A DNA stretch of 64,000 nt from Cyclobacteriaceae bacterium (GTDB taxonomy: Bacteria; Bacteroidota; Bacteroidia; Cytophagales; Cyclobacteriaceae). Location: assembly GCA_019638395.1 (NCBI GenBank), contig JAHBTX010000002.1:372001-436000 (forward strand), read 5' to 3'. Numbering within the stretch: position 1 is the first letter of the stretch; every line of letters begins with the position of its first letter. Below, piece after piece: positions 1 through 64,000 of this stretch. The translations under genes and the position numbers were made by a program. The notes under the pieces are model-generated. The model was not told where the DNA came from. It made no database searches and saw only the letters and a list, made by a program, of their open reading frames with translations.

Positions 1-1822
1 AAGAGTGGTGAATTTTGTTGTGTGCCACTTTAGCTGTTGATTCATCATAGTTATTACCACCGGTATTCAGGTTGCGATCGAAGCGCGGAAAGTTACTGCT
101 CGAAACTTCAATGCGGATGCGATGTCCTTTCTCGAAATAGTTACTGGTACTCATCGGGGTCATCTCTACTTTATAAACTTTGCCGGCTTCCATAAATACT
201 TCTTTCTCGTAGCCTTCGCGGTAACGCACTCGTTGAATGGTTTCATCCAAGTTATAGGCTTTGCCATCGGGGTACACATCAATCAATTTAATGGTAACAT
301 CAGTGTCTTTCACATCTGAGGATAGATATAAAGTTGATTCAATAAAGCCACTTACCTCAACGCCTTCGGCCAGAGGTTCGCTCGTATAAACCAAAATGTC
401 TTCGCGCTTTTCCATCTCCTGCTGATCGAACGCGCCACCCTGTACCGCATTGCCCGTGCAGCACACATTGCCACCATGCGAAGTAACCGGATTCATTGGA
501 TCGTATGTAAATGCATCGGGATTGTCTTTCGATACTTTTTTGGTTACGAGTTTACCATCACCATTCAAGGTGTTGGCTTTGCCTTTACTGTCTAAGTAAT
601 AAGGAGTCATTACCGTGTTGGCAGGCGGCCATACTTCAGAAGTTTGCCATTTGTTCGAACCCATGGTATAGTAACGAACTTTAGGCATATTCTTAAATGG
701 TTCGCCTTTCAGCCAATGATCGAACCAACCGGTAATCATCTCATTATAATCAAGACGTGCATCGCCTACACTTCGTTCGCCCACTACCGTGTTTTCTGTT
801 GCGCGGGTGTAGGCACAGTGAAGTGTAGGAGCAATTACTAAGTATTGGCTATCGCGTACTTTTGGGTCTTTAGCATTTTGACGTACGTGATTGTATAACG
901 CAATGTTTGGACTTGATGAAACATCGTACCACGATACAAACCAAAAACTTGGGGTATTAAAGGGCATATCGTCATGATACAAACCACCTTCAAACCAGGC
1001 TGGGTCGTTTGGCTTACGCCTGATCATTTTTTCATACACTCCCACCGGGCCATCAACCGCTTTGATAATATCCTGTACCGGCAAATGACTCAATCCTTCT
1101 TTCCAATCTACTTTCGGATAGCGGGGTGCCATGTCGTAAAACTTTTGAATGCGTTGTAAATCTTCCTGGCTTACATTCTTGGGCAGATTTGGTTTGGCTT
1201 CATCGTGCTGTGTTCCGTAAAGCCATGCTGTAAAAAGCATTTGTCCGGCACCACCGCGATACCAATTACCTTGTTCATTATATTTCCCCACGCGACCAAC
1301 ACCGGCACCATAACCTTGTGGTACCATAGCAGCCAGTGCTGGATGTTCCAAAGAAGCTACCGCCATTTGCCACTCGGCTGTTGATGAACAACCCAACAAC
1401 CCGATTTTACCACTACTCCACACTTGCTTCGACATCCACTCGAATGCATCGTAACCATCGGTTAGCGGTGTACCCAATATATCCCAATCGCCTTCGCTGA
1501 AAAACCGGCCGCGTTCGTTTTGCACTACGTATGCATAACCTTTGTTTACCATCTCCAGCGCGGTTTGCAGCGTGCGCGTTACCAATTCGCCATCGCGGTA
1601 GCTGTTAAAGTTGTAGGGTGTGCGCGAGAAAATAATCGGGTATTTGCCATTGCCTTTTGGGCGATAAATGTCAGTGGAAAGCCGGATGCCATCGCGCATG
1701 GGCATCATTACTTTCTGATCTACTACTGCAACTTTTTTAAGTTGCTCCAGTACGTTTTCCTTTTCCTGGGTATAGCCTACTGCCGAAAGCAGCATAACTA
1801 CAAACAATAACTTTATTTTCAT
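1..1822 (-). CDS. CocE/NonD-family (peptidase S15-like) secreted hydrolase, 3' end beyond window
   Basis: The frame is open from an ATG at 1822 to the left edge of the window (about 607 residues), so the C-terminus is missing. It opens with a signal peptide ([19 protein letters not shown]) that predicts export. Next comes the family's N-terminal alpha/beta-hydrolase block, with [16 protein letters not shown] and the SRTPY strand. The nucleophile elbow reads GCSSTAEWQ, whereas the usual CocE motif is GxSYxG. A His-containing segment ([10 protein letters not shown]) and the C-terminal jelly-roll region ([23 protein letters not shown]) follow. The family comprises esterases, glutaryl-7-ACA acylases and X-Pro dipeptidyl peptidases. 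The substrate cannot be told from sequence, although peptide or ester hydrolysis in the periplasm is likely. The gene is divergent from the small gene at 1946. Confidence 0.85.
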
Positions 1823-1933
1823 GATAGATTGGGTATGATCTTCCAGAAAATTAGAGATGATTATTTTATCAGAAGCAGATAAGTTTATAGTCGGTAAATC
1901 GAAGGGTTAAAGAATCAGTAGATGCTTTTTTAA

Positions 1934-1941
1934 TAGCTTTG
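1934..1941 (+). promoter_or_regulatory. TAnnTTTG -7 box (TAGCTTTG) of the kbl operon
   Basis: TAGCTTTG matches the Bacteroidota -7 consensus exactly and ends 4 nt before the ATG at 1946. Transcription would then begin at or very near the start codon, giving a leaderless mRNA. No good TTG -33 element is seen at 19 bp. Confidence 0.55.
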
Positions 1942-1945
1942 CGTA

Positions 1946-2194
1946 ATGACATTTGAAGAATACTTGATCGGCAAAAAAATAGACGGAGCCGCCTTTCAGG
2001 CAACAGAGCCAGCTTTATGGAATGAGTGGAACAAACTCTTTGAGCAGATGAGCCCGGCCAGCTTTACTTCGCAAAAGCTTTATCTTATAAATCCAATCCG
2101 TAGAAAATACCACCTAAAAGTGGAGGCAACGGAAACACCGAAACTCATTGTTGCTGCCAAACCGGTAATGAAACCCAAACCGAAAATGAATTGA
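1946..2194 (+). CDS. Small conserved-looking hypothetical protein cotranscribed with kbl
   Basis: This 82-residue soluble protein has no signal peptide or membrane segment. It starts MTFEEYLIGKKID and has an aromatic central part (LWNEWNKLFEQM). A basic motif (LINPIRRKYHL) is followed by a tail rich in Lys, Pro and Val. Only 3 bp separate its stop from the ATG of kbl, and a TAnnTTTG box lies directly before its start, so the two genes are almost certainly one transcript. I do not recognise a domain. The tight coupling suggests a role linked to Kbl or to threonine/glycine metabolism, but that is inference. Confidence 0.75.
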   Translation: MTFEEYLIGKKIDGAAFQATEPALWNEWNKLFEQMSPASFTSQKLYLINPIRRKYHLKVEATETPKLIVAAKPVMKPKPKMN

Positions 2195-2197
2195 ACT

Positions 2198-3394
2198 ATG
2201 TATAGAAAACTTCAACCTGTATTACAGAAAGAACTTGACTCCATTCGTGAAGCCGGACTCTTCAAAAAAGAGAGAATTATTACTACGCCACAAGGTGCCG
2301 ATATAAAAACCAGCGATGGAAAGGAAGTAATTAATTTTTGTGCGAATAATTATCTCGGACTTTCCTCGCACCCGCGTGTTATTGAAGCTGCCAAACGTGC
2401 GATTGATACACATGGCTTTGGCATGTCGTCCGTACGATTTATTTGCGGTACGCAGGATATCCATAAAGAATTAGAAAAAAAGATTTCTGAATTTCTGGGT
2501 ACAGAAGATACTATTCTCTACGCGGCTGCTTTCGATGCCAATGGCGGGGTGTTCGAACCGTTGCTGGGCGAGAAGGATGCCATTATCTCCGATGAATTGA
2601 ATCACGCTTCTATTATTGATGGCGTGCGCTTGTGTAAAGCTATGCGTTATCGCTACAAGCACAACGACATGGCCGATCTGAAACTGCAATTGGATGAAGC
2701 AAAAAAGGCCGGAGCCAATCAAATTATTATTGTTACCGATGGTGCCTTCTCAATGGATGGTACCATTGCACAGTTAGATAAAATTTGTGATCTGGCCGAT
2801 CAATACGAAGCGTTGGTGATGACAGACGAATGTCACTCTTCAGGGTTTATTGGAAAAACCGGTCGTGGAGTGCCTGAGTATTGTGGTGTGATGGGCCGCG
2901 TAGATATTATTACCGGTACATTGGGTAAAGCATTGGGTGGTGCATCCGGTGGATTTACCTCAGGACGCAAAGAGATAATTGAAATGCTGCGCCAGCGTTC
3001 GCGTCCGTATTTGTTTTCCAACACATTGGCACCTTCCATTACGGGTGCATCTATTGAAGTGTTTAATATGCTATCGGAAACAACAACCTTGCGCGATAAA
3101 CTGGAACGAAGTACCAAATACTTCCGTGATAAAATGACTGCTGCGGGTTTTGATATTAAACCCGGTGTGCATCCCATTGTACCGATTATGTTGTACGAAG
3201 CGCCCCTCGCACAACAGTTTGCCGAGCGGTTATTGGCGAAAGGAATTTATGTAATTGGATTTTTCTTTCCGGTGGTGGCCAAAGGCAAGGCCCGCATCCG
3301 CGTACAGATTTCGGCTGCGCACGAGCAACATCATTTGGATAAAGCGATACAAGCTTTTACGGAAGTAGGGAAGGAGTTGGGTGTGTTGAAGTAA
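2198..3394 (+). CDS. kbl: Glycine C-acetyltransferase (2-amino-3-ketobutyrate CoA ligase)
   Basis: This is a 398-residue PLP enzyme of the alpha-oxoamine synthase family, full length. It cleaves 2-amino-3-ketobutyrate with CoA to glycine and acetyl-CoA, the second step of threonine degradation. Visible landmarks are the N-terminal NFCANNYLGLSSHP, the glycine-rich GFGMSSVRFICGTQ, the cofactor-stacking region DELNHASIIDG and DECHSSGFIGKTGRG. The Schiff-base lysine lies in TGTLGKALGGASGGF. Related AONS, KAS (BioF) and SPT enzymes share this fold. The length and the motif NFCANNYLGL favour Kbl over BioF. No threonine dehydrogenase gene is adjacent in this window. Confidence 0.95.
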   Translation: MYRKLQPVLQKELDSIREAGLFKKERIITTPQGADIKTSDGKEVINFCANNYLGLSSHPRVIEAAKRAIDTHGFGMSSVRFICGTQDIHKELEKKISEFLGTEDTILYAAAFDANGGVFEPLLGEKDAIISDELNHASIIDGVRLCKAMRYRYKHNDMADLKLQLDEAKKAGANQIIIVTDGAFSMDGTIAQLDKICDLADQYEALVMTDECHSSGFIGKTGRGVPEYCGVMGRVDIITGTLGKALGGASGGFTSGRKEIIEMLRQRSRPYLFSNTLAPSITGASIEVFNMLSETTTLRDKLERSTKYFRDKMTAAGFDIKPGVHPIVPIMLYEAPLAQQFAERLLAKGIYVIGFFFPVVAKGKARIRVQISAAHEQHHLDKAIQAFTEVGKELGVLK

Positions 3395-3400
3395 GTCATT

Positions 3401-3463
3401 AACCACATAGGCACATAGATCACATAGTAAGTGAAAATCTATGTGGCCTATGTTTCTATGTTG
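3401..3463. repeat. CACATAG-type imperfect palindromic repeat after kbl
   Basis: Direct copies of CACATAG on the left (AACCACATAGGCACATAGAT) face their complements on the right (ATCTATGTGGCCTATG), giving a hairpin with a short A/G-rich loop. It lies between the end of kbl and the convergent gene at 3514, where it could act as a bidirectional transcription end. There is no clear T tract. Confidence 0.5.
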
Positions 3464-3513
3464 TTAGAAAATTATAGGACTTGAAAAATCGCGAAAAATA
3501 ATAAGTCAATAAC

Positions 3514-3939
3514 CTACCGCATCTTCTTCGGAATCAAATCCGAATCTGCAGCGAAAAGACCGAACAACGCTTGCGTATCTCGGGCAGGTAAAAAATAGAT
3601 TTTGTTTTTCTTCCCCTTTAGCTTGAGGCAATACATGTTTAAGAATGGAAGATGCTTCACGCTCTTCACATCGTCCCACTCGTAGCTTTTTTCTTTTCCA
3701 GGTTTAATCAGCTCAATCTTTTTCTTACTGATGGCTACCCGCCTGATGTGTTTGGATACCAACAAATGCAATGAAAAGAATATCAAGGCAATTGTAAAAA
3801 GGGCGAAGGCAACAAATCTGGCTTTGGGAGAATCTCCAAACTGGTGGAGCATGAGTACAGAGGCCAGTCCTTGCAGCGCACTAAGCGCCAGGAAAAAATA
3901 TCTGGCAAGGTAAAATTTAACCGGGTTTGCTTCTTCCAT
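3514..3939 (-). CDS. Small membrane protein with C-terminal PH-like domain
   Basis: This 141-residue protein has two hydrophobic segments near the N-terminus, at about residues 10-30 (LARYFFLALSALQGLASVLML) and 40-62 (FVAFALFTIALIFFSLHLLV). A short basic stretch (SKHIRRVAISKKKIEL) leads into a probable beta-rich domain with EKSYEWDDVKSVKHLPFLNMYCLKLKG. That pattern resembles bacterial PH-like (bPH) domains, in which a strand-turn-strand block follows membrane anchors. The function is unknown and I do not recognise a named family. The gene stands alone, convergent with kbl. Confidence 0.6.
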   Translation of the reverse strand: MEEANPVKFYLARYFFLALSALQGLASVLMLHQFGDSPKARFVAFALFTIALIFFSLHLLVSKHIRRVAISKKKIELIKPGKEKSYEWDDVKSVKHLPFLNMYCLKLKGKKNKIYFLPARDTQALFGLFAADSDLIPKKMR

Positions 3940-3996
3940 TAAACATATAAGTTGGTTTACGAAGTACGAAGGTAGAAAATTTCTAATTAAGATAAG

Positions 3997-4038
3997 ACCT
4001 TCCAGGTCTTTATGCCGAAATACAAAGACCTGGAAGTT
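3997..4038. repeat. REP-like palindrome, ACCTTCCAGGTCTTT family
   Basis: Arms CTTCCAGGTCTTT (3999-4011) and AAAGACCTGGAAG (4024-4036) pair perfectly over 13 bp around a 12-nt loop. Related copies lie at 15788-15833 and 50398-50443. The inner AGGTCTT core also occurs in the repeat downstream of the RAYT gene (26713-26727). Confidence 0.75.
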
Positions 4039-4100
4039 CTCGAAAACTGAACATGGACTATCGACTGAACAACTATGGACTAGCTGCTACCAACTAAATA

Positions 4101-7100
4101 CTAATGCTCAATCACCACCGGAAAATCTTGTCCGCGCGAGAACGTGTAGGGATACTGCGGTTTGCCTTTCATCTTTTGTGTCATCTCCGGCACCTGATCA
4201 TCTAAATACGATTTCAATTCGTAGATCGTAACCTTGCCGTCTTTCGGTGCACCATCAGCATCGCCTTGTAAAGCTTTTATCAATAGGTAGGTAAACAATC
4301 CATGCCCTAGCTCAGCAAACTCGGTGGCAAATTGTTCGCTACCAGCCGATGCCATTACATGAATGCCCGCACTGCGCGAAAGTTGCGCAATGGCTTTTTC
4401 TTCGGCAGCACCGCGTGTTGCTAAAAGTTCAACAGATGCACCAGATTGACACGCATCCATGATGATTAACTGTTTTAATGCTTTTATGTTTTTCAGTTTG
4501 TCTTGTAATAAGCTTGCTTCAATAGCTTCTTTCTGTAATGCGCTTAAATCATACAATCGGCTGCTTTCGGTGGGAATAAAAAAGAATTGGTTGTCCACCA
4601 TACTGCCGTGGCCGGCATAATAAAAGATGAACACATCTTCCTGGTGGATTTTACCCGCCAGCTCATCCAACTTTTTAAGGATGCTGGTGCGCGAGGCTTC
4701 TTCATCGTAAAGACTATGCAACTCTAAGCTTTTGAACAAGCTTCCCTTTTCATCCAATACTTTACCAAACGACTCAGCATCGGGTTTGGCATAGTTCAAT
4801 GTCATCTTCGGGTTTTTATATTGATTAATTCCGACTGATAGAATGTAGCACACACTACTCTTACCACCATGGTCGGCCACAACCTCAACCGACTGCGGGT
4901 CGGACTCAATCTTTTCTTTGTTGCTGGCAGAAGCCGTTATGGTGTTGGTTCCATTAACCAATGTAAGTGTATGCCGATAGGTGGTACTTTCACCTTTTCG
5001 GGAAGGGAGTGTGAGTTTTGATTTTTCAATAGGCACACTTTTGCCATTGTGAAAAAGTTTTACTGTTTCAATACCGCTGCCGGTATCCGTTAACCGAATC
5101 AATACTTCGGTTTGTGTGGATTCATCGCCCGGAAGGGTTGCGATTTTTACGCCCGGTGGTGGTGCGTTATTTAATTTACCTTGAATTCCTTTCAGGTTAT
5201 CTTTGCCTCTACTTTGAAAAATCTTAGGTAATAAATCGGGTCGATAAAACTCGTGAAAGAACTGATCGACACCATACGTTTTTAAACCATCTACAAAATG
5301 AATGAATTGCCGGGCGCCATCCGTTCCATTAAAATATCCTTCCGGATTTTTAACCATCCATTCCCGTTCACCAAAATGGATGTGTTCAAAAAATTCTTTG
5401 CCGGTACCTAAATCCCAAAACTTAGTTACACCATCTAAGCTGTGGCTGATCAGCATTTTTTCATCGGGTGTTAAAATCAATGAAGTAATTTCAGCCACGT
5501 GTCCTTCAAAGGTTTTGATAACCTTACCATTCAAATCCCAAAAACGAATTATACGATCAGCACCAGCACTGTAAATTCCATTTTCTGAATTGTTAAAAAG
5601 GGCCAGGTGTACAGCACCTTGATGTCCAATGAATTTTTTTTCTGCTAAACCGGTAGCTACATCCCACAAGCGGATGGAACCATCCCAACTGGCCGACAAT
5701 AATTTTTTTCCGTCTTTGGATTGAGCCAGTGAGGCAATTACATCGGTATGACCTTCAAACGTGCGCACAATTTTTTTGGAATCAATCTCGCGCATCTGAA
5801 GTTTATCGGTATTATCGCCCAGCGTAGCCGTAAAAACATATAAGTCATTTTTGCTGAAAAGCGAAACGTAGGCCGAGCCTTCTTTCAACTCGAAGTAGTG
5901 TAGTTGCTTGCCGGTTTTAACCTCGTGAATTTTTACAGTACCATCCCAACTGCTGCTGATAATCTGAGTTTCATCGCTATTGAAGTGGACATCGAACACG
6001 GGTTGCCTGTGCGACTTTATCGTAAAAATAGTATCACCCTTATCGGTATTCCATAAAATAAGTTTCCCATCGCCACCACCCGTAAGTAGTTTTTTTCCAT
6101 CGGCCGAATATTGGTAACACAAGGAAGCTTTTTCATGACCAATAAATTCCATTTTGGTTTTACCCGTAGCAATGTCCCAGCTTTTAAGTTTGTTACCGAA
6201 CTTGCCTTTCAATAATGTTTTGCCATCGCGACTAAGCAACAGGTTGTTTTTATAACGGACGTAACGTGCAATGTACGAGTCCCAATAGGAATTGGGATCG
6301 TATGTTAATCCACCTTTATCGCGCTGATTGAGGAAACCACTTAGTTCACCTTTCTTTTTACCGGTTGCGGCATCGTAAATCAACACCACGTTGTTCTCGC
6401 AGGCAATCAATACCTCGCTACCGGAACGATTAAACCGGGCTTGCGTAACTTCGCCTTCCAGTTTAGGATCGATGGTGAAAAGTGAATCGCCTTTTTCGGA
6501 ATAGAGCGTAACAATTTTTTCGGTGCTGGTTAAAATTCTTTTACCGGTAGCACTAATGTCTATGGAAGTAACATCTTCAAGATGCTTGCTAAATGTAGTT
6601 ACGGGGTTAGCGGTAGTAAGATCGTACTTAACCACTTCTTGCCGGGTGGCTTTAATGATAAAACGACTATCGGGTGAAAAAACCATATCTACAAAGCAAC
6701 CTCCGCACGATGAATAGGCACGTGGTTTTATAGTTTGTACTTGTATCCAGTCTTTCGTTTGATATACATCAACCGTTGCATCGGTACCTACAGCCAGCCA
6801 CTTGCCATCATTACTGAGTGATAAACTTTCGGCTCCTCGATTGCCTTGTGCTACCATCCACGACTTTATTTTTTTTCCGCTGGGAAATTCCCACACATGC
6901 ACCATCTGCCCCAATGTAACAAAGTAGCGTGCTAACGGATCGAAGGCTACATCGTTAATGCGTTCCTGATTGGAGCCATAGTGTTTGTTATATTCTGAAT
7001 CCTGGAGTGTAATTGATATAAGTTGTTTTCCGGTTTTTACATCCCATATTTTAACAGTCCGGTCGTTACCTCCGGTTATGAGGTGCTTTCCATCGCGGCT

Positions 7101-7337
7101 AAAATCCAAACTGATAACAGAAGCCTGATGCCCCAGAAAACTGCGCACCTCGCGGCCTGTGTTAAGCTCCCAAAGTTTGGCAGATTTATCGCGACTGGCT
7201 GTAGCTACATAATTACTATCGGGGCTAATGGCAACTGCCACCACGGCAAGCTCATGTCCTTTCTGAATTATGGTTTCAATTGATTGGCTATAAGCGAATG
7301 TTCCTGATGCGAGCAGGATGAGTAAGATTCGAATCAT
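4101..7337 (-). CDS. Secreted WD40-repeat protein with C-terminal caspase-like (peptidase C14) domain
   Basis: This 1078-residue protein has a signal peptide (MIRILLILLASGTFAYS). About ten or more WD40 blades follow, with repeated GHxxxV...SPDGKxLxxGSxDxxxKxWD patterns such as KHLITGGNDRTVKIWDV and KKLLSASWDGSIRLWDV. They are enough for two propellers up to about residue 660. A beta-rich linker follows (about 720-825), then a caspase-fold domain (829-1078). That domain keeps the catalytic dyad: His910 in YYAGHG and Cys963 in IMDACQSG. Such proteins are caspase homologues (metacaspase/paracaspase-like). The WD40 part probably senses or scaffolds. The protease would act in the periplasm or outside the cell. 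Targets are unknown. The gene is a single unit. Confidence 0.88.
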   Translation of the reverse strand: MIRILLILLASGTFAYSQSIETIIQKGHELAVVAVAISPDSNYVATASRDKSAKLWELNTGREVRSFLGHQASVISLDFSRDGKHLITGGNDRTVKIWDVKTGKQLISITLQDSEYNKHYGSNQERINDVAFDPLARYFVTLGQMVHVWEFPSGKKIKSWMVAQGNRGAESLSLSNDGKWLAVGTDATVDVYQTKDWIQVQTIKPRAYSSCGGCFVDMVFSPDSRFIIKATRQEVVKYDLTTANPVTTFSKHLEDVTSIDISATGKRILTSTEKIVTLYSEKGDSLFTIDPKLEGEVTQARFNRSGSEVLIACENNVVLIYDAATGKKKGELSGFLNQRDKGGLTYDPNSYWDSYIARYVRYKNNLLLSRDGKTLLKGKFGNKLKSWDIATGKTKMEFIGHEKASLCYQYSADGKKLLTGGGDGKLILWNTDKGDTIFTIKSHRQPVFDVHFNSDETQIISSSWDGTVKIHEVKTGKQLHYFELKEGSAYVSLFSKNDLYVFTATLGDNTDKLQMREIDSKKIVRTFEGHTDVIASLAQSKDGKKLLSASWDGSIRLWDVATGLAEKKFIGHQGAVHLALFNNSENGIYSAGADRIIRFWDLNGKVIKTFEGHVAEITSLILTPDEKMLISHSLDGVTKFWDLGTGKEFFEHIHFGEREWMVKNPEGYFNGTDGARQFIHFVDGLKTYGVDQFFHEFYRPDLLPKIFQSRGKDNLKGIQGKLNNAPPPGVKIATLPGDESTQTEVLIRLTDTGSGIETVKLFHNGKSVPIEKSKLTLPSRKGESTTYRHTLTLVNGTNTITASASNKEKIESDPQSVEVVADHGGKSSVCYILSVGINQYKNPKMTLNYAKPDAESFGKVLDEKGSLFKSLELHSLYDEEASRTSILKKLDELAGKIHQEDVFIFYYAGHGSMVDNQFFFIPTESSRLYDLSALQKEAIEASLLQDKLKNIKALKQLIIMDACQSGASVELLATRGAAEEKAIAQLSRSAGIHVMASAGSEQFATEFAELGHGLFTYLLIKALQGDADGAPKDGKVTIYELKSYLDDQVPEMTQKMKGKPQYPYTFSRGQDFPVVIEH

Positions 7338-7448
7338 AAAGAATGAATTTTACGAGTTGGGTAAAGGTTTGATTGTTTTGTCCTGACAATTGGTGAAGTT
7401 ATTCTCAATAGCTCCGATAGTCATCGGTTTTTTAAAATCAATTAAATG

Positions 7449-8309
7449 CTATTGTGTTTTGATTTCTTCAACTGGTTCACTTTCGTCTGGAATTGCTTCC
7501 CATGTTTTAGGTTCTTCGTTATGCAGATACTCTATAATTTTCTGTTCCACTTGTTTTAATTTCAAACCCCGCAGGTATTTGCCATTGCGGGCCAAAATTA
7601 ATCGGCCGGTTTCTTCTGAAACCGCTAATAACAAGGTGTCGGTTACTTCGCTCATACCCATAGCCGACCGGTGGCGTAATCCAAATGTAGAAGGCAGGTT
7701 ATCGTTTTCGCTAACAGGCAGTACACACCGGGCTGCTTTTATCCTGCCTTTATAAATAATAATGGCACCATCGTGCAGCGGACTGCTCTTATTAAAGATT
7801 GAAAGTAAAAGTTTCCGGCTCACTTTTGCATCCAGCGCATCGCCTGTTTCGGCATAAAACTTTAATTCTATGTCGCGCGAAAAAACGATAAGTGCTCCGG
7901 TTCGTGTTGCTTTTAAGGTTTTAACCGCTTCAATCAATTCGTGCACATCAAAATCGTCATGATGTTCATTTCGCCAGTTAGCCAGGTTCTTAAAAATGCT
8001 TTCGCGATTAAGGTCGGTACTTCGGCCAATTAACAACAAAAATTTTCTGATTTCCGGTTGAAAGAGAATGATCATGGCTAACACACCTACCCCCATAAAT
8101 TGACCCAATATGGTGGTGAGCAGTTCCATCTGTGCAGCCCGCACAATCAGATAAATAAGATATAAGGCCAGTATGCCTAAAAATATTTTTACAGCAATAC
8201 TGCCCCGTATAAGTTTATAGATTTGATAAAGCAGAATCGCTACCAGGCTGATATCCACCAAATCAACCCATGTTACTTCCAGAAACCCGACTTTAAATGC
8301 GAAAATCAT
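7449..8309 (-). CDS. cdaA: Diadenylate cyclase, CdaA type
   Basis: This 286-residue membrane enzyme makes c-di-AMP from two ATP. Three hydrophobic helices occupy roughly residues 15-90, and a short coiled connector leads to the DAC (DisA_N) domain. That domain carries both signature motifs: DGA in SPLHDGAIII and RHR in TFGLRHRSAMG. The start is placed at the ATG at 8309. A TTG nine bases upstream (8318) is part of the promoter box TACCTTTG and is unlikely to be coding. The gene follows folP by about 33 bp, with its own leaderless promoter in between. The folP-cdaA pairing is, to my knowledge, common in Bacteroidota. Confidence 0.93.
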   Translation of the reverse strand: MIFAFKVGFLEVTWVDLVDISLVAILLYQIYKLIRGSIAVKIFLGILALYLIYLIVRAAQMELLTTILGQFMGVGVLAMIILFQPEIRKFLLLIGRSTDLNRESIFKNLANWRNEHHDDFDVHELIEAVKTLKATRTGALIVFSRDIELKFYAETGDALDAKVSRKLLLSIFNKSSPLHDGAIIIYKGRIKAARCVLPVSENDNLPSTFGLRHRSAMGMSEVTDTLLLAVSEETGRLILARNGKYLRGLKLKQVEQKIIEYLHNEEPKTWEAIPDESEPVEEIKTQ

Positions 8310-8315
8310 TCGTAA

Positions 8316-8323
8316 CAAAGGTA
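8316..8323 (-). promoter_or_regulatory. TAnnTTTG -7 box (TACCTTTG) of cdaA
   Basis: On the minus strand TACCTTTG ends 6 nt before the cdaA ATG. It lies in the 33-bp folP-cdaA gap, so cdaA can be made independently of folP, probably from a leaderless mRNA. Confidence 0.55.
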
Positions 8324-8342
8324 ATAAAACCGCCTTGGTATT

Positions 8343-9188
8343 TTAGATTAAACGCGAAGTGAGTGCAATTACTTCGTGCGCTGCCTTTACATCATGAACG
8401 CGAAGTATAGAAGCTCCTTTTATTACAGCAACAGTATTTAATACAGACGTTCCGTTTAGGGCTTGTTCAGCGGTTGTTTCCAACGTGCGCCATATCATGG
8501 ATTTACGCGATAAGCCAACTAATAAGGGTTTTTCGAGTACCCGAAACGAATCGAGTTTGTTTAAAAGCTCAAAATTCTGCGTGCTGGTTTTCGCAAACCC
8601 AAATCCAGGATCAACGAGTATATCCTTAACTCCGGAAGCCTTTAGTCTTTCAATCCGTACATGAAAGTAATTGATCATTTCGCGTATCAGATCATCGTAT
8701 TGTGATAGTTGAATCATGGTTTGTGGAGTGCCCCGCATGTGCATCAATACATAAGGTACTTTGGCATGTGCAGCCACCGCATACATTTTATCATCTTCAC
8801 CTCCGGTAATATCATTAATCATATCGGCCCCGGCATACAGTGCCGCCTGCGCCACTTCACTTCGAAACGTATCAATGGATAGGATTACATTGGGGAATTT
8901 TTTACGAAGGGTTTCCACCACCGGCACCACGCGTTGTAATTCTTCTGTTTCGGAAATATGGGTTGCGCCCGGCCTTGATGAGTATCCGCCCACATCAATA
9001 AAGTCTGCACCTTCGGTTATCATACTTTCAGCACGTTGCAATACGGCATCCATTACCATGGCCCGGCTTCCCGCATAAAAGCTGTCGGGTGTAATATTCA
9101 ATATACCCATTACCTTGGGTATAGAAAGGTTGATGAGCCTGCCATTTACATGCAGTGTTTTGTTGGCTGAAAATATTTTACTTTGCAC
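8343..9188 (-). CDS. folP: Dihydropteroate synthase
   Basis: The enzyme condenses p-aminobenzoate with dihydropterin pyrophosphate in folate synthesis. Motifs in order are MGILNITPDSFYAGSR, the substrate-binding block DVGGYSSRPGATHI, SIDTF (strand 3), DMINDITGG, MHMRGTPQTM, DPGFGFAKT and the late GLSRKSM. The ATG at 9242 would overlap the divergent gene by about 50 bp. I therefore favour the GTG at 9188 (281 residues), which leaves about 28 residues before MGILN. The true start is uncertain because no ATG lies between. The gene is the first of a folP-cdaA unit and is divergent from the DUF1599 gene. Confidence 0.9.
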   Translation of the reverse strand: MQSKIFSANKTLHVNGRLINLSIPKVMGILNITPDSFYAGSRAMVMDAVLQRAESMITEGADFIDVGGYSSRPGATHISETEELQRVVPVVETLRKKFPNVILSIDTFRSEVAQAALYAGADMINDITGGEDDKMYAVAAHAKVPYVLMHMRGTPQTMIQLSQYDDLIREMINYFHVRIERLKASGVKDILVDPGFGFAKTSTQNFELLNKLDSFRVLEKPLLVGLSRKSMIWRTLETTAEQALNGTSVLNTVAVIKGASILRVHDVKAAHEVIALTSRLI

Positions 9189-9192
9189 CGAT

Positions 9193-9741
9193 ATGAATGA
9201 GAAAACTGCCCACGAATATAAAGAGGTGATTGCCACGTGCAAAGAATTATTTGCCCGTAAAACGCACGACTATGGAACCGCCTGGCGGGTGTTGCGATTA
9301 CCCTCTATTACCGACCAGATTTTTATTAAAGCACAGCGCATTCGCAGCATTCAGGAAAAAGGCACCCAAAAAGTGGACGACCCGATTAAAGATGAGTTTA
9401 TCGGCATTATTAATTATTGTGTAATTGCCATGATGCAGCTCAGGCTGAAGAACTCTGACAAACTGGAGTTGAACTTTAAAGAATTAGAACCCCTTTATGA
9501 TGAAGCTGTAACCGAAACATTTGAGTTGCTGCAAAATAAAAATCATGATTACGATGAAGCCTGGCGCGAAATGCGGGTAAGCTCCATGACGGACATAATT
9601 CTTATGAAATTGTTAAGAGTGAAACAAATTGAAGACAATCAAGGTAAAACATTGGCAAGTGAAGGTGTAAAAGCCAACTATCAGGATATGATTAATTATG
9701 CGGTTTTTTGTATGATTAAGTTGTCAACTGCCAATGGTTGA
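9193..9741 (+). CDS. DUF1599 protein with internally duplicated domain
   Basis: This 182-residue soluble protein is built from two copies of one domain. The first copy has LFARKTHDYGTAWRVLRLPSI and the second has LLQNKNHDYDEAWREMRVSSM, with matching downstream blocks IFIKAQRIRSIQE and ILMKLLRVKQIED. A conserved HDY-x2-AWR motif in each suggests a metal- or nucleotide-binding site. Pfam groups DUF1599 with nucleotide-modification-associated proteins, but the biochemical role is not established. The ATG at 9193 is chosen because the upstream in-frame codons overlap folP's start region. It is divergent from folP with only a few bases between starts. Confidence 0.85.
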   Translation: MNEKTAHEYKEVIATCKELFARKTHDYGTAWRVLRLPSITDQIFIKAQRIRSIQEKGTQKVDDPIKDEFIGIINYCVIAMMQLRLKNSDKLELNFKELEPLYDEAVTETFELLQNKNHDYDEAWREMRVSSMTDIILMKLLRVKQIEDNQGKTLASEGVKANYQDMINYAVFCMIKLSTANG

Positions 9742-9821
9742 TAGTGCATAGTAGGCCTGCGATTAGTATATATCTCGAGCAAATTAACTATAGACTACAG
9801 TCCATTGACCAATAAACTAAC

Positions 9822-10928
9822 ATGTTCAAAAAAATCATCGATCAATTCGCACGTTTCATTGTAGGAGGCCTGTTGATATTCTCGGGGCTTATCAAACTCA
9901 ACGATCCCATCGGTACTCAGATTAAAATGGAAGAGTACTTCGAAGTGTTTGCCGAAGACTTTGGTACTTTTTTTCATCACTTCATTCCATGGGCACTGGA
10001 GTTTGGTATGATTATGATTATGTTGGAGTTAATGCTGGGTGTTGCCATCCTGATTTACTGGCGCATGAATTTAAGTGCGTGGCTTTTATTGCTCATGATG
10101 ACCTTCTTCACATTTCTTACTTTTTATTCAGCCTACTTTAATAAAGTTACAGATTGCGGTTGCTTTGGCGATGCCATCAAACTTACCCCCTGGGAGTCGT
10201 TTACTAAAGATGTAATCCTGATGGTGTTTGTAGCGCATCTATTCTGGTATCGTAAAAGTTACAAACCGGCTTTGCGCACCCGCACCGGTACTAGTATGGT
10301 AGTCGCCACCGTAGTAATAAGTTTGCTGGTGGGAATTTATGCCATCCGACACTTACCTTTTTTAGATTTTAGAGCTTATCGCATCGGCAATAATATTCCA
10401 CAACAGATGCTTGCTCCCGAACAACCCATTATTGAATACTTGTTTACGAAAGATGGTAAAGAAGTACGCGACACAAAGTTCCTGACAGAAGCCGATGGCT
10501 ACAAGTATGTATCATCGCGTGTATTGAATGAAGATAAAATCAAACCAAAAATTACCGACTACTCCATCAGCAGCCCCGAAGGCGAAGACATGACCCAATA
10601 TACTTTTCAGGGTTCAAAGTTGTTGATTGTTATGTTTGATGTGAACAAAACTTCTGTAACCAACATTACTGCTGTTCGGGAGCTTACCAAACAGTTAGAA
10701 GGTAAAGTAGAGTGTTTTATTCTTACTTCTTCAGGATCTGAGGCAATGGAGGCGTTTCGGCATGAACACCAATTAGCAGTGCCTTATTATTATGCCGATG
10801 CCACTGTGCTTAAAACTATCATCCGTTCTAATCCTGGTGTTGCACTTTGGAAAAATGGAACTGTATTGGGCAATTGGCACCACAACGATACACCGGCTGC
10901 CGGTACGGTACTGAAATTACTGCAATGA
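9822..10928 (+). CDS. BT_3928-family DoxX-like membrane protein with thioredoxin-like C-terminus
   Basis: This 368-residue protein has four to five membrane helices in its first ~180 residues. They include the DoxX/MauE-type start FARFIVGGLLIFSGLIKLNDP and a Cys pair in TDCGCFGDAIKL, a feature of MauE/DoxX relatives linked to disulfide or redox chemistry. A soluble periplasmic part follows. Its last ~110 residues look thioredoxin-like (KLLIVMFDVNKTSV, then VALWKNGTVLG) but lack a CxxC. It resembles the proteins annotated BT_3928 in Bacteroidota. Its stop overlaps the aroK start by 4 bp (ATGA), so the two genes are translationally coupled. Function is unproven. Confidence 0.82.
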   Translation: MFKKIIDQFARFIVGGLLIFSGLIKLNDPIGTQIKMEEYFEVFAEDFGTFFHHFIPWALEFGMIMIMLELMLGVAILIYWRMNLSAWLLLLMMTFFTFLTFYSAYFNKVTDCGCFGDAIKLTPWESFTKDVILMVFVAHLFWYRKSYKPALRTRTGTSMVVATVVISLLVGIYAIRHLPFLDFRAYRIGNNIPQQMLAPEQPIIEYLFTKDGKEVRDTKFLTEADGYKYVSSRVLNEDKIKPKITDYSISSPEGEDMTQYTFQGSKLLIVMFDVNKTSVTNITAVRELTKQLEGKVECFILTSSGSEAMEAFRHEHQLAVPYYYADATVLKTIIRSNPGVALWKNGTVLGNWHHNDTPAAGTVLKLLQ

Positions 10929-11428
10929 AAATTTTTTTATTGGGCTTACCGGGTTGCGGCAAAACAACATTGGGGAAACAACTTGCCCGTCATCTGAACA
11001 TCAATTTTATTGATCTCGATCAGGAGATAGAAAAATTAGTTAATCTACCGGTGCGTGAAATTTTCAAAAAGTATGGCGAAACTTTTTTTCGCAAACAGGA
11101 ATCAGAAACATTGCGCACCGTTAGCGATGCACAACATGATTTTGTGATGGCAACAGGCGGAGGTGCTCCGGTGTTTCATGATAACATAAAGATTATGAAT
11201 GCTGTTGGGCATACTATTTTTCTGGATGTGCCAAGCCACGAAATTACCAACCGGATTATGCACTCCAACAAAGAAGAGCGCCCATTGCTGGCAGCGTTAG
11301 CACCCGATGAATTAAAAGATAAAATTGAATTTCTGCGTTCGCAGCGCATTCCGTTTTACAGTCAGGCTCAAATCACGTTAACGGGTATTGTACAATTACC
11401 CGATTTAATTGCTGCAATTAAATCTTAA
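10925..11428 (+). CDS. aroK: Shikimate kinase
   Basis: This 167-residue P-loop kinase phosphorylates shikimate at O3 in the chorismate pathway. Walker A is GLPGCGKTT at the N-terminus. The shikimate-binding residues lie in FIDLDQEIE, FFRKQES (Arg) and ATGGGAPV (the GGG motif). The lid follows in NKEERPLL with its Arg. The start at 10925 overlaps the upstream stop (ATGA). Longer in-frame starts would run inside the preceding gene. Its stop overlaps by 4 bp the end of the convergent porin gene. Confidence 0.94.
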   Translation: MKIFLLGLPGCGKTTLGKQLARHLNINFIDLDQEIEKLVNLPVREIFKKYGETFFRKQESETLRTVSDAQHDFVMATGGGAPVFHDNIKIMNAVGHTIFLDVPSHEITNRIMHSNKEERPLLAALAPDELKDKIEFLRSQRIPFYSQAQITLTGIVQLPDLIAAIKS

Positions 11429-12921
11429 AACGGAAAGCCCAGCGTAACCATTCCAAAACTGGTTTGTTTATCGATTGTTACTAAAGGACTATTGGGCATG
11501 TTTACGCGATAGGGCCTATATGTATTATTACCATCTGCGAACGCCACTGCAAAATCCACATAGAATTTTTGGGATCTATACCCTACACCACCCGAAATGG
11601 AGGTGATTGCCTGGCTACTATTGTTTTGTATAGTTCGAAATGGGTCGGGCATGTATGATACTCCGGCCCTAAATCTCAGTTTGTCTAATCTGAATTCACC
11701 CCCAAGTCTTACGTTGGTGGTGGTTTGATACACTTCGCCAATTGTTGCGTTGTCCGAATCGAAGGAAATACCACTTAAGCCGGATGAATAGCGCGCACCA
11801 GAGTAGTTCACCATCTCTAAATCGGCTGAAACAAATCCATTCTTACCAATAAATACAGCCGCACCCACACTTAACCGGCCCGGAGTCCTTAGCGAATACT
11901 CTGAAACAATTTCATTTGTTTGTTCTGAAACGGAGTTAAGAATTTCACTACCATCGCCAAAATAATCGTAGTTATTCCAATTGGTACCCATAAATGCAGA
12001 GTACACATCTGTTACGCTATAAAGCGTTGGCGTTGTATAAGAAATGCCCACCTGTAACATATCAACAGGCCGCCCGATAAGACCTAATGTGGCATTTATT
12101 CCAGACCCGCGTATGCTTAGTTCTTCTTCCAATAAAATGGAACTCAAGGGTTCGTTTTCAAAACTCTCACGAAAAGTTTTTGTTGAACTAAATCGTAGTG
12201 CAGTTAAACCAACCCCGGCACCCATAAAAATTTTATCGGATAGATTGGTTCCATACGAAATATTCCATTGGCCCTGATTGCCTCGATATTGTACAGATTC
12301 GGCTTGACGCGGAAAGCCACCCACAACTGAATAGTATTCGCCAGGAAAATTACCATCTTCTTCAATCAAAAAATTCTGATAACCCAGCCAGGTTACAGTA
12401 TTATGGAGGGCACCATTTGTATTAAACTGAGTATCCGGATAACCCGTAGCGTCTTCTATAAAATAATCGATAATAGAACTTGAACCGTTGTTCCCAGCAT
12501 AGCTAAAGTTCTCATTAAAATTATTAATTCGGTTATACGTAATGGCAAAGGTGCCACTTAAAAAACCTAATCGACCATCCTTTTCTGTTTGAAACACAAG
12601 ACTGAAACCGGGTATGTGCAGGTTGGTTTTGGAATCGGTGGTGGTATTATTAAAAAATTTACTACTGGTGTTTGAGCCATAAAATCCTGGTGAAATCGTA
12701 AACTCTGAACGATTAAACATACCCAGGCCGGCAGGGTTTGAAAGGGCTGAACTATAATCGCCCCCCAGGCTTGTTTGTACCCCGCCCATACCCATCATAC
12801 GCGCACTTCCTGCTGGCTTCGATCGACTGAACAACAATGCCGTTTCAGTAAAACTTTGCGAATAAGTTAACAGCGGTACAATCAAAACAATACCAGCGAG
12901 CAATCTGCTCATCGAATTCAT
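11425..12921 (-). CDS. FadL/OMPP1-type outer-membrane beta-barrel protein
   Basis: This 498-residue protein has a signal peptide (MNSMSRLLAGIVLIVPLLTYSQ). The hallmark FadL N-terminal hatch is SARMMGMGGVQTSLGGDYSSALSNPAGLG. The remainder is alternating-pattern beta strands ending in GMVTLGFPF, with a terminal aromatic residue as expected for Bam-assembled barrels. FadL relatives carry fatty acids or other hydrophobic molecules across the outer membrane, and Bacteroidota members are often called hemin receptors without proof. It lies 39 bp after the gene at 12961-14076 on the same strand, probably as one operon. The substrate is unknown. Confidence 0.85.
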   Translation of the reverse strand: MNSMSRLLAGIVLIVPLLTYSQSFTETALLFSRSKPAGSARMMGMGGVQTSLGGDYSSALSNPAGLGMFNRSEFTISPGFYGSNTSSKFFNNTTTDSKTNLHIPGFSLVFQTEKDGRLGFLSGTFAITYNRINNFNENFSYAGNNGSSSIIDYFIEDATGYPDTQFNTNGALHNTVTWLGYQNFLIEEDGNFPGEYYSVVGGFPRQAESVQYRGNQGQWNISYGTNLSDKIFMGAGVGLTALRFSSTKTFRESFENEPLSSILLEEELSIRGSGINATLGLIGRPVDMLQVGISYTTPTLYSVTDVYSAFMGTNWNNYDYFGDGSEILNSVSEQTNEIVSEYSLRTPGRLSVGAAVFIGKNGFVSADLEMVNYSGARYSSGLSGISFDSDNATIGEVYQTTTNVRLGGEFRLDKLRFRAGVSYMPDPFRTIQNNSSQAITSISGGVGYRSQKFYVDFAVAFADGNNTYRPYRVNMPNSPLVTIDKQTSFGMVTLGFPF

Positions 12922-12960
12922 AACCCAGAATTTTTTTCTGTTAAACGAAACTACCCTAGC

Positions 12961-14076
12961 TTAATTGTTACGCCCACCTCTTGCGCCACTGCTGGATGAT
13001 CCGCCCGAGCTGCCTGTACTTCTGCTTCCTCCACCAGAAGAGAAGTTGCTGCCGGAACTTCTGGTGTTACTGCTACCCGAATTAAAAGAACCGGAACTTC
13101 TTGACGAACTACCACTATCCATCCAACCACCGGATGACCGGTTAGAACTTCTGGTGCTGTTATCGAAGGTAGTTCCGGTACGGGACGTGCTTAAACCTGT
13201 ATTGTTGAGCGAAGTTCTGGAAGTGTTATCAGGATTGTTTCGCCAGCCGCGTTGATAATAGTTATCGGTGTTTTGAACCGCAGTGCGCGATCCGCTTCCA
13301 CCTCGTGTATCATTCTGGATTGCTGCAGACTGCCGGGTGCCGCGAGACGAATTAATGGTATTGTTCATGCTGCTTGAGCGCGATGATCTTCGGCCATAAA
13401 CTGCACCATTACCACTATCTCCTCCTACAACAATAATAGTTGGTCTGTTCCACGTGTTCCAACCCCAACCGTTCCAACCCATGTTGTTCCAACCCCACGG
13501 ACTAAAAGCATTATATCCGTAAGGATCCCATGCCCAGGAATTCATTCCGTAAAAACTATTCCAGGGAGAATAACCCCACGAATTCATACCCCAACCCATA
13601 CCCATGCTAAAGCTAAGCCCGGGTCTGTAGAAACTATTGAATCCGTACGGATCCATGCCCCAAAAAGAATTTCTGAAATAGGGATTGTAACCTCCCACCA
13701 TGTATGGATTCATTCCACCCATCATGTAGGGGTTATTCATACCATAATAATTCCAATTGGCAGGATTATTATAAATATTCTGATTAACCGAAGTTGGCAC
13801 GTATTCAGAATAGAAATAGGTTGCCGGCTGTTGATTACTTGAACTAACCGATTGCGAGATATACTCAGGATTTACATTGCGGGCCGAGTAGCTATCGGTA
13901 GGATTTATTGGAGTTTTAACTTCCGATTGACGATACGATAACTCAGATAATGGCTTGGAGGCTGCAATCTTCGCCCGATCGCTTGCTCTGAAATACATAT
14001 CATCAGTTTCCTGCGCGCTTGCTGCAAACACGACCATCACTGAAAGCAGGCTCATTATTGTGATTCTGGATTTCAT
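12961..14076 (-). CDS. Secreted low-complexity protein, Trp/Tyr/Asn/Gly-rich centre and Ser/Arg/Gly-rich tail
   Basis: This 371-residue protein has a signal peptide (MKSRITIMSLLSVMVVFAASAQ). A short charged head follows, then about 120 residues dominated by Asn, Gly, Met, Trp, Tyr and Phe. These contain loosely repeated units such as DPYGFNSFY, DPYGYNAFS, SPWNSFYGMNSW and SPWGWNNMGW. The last ~130 residues are Ser/Thr/Asn/Arg/Gly-rich (SSRSSGSFNSGSSN). No catalytic domain is seen. Such prion-like or adhesive compositions suit a surface-associated structural protein, which is inference only. It is upstream of, and probably cotranscribed with, the FadL-like porin. Confidence 0.8.
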   Translation of the reverse strand: MKSRITIMSLLSVMVVFAASAQETDDMYFRASDRAKIAASKPLSELSYRQSEVKTPINPTDSYSARNVNPEYISQSVSSSNQQPATYFYSEYVPTSVNQNIYNNPANWNYYGMNNPYMMGGMNPYMVGGYNPYFRNSFWGMDPYGFNSFYRPGLSFSMGMGWGMNSWGYSPWNSFYGMNSWAWDPYGYNAFSPWGWNNMGWNGWGWNTWNRPTIIVVGGDSGNGAVYGRRSSRSSSMNNTINSSRGTRQSAAIQNDTRGGSGSRTAVQNTDNYYQRGWRNNPDNTSRTSLNNTGLSTSRTGTTFDNSTRSSNRSSGGWMDSGSSSRSSGSFNSGSSNTRSSGSNFSSGGGSRSTGSSGGSSSSGARGGRNN

Positions 14077-14251
14077 ATGCTTTAAATTTTAGTTCAACAA
14101 TTTATTTAACGCTCAAACCCCTTTGCGGGATATAATTATTTAACAAGTTTAACGCTTTAATAGTGCAAATTCCACCGATTTTGGGCTGGTAGTTATGCCA
14201 TTTTTTATGGGTAAATTTTAAAACCTGCGCCACAACCAGCTAAACCTCATC

Positions 14252-14259
14252 TATATTTG
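14252..14259 (+). promoter_or_regulatory. TAnnTTTG -7 box (TATATTTG) of proS
   Basis: There is an exact match to the Bacteroidota -7 consensus 40 nt before the proS ATG, so this transcript should have a leader of roughly 35 nt, unlike the leaderless cases in this window. No clear -33 TTG is seen. Confidence 0.5.
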
Positions 14260-14299
14260 CCGAATTATTCAAATTTAAGAAAATTTTTAGGTTTATCCG

Positions 14300-15778
14300 A
14301 TGGGAAAAGAGATAACAAGCCGAAGCGAGGATTACGCACAATGGTACATTGATCTTGTTAAGAAAGCGGACCTGGCCGAAAATTCTGAAGTGCGTGGTTG
14401 TATGGTAATTAAGCCGTATGGTTACAGCATTTGGGAAAAAATGCAGCAGGCCCTCGATAAAATGTTTAAAGATACCGGGCATACCAATGCCTACTTCCCG
14501 CTCTTTGTTCCAAAAAGCATGTTCGAAGCAGAAGAAAAAAATGCGGAAGGATTTGCTAAAGAGTGTGCTATTGTAACACATTACCGGCTAAAGAACGATC
14601 CCAACAACAAGGGTAAGCTAATGGTTGATCCGGACGCTAAACTGGAAGAAGAACTGGTAGTGCGCCCCACAAGCGAAGCCATTATTTGGAGTACATATAA
14701 AAAATGGATTCAATCCTATCGCGATTTGCCATTGCTGATTAACCAATGGGCAAACGTAGTGCGGTGGGAAATGCGCACGCGGTTGTTTTTGCGCACAGCC
14801 GAATTTCTATGGCAAGAAGGCCACACGGCACATGCATCTGCAAAGGAAGCAATAGAGGAGACAGAACGTATGTTGGGCGTGTATGCCGAGTTTGCCGAAA
14901 CCTTTATGGCGATGCCGGTTATAAAAGGTCGGAAGTCAGAAGGCGAACGCTTTCCGGGGGCAGTAGATACGTATTGTATTGAAGCGATGATGCAAGATGG
15001 CAAAGCCTTGCAGGCCGGAACTTCACATTTTTTGGGACAAAACTTTGCCGATGCTTTTAATGTACAGTTCACCAATAAAGAAGGTAAACTCGAAAAAGTG
15101 TGGGGTACTTCGTGGGGGGTAAGTACTCGCTTAATGGGAGCATTAATTATGGCTCATTCAGATGATGATGGGTTGGTGTTGCCTCCAAAGCTGGCACCTA
15201 TTCACGTAGTAATTGTTCCGATCTTTAAAACAACAGAGGAATTAGATCGGATTTCGGAGCAAGCCAATAAGATTGCTGATGCATTACGGAAGCAAGGTTA
15301 TTCCGTTAAGTTCGATAACCGCGATACCCACAAGCCAGGCTTTAAATTTGCCGAATACGAATTGAAGGGCGTGCCGGTGCGCATTGCCATCGGGCCGCGC
15401 GATTTGGAAAACAAAACAGCCGAAGTGGCACGCAGAGATACCAAAGCAAAGCAAGTAATGGCTTTAGATACGATTGCTACCTCCATTCCCGCCTTGCTTG
15501 ATGAAATTCAGGCCAATATTTATCAAAAGGCACTAGCGTTCAGAACTTCAATGATTACACCAGTGGATACCTACACTGATTTTAAAAAAGTGCTGGATGA
15601 AAAAGGTGGTTTTGTGTCAGCGCATTGGGATGGCACCGCTGAAACGGAGGCTGCCATTAAAGATGAATCAAAGGCTACCATTCGTTGCATACCGTTAGAT
15701 GCAAAAGAAGAAGCTGGCATTTGTGTGTATTCGGGCAAACCTTCAACAAAAAGAGTGCTTTTTGCGCGGGCCTATTAA
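14300..15778 (+). CDS. proS: Prolyl-tRNA synthetase, archaeal/eukaryotic-like (type 3)
   Basis: This 492-residue class II aminoacyl-tRNA synthetase charges tRNA-Pro. It starts with the ProS-type-3 signature [19 protein letters not shown]. Motif 2 is [27 protein letters not shown] and motif 3 is [27 protein letters not shown]. The anticodon-binding domain follows ([13 protein letters not shown], then [15 protein letters not shown]). A C-terminal zinc-binding-like domain with few Cys ([17 protein letters not shown]) ends in RAY, typical of this type, and the long editing insertion of bacterial ProS is absent. It is a single gene. Confidence 0.96.
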
Positions 15779-15787
15779 TAGAGTTAA

Positions 15788-15833
15788 ATCTTTCTGGTCT
15801 TTATAACGATGTCAAAACACCTGAAAGGTTTTT
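15788..15833. repeat. REP-like palindrome, degenerate copy after proS
   Basis: ATCTTTCTGGTCTTTATAAC faces ACACCTGAAAGGTTT. It matches the copies at 3997 and 50398, including the shared GGTCTTTATAACGA segment of the latter. It sits directly after the proS stop and may serve as its transcription end. Confidence 0.6.
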
Positions 15834-15886
15834 AGACCTAAATTTTAACTACTTTTATAATCCCTGATTATTAAAACTGCCTTTGC

Positions 15887-16357
15887 GTGATTGAGTGGGT
15901 AACTGTAATTAGTTTAATCTTATTTGGCCTGGCCCTGGTGGTAGCCGAAATTATCTTTGTGCCCGGCACAACAGTGGTGGGCATTATCGGATTCATTTTT
16001 CTAATTGCCGGAGTTGGATTTGGATTTAAATACTTTGGAAGCGAAACCGGCTGGACGCTGGTAGGAGTATCAGCTGTGGTTTCGGGATTAGTGTTTTACT
16101 TTTCGTTTAAAACAAATGTGTGGGGAAGGTTTTCATTAAAGTCATCCATCAACAGCAAAGTAAACGAAGGTAGTCTGAATACATTGGCGGTTGGCCTGGA
16201 AGGCAAAACAACTTCTGCTTTGCGACCCATTGGCAAAGCGCTTTTGGGAGATAAAGAATATGAAGTAAAAACTGCGGGCGACTATTTAGACAGCGGCAGA
16301 GCTATACGCATCGTTAAAATAATTTCAAATCAAATAATTGTAGAACCTATAAACTAA
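15887..16357 (+). CDS. NfeD-family membrane protein
   Basis: This is a 156-residue short-form NfeD. Two or three membrane helices ([60 protein letters not shown]) precede a C-terminal OB-fold. That domain has [27 protein letters not shown] and [17 protein letters not shown]. NfeD proteins pair with SPFH/flotillin proteins and are thought to help organise membrane microdomains. The start is a GTG at 15887, preceded directly by CCTTTGC. That is close to a TAnnTTTG box (TGCCTTTG, one mismatch), so the mRNA may be leaderless. It is 4 bp upstream of floA. Confidence 0.88.
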
Positions 16358-16361
16358 TACT

Positions 16362-17336
16362 ATGGAAGGCTTAGCATTTATCTTTATTATTTTCATTGCC
16401 ATTGTCGGGTTTTTCATGTTCCTCTACTTTGTGCCGGTAGGGTTGTGGATTACCGCCATTTTTGCCGGAGTTAAAGTAACTATCGGATCATTGATTGGGA
16501 TGCGTATCAGAAAAGTACCCCCCAGTGTTATTGTAAATTCACTCATCACCGCTAACAAGGCCGGTATCGCGATTACAACCAACGAATTGGAAACCCACTA
16601 CCTGGCTGGTGGTAATGTACCGAATGTAATTCGAGCGCTTATATCTGCCGAAAAGGCTAACATCAATCTCGATTTTAAGCAGGCAACTGCAATTGATCTT
16701 GCCGGCCGCGATGTGTTTGAAGCGGTTCAGATTTCGGTAAACCCTAAAGTAATCACCACTCCTAAAGTTGCAGCGGTAGCTGCCGATGGTATTCAGTTGA
16801 TTGCCGTAGCTCGTGTTACGGTGCGGGCAAGCATTCAACAATTGGTGGGTGGTGCCGGTGAAGATACTATTCTGGCCCGCGTGGGCGAAGGTATTGTAAC
16901 TTCTATTGGTTCGGCACAATCGCACAAAGAAGTGTTGGCTAACCCCGATAAAATTTCGAAGCTTGTGCTTTCGCGCGGATTGGATGCCGGTACTGCATTT
17001 GAAATTCTCTCTATTGATATTGCCGATGTAGATGTAGGCGCCAACATTGGTGCTAAACTTCAAACCGACCAGGCTGCTGCCGATTTGAAAGTTGCCGAAG
17101 CCCGTGCAGAAGAAAGAAGAGCGATGGCGGTAGCCTTAGAGCAGGAGATGATTGCAAAAGCGCAGGAAGCAAAAGCAAACGTAATTCAAGCCGAAGCGGA
17201 AATTCCGAAAGCCATTGCAGAAGCTTTCATTAAAGGAAATCTGGGTGTAATGGATTATTATAAAATGCAAAACGTGCAAGCTGATACCGACATGCGCCAA
17301 TCTATATCAGGATCGGGTAAACCTAAGTCGGAATAA
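16362..17336 (+). CDS. floA: Flotillin-like protein FloA
   Basis: This is a 324-residue SPFH-related scaffold protein of the UPF0365/YqfA family, full length. An N-terminal membrane hairpin ([31 protein letters not shown]) is followed by the family block [17 protein letters not shown]. The SPFH domain has [20 protein letters not shown] and the segment [39 protein letters not shown] is split across the start of an Ala/Glu coiled coil. FloA marks functional membrane microdomains in other bacteria. It forms an operon with nfeD and ends at a clear hairpin terminator. Confidence 0.94.
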
Positions 17337-17357
17337 GTATAAAGTACTTATATAAGT

Positions 17358-17395
17358 AACAGGCTACTGGTTTAATCCGGCAGTCTGTTTTTTTT
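17358..17395 (+). terminator. Rho-independent-type terminator after floA
   Basis: The stem AACAGGCTACTGG/CCGGCAGTCTGTT (12 of 13 pairs counting G-U) around a TTTAAT loop is followed directly by a run of eight T. Confidence 0.8.
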
Positions 17396-17445
17396 ATAAG
17401 GTTTTAAACCAACATTTCAGGTTGTGTGCTTTGCATGGTTAACAA

Positions 17446-18339
17446 TTATTTCAGCTTGCTATCTATTTTCGCAGCCGCCTCAATAATTAACCCAACACAG
17501 TCTTTATAAATCTCAGGATCCACCAATTCAAAATCATCGGTAGGCTGGTGATAGTCTTTGTGATCTTCCACACCGAAATAAATGAATGGAATTTTAGCAC
17601 GATGAAAAGGACCATGATCGGAGGAGAAAGTCCAGTTTTCTTGTCCTTTATATTTTTCCGGATCATCGTGCCCGAACACGAGCTTTACGCGCCTGGAAGT
17701 AACGCCTTCAAGCATTGGCTTTAGGTGCGGGTAATAAAATGTACCGCATGCCACCAGCTCACCCTTATCGGCACGAGCCACCATATCCATGTTAAGATTA
17801 ACAACAATTTTCTCTAAAGGAATAGGAGGAGCAGCAATAAATGCACTCGCTCCGCGTAAGCCCATCTCTTCAGCATCAAAGGCTACAATAATAATATTGT
17901 GCTGCGGCTTATGCTTGGTAAAATATTCTATCATCGCAAAAAGCGCACTAGTGCCCGAAGCATTGTCATCGGCACCGTTATAAATTTTAGCGTTGCGCAC
18001 ACCCACATGATCGTAGTGTGCAGAGATTACGATATAGGAATCTCTCTTACCCTTAATCCAACCGGCTACATTCGTGCCTTTTATCTTTTCACCAGCACGC
18101 GTTTCAAACTCAAAAGGGAATTCATAACCCGATTCAAAAGGCGTTAGCTTAAGTTGTTTAAATTTTTCAATTACAAAACTGCGGGCTGTGGCGTTTTCAG
18201 GCGTACCGGTTTGACGGCCTTTTAGCGAATCGGCCGAAAGAAATTTAAGATTGGCTATTAAGGCTTCCTCATTAAACAACTGGGCTTGCGATGTGGTAAC
18301 CATCAGCACAACCAACACCATCAACAAACTCTTCTTCAT
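17446..18339 (-). CDS. Secreted M28-family zinc aminopeptidase
   Basis: This 297-residue metallopeptidase has a signal peptide (MKKSLLMVLVVLMVTTSQA). Zinc ligands and catalytic residues are in the usual order: His/Asp in ISAHYDHVGV, Asp in YNGADDNASGTSA, Glu-Glu in AFDAEEMGLRGA, Asp in NMDMVAR and His in the closing segment IYFGVEDHKDYHQPTDD. Family members remove N-terminal residues from peptides in the periplasm or outside the cell, and some act as glutaminyl cyclases. It is a single gene with an exact TAnnTTTG box upstream. Confidence 0.92.
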   Translation of the reverse strand: MKKSLLMVLVVLMVTTSQAQLFNEEALIANLKFLSADSLKGRQTGTPENATARSFVIEKFKQLKLTPFESGYEFPFEFETRAGEKIKGTNVAGWIKGKRDSYIVISAHYDHVGVRNAKIYNGADDNASGTSALFAMIEYFTKHKPQHNIIIVAFDAEEMGLRGASAFIAAPPIPLEKIVVNLNMDMVARADKGELVACGTFYYPHLKPMLEGVTSRRVKLVFGHDDPEKYKGQENWTFSSDHGPFHRAKIPFIYFGVEDHKDYHQPTDDFELVDPEIYKDCVGLIIEAAAKIDSKLK

Positions 18340-18359
18340 AATTTGATTGGCTAAAGTTG

Positions 18360-18367
18360 CAAATCTA
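18360..18367 (-). promoter_or_regulatory. TAnnTTTG -7 box (TAGATTTG) of the M28 peptidase gene
   Basis: The minus strand reads TAGATTTG and ends 20 nt before the ATG, predicting a leader of about 14 nt. There is no convincing -33 TTG. Confidence 0.5.
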
Positions 18368-18438
18368 ACACTTGAACCCTTACCGATATCACTTAGAACG
18401 AGAAGAGTGGAATAATAAATTAATCTGATACTGGCTGT

Positions 18439-18864
18439 TTAACCTTCAAACCCAATTTTTTTATGACTGCCATCGCAGAATGGTTTGTTGGCCGATCCGC
18501 CACAGCGACAAAATGCAGTTACATTATGCTTTTTCGTGATATTGCCCGCGGCATCTTTAAGCGCGACATTTCCATATACCAATAATGGACCGTTGGGCGT
18601 TGCTTCCACAATCGTTTCGGTTTCAACTTTTACCGGCTCTGCAGCTTCATTGTTCATGTAATAACTCAACGCACCCGAAGGACACTTTTTAATTTGATCA
18701 ACAATTTGCTGCGTGGTGGCTTCTCCAGGAGTAATCCACGGTCTACGCCTCGGGTCGAACACCTGACCCAAGCCTTTAAAACAAATGGTGGAGTGAATGC
18801 ATTGGTTGGGTTTCCACACAATGGTAACTTCGCCATTTGTGTATTTCTTGGTTATGTCCTTCAT
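18439..18864 (-). CDS. Fused YjdI-type 4Fe-4S and CDGSH iron-sulfur protein
   Basis: This 141-residue protein joins two iron-sulfur modules. Residues ~1-70 match the YjdI/Fer4_19 mono-cluster fold, with Cys in WKPNQCIHSTICFKG and the closing KCPSGAL. Residues ~95-141 are a CDGSH domain that binds 2Fe-2S through three Cys and one His (FCRCGGSANKPFCDGSH). Such proteins are proposed to transfer electrons or clusters. The start overlaps the end of the preceding reductase-like gene by 4 bp, placing it last in the minus-strand detoxification operon. A link to redox stress is inferred from context. Confidence 0.92.
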   Translation of the reverse strand: MKDITKKYTNGEVTIVWKPNQCIHSTICFKGLGQVFDPRRRPWITPGEATTQQIVDQIKKCPSGALSYYMNNEAAEPVKVETETIVEATPNGPLLVYGNVALKDAAGNITKKHNVTAFCRCGGSANKPFCDGSHKKIGFEG

Positions 18865-19457
18865 AGTTTAATCAGGTTTAATCCAGGCAGTGGGCCGCTT
18901 GGGTATTGTTGTAAATGTGCACCCTCTTTTAAAGTTCCGGTATCTACACCGGCAAAACCAATTTTATCAATCAAGTTTTTTACGATCGCTTTCGCGGATG
19001 CATCATCACCACAATAAAAAATTACGCGTTTGCCATTAGCCTCTTCGGGCGATGAACCCAAAAGTTGAGGTGTAAATGTATTGAATGCCTTTACCAGTTT
19101 CGATCCGGCAAGCATCTCTTGTACAATTTCGCTGGATGCACGACCATTCAGTTCGGCCATTTTATAATCGGGCGGAACCACTGGGTTAATTGGATCAATC
19201 ACAATTTTGTTTGTCCAGTTTGAAATCTGCTTGGCAACTGTTGGTAAATGAATCCATTGCACAGCCAGAAAAATAACATCGCAGGCAACCGCTTCCACTA
19301 TAGAACCGGCACGTACCTTACCACCAAGTTGCTTTACCAGATCAGCCAGTGAATCAGCCCCGCGACTGTTACTGATGATGACTTCGTATCCTGCTTTCAA
19401 AACATGACCGGCAAACGCCTGCCCTATTCCGCCAGAACCAATAATTCCAATTTTCAT
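18861..19457 (-). CDS. NADPH-dependent F420-reductase-like Rossmann protein
   Basis: This 198-residue protein has an N-terminal nucleotide-binding motif GIIGSGGIGQAFAGHVL. It continues with the NADP-type region ISNSRGADSLADL, the strand DVIFLAVQW and DPINPVVPP. The fold matches the F420:NADP oxidoreductase family, whose bacterial members without F420 act as NADPH-dependent reductases or related dinucleotide-binding proteins. It overlaps the CDGSH gene downstream by 4 bp. It lies 51 bp after osmC on the same strand. The substrate is unknown. Confidence 0.85.
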   Translation of the reverse strand: MKIGIIGSGGIGQAFAGHVLKAGYEVIISNSRGADSLADLVKQLGGKVRAGSIVEAVACDVIFLAVQWIHLPTVAKQISNWTNKIVIDPINPVVPPDYKMAELNGRASSEIVQEMLAGSKLVKAFNTFTPQLLGSSPEEANGKRVIFYCGDDASAKAIVKNLIDKIGFAGVDTGTLKEGAHLQQYPSGPLPGLNLIKL

Positions 19458-19508
19458 TCTTATTGTAATGTGTGTTCAAGATAAAGCGTTGCACTTAACT
19501 TATCAAAA

Positions 19509-19889
19509 TTACGCAATCGTGGTTTCGATTTGAATTGGGCTGTTGAGTGTTTTATGTACCGGACATTTCTCGGCTATTTCAAAAAGTTTGGTCCGGTGCT
19601 CGGCCGTCAGGTTACCCGTAAAATATAACTCGCGCTTAAGCGTGGTTTTAAAATCATTCTTCTCCATCGACACTTCTACACGCACACCATCTAAGGGAAT
19701 TTGTTTTCTATCTGCATACATGCGGATGGTAATGGCCGTACAAGACGCCAGCGACATTAATAAAAATTCGCCCGGTGCCGGACCGGTATCGGTTCCACCT
19801 AAATCTTCGGGCTCATCGGCTATAACGGTTTTACCAGATGCAATTAACTCTGTGCGATAATGTTCTTTACCAATTATTGCCGTTACCAT
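19509..19889 (-). CDS. OsmC-family peroxiredoxin-like protein
   Basis: This 126-residue OsmC/Ohr-fold protein carries both redox cysteines: Cys in SLASCTAITIRMYADRK and Cys in EIAEKCPVHKTLN. The Arg/Glu environment typical of thiol peroxidases acting on organic hydroperoxides is also present (GPAPGEFLLM). Members of the YhfA/OsmC subgroup are less specific than Ohr, and the exact substrate cannot be read from sequence. It lies 2 bp downstream of the nitroreductase gene, so cotranscription is nearly certain. Confidence 0.93.
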   Translation of the reverse strand: MVTAIIGKEHYRTELIASGKTVIADEPEDLGGTDTGPAPGEFLLMSLASCTAITIRMYADRKQIPLDGVRVEVSMEKNDFKTTLKRELYFTGNLTAEHRTKLFEIAEKCPVHKTLNSPIQIETTIA

Positions 19890-19891
19890 AG

Positions 19892-20479
19892 TTAGAAGGG
19901 TTTTGTCATTACAAAAAAATCCTGCGTGTACCGTTCGCGTGGAGCCACTTCGCGTGCTTTAAGATTTTCTGGCAAACTTTCCGGATCACCCGGATAACCA
20001 ATTGCCATTACCACTGTAGGTTCATGCGTTTCGGGAATGTTCAGGTTATCAATTAACACTTGCTTGTTGTAGCCGCCCATTTGGTGCACATTTAACCCTG
20101 CATGGGTTGCCTGTAATGATAAGAGTGCATTGGCAGCGCCCACATCATACTTCGCGGCACCATTTATTACACCGTTGCGAAGTAATGTTTTCCGGGCGAG
20201 GCTCACTACCAGCAACGGTGCCTGTTGCGCCCAGATTTTATTACTGTCGTTTAACGAAGCAAAGATTTTATTCCAAAGTTCTTTATTGTCGGCAACCGCG
20301 TAAATATAAACCCACGGTTGTTCATTCATACTGGAAGGCGCCCAGCGGGCAGCTTCAAACAACGATTGGATGGTTTCTTCACCTACCGTAGTTGTTGAAT
20401 AAGCCCGCTTACTTCTGCGTTCCTTAATTTCTGTCAGTACAGGATATGCTATTGTTGTTGATTTGTCCATTATTTCCAT
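19892..20479 (-). CDS. Nitroreductase-family FMN-dependent oxidoreductase
   Basis: This 195-residue enzyme is of the nitroreductase superfamily. FMN-binding features are KERRSKRAYS at the N-terminus, AARWAPSSMNEQPW (the Ser/Asn/Gln loop), DVGAANALLSLQATHAGL in the central helix and VMAIGYPGD near the end. The family reduces nitroaromatics or quinones with NAD(P)H by two electrons. The ATG at 20479 is chosen (MEIMDK), and 20470 is an alternative. Longer forms to 20503 lack support. Its neighbours (pirin, OsmC, CDGSH, and a dioxygenase plus hydrolase across the divergent promoter) suggest quinone detoxification like the MhqN/MhqO/MhqD set. Confidence 0.9.
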   Translation of the reverse strand: MEIMDKSTTIAYPVLTEIKERRSKRAYSTTTVGEETIQSLFEAARWAPSSMNEQPWVYIYAVADNKELWNKIFASLNDSNKIWAQQAPLLVVSLARKTLLRNGVINGAAKYDVGAANALLSLQATHAGLNVHQMGGYNKQVLIDNLNIPETHEPTVVMAIGYPGDPESLPENLKAREVAPRERYTQDFFVMTKPF

Positions 20480-20528
20480 ATCTGCGTTTAACAAAGAAAG
20501 CAAGCAAACAGTTTAGCGCAAATTAAAT

Positions 20529-21398
20529 TTAAGCTTCAATCAGCATTCCCATTTTACCCATCTGGTAATCGCGCATGGCTTCCATTATCTCCGTTTGCGT
20601 ATTCATTACAAATGGCCCATACGATACAACTTCTTCGTTAAGCGGTTTGCCACTCAATAATAATACACGTGTTTCTTCCAGTGCAGTTAATGCAATGCCT
20701 TCGCCATCGTTTTTAAATTGAACCAAATGCAAGCCTTCTACCATTCCAAAACCACCCACATTTAGTTTACCATCCAATAGATAAAGTACTGCATTATGGT
20801 TTTCCGGTAACGGAATGTTAATTATACCGTCTTTCTTCAACACGAGGGTAGCCGCATTCACTTCCACCTGCGAAGGCACCGGGCCTTTTGCCCCCAATAC
20901 TTCGCCAGCAAATACATTTACTGTTACCAATCCATCGGCACTTTTAATAACCGGTGCTTCATCTGCTTTAACCGGAAAATACATGGGCTGATCCATTTTA
21001 TGCTTAGCCGGTGTATTGATCCATAACTGAATAATTTCTTGTCGCCCGCCTATTTCATGAATATCATGCGGTGGACGTTCGCTGTGTATAATACCCATGC
21101 CCGCATTCATCCATTGTGCGCCACCGGCATAAATGGTACTATCGTTGCCACGGCTATCGCGATGGTGTACACCACCTTTAAATATAAAAGTGACTGGTGA
21201 AAAACCGCGGTGCGGATGTGGTCCTACCCCGGCATCATCCGGATCGATTGTAGCGGGTGCCTTTACATCGGCATGGTGCAACAATAAAAACGGATCAACC
21301 TGCTGCACCTGTTGTGTGGGCAATGGCTGACGAATCGGGAATCCACCCATATCCATTTTATGGGCGTAGAGTAATCGGGAAACGGTTCTGGTTTTCAT
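20529..21398 (-). CDS. Pirin-family protein (possible quercetinase)
   Basis: This 289-residue bicupin has the pirin metal site: HPHRGFSPVTFIF gives two His, and HRDSRGND with MGIIHSERP gives the remaining His/Glu ligands. The second cupin domain (from GEVLGAKGP) is degenerate. Some pirins oxidise quercetin (2,3-dioxygenase activity). The start is placed at the ATG at 21398. Upstream in-frame codons to 21509 run through a 125-bp palindromic repeat and are not credible. It is the first gene of the minus-strand redox cluster and faces the dioxygenase operon. Confidence 0.92.
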   Translation of the reverse strand: MKTRTVSRLLYAHKMDMGGFPIRQPLPTQQVQQVDPFLLLHHADVKAPATIDPDDAGVGPHPHRGFSPVTFIFKGGVHHRDSRGNDSTIYAGGAQWMNAGMGIIHSERPPHDIHEIGGRQEIIQLWINTPAKHKMDQPMYFPVKADEAPVIKSADGLVTVNVFAGEVLGAKGPVPSQVEVNAATLVLKKDGIINIPLPENHNAVLYLLDGKLNVGGFGMVEGLHLVQFKNDGEGIALTALEETRVLLLSGKPLNEEVVSYGPFVMNTQTEIMEAMRDYQMGKMGMLIEA

Positions 21399-21428
21399 AT
21401 GCGTTAGTCCTCCTCGGACTTGGTTAAA

Positions 21429-21553
21429 GAGCAGAATCTCAAAAGTTCTTGTCATCGCGGATTCATTCCGCGATCCCGCCAAGTAGCACTCAACGGGATT
21501 CCGGCACAAGTCCGGAATGACATTCTACCTTGGGGACTTTTGAGATTCTGCTC
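21429..21553. repeat. 125-bp cloverleaf-type palindromic element (copy A)
   Basis: Perfect 18-bp terminal inverted repeats (GAGCAGAATCTCAAAAGT at 21429-21446, complement at 21536-21553) enclose an inner GTCAT/ATGAC stem and two hairpins, TCGCGGA-TTCAT-TCCGCGA and ATTCCGG-CACAAGT-CCGGAAT. The core matches, in reverse orientation, the element at 27865-27988. It has no ORF and lies in the pirin/dioxygenase divergent promoter region. Confidence 0.85.
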
Positions 21554-21580
21554 ATGTTTTAAACAAAGTTATTACAATAA

Positions 21581-21592
21581 TTGTCTATACAA
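21581..21592. promoter_or_regulatory. Candidate operator TTGTCTATACAA before the dioxygenase promoter
   Basis: TTGT-N4-ACAA lies just upstream of the -33 region of the dioxygenase promoter. The same half-sites occur in the perfect marR palindrome at 36554. A MarR/DUF24-type regulator is plausible, but the match is short. Confidence 0.3.
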
Positions 21593-21596
21593 CTAT

Positions 21597-21624
21597 TTTG
21601 ACCGATTTTTCGTTCCTATCTTTG
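21597..21624 (+). promoter_or_regulatory. Promoter of the dioxygenase-hydrolase operon
   Basis: TTTG (21597-21600) is followed 16 bp later by TATCTTTG (21617-21624), an exact -7 box. The ATG lies 17 nt further on. Confidence 0.55.
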
Positions 21625-21641
21625 AAACAAGAATCAAAACA

Positions 21642-22598
21642 ATGAAACCACAACTGATTAACGGCATCCACCACGTAACGGCTATGGCCGATGATGCCCA
21701 AAAGAACCTTGATTTTTATACCGGCATTTTAGGACTGCGCATGGTAAAAAAAACCATCAACTTCGATGCGCCCGATGTGTATCACTTCTATTATGGCAAC
21801 GAAACCGGAAGCCCCGGCACCATCATGACTTTCTTCCCCTTTGCGGGAATGGCCAAAGGCCGGCATGGAAAAGGCCAGATGACCGTTACGTCTTTTTCCG
21901 TTCCGGCTGAAGGTTTAGACTATTGGCTAACGCGATTGAAAAAATTCAACATAAGTTTCACGGGTCCGCATCAACGGTTGGATGATGAAATGTTCATCAG
22001 CTTACTAGATGCACATGGTTTGGGTTTGGAGTTGGTGTTTAATAAATCCGATTTTCGCCCCGGTTTTACCTACGGACAAATTCCGTTGGAATACGCTGTG
22101 AAAGGATTTCATGGTGCTGTGTTGTCCGAAGATAATTCTGATCGCACTGCAAAGTTGTTGTTAGAAACGATGGATCATAAACTGATAGCCGAGAAAGGCA
22201 ACCTGAAACGTTTTTCGGCCAGCGGTATGCCCGGAGATTTTATTGATGTATTAAATACACCTGAAGCTGCTCGTGGGTTGGGTGGCAGTGGAACCATTCA
22301 CCACCTGGCTTTTGCAACAGCCGATGATACTTCGCAATTAGAGATCAGAGAAAAATTGTTGAGCAAAGGTCATCAGGTAACGGAAGTATTGGATCGGCAA
22401 TATTTTCACAGCATTTACTTTCGTGAACCGGGGGGTGTGTTGTTTGAAGTGGCTACCAATCCGCCTGGCTTTGCGATAGATGAACATCCTTCTAAATTGG
22501 GCGAAGCATTGAAACTACCACAATGGTATGAATCCATGCGCGATAAAATTGAAAATGCATTGGAGCCAGTTGAATTGAAACCTGAGAGATTTAGCTAA
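21642..22598 (+). CDS. Ring-cleaving dioxygenase, VOC/glyoxalase family (MhqO-like)
   Basis: This 318-residue protein holds two to four vicinal-oxygen-chelate modules. Metal ligands are visible as His in GIHHVTAMADD, His in TIHHLAFATAD and Glu in GGVLFEVATNPPGF. It resembles MhqO/MhqE/LinE-type proteins, which open hydroquinone or catechol rings. The ATG at 21642 follows a good promoter. Upstream in-frame codons pass through the palindromic element at 21429-21553 and are rejected. It is followed by a hydrolase gene after an 81-bp gap holding a GC-rich hairpin. With the nitroreductase and pirin opposite, it indicates quinone/electrophile clearance. Confidence 0.9.
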   Translation: MKPQLINGIHHVTAMADDAQKNLDFYTGILGLRMVKKTINFDAPDVYHFYYGNETGSPGTIMTFFPFAGMAKGRHGKGQMTVTSFSVPAEGLDYWLTRLKKFNISFTGPHQRLDDEMFISLLDAHGLGLELVFNKSDFRPGFTYGQIPLEYAVKGFHGAVLSEDNSDRTAKLLLETMDHKLIAEKGNLKRFSASGMPGDFIDVLNTPEAARGLGGSGTIHHLAFATADDTSQLEIREKLLSKGHQVTEVLDRQYFHSIYFREPGGVLFEVATNPPGFAIDEHPSKLGEALKLPQWYESMRDKIENALEPVELKPERFS

Positions 22599-22662
22599 CC
22601 CTCACCCCCTTCCCCCTCTCCCTGGGGAGAGGGGTGTCCGAGGAACGAGGACGGGGTGAGGG
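22599..22662. repeat. Nested GC-rich palindrome CCCTCACCCC...GGGGTGAGGG
   Basis: Outer arms CCCTCACCCC (22599-22608) and GGGGTGAGGG (22653-22662) enclose a perfect inner hairpin CCCCTCTCC/GGAGAGGGG (22613-22634) and a second small stem GTCC/GGAC. It separates the dioxygenase and hydrolase genes and its base composition differs from the flanks. Confidence 0.75.
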
Positions 22663-22679
22663 AAAAATTATACTTACTT

Positions 22680-23297
22680 ATGTCACACACTAAAAACATT
22701 ATCGAATCAGGCTTACCCCTTCATCAAGCAAAAAAAGCTTTGATTATGATACACGGTCGCGGGGGCTCGGCTGAAGACATTTTATCGCTTGCGCAATACT
22801 TACCCGTAGAAGATTTTTACATCGCAGCACCGCAAGCCACCAACAACACGTGGTATCCATTTAGCTTTCTGGCGCCAACACCACAAAATGAACCGTGGCT
22901 AAGCATCGCATTGAATATGCTAAAAGAATTAAGTGAGCACATTCAGCAAAATGGGATTAAGCCTGAAAACATTTTTATACTGGGCTTCTCGCAAGGTGCT
23001 TGTTTAACGGTAGAGTTTGCTGCACGCAATGCCCAAAAGTACGGTGGTGTTATTGCTTTAACCGGAGGCTTGATTGGCGATAAGCTTGAGCCTTCACGTT
23101 ACTCAGGAAATTTTTCGGGTACACCTATCTTAATGACCAACGGCACTAGCGATCCGCATGTACCACTTACACGCAGCGAGCAATCGAAACAACAGTTGGA
23201 AAAGATGGATGCAAAAGTGGAATTGCTGGTTTATTCCAATAGGCCACATACGATTCTTCAACAGGAGTTGCAAGTAGCAGCCAAGTACCTTGCCTGA
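22680..23297 (+). CDS. Alpha/beta hydrolase, phospholipase/carboxylesterase type (MhqD-like)
   Basis: This 205-residue cytosolic hydrolase has the oxyanion-hole loop MIHGRGGSAED and the nucleophile Ser in LGFSQGACL. The Asp lies in NGTSDPHVPL and the His in RPHTILQQEL. Length and motifs fit the YpfH/MhqD carboxylesterase group rather than lysophospholipases. The ATG at 22680 is chosen, because the eight upstream codons would start in the GC-rich repeat. It follows the ring-cleaving dioxygenase, an order that matches B. subtilis mhqED. Confidence 0.88.
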   Translation: MSHTKNIIESGLPLHQAKKALIMIHGRGGSAEDILSLAQYLPVEDFYIAAPQATNNTWYPFSFLAPTPQNEPWLSIALNMLKELSEHIQQNGIKPENIFILGFSQGACLTVEFAARNAQKYGGVIALTGGLIGDKLEPSRYSGNFSGTPILMTNGTSDPHVPLTRSEQSKQQLEKMDAKVELLVYSNRPHTILQQELQVAAKYLA

Positions 23298-23376
23298 AGG
23301 TCGCTGAAATAATCTTGCAATACATCATCATAAAATGCGCTAATTCAATACTCGGTTTTTGTTAACTTGGAGACCT

Positions 23377-26016
23377 ATGACAGCCGAGAAACAAAGACTG
23401 ATTGAAGATCGTGACAAAGTAAAAAACTGGCGCCAGTGGGGCCCGTATCTCACTGAGCGACAATGGGGAACGGTGCGCGAAGATTATAGCGCCAATGGCG
23501 ATGCGTGGAATTACATTTCGCACGACATGGCCCGCAGCAAAGCTTATCGCTGGGGCGAAGAAGGCATTGCCGGAATTTCTGATGACAAACAATTGCTTTG
23601 TTTGGCGCTGGCCATGTGGAATAAAAAAGATCCGATTCTGAAAGAACGCTTCTTCGGACTTACCAACCCCGAAGGCAACCACGGTGAAGATGTAAAAGAG
23701 ATTTATTATTACCTCGACTCCACGCCTACGCATTCCTACATGCGTATGCTGTACAAGTATCCGCAAAATGAATATCCGTACGCACAACTCGTAGAAGAAA
23801 GCAGACGCAGAGGTAAACACGATCGTGAGTTTGAGTTAACCGATACCAACATTTTTGCCGATAACCGTTACTTCGATGTAGCTGTTGAATATGCCAAAGC
23901 CGATGTGTGCGATATGCTGATGCAGATTACGGTTACCAACCGCGGACCAGAAGCTGCAAGCATTGAACTTTTACCTACACTTTGGTTTAGAAACACATGG
24001 GCCTGGGGCTATGATGACACGCGACCCGAAATTTATTTAGACGACAAAGGCATTATGAAAGCGAGCCACAAACAATTAGGCTCGTACTATTTCTGCTGCG
24101 ATGCAAAGCACGAAGCACTCTTCTGCGAAAACGATACCAACACGTGGCGGTTGCATCAACACTTTCAGCCGGGCACATTTAAAGATGGCATCAACGATTA
24201 CATCATTTTTAATTATCCGAGTGCCGTTAATAAAATCAGCAAAGGCACTAAAGCTGCCTATCGCATTGATTTGAATTTAAAAGCCGGTGAATCGAAAACC
24301 GTTCGCTTGCGTCTGGCTTCGCGCTTTCATCAAAAACCATTTCAACAGTTCGATCAGATTTTTACAACAGCCAAAACAGAAGCCGATAATTATTATACCG
24401 ATCTGCAAAAAGACATTGCTTCCGAAGAAGAAAAAATGATTCAGCGGCAAGCCCTGGCGGGAATGCTTTGGAGTAAACAATTTTATTATTACGATTTAGA
24501 TGTGTGGTTGCGGGGCGATCCACATCAACCACCACCACCAAGTGAACGCAAACGCAGTCGCAACCACGAGTGGGATCATCTCCACAATGCAGACATTATC
24601 TCCATGCCCGATAAATGGGAGTACCCGTGGTATGCCGCGTGGGATCTCGCCTTTCATGCTATTCCATTGGCCATGATTGATCCCGAGTTTGCCAAAAAAC
24701 AATTGCTATTGCTTACCAAAGAATGGTACATGCACCCCAACGGGCAATTACCCGCTTACGAGTGGGCCTTTGGTGATGTTAACCCGCCCGTGCATGCATG
24801 GGCTTGCTGGCGGGTGTATCGCATCGACAGCAACCTGCAAGACGGCAAGCGCGACCGAAAATTTCTGGAAGAAGTTTTTCATAAGCTCATGCTAAACTTT
24901 ACGTGGTGGGTAAACAAGAAAGACGAAAGCGGCAACAATATTTTTCAAGGAGGCTTTTTAGGCATGGATAATATTGGGGTGTTCGATCGCAGCAGCACCC
25001 ACTTGCCAACGGGTGGGTACATTGAACAATCGGATGGTACCAGTTGGATGGCCATGTACACGCTTAACCTCTTGCGTATGTCGCTGGAGTTGGCCAAAGA
25101 AAATCCCACGTATCAAAGTATGGCCACCAAATTCTTTGAACACTTTCTGTACATCGCTGGCGCAATGGCAAACGTGAATAACGAAGGCATTAACCTGTGG
25201 GATGAAGAAGATGAATTTTTCTATGATGTATTAAACCTTCCCAACAACGAGCGATTAAAATTAAAAGTACGCTCGATGGTAGGACTCATTCCATTATTTG
25301 CCGTGGAAGTTCTGGACGAAGAAATCTTTCAGAAGATGCCCGAGTTTACCGAGCGCCTCGATTGGTTTTTACAAAACCGACCCGATCTGGCCAACTTAAT
25401 TTCACGCTGGGGCGATAGGGGAAAAAATCAACGGCACTTGCTTTCCTTGTTGCGCGGTCATCGCATGAAGCGGTTACTGAAGCGCATGTTAGATGAAAAA
25501 GAATTTTTATCGCCTTATGGTGTGCGCGCACTTTCACGGCATCACCTGGAAAATCCGTATGTGCTGCATGCCAACGGCAGCCAGTTTTCGGTAAAGTATA
25601 AATCAGGCGAAAGCGATTCGTATTTATTTGGTGGCAACAGCAACTGGCGCGGACCGGTTTGGTTTCCAGTTAATTATCTGATCATTGAATCGCTGCAACG
25701 CTTTCATCATTATTATGGCGATGATTTTAAAGTGGAACATCCCACCGGCTCGGGCAACATGCTAACCCTGCGTGAAATTGCGAGCGAACTTTCGCAGCGA
25801 TTAATTTCCATGTTTAAAACTAATGCTGAGGGTAAGCGGCCCATGTATGGCGATACCGAGTTGTTTCAAACTGACCCGGAGTTTAAAAACCATTTACTCT
25901 TTTACGAATACTTTGATGGCGACACTGGCCGCGGACTTGGTGCGAACCACCAAACCGGCTGGACGGGGCTTGTTGCGAAGTTGATACAACCGATACAGAC
26001 GCGGAAGAAGAGGTGA
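23377..26016 (+). CDS. GH63/MGH1-like glucosidase
   Basis: This large cytosolic protein (879 residues) lacks a signal peptide. It begins with [21 protein letters not shown], a signature of bacterial GH63-related (mannosylglycerate-hydrolase-like) glucosidases. An N-terminal beta-sandwich region extends to about residue 330. An (alpha/alpha)6 catalytic barrel follows, with [56 protein letters not shown] and [14 protein letters not shown]. Acidic residues in these segments (AWD, YEWAFGD) are the likely acid/base pair. The substrate, probably an alpha-glucoside or glucosylglycerate-type solute, is not determined. It is a single gene. Confidence 0.88.
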
Positions 26017-26035
26017 CAATACAAAGCGAATCAAA

Positions 26036-26068
26036 AAACCTATAAGGTTTTGTAAACCTTATAGGTTT
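26036..26068. repeat. REP palindrome upstream of the RAYT gene
   Basis: Perfect 15-bp arms AAACCTATAAGGTTT (26036-26050) and its complement (26054-26068) flank a 3-nt loop. The first 12 bases recur as a direct repeat at the 3' end of the transposase gene (26704-26715). Confidence 0.9.
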
Positions 26069-26086
26069 AGAAGTAAATAGATAGAA

Positions 26087-26713
26087 ATGAACTATCATAT
26101 TCCTCTGGTACCAGACAATTATTACCATCTCTTTAGTAGAGCTGTAGGGCAAGAAATACTTTTTAAGTCAAATGAAAATTACTTGTATTTTTTAGAAAGA
26201 ATGAAACATCACGTTTTGCCGGTGGCAGACTTACTTGCATACTCGTTACTTCCCAATCATTTTCATTTAGTTATAAGAGTCAAATCAGAGAAAGAATTAT
26301 TCAATTTATTTCACTTAAAAAAGAAAAAACTTCTTAACTCAATAGAAATTTTTCTACCAGATTTTGTCATGGAACAATTTAGCAACTGGCTTAATGGCTA
26401 TACAAAAGCTTTTAACAAATTGTACAAGCGAAAAGGGGGATTGTTTATGGACTACATCAAGCGCAGCGAAGCCGCAAAGGATAGCTCATTAACTTCATTC
26501 ATTTTCTATGTTCATAAAAATGCGGTTCATCACGGACTAACAAAAAATATTGGCGACTGGAAATTTGATAGCTATAAAAGCATAATCAGCACAAAACCAA
26601 CTAAACTTAAGCGGGACGAGGTAATTGAATGGTTTGGATCTGTCAGACAATTTATTGAATTCCACCAACAACCCGTTGATTTAAAACATGAGGATATTGA
26701 TTCAAACCTATAA
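26087..26713 (+). CDS. REP-associated tyrosine transposase (RAYT, Y1_Tnp family)
   Basis: This 208-residue HUH endonuclease is of the IS200-like RAYT class. The HUH metal motif is H58-F-H60 in LLPNHFHLVIRV. The nucleophile is most likely Tyr105 in NGYTKAFNKLYKRKG, the usual RAYT context. The tail FIFYVHKNAVHHGL is also typical. RAYTs cut single-stranded palindromes next to their own gene (REP sequences). Here a perfect palindrome lies 18 bp before the start. The stop TAA lies inside a second copy, so the final codons Asn-Leu-stop are repeat-derived. The gene appears intact and could be active. Its codon use seems more AT-rich than that of its neighbours, which fits acquired DNA. Confidence 0.92.
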   Translation: MNYHIPLVPDNYYHLFSRAVGQEILFKSNENYLYFLERMKHHVLPVADLLAYSLLPNHFHLVIRVKSEKELFNLFHLKKKKLLNSIEIFLPDFVMEQFSNWLNGYTKAFNKLYKRKGGLFMDYIKRSEAAKDSSLTSFIFYVHKNAVHHGLTKNIGDWKFDSYKSIISTKPTKLKRDEVIEWFGSVRQFIEFHQQPVDLKHEDIDSNL

Positions 26714-26727
26714 GGTCTTGAAGACCT
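26704..26727. repeat. REP palindrome overlapping the RAYT stop codon
   Basis: AAACCTATAAGG (26704-26715) repeats the left REP, and the overlapping AGGTCTTGAAGACCT (26713-26727) is a perfect palindrome carrying the AGGTCTT core of the dispersed REP family. Confidence 0.85.
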
Positions 26728-26732
26728 CGCTT

Positions 26733-26758
26733 CCAAGGTTCGTGTCCCCACGAACCTA
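26733..26758. repeat. AGGTTCGTG hairpin, left copy
   Basis: CCAAGGTTCGTG-TCCC-CACGAACCTA forms a 9-bp perfect stem (26736-26744 with 26749-26757). An inverted copy lies at 27438-27464, on the other side of the RibD-like gene. Confidence 0.85.
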
Positions 26759-26810
26759 AGTAACAACCCATTAACAATACCTTTCATAAACCACAGAATA
26801 AAACAGAATT

Positions 26811-27440
26811 ATGAGCAAAATTATTTTCGATAGCGCCATATCTCTTGATGGCTTTTTTGCAGGCAATAACAGAGGCCCTAAAAATCCAATGGGTGGTGTT
26901 TCCGGGAAAATACATTCGTGGATGTTCAATCAAAAGGCTTTTTGGCAATACCTGGGAATGGAAGGCGGCAAAGAAGATGGACCCGATGGAAAATTCATCA
27001 GAGAGACTATTGACCGAACCGGAGCTTTCATTATGGGTAAACGTATGTTTGAAGAAGGTGAAGTAGTTTGGCCCAACGATTTGTATAAAGCTGATGTGTA
27101 TGTTTTAACCCACGAAAAGCGTGAACCCTGGATTCAGGAAGGAACAACTACCTTTTACTTTATTAATGATGGAATAGAAAGTGCGTTGGACAAAGCTAAA
27201 AAATCTGCAAAAGGAAAGGACATACGCATACAAGGTGGCGCCAACACGATCCAGCAATTTTTAAATGCCGGTCTTATCGATGAGTTTTTTATTCACCTTG
27301 CTCCGGTTTTTTTAGGCAGTGGAATTCGGCTTTTTGAAGGCATGAATAAAGACCTCTATGAGATTGAACTTGAAGAAGCGATATCCTCAACCCTGACCAC
27401 GCATTTAAGATACACGCTGACAAAGAAATCCAACGTGTAG
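26811..27440 (+). CDS. Dihydrofolate reductase/RibD C-terminal-like reductase
   Basis: This 209-residue protein has the RibD_C fold: IIFDSAISLDGFFAG at the N-terminus, GAFIMGKRMFEEGE (NADPH-binding turn), DVYVLTHEKREP, RIQGGANTIQQFLNAGLIDEFFIHLAPVFLGSGIRLFEG. Members are NADPH-dependent reductases of unknown substrate and are often annotated as dihydrofolate reductase family. It is flanked on both sides by inverted copies of an AGGTTCGTG hairpin, and its own stop TAG overlaps the right copy. This suggests the 3' end was shaped by repeat insertion. It may be a cargo gene of the repeat-rich island. Confidence 0.88.
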   Translation: MSKIIFDSAISLDGFFAGNNRGPKNPMGGVSGKIHSWMFNQKAFWQYLGMEGGKEDGPDGKFIRETIDRTGAFIMGKRMFEEGEVVWPNDLYKADVYVLTHEKREPWIQEGTTTFYFINDGIESALDKAKKSAKGKDIRIQGGANTIQQFLNAGLIDEFFIHLAPVFLGSGIRLFEGMNKDLYEIELEEAISSTLTTHLRYTLTKKSNV

Positions 27441-27464
27441 GTTCGTGCAGACACGAACCTTGGC
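27438..27464. repeat. AGGTTCGTG hairpin, right copy (inverted)
   Basis: TAGGTTCGTG-CAGA-CACGAACCTTGG is the reverse complement of the left copy at 26733 apart from two loop bases. Its first bases form the stop codon of the RibD-like gene. Confidence 0.85.
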
Positions 27465-27474
27465 AAACAACCAA

Positions 27475-27482
27475 TATCTTTG
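27475..27482 (+). promoter_or_regulatory. TAnnTTTG -7 box (TATCTTTG) of the globin gene
   Basis: The exact consensus ends 4 nt before the ATG at 27487 (1 nt before the ATG at 27484), so the globin mRNA is probably leaderless. Confidence 0.55.
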
Positions 27483-27486
27483 CATG

Positions 27487-27858
27487 ATGTCCACCCTCTA
27501 CGAAAAACTTGGTGCCGATAATATTACGCTATTGGTAGAACGATTTTATGATCTCGTTTTCGGGCATCCCGAAATTAGTCACTTATTTAAAACCGATAAA
27601 GAAGTCATCAAAGAGAAGCAGCGGTTGTTTCTTACTCAGTTTTTGGGTGGCCCGGCACTTTATTCACAACAATATGGCCATCCGCAACTACGCGCACGCC
27701 ACTTGCCTCACCCCATTGGTAATGATGAAGCCGTGGCCTGGCTGGCGTGCATGAGCAAAGCTATTGGCACGTTACCCATTGAAGAAACTTTGAAAGACGA
27801 ACTCTTCAAACGATTTGTACCCACCGCTATGTTTATGGTAAATCAGGGCGAGGAGTAA
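27487..27858 (+). CDS. Truncated hemoglobin (2-on-2 globin, group II-like)
   Basis: This 123-residue haem protein starts STLYEKLGADNITLLVERFYDLV. The B/CD region is followed by FLGGPALYSQQYGHPQLRARHLPHPIG, which carries the proximal-histidine motif LRxRHxPxxI of group II truncated globins. VAWLACMSKAI holds the G/H helix Trp. Such globins bind O2 or NO and are proposed to act in oxygen sensing or in NO and peroxide chemistry. Two adjacent ATGs exist. The second (27487) is chosen for its spacing to the promoter box. It stands alone after the repeat island. Confidence 0.9.
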   Translation: MSTLYEKLGADNITLLVERFYDLVFGHPEISHLFKTDKEVIKEKQRLFLTQFLGGPALYSQQYGHPQLRARHLPHPIGNDEAVAWLACMSKAIGTLPIEETLKDELFKRFVPTAMFMVNQGEE

Positions 27859-27864
27859 CTAAGC

Positions 27865-27988
27865 GGCTGTATCAAAAGTCGTATTAAGTGTAGAATGTCA
27901 TTCCTTTCTTGTGCCGGAATCGCGTTGAGTATATGAACATGAGATCGCGGAAAAAGTCCGCGATGACAGAGCTACTTTTGATACAGCC
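27865..27988. repeat. 124-bp cloverleaf-type palindromic element (copy B)
   Basis: Perfect 15-bp terminal inverted repeats (GGCTGTATCAAAAGT at 27865-27879, complement at 27974-27988) enclose GTCAT/ATGAC and two hairpins (ATCGCGGA/TCCGCGAT and a weakened ATTCC/GGAAT). The core matches copy A at 21429-21553, whereas the terminal arms outside TCAAAAGT are different but self-complementary. It lies between convergent genes. Confidence 0.85.
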
Positions 27989-27996
27989 TCCTTACA

Positions 27997-28506
27997 TTAT
28001 TTCAAATACTTATCCGGCAACGGAAAGCCTAAGCTTTCGGCACACCAGAAAATATTTACAATGTAGTAGCGGTCTTTGTCTTTAAACAACTGAATGCTGT
28101 TAATACCGCGATTGGTTACAGGGCCATCTTTCTTCTCTTTGGTTTCGTACGTGCTAAACACATGCACTACCGTGCCAAAGGCATCTTCCTTGCGACTTAA
28201 CTCACGTTCAAAAAAACCAGTGCTGATGCGCGATGAAAAGAATTGCACATATCCTTCGGGCGTCATCGTGCGTAATTCAAAATTGCCTTTGTCATCCTTG
28301 CGGGATGGAATAAGTTTGGCATCGGGTTTAAATAAAAACCGAAAGCGATCCCAATCGCGCGGGGCTCCGGGGTCGCCCGAAATCACATCGTACAACGCGT
28401 AGATAATGGCATCTACTGATTGAACGTCTCGCTCATAAGTTTTGGTTTGCGCAGCAGCAGCAACAGCCACCACAAAAAGAAAAGTAAGTATCGAAAGTGT
28501 TTTCAT
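27997..28506 (-). CDS. Secreted SnoaL/NTF2-like protein
   Basis: This 169-residue protein has a signal peptide (MKTLSILTFLFVVAVAAAAQ). It is followed by a single domain with IIYALYDVISGDPGAPRDWDRFRFLF, RTMTPEGYVQFFSSRI and GINSIQLFKDKDRYYIVNIFW. This helix-then-sheet layout matches NTF2-like/SnoaL proteins that bind small ligands or hydrolyse simple substrates. The start at 28506 gives a clean signal peptide, and the ATG at 28521 adds five residues. It ends 9 bp from the palindromic element. The function is unknown. Confidence 0.75.
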   Translation of the reverse strand: MKTLSILTFLFVVAVAAAAQTKTYERDVQSVDAIIYALYDVISGDPGAPRDWDRFRFLFKPDAKLIPSRKDDKGNFELRTMTPEGYVQFFSSRISTGFFERELSRKEDAFGTVVHVFSTYETKEKKDGPVTNRGINSIQLFKDKDRYYIVNIFWCAESLGFPLPDKYLK

Positions 28507-28571
28507 GAGTTTGTATTTCAATACGAAAAGTACAAGAGTTAATCATGCATAGCAAATTGGAAGCGGACTGC

Positions 28572-30479
28572 TTATTTAGTTCGATTTGTATTAAACTCCA
28601 TAGTTACTGTTGTCCAACCACTGCGCATAAGATGACCGTGGTCACGCGCTGGCAACCATGGAGGCCCAGACTTAATCAACTCAATTGCCAATGAGTCTGC
28701 CTGAACATTGAGGCTCTTATCAATCTGAAAGTCTGTTAACACCCGATTAGGGGTTACTCGAAACCAAACTTTAACTATTCCATGTGTTACCGGGTTCAGC
28801 TTTGCTAATTGTTCTTTCAGATAATTATTAAAGTGTACATAACCCTTCTCAGGTATGGGGAACAGGCTACTGGCATCATATACAAATCGCTCACCATTCA
28901 AGACACTGCTTCTACCCCGTACCAGTTGACCTAAACTATAAAACTCTTCATAGTAAATCTGGCCATTTGAATGATACCCCAACCAAACTCCTTCTTTCTT
29001 TCCATTGCGATATTCTCCTTGTTCGGACACTATGCCATTGCCATAATAAAACCGAACAACTCCTTCCCCATTCTGAACAAGTGGCTGGCCCGTTGAGTCC
29101 CACATATTCTTCATAAAGTATTCGGGTTCAAAATACTCTTCACTTTTGATTTTTCCGTTTGCATGAAACGTCTCCCACTTACCCACTGGTACTTCCATGC
29201 TATAACGGCCAGCCGATTCATAGGTGTTATGATCGGAATAATACAAGAATACTCCATCCCTTCGTCCATCCTTGTAAGCCCCCTTCATTTGAATCAGCCC
29301 GGAATTGTAAAAATCCCGCACAGCTCCTTGCCATCTTCCCAACGAATCTTGTTGCCCAAGTCGATAGAATGCCGCAGGCGGGCCCGGAATTTCTTCCCAT
29401 TCATCGTTATACCAGGCTTTAACAGGATGCAACGATGGTCTCTTTGTTGTATCTACTTTGGGTTCACGCACTGGCAACAATTGTGTAAGGGGGTAGTCCA
29501 ACGGGAAGCAAGATTGCATTTGTTGTTGGCTCAACTCAATGCTGTCGATATAGCGATAACTTTCTTTTTCAATTAATTGCATGCGAAAGGCGTTCTCTTG
29601 TTTCCGCAGATTAATATAACGTCTCAACCGAATTGTGTCCTGGTGTAATTCTTCCGGCAAGTAAGATTGCTCATCTAACAAAGTACGCGTACTATCCCAA
29701 TAGGTATTAAATCTTTTAAAATGTTTTACATATTCAGCATCGGTAACACCTTGCTTCTGAAAAAGCATTTGCGTGGAGTCTTCCGTTGCAAGCAAGCTCT
29801 GAAAAAAGTGAAAATAAGTTACCTGGTATCGTGGTAACATAACAAACCCAGTAATAGCCAAAACCAAAATCAGGTATTCGCCTTTAATTTGTTTGTAAGA
29901 AGTATCGAACAGCGTTAATACGCCCAAAGCCAGGCCACCAGCAAGCCCGCCCATATGTGCTGCATTGTCCGCATTCAGAAGTTTAGCAAACAAAAAGTTT
30001 ACAACCAGAAATATTATAAAGTTGAAAAGTAGTGGAACGATAGGTTGATCCGTTTTTTTGCTTTCAGCCAGTTGCACCACTAACATAAAACCAAACAGAC
30101 CAAATATGGCACCCGATGCACCCACACCAATTGCAAACAAATTGAAATATAAACTTGCAAGGCTGGCAGTAGCACCACACAAAAAGTAAATCCAAAGAAA
30201 CTTTAATGGCCCTACAATACGCTCAACATTGCTACCAACCGAAAACAATGCATACATGTTGAAAGCCAAATGAAATACGCTACCGTGTAAAAACATGTGT
30301 GTAAAAACCCGGTACCATTCCGTGTGCAAAGTGAGGGGCGCAAACTCAGCACCGTTGTAGAGCAAACCTCGTATCCATGCAGGGTTTTCAAATGTGCCGA
30401 TTGTGTACCAACAAACGCCAAATACAACCAGGTTTACAGCCATGATTGAAAGCGTCATGATTCGTGGGCTAAGCTTCAT
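28572..30479 (-). CDS. Rhomboid intramembrane protease fused to MORN-like and TonB_C-like domains
   Basis: This 635-residue membrane protein has a six-TM rhomboid domain in residues 1-200. It carries the catalytic dyad Ser122 (GASGAIFG) and His175 (AAHMGGLAGG), with His/Asn in HLAFNMYALFSVG. A linker follows, then about residues 370-520 with MORN_2/YwqK-like repeats such as GAYKDGRRDGVFLYYSDHNT and GEYRNGKKEGVWLGYHSNGQ. The last ~95 residues resemble a TonB C-terminal domain (GIVKVWFRVTPNRVLTDFQI). The soluble part should lie in the periplasm or cytosol depending on the last helix. A role in cutting membrane proteins while contacting envelope partners is inference. Confidence 0.85.
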   Translation of the reverse strand: MKLSPRIMTLSIMAVNLVVFGVCWYTIGTFENPAWIRGLLYNGAEFAPLTLHTEWYRVFTHMFLHGSVFHLAFNMYALFSVGSNVERIVGPLKFLWIYFLCGATASLASLYFNLFAIGVGASGAIFGLFGFMLVVQLAESKKTDQPIVPLLFNFIIFLVVNFLFAKLLNADNAAHMGGLAGGLALGVLTLFDTSYKQIKGEYLILVLAITGFVMLPRYQVTYFHFFQSLLATEDSTQMLFQKQGVTDAEYVKHFKRFNTYWDSTRTLLDEQSYLPEELHQDTIRLRRYINLRKQENAFRMQLIEKESYRYIDSIELSQQQMQSCFPLDYPLTQLLPVREPKVDTTKRPSLHPVKAWYNDEWEEIPGPPAAFYRLGQQDSLGRWQGAVRDFYNSGLIQMKGAYKDGRRDGVFLYYSDHNTYESAGRYSMEVPVGKWETFHANGKIKSEEYFEPEYFMKNMWDSTGQPLVQNGEGVVRFYYGNGIVSEQGEYRNGKKEGVWLGYHSNGQIYYEEFYSLGQLVRGRSSVLNGERFVYDASSLFPIPEKGYVHFNNYLKEQLAKLNPVTHGIVKVWFRVTPNRVLTDFQIDKSLNVQADSLAIELIKSGPPWLPARDHGHLMRSGWTTVTMEFNTNRTK

Positions 30480-30563
30480 TTATTTTTGAGAAAACTCCAG
30501 AAATTTAAGAAAGGTTTTATGGAAACAGGATAAGCCAGGCATCTTATGATTAAATCCTGAACC

Positions 30564-31292
30564 ATGAAAAAACAATTTGCCCTTACCGTGCCCAGCCCGT
30601 GCCACGAAGATTGGAACAACTTTACCCCCACACAAAAAGGCAAATTTTGCGGAGCCTGTCAAAAAGAAGTAATCGACTTTACCGCGTGGACCGATGATGA
30701 GATCAAGCAGTTTTTCAAGCGCAGTTCGTATTCAACTTGTGGAAGATTTAAACAACAGCAGTTAAAAATCTATCCGGAAACTATAACTACAACAAAAACA
30801 CATTCAGCATGGGCGGCTTTTGTTGCTTTCTTAATGTTATTGGGGAATGAAACTGCTGAGGCTCAAACCTCCACCACAATTCCACAAGAAGAAGTAGTTA
30901 AACAAACTAAATCGAAACTGCCATTTAAAGAAGGGAGTCCCATTACTATTTCGGGCGTAGTGTTAGACGATGTTGACTCGGTGGGGTTGCCCGGTGTAAA
31001 CATTGTTCGTAAAGGTTGTACCGATGGAACCGTAACCGATGCCGATGGCAGATTTGAATTAACCATCCCCAATCCACAACCCAGCGAAACTTTAATAGTT
31101 TCCTTTATCGGATTAAAAACAGTTGAGGTTGCAATAAATCCATACCAGCACGCCAGCAATCTTAAAATTGTTATGACACAAGACGAGGAAATGCTTTTAG
31201 GCGAAATAATTGTAGGCGGAGCCGTATCGATGCGCAGATACAGTCCGCGTGGTTTGTGGTGGAAGATTAAAAGTTTGTTTCGTGGATATTAA
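30564..31292 (+). CDS. CarboxypepD_reg-like protein with N-terminal Cys motif
   Basis: This is a 242-residue protein. The N-terminal ~70 residues hold several Cys (PSPCHEDW, FCGACQKEVIDFT, STCGRF) and recall a short Bacteroidota domain before a membrane helix (AAFVAFLMLLG). Residues ~125-205 form a carboxypeptidase-regulatory-like beta sandwich: SGVVLDDVDSVGLPGVNI then GTVTDADGRFELTIP and SFIGLKTVEV. This fold commonly heads SusC/TonB receptors but here stands alone. The function is unknown, possibly envelope-associated. A hairpin terminator lies after its stop. Confidence 0.75.
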   Translation: MKKQFALTVPSPCHEDWNNFTPTQKGKFCGACQKEVIDFTAWTDDEIKQFFKRSSYSTCGRFKQQQLKIYPETITTTKTHSAWAAFVAFLMLLGNETAEAQTSTTIPQEEVVKQTKSKLPFKEGSPITISGVVLDDVDSVGLPGVNIVRKGCTDGTVTDADGRFELTIPNPQPSETLIVSFIGLKTVEVAINPYQHASNLKIVMTQDEEMLLGEIIVGGAVSMRRYSPRGLWWKIKSLFRGY

Positions 31293-31340
31293 GCTGATTA
31301 CTGCTTATGAGGCTTTTATAATGCCATTAATAATCAAACA

Positions 31341-31369
31341 AAAAAGGCCGCTGTTTTGCAGCGACCTTT
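31341..31369. terminator. Bidirectional hairpin terminator between convergent genes
   Basis: AAAGG-C-CGCTG with TTTTG loop and CAGCG-A-CCTTT forms a stem with a single mismatch. The A-run on the left gives a U tract for the minus-strand gene at 31391. Confidence 0.7.
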
Positions 31370-31390
31370 CCGGGTAAATTGTTTGTTGTG

Positions 31391-31603
31391 TTAAAGTGAT
31401 TTTGATTTGGCGTAGGCCATTGATTCTTCTACCTCGCGAGCTACTTCTTCTTTTTGCTGGTTGGTTTTGCTGGAAATGTTTTCTACCAACTGCTCGAAGG
31501 ATGTGTCTACACGGTTGATTTCTGCATCGGATAGATCCACATACTTGGATTTCAATTCCTGCTTCAGTAGATCGTTACGGCTAATGTCTATCACGTTGTT
31601 CAT
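31391..31603 (-). CDS. Small CsbD-like helical protein
   Basis: This 70-residue acidic, Lys- and Glu-rich protein is predicted to be all helix. The pattern LKQELKSKYVDLSDAEINRVDTS, then LVENISSKTNQQKEEVAREVEESM, is reminiscent of CsbD stress proteins. Those carry a DLTDDD turn and a QxKxxKxEAExEV tail. The match is weak and is offered as a guess. The gene is alone, ends at a bidirectional hairpin and has no operon partner. A stress or starvation role is possible. Confidence 0.65.
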   Translation of the reverse strand: MNNVIDISRNDLLKQELKSKYVDLSDAEINRVDTSFEQLVENISSKTNQQKEEVAREVEESMAYAKSKSL

Positions 31604-31966
31604 GGTTTCTTGATTTAAATGTTTCTACCAATTTAACGCGAAATGCAGCCCAAAAAACGGAAGCGCTTGTGCAGCAGCATTTTGGAGCCGTTAACTCAAT
31701 TTTTTCAGAAATAATAAGAGGGTATTTTTAAAACCAGCGTGCTTTATTCAAGGCCTCGCTATAAATAAGCAAGCCTTCGGGCGCAACCGGTTGCGATTTA
31801 AAATAAGGCCATTTTCAGACAAAAAGCCTAAAATTGAGCAGAAAGAAAGGCCACCTTAATTTGCCAATTCTAATAATTTTCTAATAATTGATACGCCCAT
31901 AAATTTAGTGATCATAAAAAAAGGAGAAGCTTGCGCCTCTCCCTTTCACTTCACACACGGAAAAGT
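31604..31966. other. Intergenic region of 363 bp with palindromes
   Basis: No ORF, tRNA or strong promoter consensus is seen. It holds an imperfect hairpin (AAGGC..GCT/AGC..GCCTT, 31750-31776), a perfect 14-bp palindrome CGCAACCGGTTGCG (31782-31795), and the glnA terminator at its right end. Confidence 0.5.
31915..31942 (-). terminator. Terminator of the amt-porin-glnA operon
   Basis: On the minus strand GGAGAGGC-GCAA-GCTTCTCC (one G-U pair) is followed by a T run, 25 bp after the glnA stop. Confidence 0.7.
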
Positions 31967-33025
31967 CTACCTCCCTTTTCCGTTGCCATTCACACTAACC
32001 AATACAGGTTCAGTCTGGTCCGCAGTTTTCACGGTAGTGATAATGCGGGCCGCCACCTTGTAAGGGTCAGCTGCCGAATTAGGTCTGCGATCTTCCAGCC
32101 ATCCTTTCCAACCGTTTTCAACGGTGGCAATCGGAATGCGGATAGAGGCGCCCCTATCGGAAATACCATACGAGAATTTATCGATGCTTTGTGTTTCGTG
32201 TTTGCCGGTTAAGCGCAAGTGGTTATCGGCACCATACACAGCAATGTGTTCTTTTACATATGGTGCAAATGCCTTGCACACCAGATCGTAAATATCTTTT
32301 GATCCGGCTTCGCGCAACAGCGAGTTAGAGAAGTTGGCATGCATGCCCGAACCATTCCAATCTGTTGCACCCAACGGTTTGCAATGCCAGTTAATAGCTA
32401 CGCCATATTTTTCGGCAGTGCGCTCCAATAAATAACGAGCAACCCACACCTGGTCGCCTGCTTCTTTTGCTCCTTTGGCAAAAATCTGAAACTCCCATTG
32501 GCCCGGTGCTACTTCGGCATTTATCCCTTCTACGTTAATTCCTGCTGCAAGACAATAATCCAAATGTTCTTCAACAATAGAACGACCAAATGCATTCTTA
32601 GCACCTACTGAGCAATAGTACGGACCTTGTGGTGCGGGGTAGCCGTTCTCCGGAAAGCCAAGCGGCTTGTTAGTGCCCGGGTCCCACAGAAAATACTCCT
32701 GTTCAAAACCAAACCAGAAGTCGCGGTCGTCATCTTCAATTGTAGCGCGGCCGTTTGTAGGGTGTGGGGTTCCATCGGGACTTAATACTTCGCACATTAC
32801 TAAGTAGGCATCTTTCCTTGCGGGATCGGTAAAGATGGCTACCGGTTGAAGCAAGCAATCGCTTGAACCTCCTGGTGCTTGTTCGGTGGAACTTCCATCG
32901 AACGACCACATGGGGCATTCTTCTAATGTGCCGTTAAAGTTTTTTACAATTTTAGTTTTGCTGCGCAGGCTTTGGGTGGGTGTGTAGCCATCCAGCCAGA
33001 TGTACTCAAGTTTGATTTTTGACAT
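31967..33025 (-). CDS. glnA: Glutamine synthetase, type II (eukaryote-like)
   Basis: This 352-residue GSII makes glutamine from glutamate, ammonium and ATP. It starts KLEYIWLDGYTPTQSLRSKTK and has the beta-grasp block MWSFDGSSTEQAPGGSSDCLL. The catalytic Glu/metal segment is WFGFEQEYFLWDP, with the ATP site in GQWEFQI and the loop NWHCKPLGATDWNGSGMHANFS. Length and these motifs place it with eukaryotic-type GSII rather than bacterial GSI or GSIII. It is the last gene of the amt-porin-glnA operon, 24 bp after the porin. No GlnB/GlnK gene is present here, so control by transcription is likely. Confidence 0.96.
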   Translation of the reverse strand: MSKIKLEYIWLDGYTPTQSLRSKTKIVKNFNGTLEECPMWSFDGSSTEQAPGGSSDCLLQPVAIFTDPARKDAYLVMCEVLSPDGTPHPTNGRATIEDDDRDFWFGFEQEYFLWDPGTNKPLGFPENGYPAPQGPYYCSVGAKNAFGRSIVEEHLDYCLAAGINVEGINAEVAPGQWEFQIFAKGAKEAGDQVWVARYLLERTAEKYGVAINWHCKPLGATDWNGSGMHANFSNSLLREAGSKDIYDLVCKAFAPYVKEHIAVYGADNHLRLTGKHETQSIDKFSYGISDRGASIRIPIATVENGWKGWLEDRRPNSAADPYKVAARIITTVKTADQTEPVLVSVNGNGKGR

Positions 33026-33049
33026 AGGTAGTTTTGATTTGTTGATTAA

Positions 33050-34297
33050 TTAAAATTTATAGACAGCAGCCAGGTTTAAGGTTGGCAATATCTTTTTATC
33101 TACGGCTTCAAATTTTTTGTTGAATGAATTTTCGGATGTCATGTCCACACGCAATTCCGGAATGAAAGTTAAACCACCCACTTTATAGTTACCTGATAAC
33201 GTAAACTCCATTACGTTTCCGTTTCCTTCATTATCCAGACCAAACAAAGGCAAGTGATAATTTTTGATGGCAAAGTATTCGGCTCGTAAACCAAGTGCGA
33301 AGGTTTCTGATAATGTTACTTTGGGATAAAGTGCTACACCAAAGAAGGAAGATGGATCGCCACCTGCGTCTTCAATAGCACCACCAACAGCAACCGACTG
33401 ACCAGCCGCTACTGTTTGGTAGGATGTATTCAGGCCGATGTAAAACTTTTCACCCACGTTATATCCCAGGGTAATATCCCCCTGAAATAAACTACCAGCC
33501 GAAGCATCGCCTGGTTGCAGGCTTCCATCCTCTTCATCGAACTTGCCATCCTGATCACCATACAAAAAGTTTAACCAAACACCACCTGCATCTGATGTTT
33601 TACCAATCTGTGCACCAAATGTGTAGGTATTTACAGGGTTAAACTCAACAATATCGGTTGGGTTCATTATCGCCAGCTTAGCTACAAAACCATTTGCACC
33701 AGCTATATCCAAACGCGCACCGGTATGATTGAATGGTCCCCATGAAAACAAATAGGAGGTAGAGTAATGAAAGTTTACTGCCGGAGAAATTACTTCATAA
33801 CCCAAGAATGTATTAAACTGCCCGAGGTTAAGTGTAACCTTATCGTTAAATTTATAATAGGCATAAGCCTGATTAATGATAGCCTGACCGGATGCGGTAC
33901 CAAATACAGCCGCCTGGCCGCGCGGACCAAACACTACATCACCAACAAAGCCAACCTTCTCACCTGAATAGGCAGCAATGAGGTTTACCATACCCAATGA
34001 AAATCCTTTTAAATCAGCAAAAGAAGTTGAAGGCGCATAGCCACTACTGAGTGGCGAACTGTTACGCGAACCAAATGAAGAATGAAAATACGTATCAATA
34101 GAACCTGATAATGTAAACGTTGGTTCTGTTTCTTCTTCTTTAACCGATTCAGTTGTTGCTTCACTCTTCACTGCTTTCTTTTTCTCTTTATCGTTTTCTG
34201 TCTTTGCTGATGCAAGCACCGGTGTTTCTTGTGCAAATGCGTTTACCGATAATGTAATAACTACTGTTAGTGACAATACACTTTTAAGGTTTTTCAT
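33050..34297 (-). CDS. Outer-membrane porin-like beta-barrel protein in the nitrogen operon
   Basis: This 415-residue protein has a signal peptide (MKNLKSVLSLTVVITLSVNAFAQ). A Lys/Glu-rich linker (residues ~28-55) precedes a barrel that starts TFTLSGSIDTYFHSSFGS and ends LNLAAVYKF with a terminal aromatic. The repeated strand pairs (GEKFYIGLNTSYQTV, TFALGLRAEYFAI) suit a 14-16-stranded porin of the BBP2 type. Its position between amt and glnA suggests it lets ammonium or small nitrogen compounds through the outer membrane. The ATG at 34297 gives the signal peptide, and longer starts only add nine residues. Confidence 0.82.
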   Translation of the reverse strand: MKNLKSVLSLTVVITLSVNAFAQETPVLASAKTENDKEKKKAVKSEATTESVKEEETEPTFTLSGSIDTYFHSSFGSRNSSPLSSGYAPSTSFADLKGFSLGMVNLIAAYSGEKVGFVGDVVFGPRGQAAVFGTASGQAIINQAYAYYKFNDKVTLNLGQFNTFLGYEVISPAVNFHYSTSYLFSWGPFNHTGARLDIAGANGFVAKLAIMNPTDIVEFNPVNTYTFGAQIGKTSDAGGVWLNFLYGDQDGKFDEEDGSLQPGDASAGSLFQGDITLGYNVGEKFYIGLNTSYQTVAAGQSVAVGGAIEDAGGDPSSFFGVALYPKVTLSETFALGLRAEYFAIKNYHLPLFGLDNEGNGNVMEFTLSGNYKVGGLTFIPELRVDMTSENSFNKKFEAVDKKILPTLNLAAVYKF

Positions 34298-34437
34298 AAT
34301 TTTGAGGGTTGTTATTTTTAACAATGGCCAGGGAGATTCTCAGTGGATGACTGCAATTATTCAGCTGAGACTTCCTGGTGTTTTTTTGCCATACACGAAG
34401 GCCCATCCGGCACACCCTGCATGGCAAGTTTTTTTAA

Positions 34438-35769
34438 TTACTCTTCATAGGTAATGGTGTAACCACGCATACCATGCTCATGGCTATCAAGGCCTTCTTT
34501 CTCGTGCTGAGCCGATACCCGGATGCCACCTTTCATTACTTTATTCAAAATGAAGAACACGATGAGCGAACCCACAAAGGCTCCGCCTCCGTAAGCGGCA
34601 ACGCCCACTAATTGTTTTACAAATTGTTCGCCACCGGCAAGTTTACCCAACACCCCAACAGCTAGGGTACCGATAATGCCACACACTAAGTGAACAGAGA
34701 TAGCTCCTACAGGATCATCGATCTTTACTTTGTCGAAGAAGATCACGGCAAACACTACTACCAATCCGCAAAGCAAGCCAATGAATAAAGCTTCGTTGGG
34801 CGACATCTGATCGGCACCAGCCGTAATACCTACAAGCCCTGCCAGAATACCATTTAATACCATTCCCAGATCAAGGCGCTTGAAGGCAATTAATCCGCCC
34901 ACCATACCACCCAGACCACCGGTACAAGCTGCCAGCGCAGTAGTAACGCAAACCAACGAGATCAATTCAGGATCGGCCGAGAGAACGGAGCCACCATTGA
35001 AACCAAACCAGCCAAGCCACAACAGGAATACACCAATTACAGCAAGGGGCACTGAAGAGTTGGCAAACGTTTTAGGAGTACCATTGTCGTATTTACCCAA
35101 ACGCGGGCCCAGTATAATTGCACCGGCTAATGCAGCCCAGCCACCTACCGAGTGTACAATGGTAGAACCTGCGAAATCATAAAAACCATATTCATTTAAC
35201 CAGCCTCCACCCCACTTCCAGCTTCCCAAAATCGGGTAGATTAATCCCGTAAGGAATAATGTAAAAATGAAGTAAGCACTGATTTTAATACGCTCGGCTA
35301 CAGCACCCGATACAATGGTGGCAGCCGTAGCACAAAACACAGCCTGAAACAAGAAGTCGGTCCAATAAGTATAATTACCACTTGCGTAGGTAATAGGCTC
35401 ATAGCCCTCGGGCGGGTTTAAACCAATACCGGAGTCGGCAAAGCCCAGCCAACCGTTAAAGGTACCCGGATACATGATGGCAAAACCAAACAAGGCAAAC
35501 ACCACAATACCAATGGCAGTATCTACTGTATTTTTAAAAAGGATGTTTACGGTGTTTTTGGCTTGCGTAAAGCCGGCCTCCACACATGAAAAGCCAAGCG
35601 ACATAATAAAAACCAATGCGGCTGATAAAATCATCCACACGTTGTTGGTGGTAAAAGCCGCAGTATTTTCTGCCGCAGTAATACGCGCAGAGAGAGCCTG
35701 CAGCGAATCGGCCAGGGCAGCGGCAGTGCCCGGATCGAGGGTGGTAGAATCAGATAGAACTTCAATCAT
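34438..35769 (-). CDS. amt: Ammonium transporter, Amt/Rh family
   Basis: This 443-residue protein has about eleven membrane helices. The first is preceded by a ~45-residue periplasmic Ser/Ala-rich segment. Conserved family blocks are WMILSAALVFIMSLGFSCVEAG, FAGSTIVHSVGGWAALAGAIILGPR (first pore His) and DDPVGAISVHLVCGIIGTLAVG (second pore His). The cytoplasmic C-terminus ends EKEGLDSHEHGMRGYTITYEE, the region that GlnK contacts in other bacteria. It is the first gene of an operon with a porin and glnA, and its upstream region carries two matching palindromes. Confidence 0.95.
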   Translation of the reverse strand: MIEVLSDSTTLDPGTAAALADSLQALSARITAAENTAAFTTNNVWMILSAALVFIMSLGFSCVEAGFTQAKNTVNILFKNTVDTAIGIVVFALFGFAIMYPGTFNGWLGFADSGIGLNPPEGYEPITYASGNYTYWTDFLFQAVFCATAATIVSGAVAERIKISAYFIFTLFLTGLIYPILGSWKWGGGWLNEYGFYDFAGSTIVHSVGGWAALAGAIILGPRLGKYDNGTPKTFANSSVPLAVIGVFLLWLGWFGFNGGSVLSADPELISLVCVTTALAACTGGLGGMVGGLIAFKRLDLGMVLNGILAGLVGITAGADQMSPNEALFIGLLCGLVVVFAVIFFDKVKIDDPVGAISVHLVCGIIGTLAVGVLGKLAGGEQFVKQLVGVAAYGGGAFVGSLIVFFILNKVMKGGIRVSAQHEKEGLDSHEHGMRGYTITYEE

Positions 35770-36088
35770 AAGTGAAATGGGTTAAAAGGGTTTAATTGAA
35801 AGGGGTTGGGTTTAGGTTATGTGTACAAGAATCCGAACTGATGGTTAAATTTTAACCCAGTTTTAAATAATTATTACAGAATTCGATTACGATAGGGTGT
35901 TTTTTAATACTGTTTATAAAAAAACAATATATTTTTTGAGAATAATGGTTAAAAATTAACCTATTGTTAATAAAAACACTCAGAACAGACTTTGAGTGCG
36001 CTTTTTCGACTGCATAAGCAATGTTTCAACCGTTTGCAGATTTTTTAAAGAAGATGAAAAAAGCGCGCGCTATTACCGAAAGCCGGAA
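35770..36088. promoter_or_regulatory. Upstream region of amt with two GGTTAA-N3-TTAACC palindromes
   Basis: The 319-bp AT-rich gap contains perfect inverted repeats GGTTAAATTTTAACC at 35843-35857 and GGTTAAAAATTAACC at 35947-35961. Both are preceded by AT, with centres 104 bp apart. These are probable binding sites of a dimeric nitrogen or stress regulator. No sigma-54 consensus or exact TAnnTTTG box was found. Confidence 0.55.
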
Positions 36089-36538
36089 CTAAACCCGGAT
36101 TTTATCCAGCAACCTATTAAGCTCTGAAGCTTCAGCCTTTGTTAGTTTACGAAGTGCCCGAAGCCATTCGGTGGATTGGGAATCAATGCGTTTTAAAAGT
36201 TGAAGGCCTTTAGTTGTTATAGAGATATCTACCTGCCTGCGGTTGGTTGCACACAACTCGCGTGTTACCCAACCTTTTTGTCTTAATTTTTCTACCAACC
36301 GGGTGCAGTTGCTGTTCTTATCAATCATGCGGGCGGTTATATCCAGCAACATCATCGGCTTGGGATGGCTGCCCCGCAGAATGCGCAGCACGTTAAATTG
36401 CTCGGGCGTGAGGTCGTATTGCCTTAGAAAGTTTGCATTCTGGTTGTAGAGCCAGCTTCCGGTAACCAAAATGTTAATGGCCGCCTTGTGGTGCTCGCTT
36501 TGAAAATGTTCCTGCCTGATTTCCGATTCGAGTGACAT
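36089..36538 (-). CDS. MarR-family transcriptional regulator
   Basis: This is a 149-residue winged-helix repressor. Helix 1 spans HHKAAINILVTGSWLYNQN. The DNA-binding part has LTPEQFNVLRILRGSHPKPMMLLDITARMIDKNSNCTRLVEKLRQKGWVTR and the wing ATNRRQVDISITTKGLQLL. MarR proteins usually bind a palindrome in their own promoter and release it on binding phenolic or oxidising ligands. A perfect 16-bp palindrome lies 16 bp upstream. Its target could be its own gene or the divergent chloride-channel gene. Confidence 0.92.
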   Translation of the reverse strand: MSLESEIRQEHFQSEHHKAAINILVTGSWLYNQNANFLRQYDLTPEQFNVLRILRGSHPKPMMLLDITARMIDKNSNCTRLVEKLRQKGWVTRELCATNRRQVDISITTKGLQLLKRIDSQSTEWLRALRKLTKAEASELNRLLDKIRV

Positions 36539-36553
36539 ACTTTCAACCTCAAT

Positions 36554-36569
36554 TGTTGTAGCTACAACA
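36554..36569. promoter_or_regulatory. MarR operator palindrome TGTTGTAGCTACAACA
   Basis: A perfect 16-bp palindrome lies 15 bp upstream of the marR start and about 85 bp before the divergent ClC gene. Form, length and position are those of a MarR autoregulatory operator. Confidence 0.7.
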
Positions 36570-36653
36570 TTACAAACAAATAAGTTCTTTTCACTTCATT
36601 ATAATCAGCGTTACGCGGGTATTTACCAGCAGCATCCTTAATTTGCACGCGCA

Positions 36654-38432
36654 ATGCATACCGAAAAATTTTTACTGCGCACGCTCAAGCAGGTATTTTT
36701 CTTTGCCCGCAATCGCTTAAGTGCACGGCAGTTCTTTATGCTGTCCAGTGTAGTAGTTGGCGCACTATCGGCATTAGCCGCAATTGTGCTAAAGTTTTTC
36801 GTGCACACAATTGGTGTGTGGGTTAATTATTATGCCACCACCTACGAACAATTTTATCTGTTCGCACTCTTCCCCATCATTGGCATTTCGTTAACCGTTA
36901 TTTATATCAAGTTTGGTTTGAAAGGGAACTTCAAAAAAGGAAGTGCCGAGATTGGCTATGCCATTGCGCGCAAGTCGGCCAGGCTACCGGCCAACCAAAC
37001 GTATTCGCACATAATTACCAGCGCCCTTACTGTTGGGTTTGGCGGGTCGGTTGGGTTGGAGTCGCCCATGGTAAGTACCGGCTCGGCTATTGGTGCCAAC
37101 TATGGAAATTACTTTCATTTACCGTACAAAGATCGCACGGTGTTATTAGCTTGTGGTGCTGCCGCAGGTATTGCTGCTGCTTTTAATGCTCCTATTGCCG
37201 GGGTGTTATTTGCTATTGAAGTTTTATTAGCCGATGCCACCGTAGGTGCTTTTATTCCCATTATTATTGCTGCTGCCACCGGTGCGCTTTTATCTAAAAT
37301 TATATTGGCCGAAGGCATCATTCTTTCCTTTTCGCTGCAGCAACCTTTCAATTACCATAACCTACATTTCTACATACTATTGGGAGTATTAGCCGGTTTG
37401 GTTTCGCTCTATTATACACGCATGTTAGAGCGCACCGAAAAGTTTTTTGCTAATCGAGTAAACTACCGGTCAAAAATTTTAATAGGAGGCGCGGCCTTAT
37501 CTGCTTTACTACTGTTTTTTCCTTCGCTGTTTGGCGAAGGGTACGAGAGTATAAAAATGTTAGCCAACCAAAAACCGCTTGAAGTGGCAAACGGAAGTCT
37601 TATCTACAGATTTCTGCAAAACGACTTTACCATTTTAATTTTTATAGGTGCGCTGGTATTTATAAAAGTTATAGCGGTGGGGTTAACATTGGGCAGCGGT
37701 GGTAATGGTGGTAACTTTGGTCCCTCTCTTTTTGTTGGTGCGTATCTGGGCTTTGCTTTCGCGCGATTGATAAACTTAAGCGGTATTGCCCAAATACCAG
37801 AAACCAACTTTATTCTGGTTGCAATGGCTGGTATTTTAAGTGGTGTATTCTATGCTCCGCTTTGCGCGATATTTTTGATTGCTGAAATAACCGGTGGTTA
37901 CGAATTAATTATTCCGCTAATGATTGTAGCCGCGCTGGGGTTAACTGTTGCTAAATACTTCGAGCCACTTTCAATGGAAGGTAAAAAACTTTCGAAGTTA
38001 TTGAACATGACGGTTGATAATCGCGATCAATTCTTACTGAGTAAACTTAACCTGCAGGATTTATTAGAACATAATTTTTCAGCTATTCGTCCCGAAGACA
38101 GTTTGCGTTTGCTGGTACGTGTGATTTCCATTTCAAAGCGAAACACATTTCCTGTAGTTACGCGCGAAGGCGAACTGGCAGGAGTGGTTCATCTCGATCA
38201 TGTACGTGAAATCATCTTCAACAATAAATTATACGATACCACAATCGTAAAAGACATTATGACGGAAGCGCATGCTGTAGATTTAAATGAGAATCTTCCT
38301 GCTATACTCAAAAAGTTTGATGAAACCCGGCAATGGAATTTACCGGTGGTGAAAAACAAACAATACCTCGGCTTTCTTTCCAAAGCCCGCATCCTTACCG
38401 AGTACCGTGCCGAATTGATGAAAACTATTTAG
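36654..38432 (+). CDS. ClC-family chloride channel/antiporter with CBS domains
   Basis: This 592-residue protein has a ClC membrane domain (about residues 15-435) and a cytosolic pair of CBS domains (about 455-590). Selectivity-filter motifs are GSVGLESPMVS, a variant of GxxGxEGP that keeps the gating Glu, and GGNGGNFGPSLFVG (GxFxP). The CBS part (SFTIVV-type loops, then VKDIMTEAHAVDLNENLP) probably senses nucleotides. The protein exchanges chloride, possibly other anions, for protons across the inner membrane. It is divergent from marR and shares its promoter region. Confidence 0.9.
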   Translation: MHTEKFLLRTLKQVFFFARNRLSARQFFMLSSVVVGALSALAAIVLKFFVHTIGVWVNYYATTYEQFYLFALFPIIGISLTVIYIKFGLKGNFKKGSAEIGYAIARKSARLPANQTYSHIITSALTVGFGGSVGLESPMVSTGSAIGANYGNYFHLPYKDRTVLLACGAAAGIAAAFNAPIAGVLFAIEVLLADATVGAFIPIIIAAATGALLSKIILAEGIILSFSLQQPFNYHNLHFYILLGVLAGLVSLYYTRMLERTEKFFANRVNYRSKILIGGAALSALLLFFPSLFGEGYESIKMLANQKPLEVANGSLIYRFLQNDFTILIFIGALVFIKVIAVGLTLGSGGNGGNFGPSLFVGAYLGFAFARLINLSGIAQIPETNFILVAMAGILSGVFYAPLCAIFLIAEITGGYELIIPLMIVAALGLTVAKYFEPLSMEGKKLSKLLNMTVDNRDQFLLSKLNLQDLLEHNFSAIRPEDSLRLLVRVISISKRNTFPVVTREGELAGVVHLDHVREIIFNNKLYDTTIVKDIMTEAHAVDLNENLPAILKKFDETRQWNLPVVKNKQYLGFLSKARILTEYRAELMKTI

Positions 38433-38440
38433 TTTAGATT

Positions 38441-38944
38441 GTGATTCGGTTTACGGCTAAACTTCAAAAACAAACTAAACCTGGTGGGTGGACATACGTG
38501 GTTGTGCCCGCAGCTCAGGCCAAAAAATTAAAGGCTGTAAAAAAATCATTCCGGGTTAAAGGAACTTTAGATGCATTCGCATTCGCATTCGAAAAAACTT
38601 CCTTGTTAGCTATGGGCACTGGCGATTTCTTTTTACCCGTTAATGCAGCTATGCGTAAAGGAACAGGCAAAAACGCAGGCGATAAAATTGTGGTGGCAAT
38701 GGAAGTAGATGAAAGTAAACCCAAACTTTCGCGCGATCTGTTGCAATGCCTGAAGGAAGAACCGGAGGCTTCAAAGTTTTTTAAAACACTATCACCCTAT
38801 ATGCAATATTTCTACAGCAACTGGATTGAAAGTGCCAAATCATCGCATACAAAAACCAGAAGGCTGGTGGCGGTTGTAAATTCGTTGGCACAAAAACTAA
38901 ACTATCAGGAGATGATGGAAGTATATAAGAATACTATCTTGTAA
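38441..38944 (+). CDS. YdeI/OmpD-associated family protein with DUF1905
   Basis: This 167-residue protein has an N-terminal DUF1905 beta barrel (IRFTAKLQKQTKPGGWTYVVVPA, FRVKGTLDAFAFAF, GDFFLPVNAAMRKG). The C-terminal helical bacteriocin-resistance (YdeI) segment contains SPYMQYFYSNWIESAKSSHTK and RRLVAVVNSLAQ. Members are linked in annotation to bacteriocin immunity, with little experimental proof. It starts at a GTG 9 bp after the ClC gene, so cotranscription is likely. Confidence 0.82.
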   Translation: MIRFTAKLQKQTKPGGWTYVVVPAAQAKKLKAVKKSFRVKGTLDAFAFAFEKTSLLAMGTGDFFLPVNAAMRKGTGKNAGDKIVVAMEVDESKPKLSRDLLQCLKEEPEASKFFKTLSPYMQYFYSNWIESAKSSHTKTRRLVAVVNSLAQKLNYQEMMEVYKNTIL

Positions 38945-38965
38945 CAGGCTTTAATTTATAACGCT

Positions 38966-39724
38966 ATGCGTTTCAAAAATCAGGTTGCTATTGTTACCGG
39001 TGCAGGGCAAGGCATCGGTCTTGAAATCTGCCGCAGACTTGCAGCCGAAGGTGCACACGTTGTATTGAATGATATAGAAGTTGCGCTTGCAGAAGAAGCT
39101 GCACAAAAAATCCGGCAAGAGAAAGGAAGTTGTAAAGCTATAGCCGGAGATTGTGGCGAAGTGGCTTTCATCGAAAGGTTAGTATCCGATTCAATCCGCG
39201 CCTTTGGCAAGGTTGATATCATAATTGCCAATGCCGGCATCACGTTGTTTGGCGACTTCTTTGAATACACACCAGAAGATTTCTATAAGGTTATGCACCT
39301 GAATCTGGGCGGTAGCTTTTTCCTGGCACAGCAAGCCGCCAAAAACATGCGCGATCAAAAAACTGGTGGTCGGATTTTATTCATGTCGTCTGTTACGGGG
39401 CATCAGGCCCATAAAAACTTAGCCGCGTATGGTATGAGTAAAGCAGCATTGGAGATGCTTGCCAAAAATTTAGTGCTCGAATTATCGCCTTACGGAATTA
39501 CAGTAAACGCCATTGCACCTGGCGCTACGGCCACCGAGCGCACCAAGAGCGACCCCGGGTATGAAAACACTTGGTCGCGCATTACGCCTATGGGCAAACC
39601 TGCAACCACAACCGATATTGCGACAGCCGCTTTATTTTTAGTTTCGCCAGAAGCCGGCCACATTACCGGCCAAACATTAATAGTAGATGGTGGGTGGACA
39701 AGTGTAAGTCCTACACCCTATTAG
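38966..39724 (+). CDS. Short-chain dehydrogenase/reductase
   Basis: This is a 252-residue classical SDR. Cofactor motif TGAGQGIGLEICRRLA is at the N-terminus and NNAG-type NAGITLFG is near residue 90. The catalytic Ser lies in FMSSVTGHQAH and the YxxxK in AAYGMSKAALEM. GAPG-type TVNAIAPGATATERTK and the terminal GQTLIVDGGWTSVSP complete the fold. These enzymes oxidise or reduce alcohols, ketones or sugars, and the substrate cannot be inferred. It follows the YdeI-like gene by 21 bp. Confidence 0.92.
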   Translation: MRFKNQVAIVTGAGQGIGLEICRRLAAEGAHVVLNDIEVALAEEAAQKIRQEKGSCKAIAGDCGEVAFIERLVSDSIRAFGKVDIIIANAGITLFGDFFEYTPEDFYKVMHLNLGGSFFLAQQAAKNMRDQKTGGRILFMSSVTGHQAHKNLAAYGMSKAALEMLAKNLVLELSPYGITVNAIAPGATATERTKSDPGYENTWSRITPMGKPATTTDIATAALFLVSPEAGHITGQTLIVDGGWTSVSPTPY

Positions 39725-39817
39725 CTTGGAACTACACTTGTTATTTTACTTTTTTCAGCAAAGCACCCCATTCACCAGCAGAAAAAGCAGGGCTTAGAGT
39801 TGGCATAACTACAGATT

Positions 39818-40363
39818 TTAACCTTTTAATATTTTATCAATTGCTTCTTGCGCCAGTTGCTGACGTTGCTCCCAGCTTCCTTTTATTTCTACAAACGGAA
39901 CATGTGTGTTTTTAACCTCCTGCTGAAACAACTGCCAGAAGAACTCCCGCTTATCGGGGTGTTCGCGTTGCGGATCATCCACCCAGGGCACATCAATGTA
40001 GGTTAGCAAATATAAGTGGTACGTTCTTGCATTAATCAGATTCAGAATTTCATCATCGCATCGGCCATACTTATAATCACTCCAGATTTTTATAGTAATC
40101 AGGTTAGTATCGCAAATTACAATGCGGTTGGCATCGCGTGTCCACTCATCTTCCAAACGCAACTGCCCGTGTGCAATTTTTACAAGATCCGATTCCTGAT
40201 ACGGGTGTCCTAATTTATCCAGGTAAGCACGTGCATACTCTGGTATCCACTCGGTTTTATAAGCAGCAGCCAGGTATTTTGATAGTTCTGATTTCCCGGT
40301 ACACTCAGGCCCTATTACACAAACCTTCTTTACATCCACCTTGTCATATGCGGCAATAGACAT
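39818..40363 (-). CDS. NadR-type ribosylnicotinamide kinase/ATPase
   Basis: This is a 181-residue P-loop protein. Walker A is VIGPECTGKSELSKYL, followed by WIPEYARAYLDK, then ICDTNLITIKIWSDYKYG and LYLLTYIDVPWVDDPQREHPDKREFF. This pattern matches the C-terminal kinase domain of NadR (phosphorylating nicotinamide riboside), without the NMN adenylyltransferase domain. In Bacteroidota such single-domain proteins often sit near pnuC, but no such gene is seen here. It is a single gene. Confidence 0.85.
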   Translation of the reverse strand: MSIAAYDKVDVKKVCVIGPECTGKSELSKYLAAAYKTEWIPEYARAYLDKLGHPYQESDLVKIAHGQLRLEDEWTRDANRIVICDTNLITIKIWSDYKYGRCDDEILNLINARTYHLYLLTYIDVPWVDDPQREHPDKREFFWQLFQQEVKNTHVPFVEIKGSWEQRQQLAQEAIDKILKG

Positions 40364-40481
40364 GTTGCAGTTTACTTTTTAGGTAAAATTACTATTAAAA
40401 CGCTGAGGCGGATACAGAAACAGCCCAGGGGTTTCGTCAAATCGCGTTGGTATAATTATCTTTCGGTAAACTTTAAAGTGA

Positions 40482-41921
40482 GTGAAACGCAGAAAAGCAA
40501 TTAAAAACATAGGCGTTGGATTAACAGCAGGATGGTTGCTGCCATCGGTATTAGCGGCCTGCAAAAAAGATGATCCGGGCCCGGAAGTTCCTTTTAATGG
40601 AACCGTAGCCATAATTGGTGCTGGAGCAGCCGGTTTATACACGGCTGATATTCTATCATCAAAAGGAATTAATGTGCTTGTATTTGAAGCCGGCAATCAG
40701 TTAGGTGGCCGCGTACGATCTTTACGAAATCAGCGCGAACTTACCATTCAAACATCAGCAGATTTCCCGGTAGAGTTAGGTACCGAAATAGTGTATGGCA
40801 CCAATTCCGCATGGGGTAATATTATAAAGAACTATACGCTTACACGTATAGACCTGAACAGCCAAACCACCGAACAATTTATACTGGAGAATCAAGCCAA
40901 GAGCGCAGCTGATTGGGCAGGCGATACCGACTTGCAAGCCGTAAGAAATTTTATAAACGGGTTACCCACCTATGGCGGGGCCGATGTTTCTATGCAGCAG
41001 GCAGCAGGTTTAAGTACACGGGCTCAGGCATTGTTAAACTCGCTTGCCGGTAATCGTTTTGGTTCCAGCAGCGATAGGGTGGGCGCAAAAGGTGTAGCCG
41101 AAGCATTGGCTTTAACCGAGCACGATAACGTTGCCTACATGATCAAAACCAATCCCCTGCAGGATATCATTACTTCGCGCTTTAGCGGAGTAGTAGGCAA
41201 AATACAACTTAACACTGCTATAAAAAGTATTAACTACGCGGGCGAAAAAATTGTCCTTACCGATCAAAACAGCAACCAGACAGAAGTAGAAAAGGTAGTA
41301 GTAACTGTGCCCCTTGCAGTTTTAAAAACCGGAGGGGTTACATTCACTCCGGGTTTACCAGCCGCTAAAGTTTCGGCAATGAATAAAATCGGTATGGATC
41401 ATGCCCTTCGGCTCATTATCGATTTCAAAAAAAATTTCTGGGGCGAAGGCACTGGCTACCTATGGGGCGGCACCCAAGGCCCCGCTTATTTTAATACCGG
41501 TGTTGCCCGCAGCGAATTTTACAGAACGCTTACTGTTACTGTGCATGGCCCAAAAGCTAAACAACTTTCGGACATGGGCGATGGTATGTTAGATGCGGTA
41601 TTGGCAGAGTTGGATAGTATTTATAACGGCCAGGCTACCTTGTTTATTCGCAAAGTACTTAACGCAGATGCTACCGAAGGCGAACGGGTTTGGTTTAAAG
41701 CCGATTGGGGTAAAGACGAATTCTTTAAAGGTGGAATTTCCTTTTTACCACCTGGCTCCAGTGTACAAGATCGTATCAACTTCTCTACTCCAATCAATAA
41801 CAAAGTTTTCTTTGCTGGCGAAGCTACCGACCATAAAGGAGATGGCGGTACCGTAAACGGGGCCTTAAACTCAGCCGAGCGGGTAGCCGAAGAAGTAGTG
41901 CAGTCAATTATTAACGCTTAG
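40482..41921 (+). CDS. FAD-dependent amine oxidase, Tat-exported lipoprotein
   Basis: This 479-residue flavoprotein is of the monoamine-oxidase family. The N-terminus KRRKAIKNIGVGLTAGWLLPSVLAAC combines a twin-Arg-type start with a lipobox Cys, so it should be exported folded and lipid-anchored. The dinucleotide motif is VAIIGAGAAGLYTADILSSKGI, followed by EAGNQLGGRVRSLRN. The closing block FAGEATDHKGDGGTVNGALNSAERVA completes the FAD site. The start is a GTG at 40482. The gene is 14 bp upstream of the phosphodiesterase lipoprotein, probably in an operon. The amine substrate is unknown. Confidence 0.88.
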   Translation: MKRRKAIKNIGVGLTAGWLLPSVLAACKKDDPGPEVPFNGTVAIIGAGAAGLYTADILSSKGINVLVFEAGNQLGGRVRSLRNQRELTIQTSADFPVELGTEIVYGTNSAWGNIIKNYTLTRIDLNSQTTEQFILENQAKSAADWAGDTDLQAVRNFINGLPTYGGADVSMQQAAGLSTRAQALLNSLAGNRFGSSSDRVGAKGVAEALALTEHDNVAYMIKTNPLQDIITSRFSGVVGKIQLNTAIKSINYAGEKIVLTDQNSNQTEVEKVVVTVPLAVLKTGGVTFTPGLPAAKVSAMNKIGMDHALRLIIDFKKNFWGEGTGYLWGGTQGPAYFNTGVARSEFYRTLTVTVHGPKAKQLSDMGDGMLDAVLAELDSIYNGQATLFIRKVLNADATEGERVWFKADWGKDEFFKGGISFLPPGSSVQDRINFSTPINNKVFFAGEATDHKGDGGTVNGALNSAERVAEEVVQSIINA

Positions 41922-41934
41922 GTAATTACTGCGC

Positions 41935-43167
41935 ATGGCCAGCAGATTACTCATATTAATAGCCGCTTTGGGGCTTTCGTGTAGTGCTTCAAAAAAAGAA
42001 AACACAGCCCAACCCAAAGCTATTTTTATTATTGCAGATGGCATTCCGGCCGATGTAATTGAAAAACTTAACTTACCAACCTTACAAGAAATTAAACAAA
42101 GCGGTGGTTATACACGCGCCTACACCGGGGGCAATGGCGGCTATTCCAAAACCCCCACCATATCAGCCGTAGGGTATAATAGTTTAATTACCGGCACTTG
42201 GGCCAATAAACACAACGTGTGGGACAATGATATTGCTGAACCAAATTATAACTACTGGAATATTTTCAGAATAGCGGCAACAACAAACAGCAAGTTTACC
42301 ACAGCCATTTTTTCTACCTGGCTTGATAACCGCACCAAACTTATTGGCGAAGGTTTGCCTGCTGCGGGTGCAATTAAACTTGATTTTAAATACGACAGCC
42401 TGGAGTATGATACAGTTCGGTTTCCACATGGCGCTGACCGAAAATTTATACAACAGATTGACAAAGCTGTAGCACAAGCCGCTTCCGAAGCTATTACAAA
42501 CCACGCTCCCGATTTAACATGGGTTTATCTCGAGTTTACCGATGACATGGGCCACCTGTTTGGCGATAGTCCGCAGTTTTACGAAGCTGTAAAAGCTGCC
42601 GATATTCAGATTGGAAAAATCTGGCAGGCCGTTAAAGAGCGGGAAAAGAATTTTAATGAAGATTGGCTAATCGTTATAACTACCGATCACGGCCGCGATG
42701 CTGCCACGGGAAAGCATCATGGCGGCCAATCCGATCGCGAACGATTAACATGGATAACAACTAACAGTAAAAATCTAAATCAGCATTTTAATGCAACACC
42801 AGCCATGGTGGACATTATGCCTTCTATTGCTTCGCATTTAAACCTTACTATTCCTGAATCAATCCGCAAAGAAATGGATGGCGTACCTTTTATTGGCCCG
42901 GCTGATATCGCAGAGTTAAAAACTTCATTTGAAGAAGACGGGATATTGCTGCAATGGAAACTACTCAATCCAAAATTGGATAGCATCACCGTTTTTATCA
43001 CCACCACCAATAATTTTTCAACAGGCGGAGTTGATGAATACCAAAAATTAAAAACCGTAGGGGCCCGCGAAGAAAAGTTCTGGTTTAAGTATAATGCAGA
43101 TATTCCCTTTACCAAGATTCTGATAAGCACACCCCATCAGTATTTAAATACGTGGCATGTGCGGTAA
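41935..43167 (+). CDS. Alkaline-phosphatase-superfamily phosphodiesterase, lipoprotein
   Basis: This 410-residue protein has a lipoprotein signal (LLILIAALGLSCSASKK). Motifs of the nucleotide pyrophosphatase/phosphodiesterase type are IFIIADGIPADVI, the Thr nucleophile in TPTISAVGYNSLITG, His in GTWANKHNVW, DMGHLFGDSP and ITTDHGRDAATGKHHGGQ. These supply two zinc sites. Family members cleave phosphodiesters, phosphonates or phosphate monoesters. It is the second gene after the amine oxidase. The substrate is unknown. Its location is periplasmic, anchored to a membrane. Confidence 0.88.
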   Translation: MASRLLILIAALGLSCSASKKENTAQPKAIFIIADGIPADVIEKLNLPTLQEIKQSGGYTRAYTGGNGGYSKTPTISAVGYNSLITGTWANKHNVWDNDIAEPNYNYWNIFRIAATTNSKFTTAIFSTWLDNRTKLIGEGLPAAGAIKLDFKYDSLEYDTVRFPHGADRKFIQQIDKAVAQAASEAITNHAPDLTWVYLEFTDDMGHLFGDSPQFYEAVKAADIQIGKIWQAVKEREKNFNEDWLIVITTDHGRDAATGKHHGGQSDRERLTWITTNSKNLNQHFNATPAMVDIMPSIASHLNLTIPESIRKEMDGVPFIGPADIAELKTSFEEDGILLQWKLLNPKLDSITVFITTTNNFSTGGVDEYQKLKTVGAREEKFWFKYNADIPFTKILISTPHQYLNTWHVR

Positions 43168-43171
43168 TTTT

Positions 43172-44623
43172 TTATTGATCGGCACTTGGCAAACGAGAAC
43201 CTGCAGCCCAAAACAAGGTTGCTTTTTGTTTTTCAAACTCGGCCCGCAATTTTAAAAGTTTGGATTGCGCTTGTATAAGTTTTTCCTGCTGCACATTAAT
43301 TTTAAAAAGATCGCTTTCTCCATTTTCAAGGTTTAGTAATTCGCCCTGAAGCAAGCGTTGGTAGTTTGTGGCCATGGCATTTTGTTGCTGCAATAAGGTA
43401 TTGGTGTTTACCAATTGATTAAACGTTGCTTGTACCTGGTTAAGAATTTCGCGCTGGGTTTGGGTACGCTCGTAGGTTGTGTTCTGAATTTTTAAACGGG
43501 TTTGGGCTACTTTGGCCCGCTCCTTCCGCAGGTAAACAGGCATATAAAAATCCAATCCGAACTTATAGTTATTCAAAAAAGTAAATGTTTGAAAATCTCC
43601 GGTAGGCCTTAGCGGCTGATTGAGGAAATTATAGTTCAGGTTGAGGCGGGGTTTTAGAAATTCAACTGCCAGTTTGCGATCAATCTCCAATTGATCGAGC
43701 TTGATGCTAAGCTTTTGCAATTCGGGGTGATTTTCGGAAGCAAGTTGGCGTAGTTGTTCCAGTACTGTTATCGAAAAAACTTCAGCCTCGCCAACAGGCT
43801 GCGGGGCTAATTGCTCAGAAATCTGTAACGGATTGCCGAGCGAATCCCATAAATAATTGGAAAGTTTTACCGAAGCATTAATCAAATCGAGGTACGATTC
43901 CTGGCGTTCAACCTGGCGCTGTTGCCGCGTAATATCGGCCTGCAGTGTATCTAACCCACTGGCTTCTCCCATTTGTTCATTTAAGCGCACGCGCCTGAAA
44001 ATTTCTTCTGCAATTTGGGCATTGCGTGTATTCAGTTGATAATTGAAGTAAGCATAATACCATTGCCAATAATCCTTAGCGGCCTCCAATAAAATCTTGT
44101 TAATTAATTTTAATTTTTCAGCCTCAGCCAGGTTAGCCCCTAATTGTGCCTGCTGCAGGGTGGCCCTGCGCTCGTCCGTAAACAAACCCCGCCCCAGGGG
44201 TAACGATAACCCTGCAAATAGCTGGCGGTTATAATCTTCATCGGGTAACTGGCTTTCGGTACTTAAGTACGTACCGGTATTGCGCTCAATACCCACTTTC
44301 GGATCTACCGGAAACCAGGTGGGAATGGTAAACGCTCCGTACCACTTATTGTAATATTCCTTTTGATCGTATTCTTTCAGGTTTCCTTGTACTTCAATTT
44401 TCGGATCGAACGAGCCCCGCGCAAACCGAATATCTTGTTGGGCTGCATCGCTTAACAAGTTGGCTTGTTTAATAAGCGGATGATATTGCCACATGGACGC
44501 ATACAAATTATTAAGCGTAAACGTAGGTACGCTATCGGGCAACTGCATGGCTGTTTGCAAAGCAGATTGAGCCTGGCTGTTAACCACGCACACAACTAAT
44601 AGTGCTGTAATTACCGCCCTCAT
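43172..44623 (-). CDS. TolC-family outer-membrane channel of an ABC exporter
   Basis: This 483-residue protein has a signal peptide (MRAVITALLVVCVVNSQAQ). Two repeats of long coiled-coil regions match the TolC/OMF fold: FTLNNLYASMWQYHPLIKQANLLSDAAQQDI and, later, VQATFNQLVNTNTLLQQQNAMATNYQRLLQGE. Together with the HlyD-like adaptor and ABC protein it forms a tripartite pump. It is the last gene of the four-gene operon tetR-abc-hlyD-tolC and overlaps the HlyD gene by 4 bp (ATGA). Confidence 0.88.
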   Translation of the reverse strand: MRAVITALLVVCVVNSQAQSALQTAMQLPDSVPTFTLNNLYASMWQYHPLIKQANLLSDAAQQDIRFARGSFDPKIEVQGNLKEYDQKEYYNKWYGAFTIPTWFPVDPKVGIERNTGTYLSTESQLPDEDYNRQLFAGLSLPLGRGLFTDERRATLQQAQLGANLAEAEKLKLINKILLEAAKDYWQWYYAYFNYQLNTRNAQIAEEIFRRVRLNEQMGEASGLDTLQADITRQQRQVERQESYLDLINASVKLSNYLWDSLGNPLQISEQLAPQPVGEAEVFSITVLEQLRQLASENHPELQKLSIKLDQLEIDRKLAVEFLKPRLNLNYNFLNQPLRPTGDFQTFTFLNNYKFGLDFYMPVYLRKERAKVAQTRLKIQNTTYERTQTQREILNQVQATFNQLVNTNTLLQQQNAMATNYQRLLQGELLNLENGESDLFKINVQQEKLIQAQSKLLKLRAEFEKQKATLFWAAGSRLPSADQ

Positions 44624-45909
44624 TTTTTCTTTTCCTTTTTAGGTTCTTCAGTTTGTATTACAGCATCCAGCGGTTCTTCATATAAGCTTGGCGGAAAACC
44701 ATTGAGTTGCCGCCATATCTCATACCAAACCGGCACATCATCTAACATTACCCAGCCTTGCGTGCCCGAACCATTTCGAATTTGTTTGGGCCAGGGATCG
44801 TCATTCTTATCGGGCACAACCAAAATGCGAAACTCTCCCGGTTTGGAATTCACAAAGTCTATTACCTCCACCAAACCACCAAAAGAACCAACGGATACAC
44901 TGGGCCACCCACTAAACTGCAGGGCCGGGAAACCATCAAACTCAATCCTCACTTTACGACCTTTGCTTAGTAAGGGAACGTCCATCGCCTTTACATACAT
45001 CTCCACTGCCACATCGTTTGACTGTGGCATGATGGTGCAAACGGGATCGCCTTCTTTAAGTGTTTCGCCAATACCGGCCCGCGCAGCTTTTACAACAAAT
45101 CCATCTTGTGGAGCTCTTATAAAGTATTGCTGACTTCTGATTTCCATGTTCACCAATTCATTCCGCAGCTTTGCCAACTCTGCCTGTGTATCAAATTGTT
45201 CGGCCAGGGTATTGTTTAAGTCCGATTCAGCTTTGTTGATTTTGTCTAAGTATTCGGCTTGCACGCGTTCTATTTCTATTTGGGCATTGGTTAAATCTGC
45301 CTCGGCACCCTGGTATTTGTACTCCATATCCTGATACTTGGTAAGGGGGATGTTACCCGCTTCAAACAACTTTTTATTTCGTTCAAATTGATTTTTAGCA
45401 TTGGCAAATTTTACGCGCTCTGCCTCCAGTTTAGCTTTCGACTGTTCTACTTTGGTGCGCATACCATCGCGCAAAGCACTGATTTGCTTGCGCAAGGCTT
45501 TGGCTTTGTCATCTTTCGATTGCAAGCTGCTTTCTTTTGAATCAATCACCTCGCGCAGCCGCAACAGCAATTGCGGGTCGAAATATTTTTCTTTTACCTC
45601 GCTTACCACCGCAATGGTATCGCCTTTGGTTACGTATTGGCCTTCACTTACTTTCCAGGTTTGAATACGACCGGCAATAACGGTTTCAACAGTTTGTGGT
45701 CGGTTAGCCGGATTAAGTGCTGTTACCTTGCCATTGCCGCGTATGTTTTGTTGCCAGGGTAAAAACAATACGATAAAGAAGATAACGCCAATGCCCATTA
45801 GCCATCGGGCCAGAATTTTACCAGCCGTGGGTGTGTCCAGTGATCGCAGGGAATAGAGCCTGTCCTGCGGCATCATTTTTTCAACTGAACGCGATGAAAT
45901 TTTAAGCAT
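44620..45909 (-). CDS. HlyD-type membrane fusion (adaptor) protein
   Basis: This 429-residue protein has one inner-membrane helix near residues 36-55 (GIGVIFFIVLFLPW). A lipoyl-like segment follows (TVIAGRIQTWKVSEGQYVTKGDTIAVV). A long coiled coil of about residues 115-260 spans the periplasm. It returns to a second lipoyl half (IRAPQDGFVVKAARAGIGETLKEGD) and a beta barrel. It should bridge the ABC protein and the TolC-like channel. It starts 3 bp after the ABC stop and overlaps tolC by 4 bp. Confidence 0.9.
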   Translation of the reverse strand: MLKISSRSVEKMMPQDRLYSLRSLDTPTAGKILARWLMGIGVIFFIVLFLPWQQNIRGNGKVTALNPANRPQTVETVIAGRIQTWKVSEGQYVTKGDTIAVVSEVKEKYFDPQLLLRLREVIDSKESSLQSKDDKAKALRKQISALRDGMRTKVEQSKAKLEAERVKFANAKNQFERNKKLFEAGNIPLTKYQDMEYKYQGAEADLTNAQIEIERVQAEYLDKINKAESDLNNTLAEQFDTQAELAKLRNELVNMEIRSQQYFIRAPQDGFVVKAARAGIGETLKEGDPVCTIMPQSNDVAVEMYVKAMDVPLLSKGRKVRIEFDGFPALQFSGWPSVSVGSFGGLVEVIDFVNSKPGEFRILVVPDKNDDPWPKQIRNGSGTQGWVMLDDVPVWYEIWRQLNGFPPSLYEEPLDAVIQTEEPKKEKKK

Positions 45910-45912
45910 ACA

Positions 45913-48084
45913 TTAGGCGATTAAATCTTTCAGCAATTCTTTTTTAGTCAACTCTTCCATTGTGCCTTCGTGTAGTACCTGCCCCTCGTTTAAAACAATT
46001 ACCCGATCGCAGGCACTCATAATTAACGGGTCTTTCGAAACTACAATAACCGTCCATGGATGTTGCTGGCGGGTAACACATTGCAGTAGTTCTATTTTAT
46101 CGGGCTTTGCCAGGGGGATAAAAAAATCGTTCAACACCAGCAACTGCGGTTTTTTAGCCAGGCATCGGGCCAGTATAAGTTTATGTATAACGGTTTTGGT
46201 TAATCCTTTTCCGCCACTGATAATGGGGGTATCCAGGCCTTTGGGCAAGGCGTTAATGGTATCGCTTAATCCAACCTGCTCTATGGCATTAATGGCATCG
46301 TGCACGGTGGTTGTAATTCTACCCAGGGTAATGTTTTCCAACAAGGTTCCGTCAAACAAATCTTCTTGCGAAATATTTTTTGCAACCTGATCGCGCAGGT
46401 GTGTGAGGTCTATATCGCGTAGCGAATAATTGTTAATAGTAACAGCTCCTTCATAATCGGTATAAAGGCCGGTAAGCACATTTAATAAAGTTGTTTTACC
46501 TGAATTACCCGGCCCGGTTATACAAACTGTTTCACCGGGTTTAATATCAAGATCAATACCTTTCAACGCATAATAGCCAGAGGCAGCATACCGATACTTT
46601 AACCCTTTGGTACGTACATGAAAGCCACCGGTTTGAGCGGTTGGAAAATCCAGCCCCCCTGTTTTTTCAATAGGCAAGTCAGTAACCTGGGCAACTTTAT
46701 CTACAGCCGTAAGTAAATCATATACAACATCCATGTACATGATTATCTTTTCCACAGCATTAAGGATTAGAATGATTACGATTTCAGAAGCTACAAATTG
46801 CCCTAATGTAATCTGGCGGTCAACCACCAGTAAAGTTCCCATTATCAACAACCCGCCCGTTATTAATGCTTTAAAGATTACAATAAATGAAAACTGTGTA
46901 ACCAACACCCTAAAGTGCACTTTTCTGTTTTTGAGATAGTTGTTTACGTTGTAATCGGTTTTGCGAATGGGCAGATCGGTGCTGCCCGCCAGCTTGAACG
47001 AATGCAAGGCCCGGCCTAATTCTTCTAACCAATGTGCAACCTTGTATTTGTATTTGGATTCTTCTATGCTGGAACTTAAACCGCGCGGGCCGGTAAGGCT
47101 GAAAATTAGCCCCAGCATAAGCAGCAACACCAAACCAAAAAACACAAAGAAGGGGTGATACAAGGAGATAAGTAACAGCCCGAAAAGTATTTGAATAACC
47201 GATGAGGAAAGATCAATTAAAAGCTTGGGCAAGCCTTTTTGTATGTTCACAACATCAAAAAACCGGTTAATTAATTCCGGAGCATAATTTCGTTGCAATG
47301 CTTCCATGCGAATGCGCGGAATGCGAAATGCAAACTCCAACGAAGCCTTCGTAAAAATTCTTCGTTGTAAAAACTCTACCAGGCTGATTTGTATTACTTG
47401 TAAACCGCCACTCAACAGCACACCCAGAATTACCAGTGTAATCAATACATACACCGAACTGAAAAATACCCCACCTGAAATTAATTCTACCGTGGTTTGA
47501 ATACCCAGTGGAATAACCAACCCGATTAATCCGATTATTATGGCATAAAATAAAATGTAGAAGATTTCCTTCTTCTCGGTACCCAGCAATCGTAACAACC
47601 GTTTAAAAGGTGTGGGCGGCTTGCCATCGGCCGTTTCCATACTTACCGGACTTTCATAGGCAAACACAGCGAAAAAATCTACCTCGTTTAAACCCTCGGT
47701 ATGCAACATCAGGCTATCCAACGAATCAAACGCTTCTTCTCTGTCTGCATGGTTATCAATAAATACGGCCGATATTTTTCTTCGCTTATCAGGTGTAAGC
47801 AAAACCGGAACGATATGATCCTTGTATTTTACAAAGGCAAGTACCGGAGCGGTTTGATTCACAAAAAAATCTTCAAACGCGCTTCGTTCTAACCGATACG
47901 GCATAAACAACATACGCATTTTGTTGCCAGCCTCAACTAAATCGCGTTTAAATTCAGTTAAGTCATCTTCCCTGTAGGCACGTTGATTGGCCTCCACCGC
48001 ATGCAAATCTTCTGAAGCATAGTCGTGCTTCAGTTTAAAGGCAACTTCACGCAGGCATCGTACTATCTGATCGTTGTTAAGCAT
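45913..48084 (-). CDS. ABC exporter (type I secretion-like) with degenerate ATPase motifs
   Basis: This 723-residue protein has an N-terminal ~160-residue soluble region without a C39 Cys-peptidase pattern, then about six membrane helices (residues ~175-480) and a nucleotide-binding domain. Walker A is intact (GPGNSGKTT, from residue 524), Q-loop ISQED is present and the signature is SGGKG (623-627). However, Walker B reads LLVLND: the Asp is Asn652 and the catalytic Glu is Asp653. The D-loop is unrecognisable, and the switch His is replaced by Ser-Lys-Asp (VVSKDP, Lys684). Hydrolysis should therefore be weak or unusual. It exports an unknown substrate with the HlyD- and TolC-like partners. 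Confidence 0.85.
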   Translation of the reverse strand: MLNNDQIVRCLREVAFKLKHDYASEDLHAVEANQRAYREDDLTEFKRDLVEAGNKMRMLFMPYRLERSAFEDFFVNQTAPVLAFVKYKDHIVPVLLTPDKRRKISAVFIDNHADREEAFDSLDSLMLHTEGLNEVDFFAVFAYESPVSMETADGKPPTPFKRLLRLLGTEKKEIFYILFYAIIIGLIGLVIPLGIQTTVELISGGVFFSSVYVLITLVILGVLLSGGLQVIQISLVEFLQRRIFTKASLEFAFRIPRIRMEALQRNYAPELINRFFDVVNIQKGLPKLLIDLSSSVIQILFGLLLISLYHPFFVFFGLVLLLMLGLIFSLTGPRGLSSSIEESKYKYKVAHWLEELGRALHSFKLAGSTDLPIRKTDYNVNNYLKNRKVHFRVLVTQFSFIVIFKALITGGLLIMGTLLVVDRQITLGQFVASEIVIILILNAVEKIIMYMDVVYDLLTAVDKVAQVTDLPIEKTGGLDFPTAQTGGFHVRTKGLKYRYAASGYYALKGIDLDIKPGETVCITGPGNSGKTTLLNVLTGLYTDYEGAVTINNYSLRDIDLTHLRDQVAKNISQEDLFDGTLLENITLGRITTTVHDAINAIEQVGLSDTINALPKGLDTPIISGGKGLTKTVIHKLILARCLAKKPQLLVLNDFFIPLAKPDKIELLQCVTRQQHPWTVIVVSKDPLIMSACDRVIVLNEGQVLHEGTMEELTKKELLKDLIA

Positions 48085-48090
48085 AGGTTA

Positions 48091-48762
48091 TCAACCAATT
48101 GTTTTTAGTAATAAGGTCTCCAGAAATTTCTCCAATTGATGGTGCCGGGAAGTAGTTTTATCTAAATCGGTAAGCGATGGCAAATGCTCAGCAAAAAAAA
48201 TCTGGTGTTTTGCCGTAAGTAAAATTGTACTTACCAACGTATGCGGATAGGCATACGTGGGGTTAATCTCCGATACCCACGCGCTAATTTTTTTACACAG
48301 CAACTTAAAACCTCCAAACAAACCATCCTTGTTATCGCTATCAACTTGTTTGGTAAGGTATGTCTTATCCAGTTCTGAAACTACAATCCGATGCAGGGCT
48401 ACCTCATCCATAAACTCAAACGTGTCATCAAATTTTTTTTCTGAGGCAACCACTTTAATACAGGCTTTTAACTTTTCGTGGGGTGTGGGCAGGTTGCTGG
48501 TAGATAAGTCGATGCGATACTCCAGCCACGTCCAATACCAACCTACCAGGTATTGTAATAGCCGGTGTTTATTTTCGAAGTAGCGATAAACCGAAGCCTC
48601 GGTTGAATCAATCTCTTCGGCCAGTTTTTTAAATGTGAATTGCTCAAAACCCAGGGTGTCGATTAGCCTTACGCTTGCGCTGATGATCTTTTGCCCGAGT
48701 TCCGTTTGCTGCGGATCGCGCAGGTACAGGTGAGGGTTTAAACGAAAGTAAAGGGTGGCCAT
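48091..48762 (-). CDS. TetR-family regulator of the ABC exporter operon
   Basis: This 223-residue repressor has an N-terminal HTH in QKIISASVRLIDTLGFEQFTFKKLAEEIDSTEASVYRYFENKHRLLQYLV, the standard TetR pattern. The C-terminal ligand domain is variable, with EALHRIVVSELDKTYL and YPHTLVSTILLTAKHQIFF. It is the first gene of the exporter operon, 6 bp before the ABC gene. Two tandem inverted repeats in its promoter suggest autoregulation and control of the whole operon. Its ligand is presumably an exported compound. Confidence 0.92.
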   Translation of the reverse strand: MATLYFRLNPHLYLRDPQQTELGQKIISASVRLIDTLGFEQFTFKKLAEEIDSTEASVYRYFENKHRLLQYLVGWYWTWLEYRIDLSTSNLPTPHEKLKACIKVVASEKKFDDTFEFMDEVALHRIVVSELDKTYLTKQVDSDNKDGLFGGFKLLCKKISAWVSEINPTYAYPHTLVSTILLTAKHQIFFAEHLPSLTDLDKTTSRHHQLEKFLETLLLKTIG

Positions 48763-48773
48763 TTGATAATAAA

Positions 48774-48812
48774 ACTATCTGATATGATAGTAATGCTATC
48801 TTAACTGAGAGT
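48774..48812. promoter_or_regulatory. Tandem TetR-type operators
   Basis: ACTATC-N6-GATAGT (48774-48791) and GCTATC-N6-GAGAGT (48795-48812) are two inverted repeats 21 bp apart, two helical turns. The first arm lies 12 bp before the tetR start. Confidence 0.7.
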
Positions 48813-48884
48813 AAAGCCAAATTGTTTCAGGCAGACCTAAAAAAATGTTTAAAAATTCGATTTTGATAAGAAAACCCCATTAAC

Positions 48885-49673
48885 TCAAAAAAAACCGCTT
48901 TCGCGAATTAGAATAAAAACCCCCATGAAGAGTGTGAGCCACCCAAAAATTTTACGCAAGTAATTAGCTTGGCTTTTACGGGCAATAACGTTGCCTATCA
49001 AAATTCCCACTACAGCCAGGCCAGTAATTATCAATAGGAACTTCCAGCTAATGGAGTAGGTGAGCACATCGCCCAGAAAACCCAGCAGTGAATTAATAGC
49101 GATAATAAAAAGGGAAGTACCCACAGCGGTTTTGAAGTTTAAACCGGTTAAAAACACAAGTGCAGGAATAATCAGAAAGCCGCCACCGGCACCCACCAGG
49201 CCAGTTAAAAATCCGATAAGTAAGCCCTCCACAATTACCAAGAAAGTGCGAAAATGTTTATGGTTAGCTTCGGGTTCTTTCCGGTTTTTAATCATAGAAA
49301 AAGAAGCCAGCACCATAAGCAGTCCAAACAAACCCAGCAGCAAGGTGCGCTTGGAAAGCGTAAAGGTTTCCGTTTGCAAAATGATATCGGGCAGGGCCGG
49401 CACAATCCATTTGCGGGTGCAAAAAATGGCTATGATAGAAGGAATTCCAAACAGAATACCCGTGCGCAGGTTAACCAAATGCTCGCGGTATTTAGGAATA
49501 GCCCCAACTAAACTGGTAGTGCCTACAATAAACAACGAGTAAGCCGAAGCCAACACAGGCTCAATGCCAAACAAATAAACTAATATTGGGATGGAAAGGA
49601 TAGAACCACCGCCACCCAGTGCTCCTAAAACAACTCCTACTAAAACAGCAGCTAAATATCCGAGTATGTCCAT
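48885..49673 (-). CDS. TauE/SafE-family sulfite/sulfonate exporter-like membrane protein
   Basis: This 262-residue protein has about eight membrane helices. Two half-repeats each carry the family's Gly-rich signature: LVGVVLGALGGGGSILSIPILVYLF near the N-terminus and LTGLVGAGGGFLIIPALVFL near residue 165. The family moves sulfite, sulfoacetate or related anions, and many members are uncharacterised. The start at 49673 avoids overlap with the RlpA stop. It lies on the same strand after RlpA, and no sulfur-metabolism genes are nearby. Confidence 0.88.
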   Translation of the reverse strand: MDILGYLAAVLVGVVLGALGGGGSILSIPILVYLFGIEPVLASAYSLFIVGTTSLVGAIPKYREHLVNLRTGILFGIPSIIAIFCTRKWIVPALPDIILQTETFTLSKRTLLLGLFGLLMVLASFSMIKNRKEPEANHKHFRTFLVIVEGLLIGFLTGLVGAGGGFLIIPALVFLTGLNFKTAVGTSLFIIAINSLLGFLGDVLTYSISWKFLLIITGLAVVGILIGNVIARKSQANYLRKIFGWLTLFMGVFILIRESGFF

Positions 49674-49687
49674 TATCAAAATCGCCA

Positions 49688-50383
49688 TTACAGGCGACTG
49701 TAATCCACAATAAACGAATCGGGAAATTTCTTCTTTACTTCGGCCAGTAACTCATCGGCTTTGGGGCGTGTACTTAACGGCCCAAGTATTAAACTATAAT
49801 ACTTTACTCCGTTAATCACTTTTACCTGCACCATTACATTTTTCTTGTACGAGTTTTTCAGGTTATCGGAAAGGCGCATCAGGTTAACCAATTCCTGGTA
49901 GGTTCCAATCTGCACACCAAATCCCTTTGGAATCAACCGGGCTATTTCAAAATCATAAAACTCTTTCTCCTCTACCGCAACATGCTCAATGCTTGCCGGG
50001 CCTTCACCTTTGCTGGCCCGGTTCTTACCATCACCGGCATCTATCACTTCAATTCTAACTTCGGCAATACCCTGGTTAATAAAGCCAAGTTTTTCTGCTG
50101 CCGATTTCGATAGATCAATAATCCGGCCCTCTACATAAGGTCCGCGATCGTTCACAACAACTTCAACAGTTTCATTATTGGCCAGGTTCGTTACCTTTAC
50201 TTTGGTGCCGAACGGAAGTGTTTTATGTGCTGCTGTAAGTTTGGAGTGTTTGTACTTCTCACCACTTGCAGTAGGGCTGCCTTCAAATTTGTCGGCATAA
50301 AAAGATGCTTTTCCGGTTTGGGTCTGCGCCAGCATGGCTCCGGCCATACACACGGCAAAAAATAGCAATACGGTTTTTTTCAT
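49688..50383 (-). CDS. RlpA-like double-psi beta-barrel protein with SPOR domain
   Basis: This 231-residue protein has a signal peptide (MKKTVLLFFAVCMAGAMLA). An RlpA domain follows (TGKASFYADKFEGSPTASGEKYKHSKLTAAHKTLPFGTKVKVTNL, NDRGPYVEGRIIDLS), and an ATPase-free C-terminal SPOR region of about 75 residues (GFGVQIGTYQELVNLM, VKYYSLILGPLSTRPKADELL). SPOR binds denuded peptidoglycan at division sites, and RlpA can act as a lytic transglycosylase. The start is at 50383. Earlier codons run through a REP-like repeat and are rejected. Confidence 0.92.
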   Translation of the reverse strand: MKKTVLLFFAVCMAGAMLAQTQTGKASFYADKFEGSPTASGEKYKHSKLTAAHKTLPFGTKVKVTNLANNETVEVVVNDRGPYVEGRIIDLSKSAAEKLGFINQGIAEVRIEVIDAGDGKNRASKGEGPASIEHVAVEEKEFYDFEIARLIPKGFGVQIGTYQELVNLMRLSDNLKNSYKKNVMVQVKVINGVKYYSLILGPLSTRPKADELLAEVKKKFPDSFIVDYSRL

Positions 50384-50397
50384 TTTCAAAATTAATA

Positions 50398-50443
50398 AAC
50401 CTTCCAGGTCTTTATAACGAAATAAAAAAGACATGAAAGGTTT
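50398..50443. repeat. REP-like palindrome upstream of rlpA-like gene
   Basis: AACCTTCCAGGTCTTT (50398-50413) faces AAAGACATGAAAGGTT (two mismatches in 16). It shares AACCTTCCAGGTCTTTAT and ACGA loop bases with the copies at 3997 and 15788. Confidence 0.75.
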
Positions 50444-50487
50444 AACGTTAACGCAACAGGAAGTCTTGGTAACTTTTAAATCCGGTG

Positions 50488-50517
50488 TTGGTAATCGGGG
50501 TTTTTAAGTTAACTTTG
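50488..50517 (+). promoter_or_regulatory. guaB promoter, TTG-N19-TAACTTTG
   Basis: TTG at 50488-50490 and TAACTTTG at 50510-50517 are separated by exactly 19 bp. This matches the Bacteroidota primary sigma consensus in both elements. The ATG lies 33 nt further. Confidence 0.75.
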
Positions 50518-50550
50518 CCCGGCAAATAACGAATCCTAATCTTATTTGCC

Positions 50551-52023
50551 ATGGCTCTCGATTCCTCTAAATTTCTTTTTGAAGCCCTTACGTATGATGA
50601 TGTGCTGCTGGTTCCGGCCTACAGCGATGTGCTTCCGCGCGAAACCTCTACCGTTGGTTCGCTCACCAAAAAAATAAAACTGAACATACCTATTATTTCG
50701 GCTGCAATGGATACCGTAACCGAGGCCGAATTGGCTATCGGCATTGCCCTGGAAGGCGGTTTGGGTTTCATTCACAAAAACATGAGCATTGCGCAACAAG
50801 CTGAGCAGGTGCGCAAAGTAAAACGCTCGCAAAGTGGTATGATTCAGGATCCGGTTACGCTGCAAATCAATTCTACTGTACGCGATGCTGAAAAAATTAT
50901 GCGCGAATACAAGATTGGGGGTATTCCGATAGTAGATGGTAATGGTAAGTTGGTGGGCATTATCACCAATCGCGATTTGCGTTTTCAAAAAGATATGTCG
51001 CTGCCCATCGAGCAAATAATGACCAAAGAAAACCTGATCACAGCACCAGAAGGAATCACCCTTGAAAAAGCAGAAGTAATTTTGCAGCAGTATAAAATTG
51101 AAAAGCTCCCTATTGTAAATAAGAAAGGCAAACTTACCGGCCTTGTTACATACAAAGACATTCTAAAGAAAAAGAATAAACCCCATGCCTGCCAGGATCA
51201 GTTTGGCCGCTTGCGCGTGGGGGCAGCTGTAGGTGTTACCCCCGATGTGGTGGAGCGCATTACGGCCCTTAAAAATTCGGGCGTAGATGTTATCAGCATC
51301 GATACAGCTCACGGTCATTCAAAAGGTGTACTAGATGCCGCGAAGCATGTACGAAAAAAATTCCCTGACCTTGAATTAGTGGTTGGTAATATTGCAACAG
51401 GCGAAGCTGCCAAAGCATTGGCAAAAGCTGGAGCTGATGCCGTAAAAGTTGGTGTAGGCCCGGGCAGCATTTGCACCACCCGTATTGTAGCTGGCATAGG
51501 GCTGCCCCAGCTTTCTGCCGTTTATGAAGCTGCAAAAGCCTTGCGCGGAAGTGATGTGAAAGTTATTGCCGATGGCGGCATTCGTTTTTCGGGCGATGTG
51601 GTAAAAGCATTGGCGGCTGGAGCCGATAGTGTAATGATTGGTTCGTTGCTGGCTGGTACCGAAGAAGCACCCGGTGAAATGATCATTTACGAGGGCCGCA
51701 AGTTCAAATCATACCGCGGTATGGGCTCGCTCGAAGCGATGGACGATGGCTCAAAAGACCGTTACTTTCAGGATGCCGAAGATGACATTAAAAAATTAGT
51801 GCCCGAAGGTATTTCTGGACGGGTACCTTATAAAGGTTCGGTGGCCGAGGTGTTGTATCAATTGGTTGGCGGTTTAAAGGCCGGCATGGGCTACTGCGGT
51901 GCTAAAAATTTAGATAAACTTAAATCAGCAAAATTTGTAAAGATTACTTCAGCCGGTGTGCACGAAAGCCATCCGCACGATGTAACCATTACGCGCGAGG
52001 CACCTAACTACAGCCGCAAGTAA
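50551..52023 (+). CDS. guaB: IMP dehydrogenase
   Basis: This 490-residue enzyme oxidises IMP to XMP with NAD+, the first step towards GMP. The TIM barrel is interrupted by two CBS domains (about residues 95-215: [32 protein letters not shown]). The catalytic Cys lies in the loop [13 protein letters not shown], with the flap [13 protein letters not shown]. The phosphate-binding segment is [32 protein letters not shown]. It has a strong consensus promoter and is a single gene. Confidence 0.97.
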
Positions 52024-52073
52024 AACACGTACACGGTTTAATGCCTATTCAGTAATATTGTAAAACTAACTTA

Positions 52074-52095
52074 GCAAGCGTGCGTAAACGCTTGC
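52074..52095 (+). promoter_or_regulatory. Leader hairpin before the SpoIIE-type phosphatase gene
   Basis: GCAAGCGT (52074-52081) and ACGCTTGC (52088-52095) form a perfect 8-bp stem with a 6-nt loop, 20 nt upstream of a TTG start. It could influence translation of the TTG-initiated gene. Confidence 0.4.
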
Positions 52096-52114
52096 CCGCA
52101 TGTAATTATAAGTT

Positions 52115-54175
52115 TTGAAAACAAAAGCCATTATCAGACTTCTCTTTCTGGGCACTATCATAGCCTGGCTGGTATTGGTGTTTTCAGACATTACGGTGCT
52201 GTATAGTGAAATCAGGCAATTGCCACCGGGTGTACCCAAGTGGTTGCCCAGCTTAATGCTCAATCTTTTTATTATTTGTCTTTTCTACTATTACCGTTAC
52301 CGGATTGAGAAAGATGAAAGCCTGAGTTTTACCGATTTATTGTGGAAGGTATTTGCAACCGGACTAATCGCCACGGTTGTATCATTGGTTTTTAGACTGG
52401 GTGAGTTTTTAATTGGTACAACAAAACTTGCCAGCGACCCGCTCTTCAAAGATTTTATTTACCAGATTAACCTGGCATTATTTCTAAGTTTTCTGTTATC
52501 GGCCTATACTTCGTGGAAGCGCCTGATTCTTTATCAAAAATCAAAATGGCTAATCCGCACCTGGATGGTGTTTGAGTTGTGTTTGGCGCTTACGCTGCTA
52601 TACGATAGCGTTAACGTAACCTTCTCATCAACTACCAACACCATTATCATTATTGTAATAGCATTACTCGTAATCGTGCTATCGGCCAACATGCGGTGGG
52701 TGGCTTATCTAAACTTTAAACAAAAGTGGACCAGCCTGTTGTTGCTGTTGCTTTCCTTCTTCTACCTGGGCTACTTTTTGTTCACCGTAAATTCTATCTC
52801 CACATTTATCAATGCAGCCAATCCGTACTTTCAGGATTTTGGCAGCCACATTTTTAATGTGTGCCTGTTGTGTTTTGTTATGGTGTACAGCATCTTCTCC
52901 TTTCTGGTTATTTTATTCAACCTGCCCACCTCATCGGTGTTTGAGCAAAAGCTGGAAGAAGTAGTGAACTTTCAGCGCATCAGCCAATCCATCCAAACCG
53001 AACAAAACGAAGAGAGTGTTTACAATATATTGTTAGAAAGTTCGGTAAGTGCTGTATTTGCCGATGCAGCCTGGTTAGAAATTGAAAGTGCCAGCAATGG
53101 AAACAAATTTTTTACTTATAAAATTACCGAGCAGGAGTCGCAGCAAATCCGGCAGCACCTGAAGCAACAAAATGTAAAAGGAGCCTTAGATCAAAGTAGT
53201 GATAAAACGAAAAATCTTTCCAAGCACCTGGCTTCGCTACGCGGTTCGCGCTTTCGTTCACTCATTGCATTTCCCATAGTGGTTAAGGGCGAAGCAATCG
53301 GCACACTGGCACTATTAAAAGAATTGCCCGAAGGGTTTAATAAGGAGATGATGCGCATTGTATCAGCATTTGCCAACCAGGCCGGTATCTCCATCGAAAA
53401 CTTCCGGTTAATGGAGCAGGCCTTTCAAACCGAACGCTACAAAGAGGAACTTAAAATTGCGAAGACAGTACAAAAAAGTTTGTTACCAACTAAACTTGAA
53501 AGCGATCCTGATTTTGAAATTTCAGCGTTTGCACAATCGGCCGATGAAGTAGGTGGTGATTATTACGACACGCTTCGTATTAATGAAACCCAGGTAGCCC
53601 TTATCATAGCTGACGTATCAGGCAAAGGAACAACAGCAGCCTTCCACATGTCGCAAATGAAAGGCATTTTCCACAGCCTGGCCCAACAAGAACTGGAACC
53701 AAAAGAATTTATGGAGCGAGCCAACCGCGCGTTGGCATTTTGCTTAGAGCGCGGTTCGTTTATTTCTGCAACTTATTTTGTTGTTGATACCAAGACTAAA
53801 ACCATTCGGTATTCGCGCGCAGGGCATTGCCCCGTATTGTACTATAAAGCCTGCGAAAAGAAAACCATGTACCTGAAAGACAAAGGTACAGCCCTGGGTA
53901 TGGTGCGTACCCGCGATTATACCCGACTGGTAGAAAACAATGAAGTACACTACGAGCCGGGCGATGTAATGGTGCTTTATACCGATGGTATTACCGAAGC
54001 AAAAAACAACAAGAGCGAAGAATTTGATTACCACCGGTTGGAAGCGGCATTACACGAAGTAGCAGAAAAAAGTTCCCATGAAATTGAAAAACATATTATT
54101 CAACGGCTGTATGAGTTTTCGGGCTCTACGCTGATAAATGATGACTATACGTCTATGACTATAAAGTTCAGATAG
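52115..54175 (+). CDS. Membrane PP2C-type (SpoIIE/RsbU) phosphatase with GAF domain
   Basis: This is a 686-residue protein. Seven to eight membrane helices occupy residues ~5-275. A GAF-like sensor region follows (about 285-440: VYNILLESSVSAVFADAAWLEI, SFIAFPIVVKGEAIGTLALL-type strands). The C-terminus is a SpoIIE phosphatase (EVGGDYYDTL, LIIADVSGKGTTAAFHM, YSRAGHCPVLYY, LYTDGITEAKN). It should dephosphorylate a STAS-domain antagonist, and the next gene encodes one. The start appears to be a TTG at 52115 preceded by a small hairpin. The start codon is the least certain point. Confidence 0.88.
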   Translation: MKTKAIIRLLFLGTIIAWLVLVFSDITVLYSEIRQLPPGVPKWLPSLMLNLFIICLFYYYRYRIEKDESLSFTDLLWKVFATGLIATVVSLVFRLGEFLIGTTKLASDPLFKDFIYQINLALFLSFLLSAYTSWKRLILYQKSKWLIRTWMVFELCLALTLLYDSVNVTFSSTTNTIIIIVIALLVIVLSANMRWVAYLNFKQKWTSLLLLLLSFFYLGYFLFTVNSISTFINAANPYFQDFGSHIFNVCLLCFVMVYSIFSFLVILFNLPTSSVFEQKLEEVVNFQRISQSIQTEQNEESVYNILLESSVSAVFADAAWLEIESASNGNKFFTYKITEQESQQIRQHLKQQNVKGALDQSSDKTKNLSKHLASLRGSRFRSLIAFPIVVKGEAIGTLALLKELPEGFNKEMMRIVSAFANQAGISIENFRLMEQAFQTERYKEELKIAKTVQKSLLPTKLESDPDFEISAFAQSADEVGGDYYDTLRINETQVALIIADVSGKGTTAAFHMSQMKGIFHSLAQQELEPKEFMERANRALAFCLERGSFISATYFVVDTKTKTIRYSRAGHCPVLYYKACEKKTMYLKDKGTALGMVRTRDYTRLVENNEVHYEPGDVMVLYTDGITEAKNNKSEEFDYHRLEAALHEVAEKSSHEIEKHIIQRLYEFSGSTLINDDYTSMTIKFR

Positions 54176-54217
54176 ACAGGTAAACATAAAAAAAATTAAA
54201 CCGTTAAAACGAGAACC

Positions 54218-54568
54218 ATGGTTCATATTAAACGATTACAGGAAGATGGAGCAGATATTATCTCGGTTATTGGAGAAATAGACGCAAGTTCTTCCATTGA
54301 GTTAGATCTGGCCATTGCAAAAAGCGTAGGCGAAGGATTTAAAAAAATACTGGTGGATTGCAGTGCCCTGGAATATATTTCTTCGGCCGGGTTAGGAGTA
54401 TTTATGAGCTACATCGAAGAACTGAAAGACAAGAATATTCCCATGGTGTTGTTTGGTATGAAGGAGAAAGTTTTAAACACATTTAGCATTTTAGGACTGG
54501 CCGAGTTGCTTCACATTGCCGCAACCAAACCAGAAGCAAAGAAGTTGGCCAATGAATTATCAGTATAA
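54218..54568 (+). CDS. STAS-domain anti-sigma-factor antagonist
   Basis: This 116-residue single STAS domain has ISVIGEIDASSSIELDLAI at the N-terminus. The phosphorylatable Ser lies in DCSALEYISSAGLGVFMSYIE. SpoIIAA/RsbV-like proteins switch partners. When unphosphorylated they bind the HATPase kinase (the next gene). Phosphorylated forms are released and are restored by the upstream PP2C. It overlaps the next gene by 17 bp. Confidence 0.93.
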   Translation: MVHIKRLQEDGADIISVIGEIDASSSIELDLAIAKSVGEGFKKILVDCSALEYISSAGLGVFMSYIEELKDKNIPMVLFGMKEKVLNTFSILGLAELLHIAATKPEAKKLANELSV

Positions 54569-54965
54569 CATAGGGTGTAGCCTCAGCAACCTGAAAGGCA
54601 TACGCGAGTTTGTAAGAAACTCGTTGAAAGACCAGCGGGTACCCGAGATTGAAATGAGCGCAATTGTGCTTGCGCTGGATGAGATGTGCTCTAACCTGAT
54701 GATACACGCCCATCACTGCAATCCCGATCACATGCTGGAATTACACATTGACATTCCGGCCCATGGAAAATTCATTTTCGAAATTGTGGATGATGGTTCC
54801 CTGTTTGATATAAACGAATTTCACGAACCCGACCTGGGTAACCTGGTACACCAAAAACGCAAAGGTGGTTTAGGCATCAGGCTTGTAAAAGCTATTATGG
54901 ATAATGTGGAATACCTGAAACGGGATGACAAAAACGTTTGCCGCCTTACCAAGGTGATTAAATAG
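54552..54965 (+). CDS. RsbW/SpoIIAB-like HATPase (anti-sigma kinase)
   Basis: This 137-residue GHKL-fold kinase starts MNYQYNIGCSLSNLKGIREFV. The N box is AIVLALDEMCSNLMIHAH, G1 is IVDDGSLFDINEF and G2 is KRKGGLGIRLVKAIMD. It is expected to phosphorylate the STAS protein and to hold a partner protein in the inactive state. The ATG at 54552 is inside the STAS gene (17-bp overlap), which signals translational coupling. No sigma factor gene lies close by, so the output target is unknown. Confidence 0.92.
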   Translation: MNYQYNIGCSLSNLKGIREFVRNSLKDQRVPEIEMSAIVLALDEMCSNLMIHAHHCNPDHMLELHIDIPAHGKFIFEIVDDGSLFDINEFHEPDLGNLVHQKRKGGLGIRLVKAIMDNVEYLKRDDKNVCRLTKVIK

Positions 54966-55040
54966 CCCCTAAAAGTGCCGTGCTTCCCAGCCTAAAAAAC
55001 CTTACTTTTACGGTCTTGTTCACTTTACAAGCACGAGTAT

Positions 55041-56984
55041 ATGCGGGTATTTTGGTTCTTATTAGGCATTCTCCTTCTCCCTACTTTTTTACAGGCTCAA
55101 CACAAAAAAGCTTCGGTTGGTAAACCACTTTTTACAGCCGGTGGCACTACCGTAAACACCGATGAGTTTATCTATACCTACCGCAAAAACCACCCCAACA
55201 AGCAGGATTTTACCGAAGATAAAATCAACGAATACCTGCAGCTATTTATCCATTTTAAATTAAAGGTTGCAGAGGCCCGCTTCCGCGGATTGGATACTAC
55301 CGCTAAGTTTAATACCGAGTTTAAAACCTACCGCGAAGAACTAAAGAAACCCTATCGGGCAGAAGAAGATGCCCTGGAAAAATTAGTGCAGCAAACTTAC
55401 AAGCGATTAACAGAAGAAGTACGGGCAGCCCACATCCTTATTTCGGTAAACGCTGATGCTCCGCCAGCCGACACGTTGTTAGCATTTCAAAAAACAGATG
55501 AGCTGCGCAAACGTATTGTTGCAGGCGAAGATTTTGAAAAACTGGCACGTGAATATTCGCAAGACCCATCAGCAAAACTAAACGGTGGCGACCTCGGTTA
55601 TTTTACAGCTATGCAAATGGTAGGTCCATTTGAAGAAGCTGCGTTTTCTACTCCTGTAGGAACCATTTCGCCCGTAGTACGGTCACGTTTTGGATACCAT
55701 ATTATTAACGTAAAAGATCGCAGACCTTCGCGGGGCGAAGTTGAAGTATCCCATATTCTTTTGCGAACCGGTGGTGATGAAGGCGCACTTCGAAGCAAAG
55801 CATTTTCCGTGCACGATCAATTGCGGGGCGGCCGCAGTTGGGATGAAGTTTGCAAAGAATTTTCGGAAGATAAGAATACCAGCGAGCAAGGCGGAAAACT
55901 GCGGCCATTTGGTGTAGGTGCCCTGGCATCGGTGCCTGAATTTGAAGCCATGGCCTTTTCGTTGCAACAAGCAGGCGATATATCCGATCCATTTCAATCT
56001 TCATTGGGTTGGCACATCATCCGCTTAGAGCGAAAAATTTCATTGCCGCCACTAAAAGAAATGGAAGCATCGCTTAAGCGCAGGCTTGCCCGCGATGAGC
56101 GCGTGCAACAATCGCAACAGGCACAAAAAGCCGCACGCAAAACCCGCTATCAGTTTATTGAAAACAACCAAAGCCTTGAAAAAGTATTGGCCCATGCCGA
56201 TAGTTCCCTCACCCGGGCCAATTGGAATTATATGCCTGATGCCACCCTGGCAGTTCAAAAACTTTTTTCAGTAGAAAATACTCCCTATACCGTGAGCCAG
56301 TTTGTAACCTATGTAAAAAGGAAGCAGCAAGTGAGTCGCCTGGCACCACGGGCTTATTTGCAACAAGTGTACGATGCCTATACCGAAGAAAAAATTGAAA
56401 CAGCCGAAGAAGAAAGACTAAAGCGCGAAAACCCCGATTTCAAAAATCTGTTAGCCGAATACCGGGAAGGCATACTGTTATTTGAGATTATGGAAAAAGA
56501 AGTTTGGAATAAGGCTTCGGAAGATACGGTGGGCCAAAAGAAATTTTATGAAACCAACAAAAACAACTATCAGGCTGGCGACCGGGTGGAAGCCCGGTAC
56601 TTTGCTGCTGCCGATAAAAAAGTGATAACCGAAACATTCGCCAAAATCAATAAAGGCGATACCCTGGCACCAGCCGATTTGGCTAAGTTTAAAACCACAC
56701 AAAGCTTCAGGGTTTACGAAAAAAAAGACAGCAAGATTATAGATGGAGTAAATTGGGTACCCGGTTTGTCTGAATCGGAAATTGATGGCTTGCACTATCT
56801 GGTAGAAATAAAACGATTGGTTCCGCCCGGCACTAAAACATTTAATGAAGCCCGCGCGCAGGTAATTGCCGATTACCAGGATCATTTGGAAAAACAATGG
56901 GTGGCCTCCCTCCGCCAAAAGTACCCCGTTAAAATCAATAAAAAGAACAGGAAACTCGTTGTAGCAGCGTTAACCAAAAAATGA
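55041..56984 (+). CDS. Periplasmic peptidyl-prolyl isomerase with two parvulin domains
   Basis: This 647-residue protein has a signal peptide (MRVFWFLLGILLLPTFLQA). A SurA-N-like helical part is followed by two parvulin domains at about residues 127-228 (VRAAHILISV, SAKLNGGDLGYFTAMQMVGPFEEAAFS) and 232-335 (EVSHILLRTGGDEG, SEQGGKLRPFGVGALASVPEFEAMAFS). A long C-terminal helical region follows. It should fold outer-membrane proteins in the periplasm. Its stop overlaps the next gene's ATG by 4 bp, and two further folding-factor genes follow. Confidence 0.9.
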   Translation: MRVFWFLLGILLLPTFLQAQHKKASVGKPLFTAGGTTVNTDEFIYTYRKNHPNKQDFTEDKINEYLQLFIHFKLKVAEARFRGLDTTAKFNTEFKTYREELKKPYRAEEDALEKLVQQTYKRLTEEVRAAHILISVNADAPPADTLLAFQKTDELRKRIVAGEDFEKLAREYSQDPSAKLNGGDLGYFTAMQMVGPFEEAAFSTPVGTISPVVRSRFGYHIINVKDRRPSRGEVEVSHILLRTGGDEGALRSKAFSVHDQLRGGRSWDEVCKEFSEDKNTSEQGGKLRPFGVGALASVPEFEAMAFSLQQAGDISDPFQSSLGWHIIRLERKISLPPLKEMEASLKRRLARDERVQQSQQAQKAARKTRYQFIENNQSLEKVLAHADSSLTRANWNYMPDATLAVQKLFSVENTPYTVSQFVTYVKRKQQVSRLAPRAYLQQVYDAYTEEKIETAEEERLKRENPDFKNLLAEYREGILLFEIMEKEVWNKASEDTVGQKKFYETNKNNYQAGDRVEARYFAAADKKVITETFAKINKGDTLAPADLAKFKTTQSFRVYEKKDSKIIDGVNWVPGLSESEIDGLHYLVEIKRLVPPGTKTFNEARAQVIADYQDHLEKQWVASLRQKYPVKINKKNRKLVVAALTKK

Positions 56985-57868
56985 AAACACACTACTTCAT
57001 TCAAGTTGCAGTTTTTTTGGCCCTCGTGTGTCTGGCCGGGTGCGACCTTATACGCATGAAGCAAGAAAAGAATGAGGCTGAGGCAGCCCGTAAAACCATA
57101 GCACGGGTACATAATTCTTTTCTTTACCAGGATGAATTGGCAGGCATCATTCCGGCAGGGGCAACAGCCGATGACAGCCTTGCCCGGGTTACTGCCTATA
57201 TAAACAGTTGGATACGCAAACAACTGGTAATTCAGGAAGCCACTAAAAATATTAACATTAACGAAGCTGAGGTAGAGCGCAAGGTTTTGGATTACCGGTA
57301 TAGTTTAATCGGGTACGAATACCAGAACTATTACATCCGGAAAAACCTGAATGATAGTGTGAGCGATAAAGAGATACAGGATTATTACAACTCACGCATG
57401 GATAATTTTATTCTGAAACAGAACATTGTGCAGGGTACCTACATAAAGGTTCCCAAAGAAGCCCCGCGCACCAAGCAGATTAAAGATCTGATGTTTTCCC
57501 GAAAGGATAAAGATGTAGCCGAGCTCCGCTCCTATTGTTTAAGTTTTTCAGCAGCTTACCACCTGGCCGATTCTTCGTGGATTGAGTTTGATAAACTAGT
57601 TGTGAACTCGCCCCTGGCCGAGATTCCCAACAAAGTTCAATTCCTGCGCAGTTATACGTACTTCGAAACCAGCGATACCGAGTTTTTGTATTTTTTGAAG
57701 ATTGATGCCTACAAAATGTCTGATAATATTTCGCCTTTAGAATTCGTAAAACAGGATATTAAAAACATTATTTTAAACAAAAGAAAAGTTGAACTTGCAC
57801 GCAAACTGGAAGATGAAGTGTATGAAAATGCTGCCAAACGAAATGACTTTGAAATATTTAATCGCTAG
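56981..57868 (+). CDS. SurA-like lipoprotein without parvulin domain
   Basis: This 295-residue lipoprotein has a signal (VFLALVCLAGCDLIRM, lipobox LAGC). An N-terminal helical domain is of the SurA-N/peptidyl-prolyl isomerase type: ARVHNSFLYQDELAGIIPAGATADDSLARVTAYINSW, with QLVIQEATKNININEAEVERKVLDYRYSLI. No intact parvulin motif is present. It overlaps the upstream PPIase by 4 bp and the downstream SurA-like gene by 26 bp. A chaperone role in outer-membrane protein transit is inferred from the operon. Confidence 0.82.
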   Translation: MKTHYFIQVAVFLALVCLAGCDLIRMKQEKNEAEAARKTIARVHNSFLYQDELAGIIPAGATADDSLARVTAYINSWIRKQLVIQEATKNININEAEVERKVLDYRYSLIGYEYQNYYIRKNLNDSVSDKEIQDYYNSRMDNFILKQNIVQGTYIKVPKEAPRTKQIKDLMFSRKDKDVAELRSYCLSFSAAYHLADSSWIEFDKLVVNSPLAEIPNKVQFLRSYTYFETSDTEFLYFLKIDAYKMSDNISPLEFVKQDIKNIILNKRKVELARKLEDEVYENAAKRNDFEIFNR

Positions 57869-59177
57869 TGCGTTTTTCCTGCTGGCATCTGTTGCAACCG
57901 CTCAGGACAAGGGCTTTGTAGTAGATAAAATTATCGCCAAGGTAGATAACTACATTGTGTTGAAGAGCGAACTGGAAACAGCCTACCAGGGCTATCTGGC
58001 CGAAGGAAATCCGCAATCGCAGGAAGCACGATGCGAACTTTTTAACCGGTTAATCATTAACAAATTGATGGTAGCCAAAGCCGAGATCGACTCTGTTATT
58101 GTTACCGATATTGAAGTAGATGGCAATACCGAGCAACGGATGGCCATGATTTTGCAAAATTCCGGCAACTCGCCCGAACAATTAGAGCGCGCTTATGGTA
58201 AAACACTCGATCAGATTAAGTTCGAGTTGCGGGAACAAATTCGGGAGCAGCTCATTGCCCGCGAAATGACAAGCCGCATAACAAAAGGGATTACCGTTAC
58301 CCCAGCTGAGATTAAAAGATTTTTTAATAAAATTCCTGCCGATAGTTTACCCTTCTATTCATCGGATGTGGAGGTTGCTCAAATTGTGCGGGTAGCTAAG
58401 GTAAGTCCTGTACAGGAAGAAGAAGCTCGAAAAAAATTAATTGATATACGCGAGCGTTTGCTGAAAGGCGAAAATTTTACCGAGCTGGCCATGAAAAACT
58501 CCGAAGACCACAGTGCACAATACAACGGTGGCGAATTGGGTTATGTGGGACGTGGGGCCATGGTACCGGAGTTTGAAGCACAAGCCTTTAAATTAAAACT
58601 GGGCGAAATCTCGCAGCCCTTTAAATCGCCATTCGGATTTCACATCATGCAATTGATTGACAGACGCGGAAATGAATATAATTCGCGTCATATACTTATT
58701 TCGGCTGTGCCTTCGGATAATGATATCAAGCAAGCTGAAAAATTTCTGGACAGTATTCGCACTAAGATTATTAACGAGAAACTAAAGTTTGAGCAAGTAG
58801 CAAAAGAAATTTCAGATGATGCCGAAACAAAAGGCTTAGGCGGATTTTTTACCGATGACGATGGCTCTACCCGAATTTCCATGCGCGATATAGATCCTGT
58901 GGTTTATATGAATATTGATACCATGAAAGTTGGAAATATTTCCAAACCCCTTCGCTACCGCACACTCGATAACAAAGAGGCAGTTCGCATTATTTATTTT
59001 AAAACCAAATTGCCACCCCATGTAGCTAATTTGAAAGACGACTGGAGTCGTATTCAGTCTGCAGCTTTAGCCGAGAAAAAAGATATTGCTTTAGATAAGT
59101 GGTTCAACAAAGCACGCCAGGATGTATTTATAAATATCGATCCGGGTTATAACTCCTGCCGTATATTAGATCAATAA
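57843..59177 (+). CDS. surA: SurA-like periplasmic chaperone/peptidyl-prolyl isomerase
   Basis: This 444-residue protein has a signal peptide (MTLKYLIASAFFLLASVATAQ). A SurA N-domain (VVDKIIAKVDNYIVLKSELETAY) is followed by two parvulin domains (VEVAQIVRVAKVSPVQEEEARKKL, HSAQYNGGELGYVGRGAMVPEFEAQAF; then NSRHILISAVPSDNDIKQAEK, GLGGFFTDDDGSTRISMRD). The start at 57843 gives the best signal peptide, with 57828 as an alternative. It ends 64 bp before the moxR gene. The set is probably one operon for OMP assembly. Confidence 0.9.
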   Translation: MTLKYLIASAFFLLASVATAQDKGFVVDKIIAKVDNYIVLKSELETAYQGYLAEGNPQSQEARCELFNRLIINKLMVAKAEIDSVIVTDIEVDGNTEQRMAMILQNSGNSPEQLERAYGKTLDQIKFELREQIREQLIAREMTSRITKGITVTPAEIKRFFNKIPADSLPFYSSDVEVAQIVRVAKVSPVQEEEARKKLIDIRERLLKGENFTELAMKNSEDHSAQYNGGELGYVGRGAMVPEFEAQAFKLKLGEISQPFKSPFGFHIMQLIDRRGNEYNSRHILISAVPSDNDIKQAEKFLDSIRTKIINEKLKFEQVAKEISDDAETKGLGGFFTDDDGSTRISMRDIDPVVYMNIDTMKVGNISKPLRYRTLDNKEAVRIIYFKTKLPPHVANLKDDWSRIQSAALAEKKDIALDKWFNKARQDVFINIDPGYNSCRILDQ

Positions 59178-59240
59178 CCGTTGGTATAGTTATCCCCAAC
59201 CCTGCATTGTAAAACCCGTAACTTGCTTTAAACAATTTTT

Positions 59241-60203
59241 ATGGCACAAAACTTTTCAAATGATGTTGCCGCAGCCGATGCTTTGAAACAAGCCTACACT
59301 AACCTGAAAGCCGAAATAGCGAAGGTGGTAGTAGGGCAAGATGATGTGGTGCGGCTGGTACTAACCGGAATTTTCTGCCAGGGCCATTCTTTATTAGTTG
59401 GGGTGCCAGGCTTAGCCAAAACTTTGTTGATCCAAACCATTGCCACTTCATTAGATTTAAACTTTAAGCGTATTCAATTTACGCCCGACCTGATGCCTTC
59501 GGATATTGTGGGTGCAGAAACGATGGACAAAGAGCGTAATTTTCAGTTTGTGAAAGGCCCCATCTTTGCCAACATTATTTTGGCCGATGAAATAAATCGC
59601 ACGCCTCCTAAAACACAAGCTGCATTGTTGGAATCCATGCAAGAGTATGCGGTTACCATTGCTGGTAAACAATACGAATTGCCACGACCATTCTTTGTAT
59701 TGGCTACACAAAATCCAATTGAACAAGAAGGAACGTATCCACTACCGGAAGCCCAACTCGATCGTTTTATGTTCAACATTTGGTTGGACTATCCATCGTA
59801 TCAACAAGAAGTGGATATTGTTAAAAACACCACAGCCGATGCTGTGAAGAAAGTAAACAAGATTCTTACAGCCGAAGAGATTGTAACGTTTCAGCATTTG
59901 GTACGCAGGGTACCGGTTGCCGATAATGTAGTAGAGTATGCCGTTAAATTAACACAGGCCACGCGGCCGGGGCAAGGCAATAAAACAGCAACCGATTATT
60001 TGGAGTGGGGTGCTGGTCCGCGTGCATCACAATATTTAGTGCTGGGTGCAAAATGCAATGCATTGATTAATGGAAAGTACTCACCCGATATTGAAGATGT
60101 GCAAGCAGTTGCCCGCCCCGTGTTGCGCCATCGCATTGTGCGCAACTTTAAAGCGGAGGCGGAGGGAATGAGTGTGGATAGTTTGATAGAAAAATTGCTG
60201 TAA
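59241..60203 (+). CDS. MoxR-type AAA+ ATPase
   Basis: This is a 320-residue chaperone-like ATPase. Walker A is LVGVPGLAKTLLIQTIA and Walker B is NIILADEINRTPPKTQAALLESMQE. Sensor 1 is FFVLATQNPIEQEGTYPLPEAQLDRFM, with the C-terminal helical lid from about residue 210. MoxR proteins usually act with a VWA/DUF58 partner to mature or insert enzyme complexes. No such partner lies in this window after it, because the next gene on the other strand starts 3 bp away. It may belong to the folding-factor operon. Confidence 0.93.
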   Translation: MAQNFSNDVAAADALKQAYTNLKAEIAKVVVGQDDVVRLVLTGIFCQGHSLLVGVPGLAKTLLIQTIATSLDLNFKRIQFTPDLMPSDIVGAETMDKERNFQFVKGPIFANIILADEINRTPPKTQAALLESMQEYAVTIAGKQYELPRPFFVLATQNPIEQEGTYPLPEAQLDRFMFNIWLDYPSYQQEVDIVKNTTADAVKKVNKILTAEEIVTFQHLVRRVPVADNVVEYAVKLTQATRPGQGNKTATDYLEWGAGPRASQYLVLGAKCNALINGKYSPDIEDVQAVARPVLRHRIVRNFKAEAEGMSVDSLIEKLL

Positions 60204-60205
60204 GC

Positions 60206-60886
60206 TTACGAAGCAACCTCTAATCTAAACCCAACTCCGTGATAGTTCACAATCTGCACGCGCGGATCGTCTTTTAAATACTTGCGTAGTTTGGAAATGA
60301 ACACATCCATCGAGCGACCTAGAAAATAATCATCGTTACCCCAAACGGCATTTAGAATTTCTTCGCGCTTCAACACGCGGTCTTTATTCTGGCAAAGCAG
60401 TTTTAATACTTCGGCTTCTTTTTGCGTAAGTGTTTTTTCGCCCTGGCTGTGCTGTAGAATAAAATTGGTGCAATCAAACTGAAAATCGCCTAAAGCAAAA
60501 TTAGCAGGTTGTGTAGTGGCAATACTTCTGCGCAAAAACACTTCTATGCGAAGACAAAGCTCCGCCATGCTAAAAGGTTTTACAATGTAATCATCACCTC
60601 CTTTTTTAAAGCCTTCAATTTTATCTTCCTGCATGGATTTGGCCGTAACAAAAAGAATGGGCACATTCAGATTTTTTTCGCGGATTTGTTGTGCCAGCGT
60701 AAAACCGTCTTTTTTGGGCATCATTACATCCAGTATGCAGAGGTCGAATGGTTTTTGGTTAAAGAGGCTTAATCCTTCTTCGCCATTGCTGCATAAGGTT
60801 ACCTGGTAACCTTGCTGTTCCAGGTTGTCCTTAATTACAAAACCCAGGTTGGGGTCGTCTTCTGTTAAAAGAATTTTTACCGGCAT
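60206..60886 (-). CDS. OmpR-family response regulator (RprY-like)
   Basis: This 226-residue regulator has a receiver domain with acidic pocket TEDDPN, phosphoacceptor Asp53 (LDVMMPKKDG), and Lys in VKPFSMAELCLR. The winged-helix DNA-binding part has LTQKEAEVLKLLCQNKDRVLKREEILNAVWGNDDYFLGRSMDVFISKLRKYL. The sequence GFVIKDNLEQQGYQVTLC at the N-terminus resembles RprY of Bacteroides. The cognate kinase is the upstream gene at 61120-62373, separated by a 233-bp gap. Confidence 0.92.
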   Translation of the reverse strand: MPVKILLTEDDPNLGFVIKDNLEQQGYQVTLCSNGEEGLSLFNQKPFDLCILDVMMPKKDGFTLAQQIREKNLNVPILFVTAKSMQEDKIEGFKKGGDDYIVKPFSMAELCLRIEVFLRRSIATTQPANFALGDFQFDCTNFILQHSQGEKTLTQKEAEVLKLLCQNKDRVLKREEILNAVWGNDDYFLGRSMDVFISKLRKYLKDDPRVQIVNYHGVGFRLEVAS

Positions 60887-61119
60887 AATCTTAAACTATG
60901 ATTTTGCACTTAACAAGATTTAAATTTGTTGAACATAGCGTTTCCATGCTTAAAAAAATGATTTATGTGATTCCTGATTATTAGCTTTAACTCATCCAGT
61001 AGCAACCATTCCTTTTTCAAAATCGGTAATGAAATCAGGAGAATCATATTAATCAGTAAAGCATTAGAGTATTCAAAATTCAGTTGTTTCAGACAAGATT
61101 TTTTAATGAATAATCATGG
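60887..61119. other. Gap between the kinase and response-regulator genes
   Basis: No ORF and no exact promoter box is seen. One TTAACA (60910-60915) and an AT-rich near-palindrome AACAAG..TTTAAA..TTGTT lie 24-45 bp before the regulator start and could be part of its own promoter. Confidence 0.35.
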
Positions 61120-62373
61120 TTAGACAAGTGGTAATACGATAGAAAAGCAACTTCCGTTGCCTGGTTCGCTACTTACCGAAATTTTTCCTTTATGGGCCTC
61201 TACAATCAGTTTTACATAGCTCAAGCCCAAACCAAAACCTTTTACATCGTGCAGGTTGCCGGTGGGTACACGGTAAAACCTAAAGAAAATTTTGCGTTGA
61301 TCTTCAGGTTTAATCCCAATGCCATTATCCTGAATTTCGATCTGAATATTACCATTTGCGTTTTTACTGCTTACGGTTATTTCAGGCGATTTTGAATTGT
61401 ATTTAATAGCATTATCCAATAGGTTAAAGAACACATTGGTAAGGTGCAACTTGTCCGCAGTGAGTTGTGTATGGGTAGCTTGTAGCTTTAGTGCAATGGT
61501 GGCCTTTGAACTGATGGCATCGGCTTTAACGGCATCCTGAATTAATTCGTGTACATCCACCGTTTCTTTCTTCAGGCCAATGTCTTCTTTTTCTAACCGC
61601 GCCATTTGCAAGACACGCTCCACCTGCTGCTTCAATCGTTGATTTTCATTTTCAATAATGGTAGCGTAATTGAGTAGCCGCTCCGGAGTTTGAACAATAT
61701 TTGGATCTTTTAATACGGCCGTAGAAATAGCAATGGTTGACAGTGGAGTTTTAAACTCATGCGTCATGTTGTTGATAAAGTCCTTCTGAATTTCGGATAG
61801 CCGCCTTTGTTTCAAGATCACCAGCAAGGTGTAAACGAAAAAGAAAATCACAACCAGCAATACAGCCGAAGAAAAGGTCCAGATGCCCATCTGGCTGATA
61901 AGATTTGCTTCTACTAATGGAAAGCGTACACCAAAATAATAACCATCGTTACGCCATGTAGGTAGTTCAGAAAAGCTGGCTGGCAAAACTTTTTTGGGTG
62001 ATACGTAACTGCCACCAGCCATACACTTGGTGGCACAATCATAAACACCGTACTCAAAATCTGCTGTAACGTGTCGTTTTTCAAATTCTGTAACTAATAA
62101 AAACTCAAGCAGGTTATTGTCGATAGGACCGTTTACAAGTACAGTAAAATAGTTTGTAGAAATCTGGTTAACGAGTGTGTTGGCTGGCGATGGCGATTTG
62201 TTGATCTCCAGAATCTTATTGGCCACGTTGCTCAAAGCCGCAGTAACATCCTGATTAAATTGGTTTTCGCGCAAATCGTACGCTTTGCGCACCCAATACA
62301 GTTGTGTGGCTACAATACCCACAATGCTTATAGTGGCTAAAACAATTACAATTCGCAGGGTTAATCGGCTCAC
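61120..62373 (-). CDS. Membrane sensor histidine kinase (RprX-like)
   Basis: This 417-residue kinase has two membrane helices (residues ~6-28 and ~165-186) bracketing a ~135-residue periplasmic sensor domain. It is followed by the H-box NNMTHEFKTPLSTIA with phosphoacceptor His205. N, G1, F and G2 boxes follow (FFNLLDNAIKYNS, IEIQDNGIGIKPEDQ, IFFRFYR, KGFGLGLSYVKLI). The GTG at 62373 is chosen, because it stands 4 nt after an exact TAnnTTTG box. The in-frame ATG at 62418 would place this box inside the gene. Confidence 0.9.
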   Translation of the reverse strand: MSRLTLRIVIVLATISIVGIVATQLYWVRKAYDLRENQFNQDVTAALSNVANKILEINKSPSPANTLVNQISTNYFTVLVNGPIDNNLLEFLLVTEFEKRHVTADFEYGVYDCATKCMAGGSYVSPKKVLPASFSELPTWRNDGYYFGVRFPLVEANLISQMGIWTFSSAVLLVVIFFFVYTLLVILKQRRLSEIQKDFINNMTHEFKTPLSTIAISTAVLKDPNIVQTPERLLNYATIIENENQRLKQQVERVLQMARLEKEDIGLKKETVDVHELIQDAVKADAISSKATIALKLQATHTQLTADKLHLTNVFFNLLDNAIKYNSKSPEITVSSKNANGNIQIEIQDNGIGIKPEDQRKIFFRFYRVPTGNLHDVKGFGLGLSYVKLIVEAHKGKISVSSEPGNGSCFSIVLPLV

Positions 62374-62377
62374 CTTG

Positions 62378-62385
62378 CAAAGGTA
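62378..62385 (-). promoter_or_regulatory. TAnnTTTG -7 box (TACCTTTG) of the histidine kinase gene
   Basis: The minus strand reads TACCTTTG, followed by CAAG and the GTG start, predicting a leaderless mRNA. It supports the start at 62373. Confidence 0.55.
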
Positions 62386-62393
62386 TGCAGTAT

Positions 62394-62449
62394 TTAACAG
62401 CCGGGGATACATTAACAAGTCCTTAACACTAATTAGGCACCCCTTAACA
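62394..62449. promoter_or_regulatory. Four TTAACA repeats in the kinase/DUF1573 divergent region
   Basis: TTAACA occurs at 62394, 62412, 62423 and 62444. The last two extend to a 9-bp direct repeat CCTTAACAC 21 bp apart, and the middle pair is 11 bp apart. Spacings near 11 and 21 bp are typical for tandem binding of OmpR-type response regulators. Confidence 0.55.
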
Positions 62450-62523
62450 CGGGGCCTGCTTTTTGTTTCCGATGTTTGTATCGTTAAAAGAAACCGATTA
62501 AGTTTAACCTAAAATTGAATAAT

Positions 62524-62955
62524 ATGAAAAATTGGATGTTTGTAGCGGCTATTGTGTTCTGCTCGGCAGCAGTTTATGCCCAGCAGGTACCGCAGCCTAC
62601 TACGCTAAATAAGAATGAAGTAAAAACGGATGTAGCTGTTTTCAGCTGGGATAATACCACCCACGATTTTGGCAAAGTAAAGCAGGGTACACCAGTTACA
62701 CACGAGTTTAAGTTTACCAACACGGGCAAAGTGCCTTTGGTAATTACCAATGTGCAGGCTTCATGCGGATGTACAACTCCCGCCTGGACGAAAGAGCCGG
62801 TAATGCCGGGTGGCCAGGGATTTATTAAAGCGACTTACAACTCAGCTTCGGCTGGGGCATTCAATAAAACCGTTACCGTTACCGCCAATATTGAAACGGG
62901 ATTCGTTCAGCTTACTATTAAAGGCGAAGTGCAGCCTACAGAAGTGGGTAAGTAA
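62524..62955 (+). CDS. Secreted DUF1573 protein
   Basis: This 143-residue protein has a signal peptide (MKNWMFVAAIVFCSAAVYAQ). One immunoglobulin-like DUF1573 domain follows, with TTHDFGKVKQGTPVTHEFKFTNTGKVPLVITNVQASCGCTTPAW. The CGC motif is the hallmark. Such proteins are periplasmic or surface proteins of Bacteroidota, and no molecular role is established. The start at 62524 gives a clean signal peptide. It is divergent from the kinase gene and may share its TTAACA sites. It ends at a strong terminator. Confidence 0.9.
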   Translation: MKNWMFVAAIVFCSAAVYAQQVPQPTTLNKNEVKTDVAVFSWDNTTHDFGKVKQGTPVTHEFKFTNTGKVPLVITNVQASCGCTTPAWTKEPVMPGGQGFIKATYNSASAGAFNKTVTVTANIETGFVQLTIKGEVQPTEVGK

Positions 62956-62979
62956 TTTTTGCTGTATGGAATTAAAAGG

Positions 62980-63011
62980 AAGGTCAGGCGAGAGTCTGAC
63001 CTTTTTATTTT
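62980..63011 (+). terminator. Rho-independent-type terminator after DUF1573
   Basis: AAGGTCAG (62980-62987) and CTGACCTT (62996-63003) form a perfect 8-bp stem with a GCGAGAGT loop, followed by a T-rich tract. Confidence 0.85.
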
Positions 63012-63031
63012 AAAGATATAGTACATCGACC

Positions 63032-63292
63032 CTATTTTGTTGCAGCCCATTTTGCAATCTCGGTTCTAAACCATTCATTCGCAGCATCAGTCCACTTGTA
63101 GTTATCGCGAATGTATTCCATAGTTTCTTTCTCAATATCGGTGTAGGTGCCGCCATCCTTTACGGCACGTAATAAATTTTCAGCGTCAACAAGCGAAATC
63201 CGACCATCACCTGCTCCTGAAACAGCTTGATCGGCCATTTCTAATAATTTCGCATCTAACTTTTTACTGCCAACTGTTTTATAATAGCTCAT
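63032..63292 (-). CDS. Small hypothetical protein with EF-hand-like loop
   Basis: This 86-residue soluble acidic protein has no signal peptide. The segment SGAGDGRISLVDAENLL resembles part of an EF-hand loop (Asp-Gly then Ile-Ser) but lacks the first acidic ligands, so calcium binding is doubtful. Later Trp-containing helices (IRDNYKWTDAANEWF) look structured. I recognise no family. It is a single gene between the DUF1573 terminator and the DUF2520 gene. Confidence 0.7.
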   Translation of the reverse strand: MSYYKTVGSKKLDAKLLEMADQAVSGAGDGRISLVDAENLLRAVKDGGTYTDIEKETMEYIRDNYKWTDAANEWFRTEIAKWAATK

Positions 63293-63382
63293 AGGTTTTT
63301 TATTTATGAAGATACCCCGCTAATCTAAGATTTGGACACATCTCATATTAAGGTTTTGTTACGAGTAAGTGTTTTGAGCAAA

Positions 63383-64000
63383 TCAATTACCATGATATGT
63401 ATCAATAATATGTTGACTGATGATACGATAGATTTCAGCCAATCGCTCATCCTCACCTAAAAACTGTAAGTGGTTATCCAGAATTTCAAGGTCGCCCCGC
63501 CTGGCCGGCCCGGTTTGTGCCAACTGCGGCCCGATGGCCATGCTTTTGGTTACCATTTCGGTAATGAGTGGTTTTAGCCAATTATAATCAAGCGAGTTTT
63601 GTTGCATTACCTGTTGCGCAAGTGTAAGCATGTGGTTGGTAAAGTTGGAAGCAAACACTGCGGCCACATGCAAGGCCTTGCGTTCTTCTGAGGTAATCTT
63701 ACGAACTTGTTTGCTTAAACTTTTTGCCAACAGCATTACCGCACCTGCGGCTTCATCGGTTAATGTTTCTACAAACAGTGGAATGGTGGAGAAATCAATC
63801 TTGCGTTCTTTGCTGAAGGTTTGCAACGCATACAAAACACCTACATGCGGTGTGGCTGCATATTGTAACTCTGTTATCGGTATACTTCCTGATGTATGAA
63901 TTAAAATGGCATCATCGGGTAAAATAATTTCGCGGGCAACTTGTGCGATGGCTTCATCGCGCACTGCCACAATAAAAATGGAAGAAGTACTGGTTGAAAA
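63383..64000 (-). CDS. Rossmann/DUF2520 protein, N-terminus beyond window
   Basis: The frame is open at the right edge of the window, so only the last ~205 residues are seen. They start STSTSSIFIVAVRDEAIAQVA, in the Rossmann part, with HTSGSIPITELQ. A helical C-terminal DUF2520-type domain follows: GVLYALQTFSKERKIDFSTIPLFVE and HVAAVFASNFTNHMLTLAQQVM. Such proteins resemble pyrroline-5-carboxylate or F420-dependent reductases, but the substrate is unknown. The codons left of 63970 prove that the gene continues upstream. Confidence 0.85.
   Translation of the reverse strand, partial: FSTSTSSIFIVAVRDEAIAQVAREIILPDDAILIHTSGSIPITELQYAATPHVGVLYALQTFSKERKIDFSTIPLFVETLTDEAAGAVMLLAKSLSKQVRKITSEERKALHVAAVFASNFTNHMLTLAQQVMQQNSLDYNWLKPLITEMVTKSMAIGPQLAQTGPARRGDLEILDNHLQFLGEDERLAEIYRIISQHIIDTYHGN

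Follow-up and report, generated by a model that had tools for sequence, protein, structure and literature searches.

Short elements with covarying terminal arms around a CGTC-type REP heterodimer in a Cyclobacteriaceae genome and its relatives

The window analysed here is a stretch of 64,000 nucleotides from the genome of a Cyclobacteriaceae bacterium, in which two short palindromic elements carry terminal arms that differ from one copy to the other and are paired within each. This raises the question of what is copied or kept at such places: a sequence or, as the original prediction held, a folded form. Both predicted copies were present, copy 1 at 21429..21553 (125 bp, core orientation taken as minus) and copy 2 on the plus strand at 27865..27988 (124 bp; 27863-27990 with the outermost GC/TC). 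Copy 1 is flanked by a pirin gene and a glyoxalase-family gene that point away from each other, and copy 2 by a bacterial globin gene and an unnamed gene that converge on it. It should also be noted that a near-palindrome (ATAATTGTCTATACAACTAT, 21577-21596) adjoins copy 1 and has counterparts like it in the five syntenic relatives that were viewed; it is perhaps a repressor operator common to the divergent pirin and glyoxalase genes.

Within each copy the arms (unstranded features) pair perfectly, as had been claimed: over 18 nt in copy 1, where an altered form of the arm, GAGCAGAATCTCAAAAGT (21429..21446), faces ACTTTTGAGATTCTGCTC (21536..21553), and over 15 nt in copy 2, where the near-standard form GGCTGTATCAAAAGT (27865..27879) faces ACTTTTGATACAGCC (27974..27988). 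Between the arms of copy 1 lie a first CGTC-type REP hairpin on the plus strand (21451..21474), with a GTC tag, an 8 bp stem ATCGCGGA/TCCGCGAT and a 5 nt loop by the criteria of PMC3733652, and a second one, inverted, on the minus strand (21498..21521; stem ATTCCGG/CCGGAAT). The first hairpin of copy 2 (27897..27920, plus strand) is damaged, with ATTCCTT against CCGGAAT, and the inverted second one (27944..27967, minus strand) is intact. The predicted sharing of core hairpins holds in that the cores match (41 nt at 90% and 26 nt at 88%), but they do so as inverted repeats, the copies being oppositely oriented, and only one copy 2 hairpin is whole. Against dinucleotide shuffles, the DNA fold had z-scores of -8.7 and -9.2 on the two strands of copy 1 and -4.7 and -5.3 on those of copy 2, with 0/200 shuffles as good on either strand of either copy. 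The cloverleaf that had been described is clear in copy 1 only, since the damaged REP hairpin leaves the predicted fold of copy 2 unclean. A search of 20-29.5 kb of the window against Rfam gave two sub-threshold matches, neither on an element copy.

An initial DNA search found 8 places of the family in this genome, and a core model built from 26 cores gave 11 loci. Most common among these is the arm GAGGCTGTCTCAAAAGTC or something close to it. Copy 2 is of that type, both arms are altered in copy 1 (GAGCAGAATC-) and in the copy at 711 kb of contig C1 (GATGAATC-), and two further copies have arms GTCATCTCAAAAATACT and AGACTCAAAAGCCC. The arms of the window copies had been said to agree in an octamer only; the copy 1 arm is indeed odd, but the shared arm is longer than this, as the copy 2 arm lies near the commonest one. 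In plan, the element has two CGTC-type REP hairpins whose tags point outward, and the paired terminal arms enclose them. It is short, non-coding and multi-copy, with terminal inverted repeats and empty sites, as expected of a miniature inverted-repeat transposable element (MITE).

A CGTC-type REP is described as a tag, CGTC or TGTC, and then a stem that starts with AT, the stem being of 8-9 bp and the loop of 4-5 nt; such REPs occur mainly as HH dimers, in which the tags lie outside, and are said to lack a dedicated transposase (PMC3733652). By this description the core of the element is a CGTC-type REP HH heterodimer, sharing with the published dimers the GTC tag, AT stem start, 8 bp stem and 5 nt loop (both in intact copies), short CC tail, outward tags, heterodimeric build and occasional intragenic copies (PMC3733652). 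GTCAT was found in both orientations in 22 of the 26 listed cores (left end), the others being one base off, and the tags lie outside in the aligned cores. The second stem position of the REP hairpins pairs in 37/37 copies, and intact copies (L219, for example) show ATTCCGGC-CTTGT-GCCGGAAT and ATCGCGGA-N5-TCCGCGAT; one hairpin of copy 2 and the second hairpin of copy 1 deviate from the stem description.

Rickettsia RPE-4 and RPE-6 are in-frame coding insertions, and two copies in this genome are likewise in frame inside genes, with the differences that the present element has terminal arms and belongs to another host phylum. One of these (L225 1475-1594; 571 kb of contig C21), with arms AGACTCAAAAGCCC, lies within an open frame of 866 residues whose best solved relatives are HrpB helicases, and the HrpB match stops at the insert. 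The other (L220 1468-1595; 415 kb of contig C23) sits close to the 5' end of an open frame that has a lipoprotein-like signal sequence, so that this frame may owe its first residues or its start codon to the element. RPE-4 and RPE-6 also resemble the element in being CGTC-type palindromes (PMC3733652).

Among the relatives searched, the family was detected in 12 of 58 genomes, all 12 of this genus. The genome G031 yielded 15 fetched copies with a median pairwise identity of 99.2%, and eight of them, each at its own site, do not differ at all over 129 bp, which means that they were copied recently. Four G031 copies (L052, L059, L127 and L138) occupy the same place within a repeated sequence of that genome, so this host repeat was either copied along with the element or hit repeatedly. 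The same kind of core was found within another arm class, GGGCATCTCTAAAAACC, in G028 and G035, and several matched, unrelated arm classes surround one kind of core.

Named genomes were also searched with the pattern TCTCAAAAGT N80-110 ACTTTTGAGA, which leaves 7 outer arm nucleotides free, and at least 111 stretches matched. Among the matches listed, 8 of the 111 titles belong to other groups (Anaerolineales, Chloroflexi, Bacillota and others) and the remainder to Bacteroidota, Ignavibacteria or close relatives. The 185 raw matches, in which some places are counted repeatedly, formed 97 clusters, and 91 elements are left when 6 chance-like representatives are removed. Still among the matches listed, the outer 7 arm nucleotides, free in the pattern, read exactly GAGGCTG in 84/226 arm ends, and the spacing of the inner arm ends was 114-118 in 63/91 elements, though the pattern permitted 100-130. 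The cores vary widely, with GTCAY..RTGAC in 56/91 of the elements among these matches, for which the interior fold had a median z of -3.6 and exceeded -1 in 9/91. Arm variety is underestimated here, because the pattern fixes TCTCAAAAGT on both sides and the sample consists of the matches listed. A search of a plasmid collection for the element gave no match. One viral contig (L380 7262-7368) carries an element whose symmetric arms, unrelated to GAGGCTG, extend at least 20 nt beyond the inner decamer.

The proposal that the arms compensate for one another was examined in 37 whole elements, hand-picked from the copies fetched, aligned, and cut by position and not by pairing. Double changes occurred in 14 of the 18 pairs of the arm helix (6.7 in shuffles) and in 46 arm cells against 11.0 in shuffles, with 0/500 shuffles as high; kinship alone can beat shuffles, less so for counts of pairs and types. 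Arm cells were paired in 89.9% of cases, compared with 37-50% when the arms were slid, and the right arm of copy 1 was misplaced by MAFFT, an error that works against the structure. Covariation over the whole structure was similar to that of the arms, and compensatory changes were present in the core hairpins too. In the 97 representatives of the matches listed, 6 chance-like clusters included, there were 73 paired two-sided departures from the consensus (permutation mean 14.8, maximum 30 in 2000), along with 115 one-sided departures and 14 that were two-sided but unlike. The compensatory arms are therefore no accident of two copies.

The further step, that the fold and not the sequence is what counts, was borne out only in part: the arms do covary, but their sequence is conserved, one-sided changes occur in recent copies, and mismatched arms have not kept one variant from multiplying. 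Thirteen G031 copies are at least 96% identical to L048, and the three of them with arm changes (L056, L059 and L061) have none that is paired. In G023, copies L070, L071, L073 and L074 share the right arm GGGGTTG opposite GAGGCTG or GAGACTG, so perfect arm pairing is not needed for copying. Copies with unpaired arms, which had been named as evidence that would count against the claim, thus exist to some extent: the share of paired arm cells given above falls short of all, and the longest perfect arm stems in this genome run from 8 to 19 nt over the 11 copies and in two of them are not longer than 8 nt.

Empty sites and target-site duplications had been proposed as signs of insertion; the first were found, and of the second no constant one. 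The orthologous pirin-glyoxalase gap lacks copy 1 in five relatives (G008, G012, G060, G023 and G017), none of which has GAGCAGAATC there, G017 carrying 106 bp of other sequence. The copy 2 site is empty in two relatives; in G031 the two stop codons read TAA-A-TTA there and enclose nothing, and in G060 the site is taken by a different kind of hairpin. The arms thus arrived with the element, and their being flanking repeats of the host, the second objection that had been foreseen, is ruled out by their absence from these sites. No consistent target-site duplication was detected in 53 copies (k 2-9, offsets 0-4), these being 53 of 74 after copies with arms unlike the consensus and two duplicates were left out, and 8 of 82 copies having been left out of the preceding set. 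At copy 1, G060 has CTTGTTTAAACAAAG where the window has CTTGGTTAAA, the element and ATGTTTTAAACAAAG, so a short duplication (TTAAA/TTTAAA) is possible there and copies may differ in this respect. The bases next to the arms were complementary above chance in the 53 copies, over 3 bp in 11 (3.9 expected) and over 5 bp in 5 (0.81 expected), with no complementarity of 7 bp or more; flank positions 1-3 were also complementary above chance in the 97 representatives of the matches listed.

Some sites hold different elements in different genomes. G023 and G012 have elements in the same flanks, each of its own genome's subfamily (98% and 97% to kin, 84% to one another). At 711 kb of contig C1, the elements of this genome and G023 have cores of opposite orientation and arms that differ between the two but match within each; their likeness is only 77%, and they may have inserted separately. 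At 415 kb of contig C23, the arm class of this genome is not that of G026. The double use of some sites points to a site preference, and replacement through the arms may account for it instead. Two other comparisons were discarded: L072 and L093 are not one orthologous copy with a symmetric deletion, as their cores are of different subfamilies, and the apparent inversion in the pair L080/L094 came from a motif that was too loose.

The reading that we favour, with about even confidence in it as a whole, is that of a non-autonomous, MITE-like element mobilised in trans. Copies 1 and 2 would be members of a mobile family of about 125-130 bp, the arms (most commonly GAGGCTGTCTCAAAAGTC) serving as terminal inverted repeats around an inverted CGTC-type REP heterodimer with its tags outward, and the whole unit, arms included, would be inserted by a transposase supplied from elsewhere. 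Arm covariation would then arise because both ends are read by the same transposase and because source lineages have different matched arm pairs. Many copies would be kept in the short stretches that follow genes, the T-flanked stem possibly serving there as a two-way terminator. This reading is supported by the 11 loci of this genome and the 12 positive genomes among the relatives, the identical G031 copies, the empty sites, the conserved outer arm sequence, the narrow spacing of the inner arm ends, the matched alternative arm classes, the likeness of the arm to a published IS5-family end and, in the wider sample, the convergent gaps and T-rich flanks described below. Against it, elements with mismatched arms have multiplied, terminator use does not suit the divergent and in-frame copies of this genome, and the fetched loci, the pattern matches of five genomes and 13 viral contigs yielded no autonomous parent, an element whose like ends enclose an open reading frame; contigs that break inside copies weakened this search in G031, and the parent may lie elsewhere. 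The complementary bases outside the arms, together with the lack of a constant duplication, are likewise not predicted by plain transposition through terminal inverted repeats.

Two published systems are close to this reading. The first is that of Halothiobacillus neapolitanus. All of its CGTC REP dimers lie inside 41 bp palindromes, which the authors treat as targets (Di Nocera et al., 2013; PMC3733652); the arms studied here differ from these palindromes, as described there, in being a widespread terminal repeat with several matched, covarying classes and in having been seen to insert with the element (PMC3733652). The second is the IS5-related MITEs of Porphyromonas gingivalis, where ISPg4 (IS5 family) and MITE464 end in GAGACTGTTGCA (PMC4596501), to which the arm is alike at 9/12 positions by our count. 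Those MITEs are also short, non-coding elements of Bacteroidota with terminal repeats starting GAG and similar over 12 nt (PMC4596501), but the present element has another interior, no matching full-length insertion sequence was found for it, and it lacks a constant target duplication.

A different mobiliser is conceivable, namely a hairpin-reading Y1 (HUH, REP-associated) transposase that recognises the folded single strand of a REPIN-like unit, leaving the arms to drift as long as they pair; we consider this rather unlikely. The hairpins of the REP-dimer core, the lack of a constant duplication, the covarying arms and the several unrelated arm classes on one kind of core would all fit. As in REPINs and REP-associated tyrosine transposase systems (PMC3116915, PMC6006769), including TIRtrons (PMC3733652), inverted REP pairs form the mobile unit; unlike REPINs, the element has extra conserved terminal arms and does not co-occur with the Y1 class tested. 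Y1 transposase genes were found in 41 of the 58 genus genomes, and a divergent REP-associated tyrosine transposase lies between the window copies (26087-26713; NF047646, E 5e-10, under its cut-off; no Pfam match). An inverted hairpin pair (26733-26758 and 27438-27463) follows this gene. However, strong Y1_Tnp matches (PF01797 class) do not track the family, being present in 13/17 element-positive and 28/41 element-negative genomes (p 0.75), with element calls that are partial: six first-look candidates were scored per genome, so that copies may have been missed in negative genomes, and partial matches underlie some of the positives. An association with PF01797-class Y1 transposases was rejected on this lack of co-occurrence, as was membership of the REPIN/RAYT systems of that class. 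Class 1 arms occurred near only one of ten Y1 loci scanned, the five with flanks viewed (L148, L151, L154, L155 and L156) adjoin arrays of other short hairpin repeats that differ at each gene, and the conservation of the arm sequence also argues against free drift.

Selection on an RNA hairpin after insertion, as a terminator or an RNA-stabilising stem with compensatory changes arising in place, is an unlikely explanation. Of the 61 representatives of the wider sample that could be classified, 26 lay in convergent gaps; with genes called by a simple ORF rule, 26 of the 282 background gaps at least 60 nt long were convergent (odds ratio 7.3, p 4e-9). The 61 are drawn from 80 representatives in loci of at least 3 kb, 14 others being at edges, 3 far from genes and 2 inside ORFs. 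The outward flanks are T-rich, 79/193 ends having 5 or more T among their first 7 nt against 7 to 18/193 further out, so that the shape of a terminator, a stem and then a T-tract behind genes, fits this sample. Pairing that continues a few bases beyond the arms and the compensation in the core hairpins also agree with RNA selection. The same shape does not fit the copies of this genome, where 1 is convergent, 3 are divergent (including copy 1, upstream of two divergent genes), 5 are tandem and 2 lie inside reading frames; no convergent enrichment is seen among the 9 intergenic copies, and terminator use does not suit the divergent and in-frame ones. Moreover, recent G031 copies are already mostly in convergent gaps, as an insertion preference would also predict, and L072/L093, the single clear case of shared flanks combined with matched differences in the arms, represents two subfamilies.

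In quasi-palindrome correction, template switching copies a change from one arm into the other. Such homogenisation of the arms, which may also flip the core, is quite improbable: the C1:711 kb elements, with opposite cores and different matched arms, and the complementarity past the arm ends would suit it, but those two elements may be separate insertions and the unpaired arm changes of recent G031 copies indicate that correction is at best slow.

The combination of a REP core with arms, its spread and its covarying arm classes may be new, in that no published description of these ends or of the family was found in the open-licence literature searched; a Lactobacillus sequence match there was dismissed as an entry of a CRISPR spacer table. 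Returning to the MITE-like element favoured above, CGTC-type dimers held inside matched, covarying ends offer a handle on what moves such REPs. The natural variants, with arms swapped on one core, cores swapped in one arm pair and two elements per site, lend themselves to tests of sequence against fold. More tentatively, the family may belong to a class of mobile palindromes of Bacteroidota and Ignavibacteria with exchangeable arm and core modules, whose mobiliser reads paired ends and not one fixed sequence, leaves no duplication and revisits sites, a wider proposal that we consider rather unlikely. If true, it would be the missing mover of the CGTC-type REPs.
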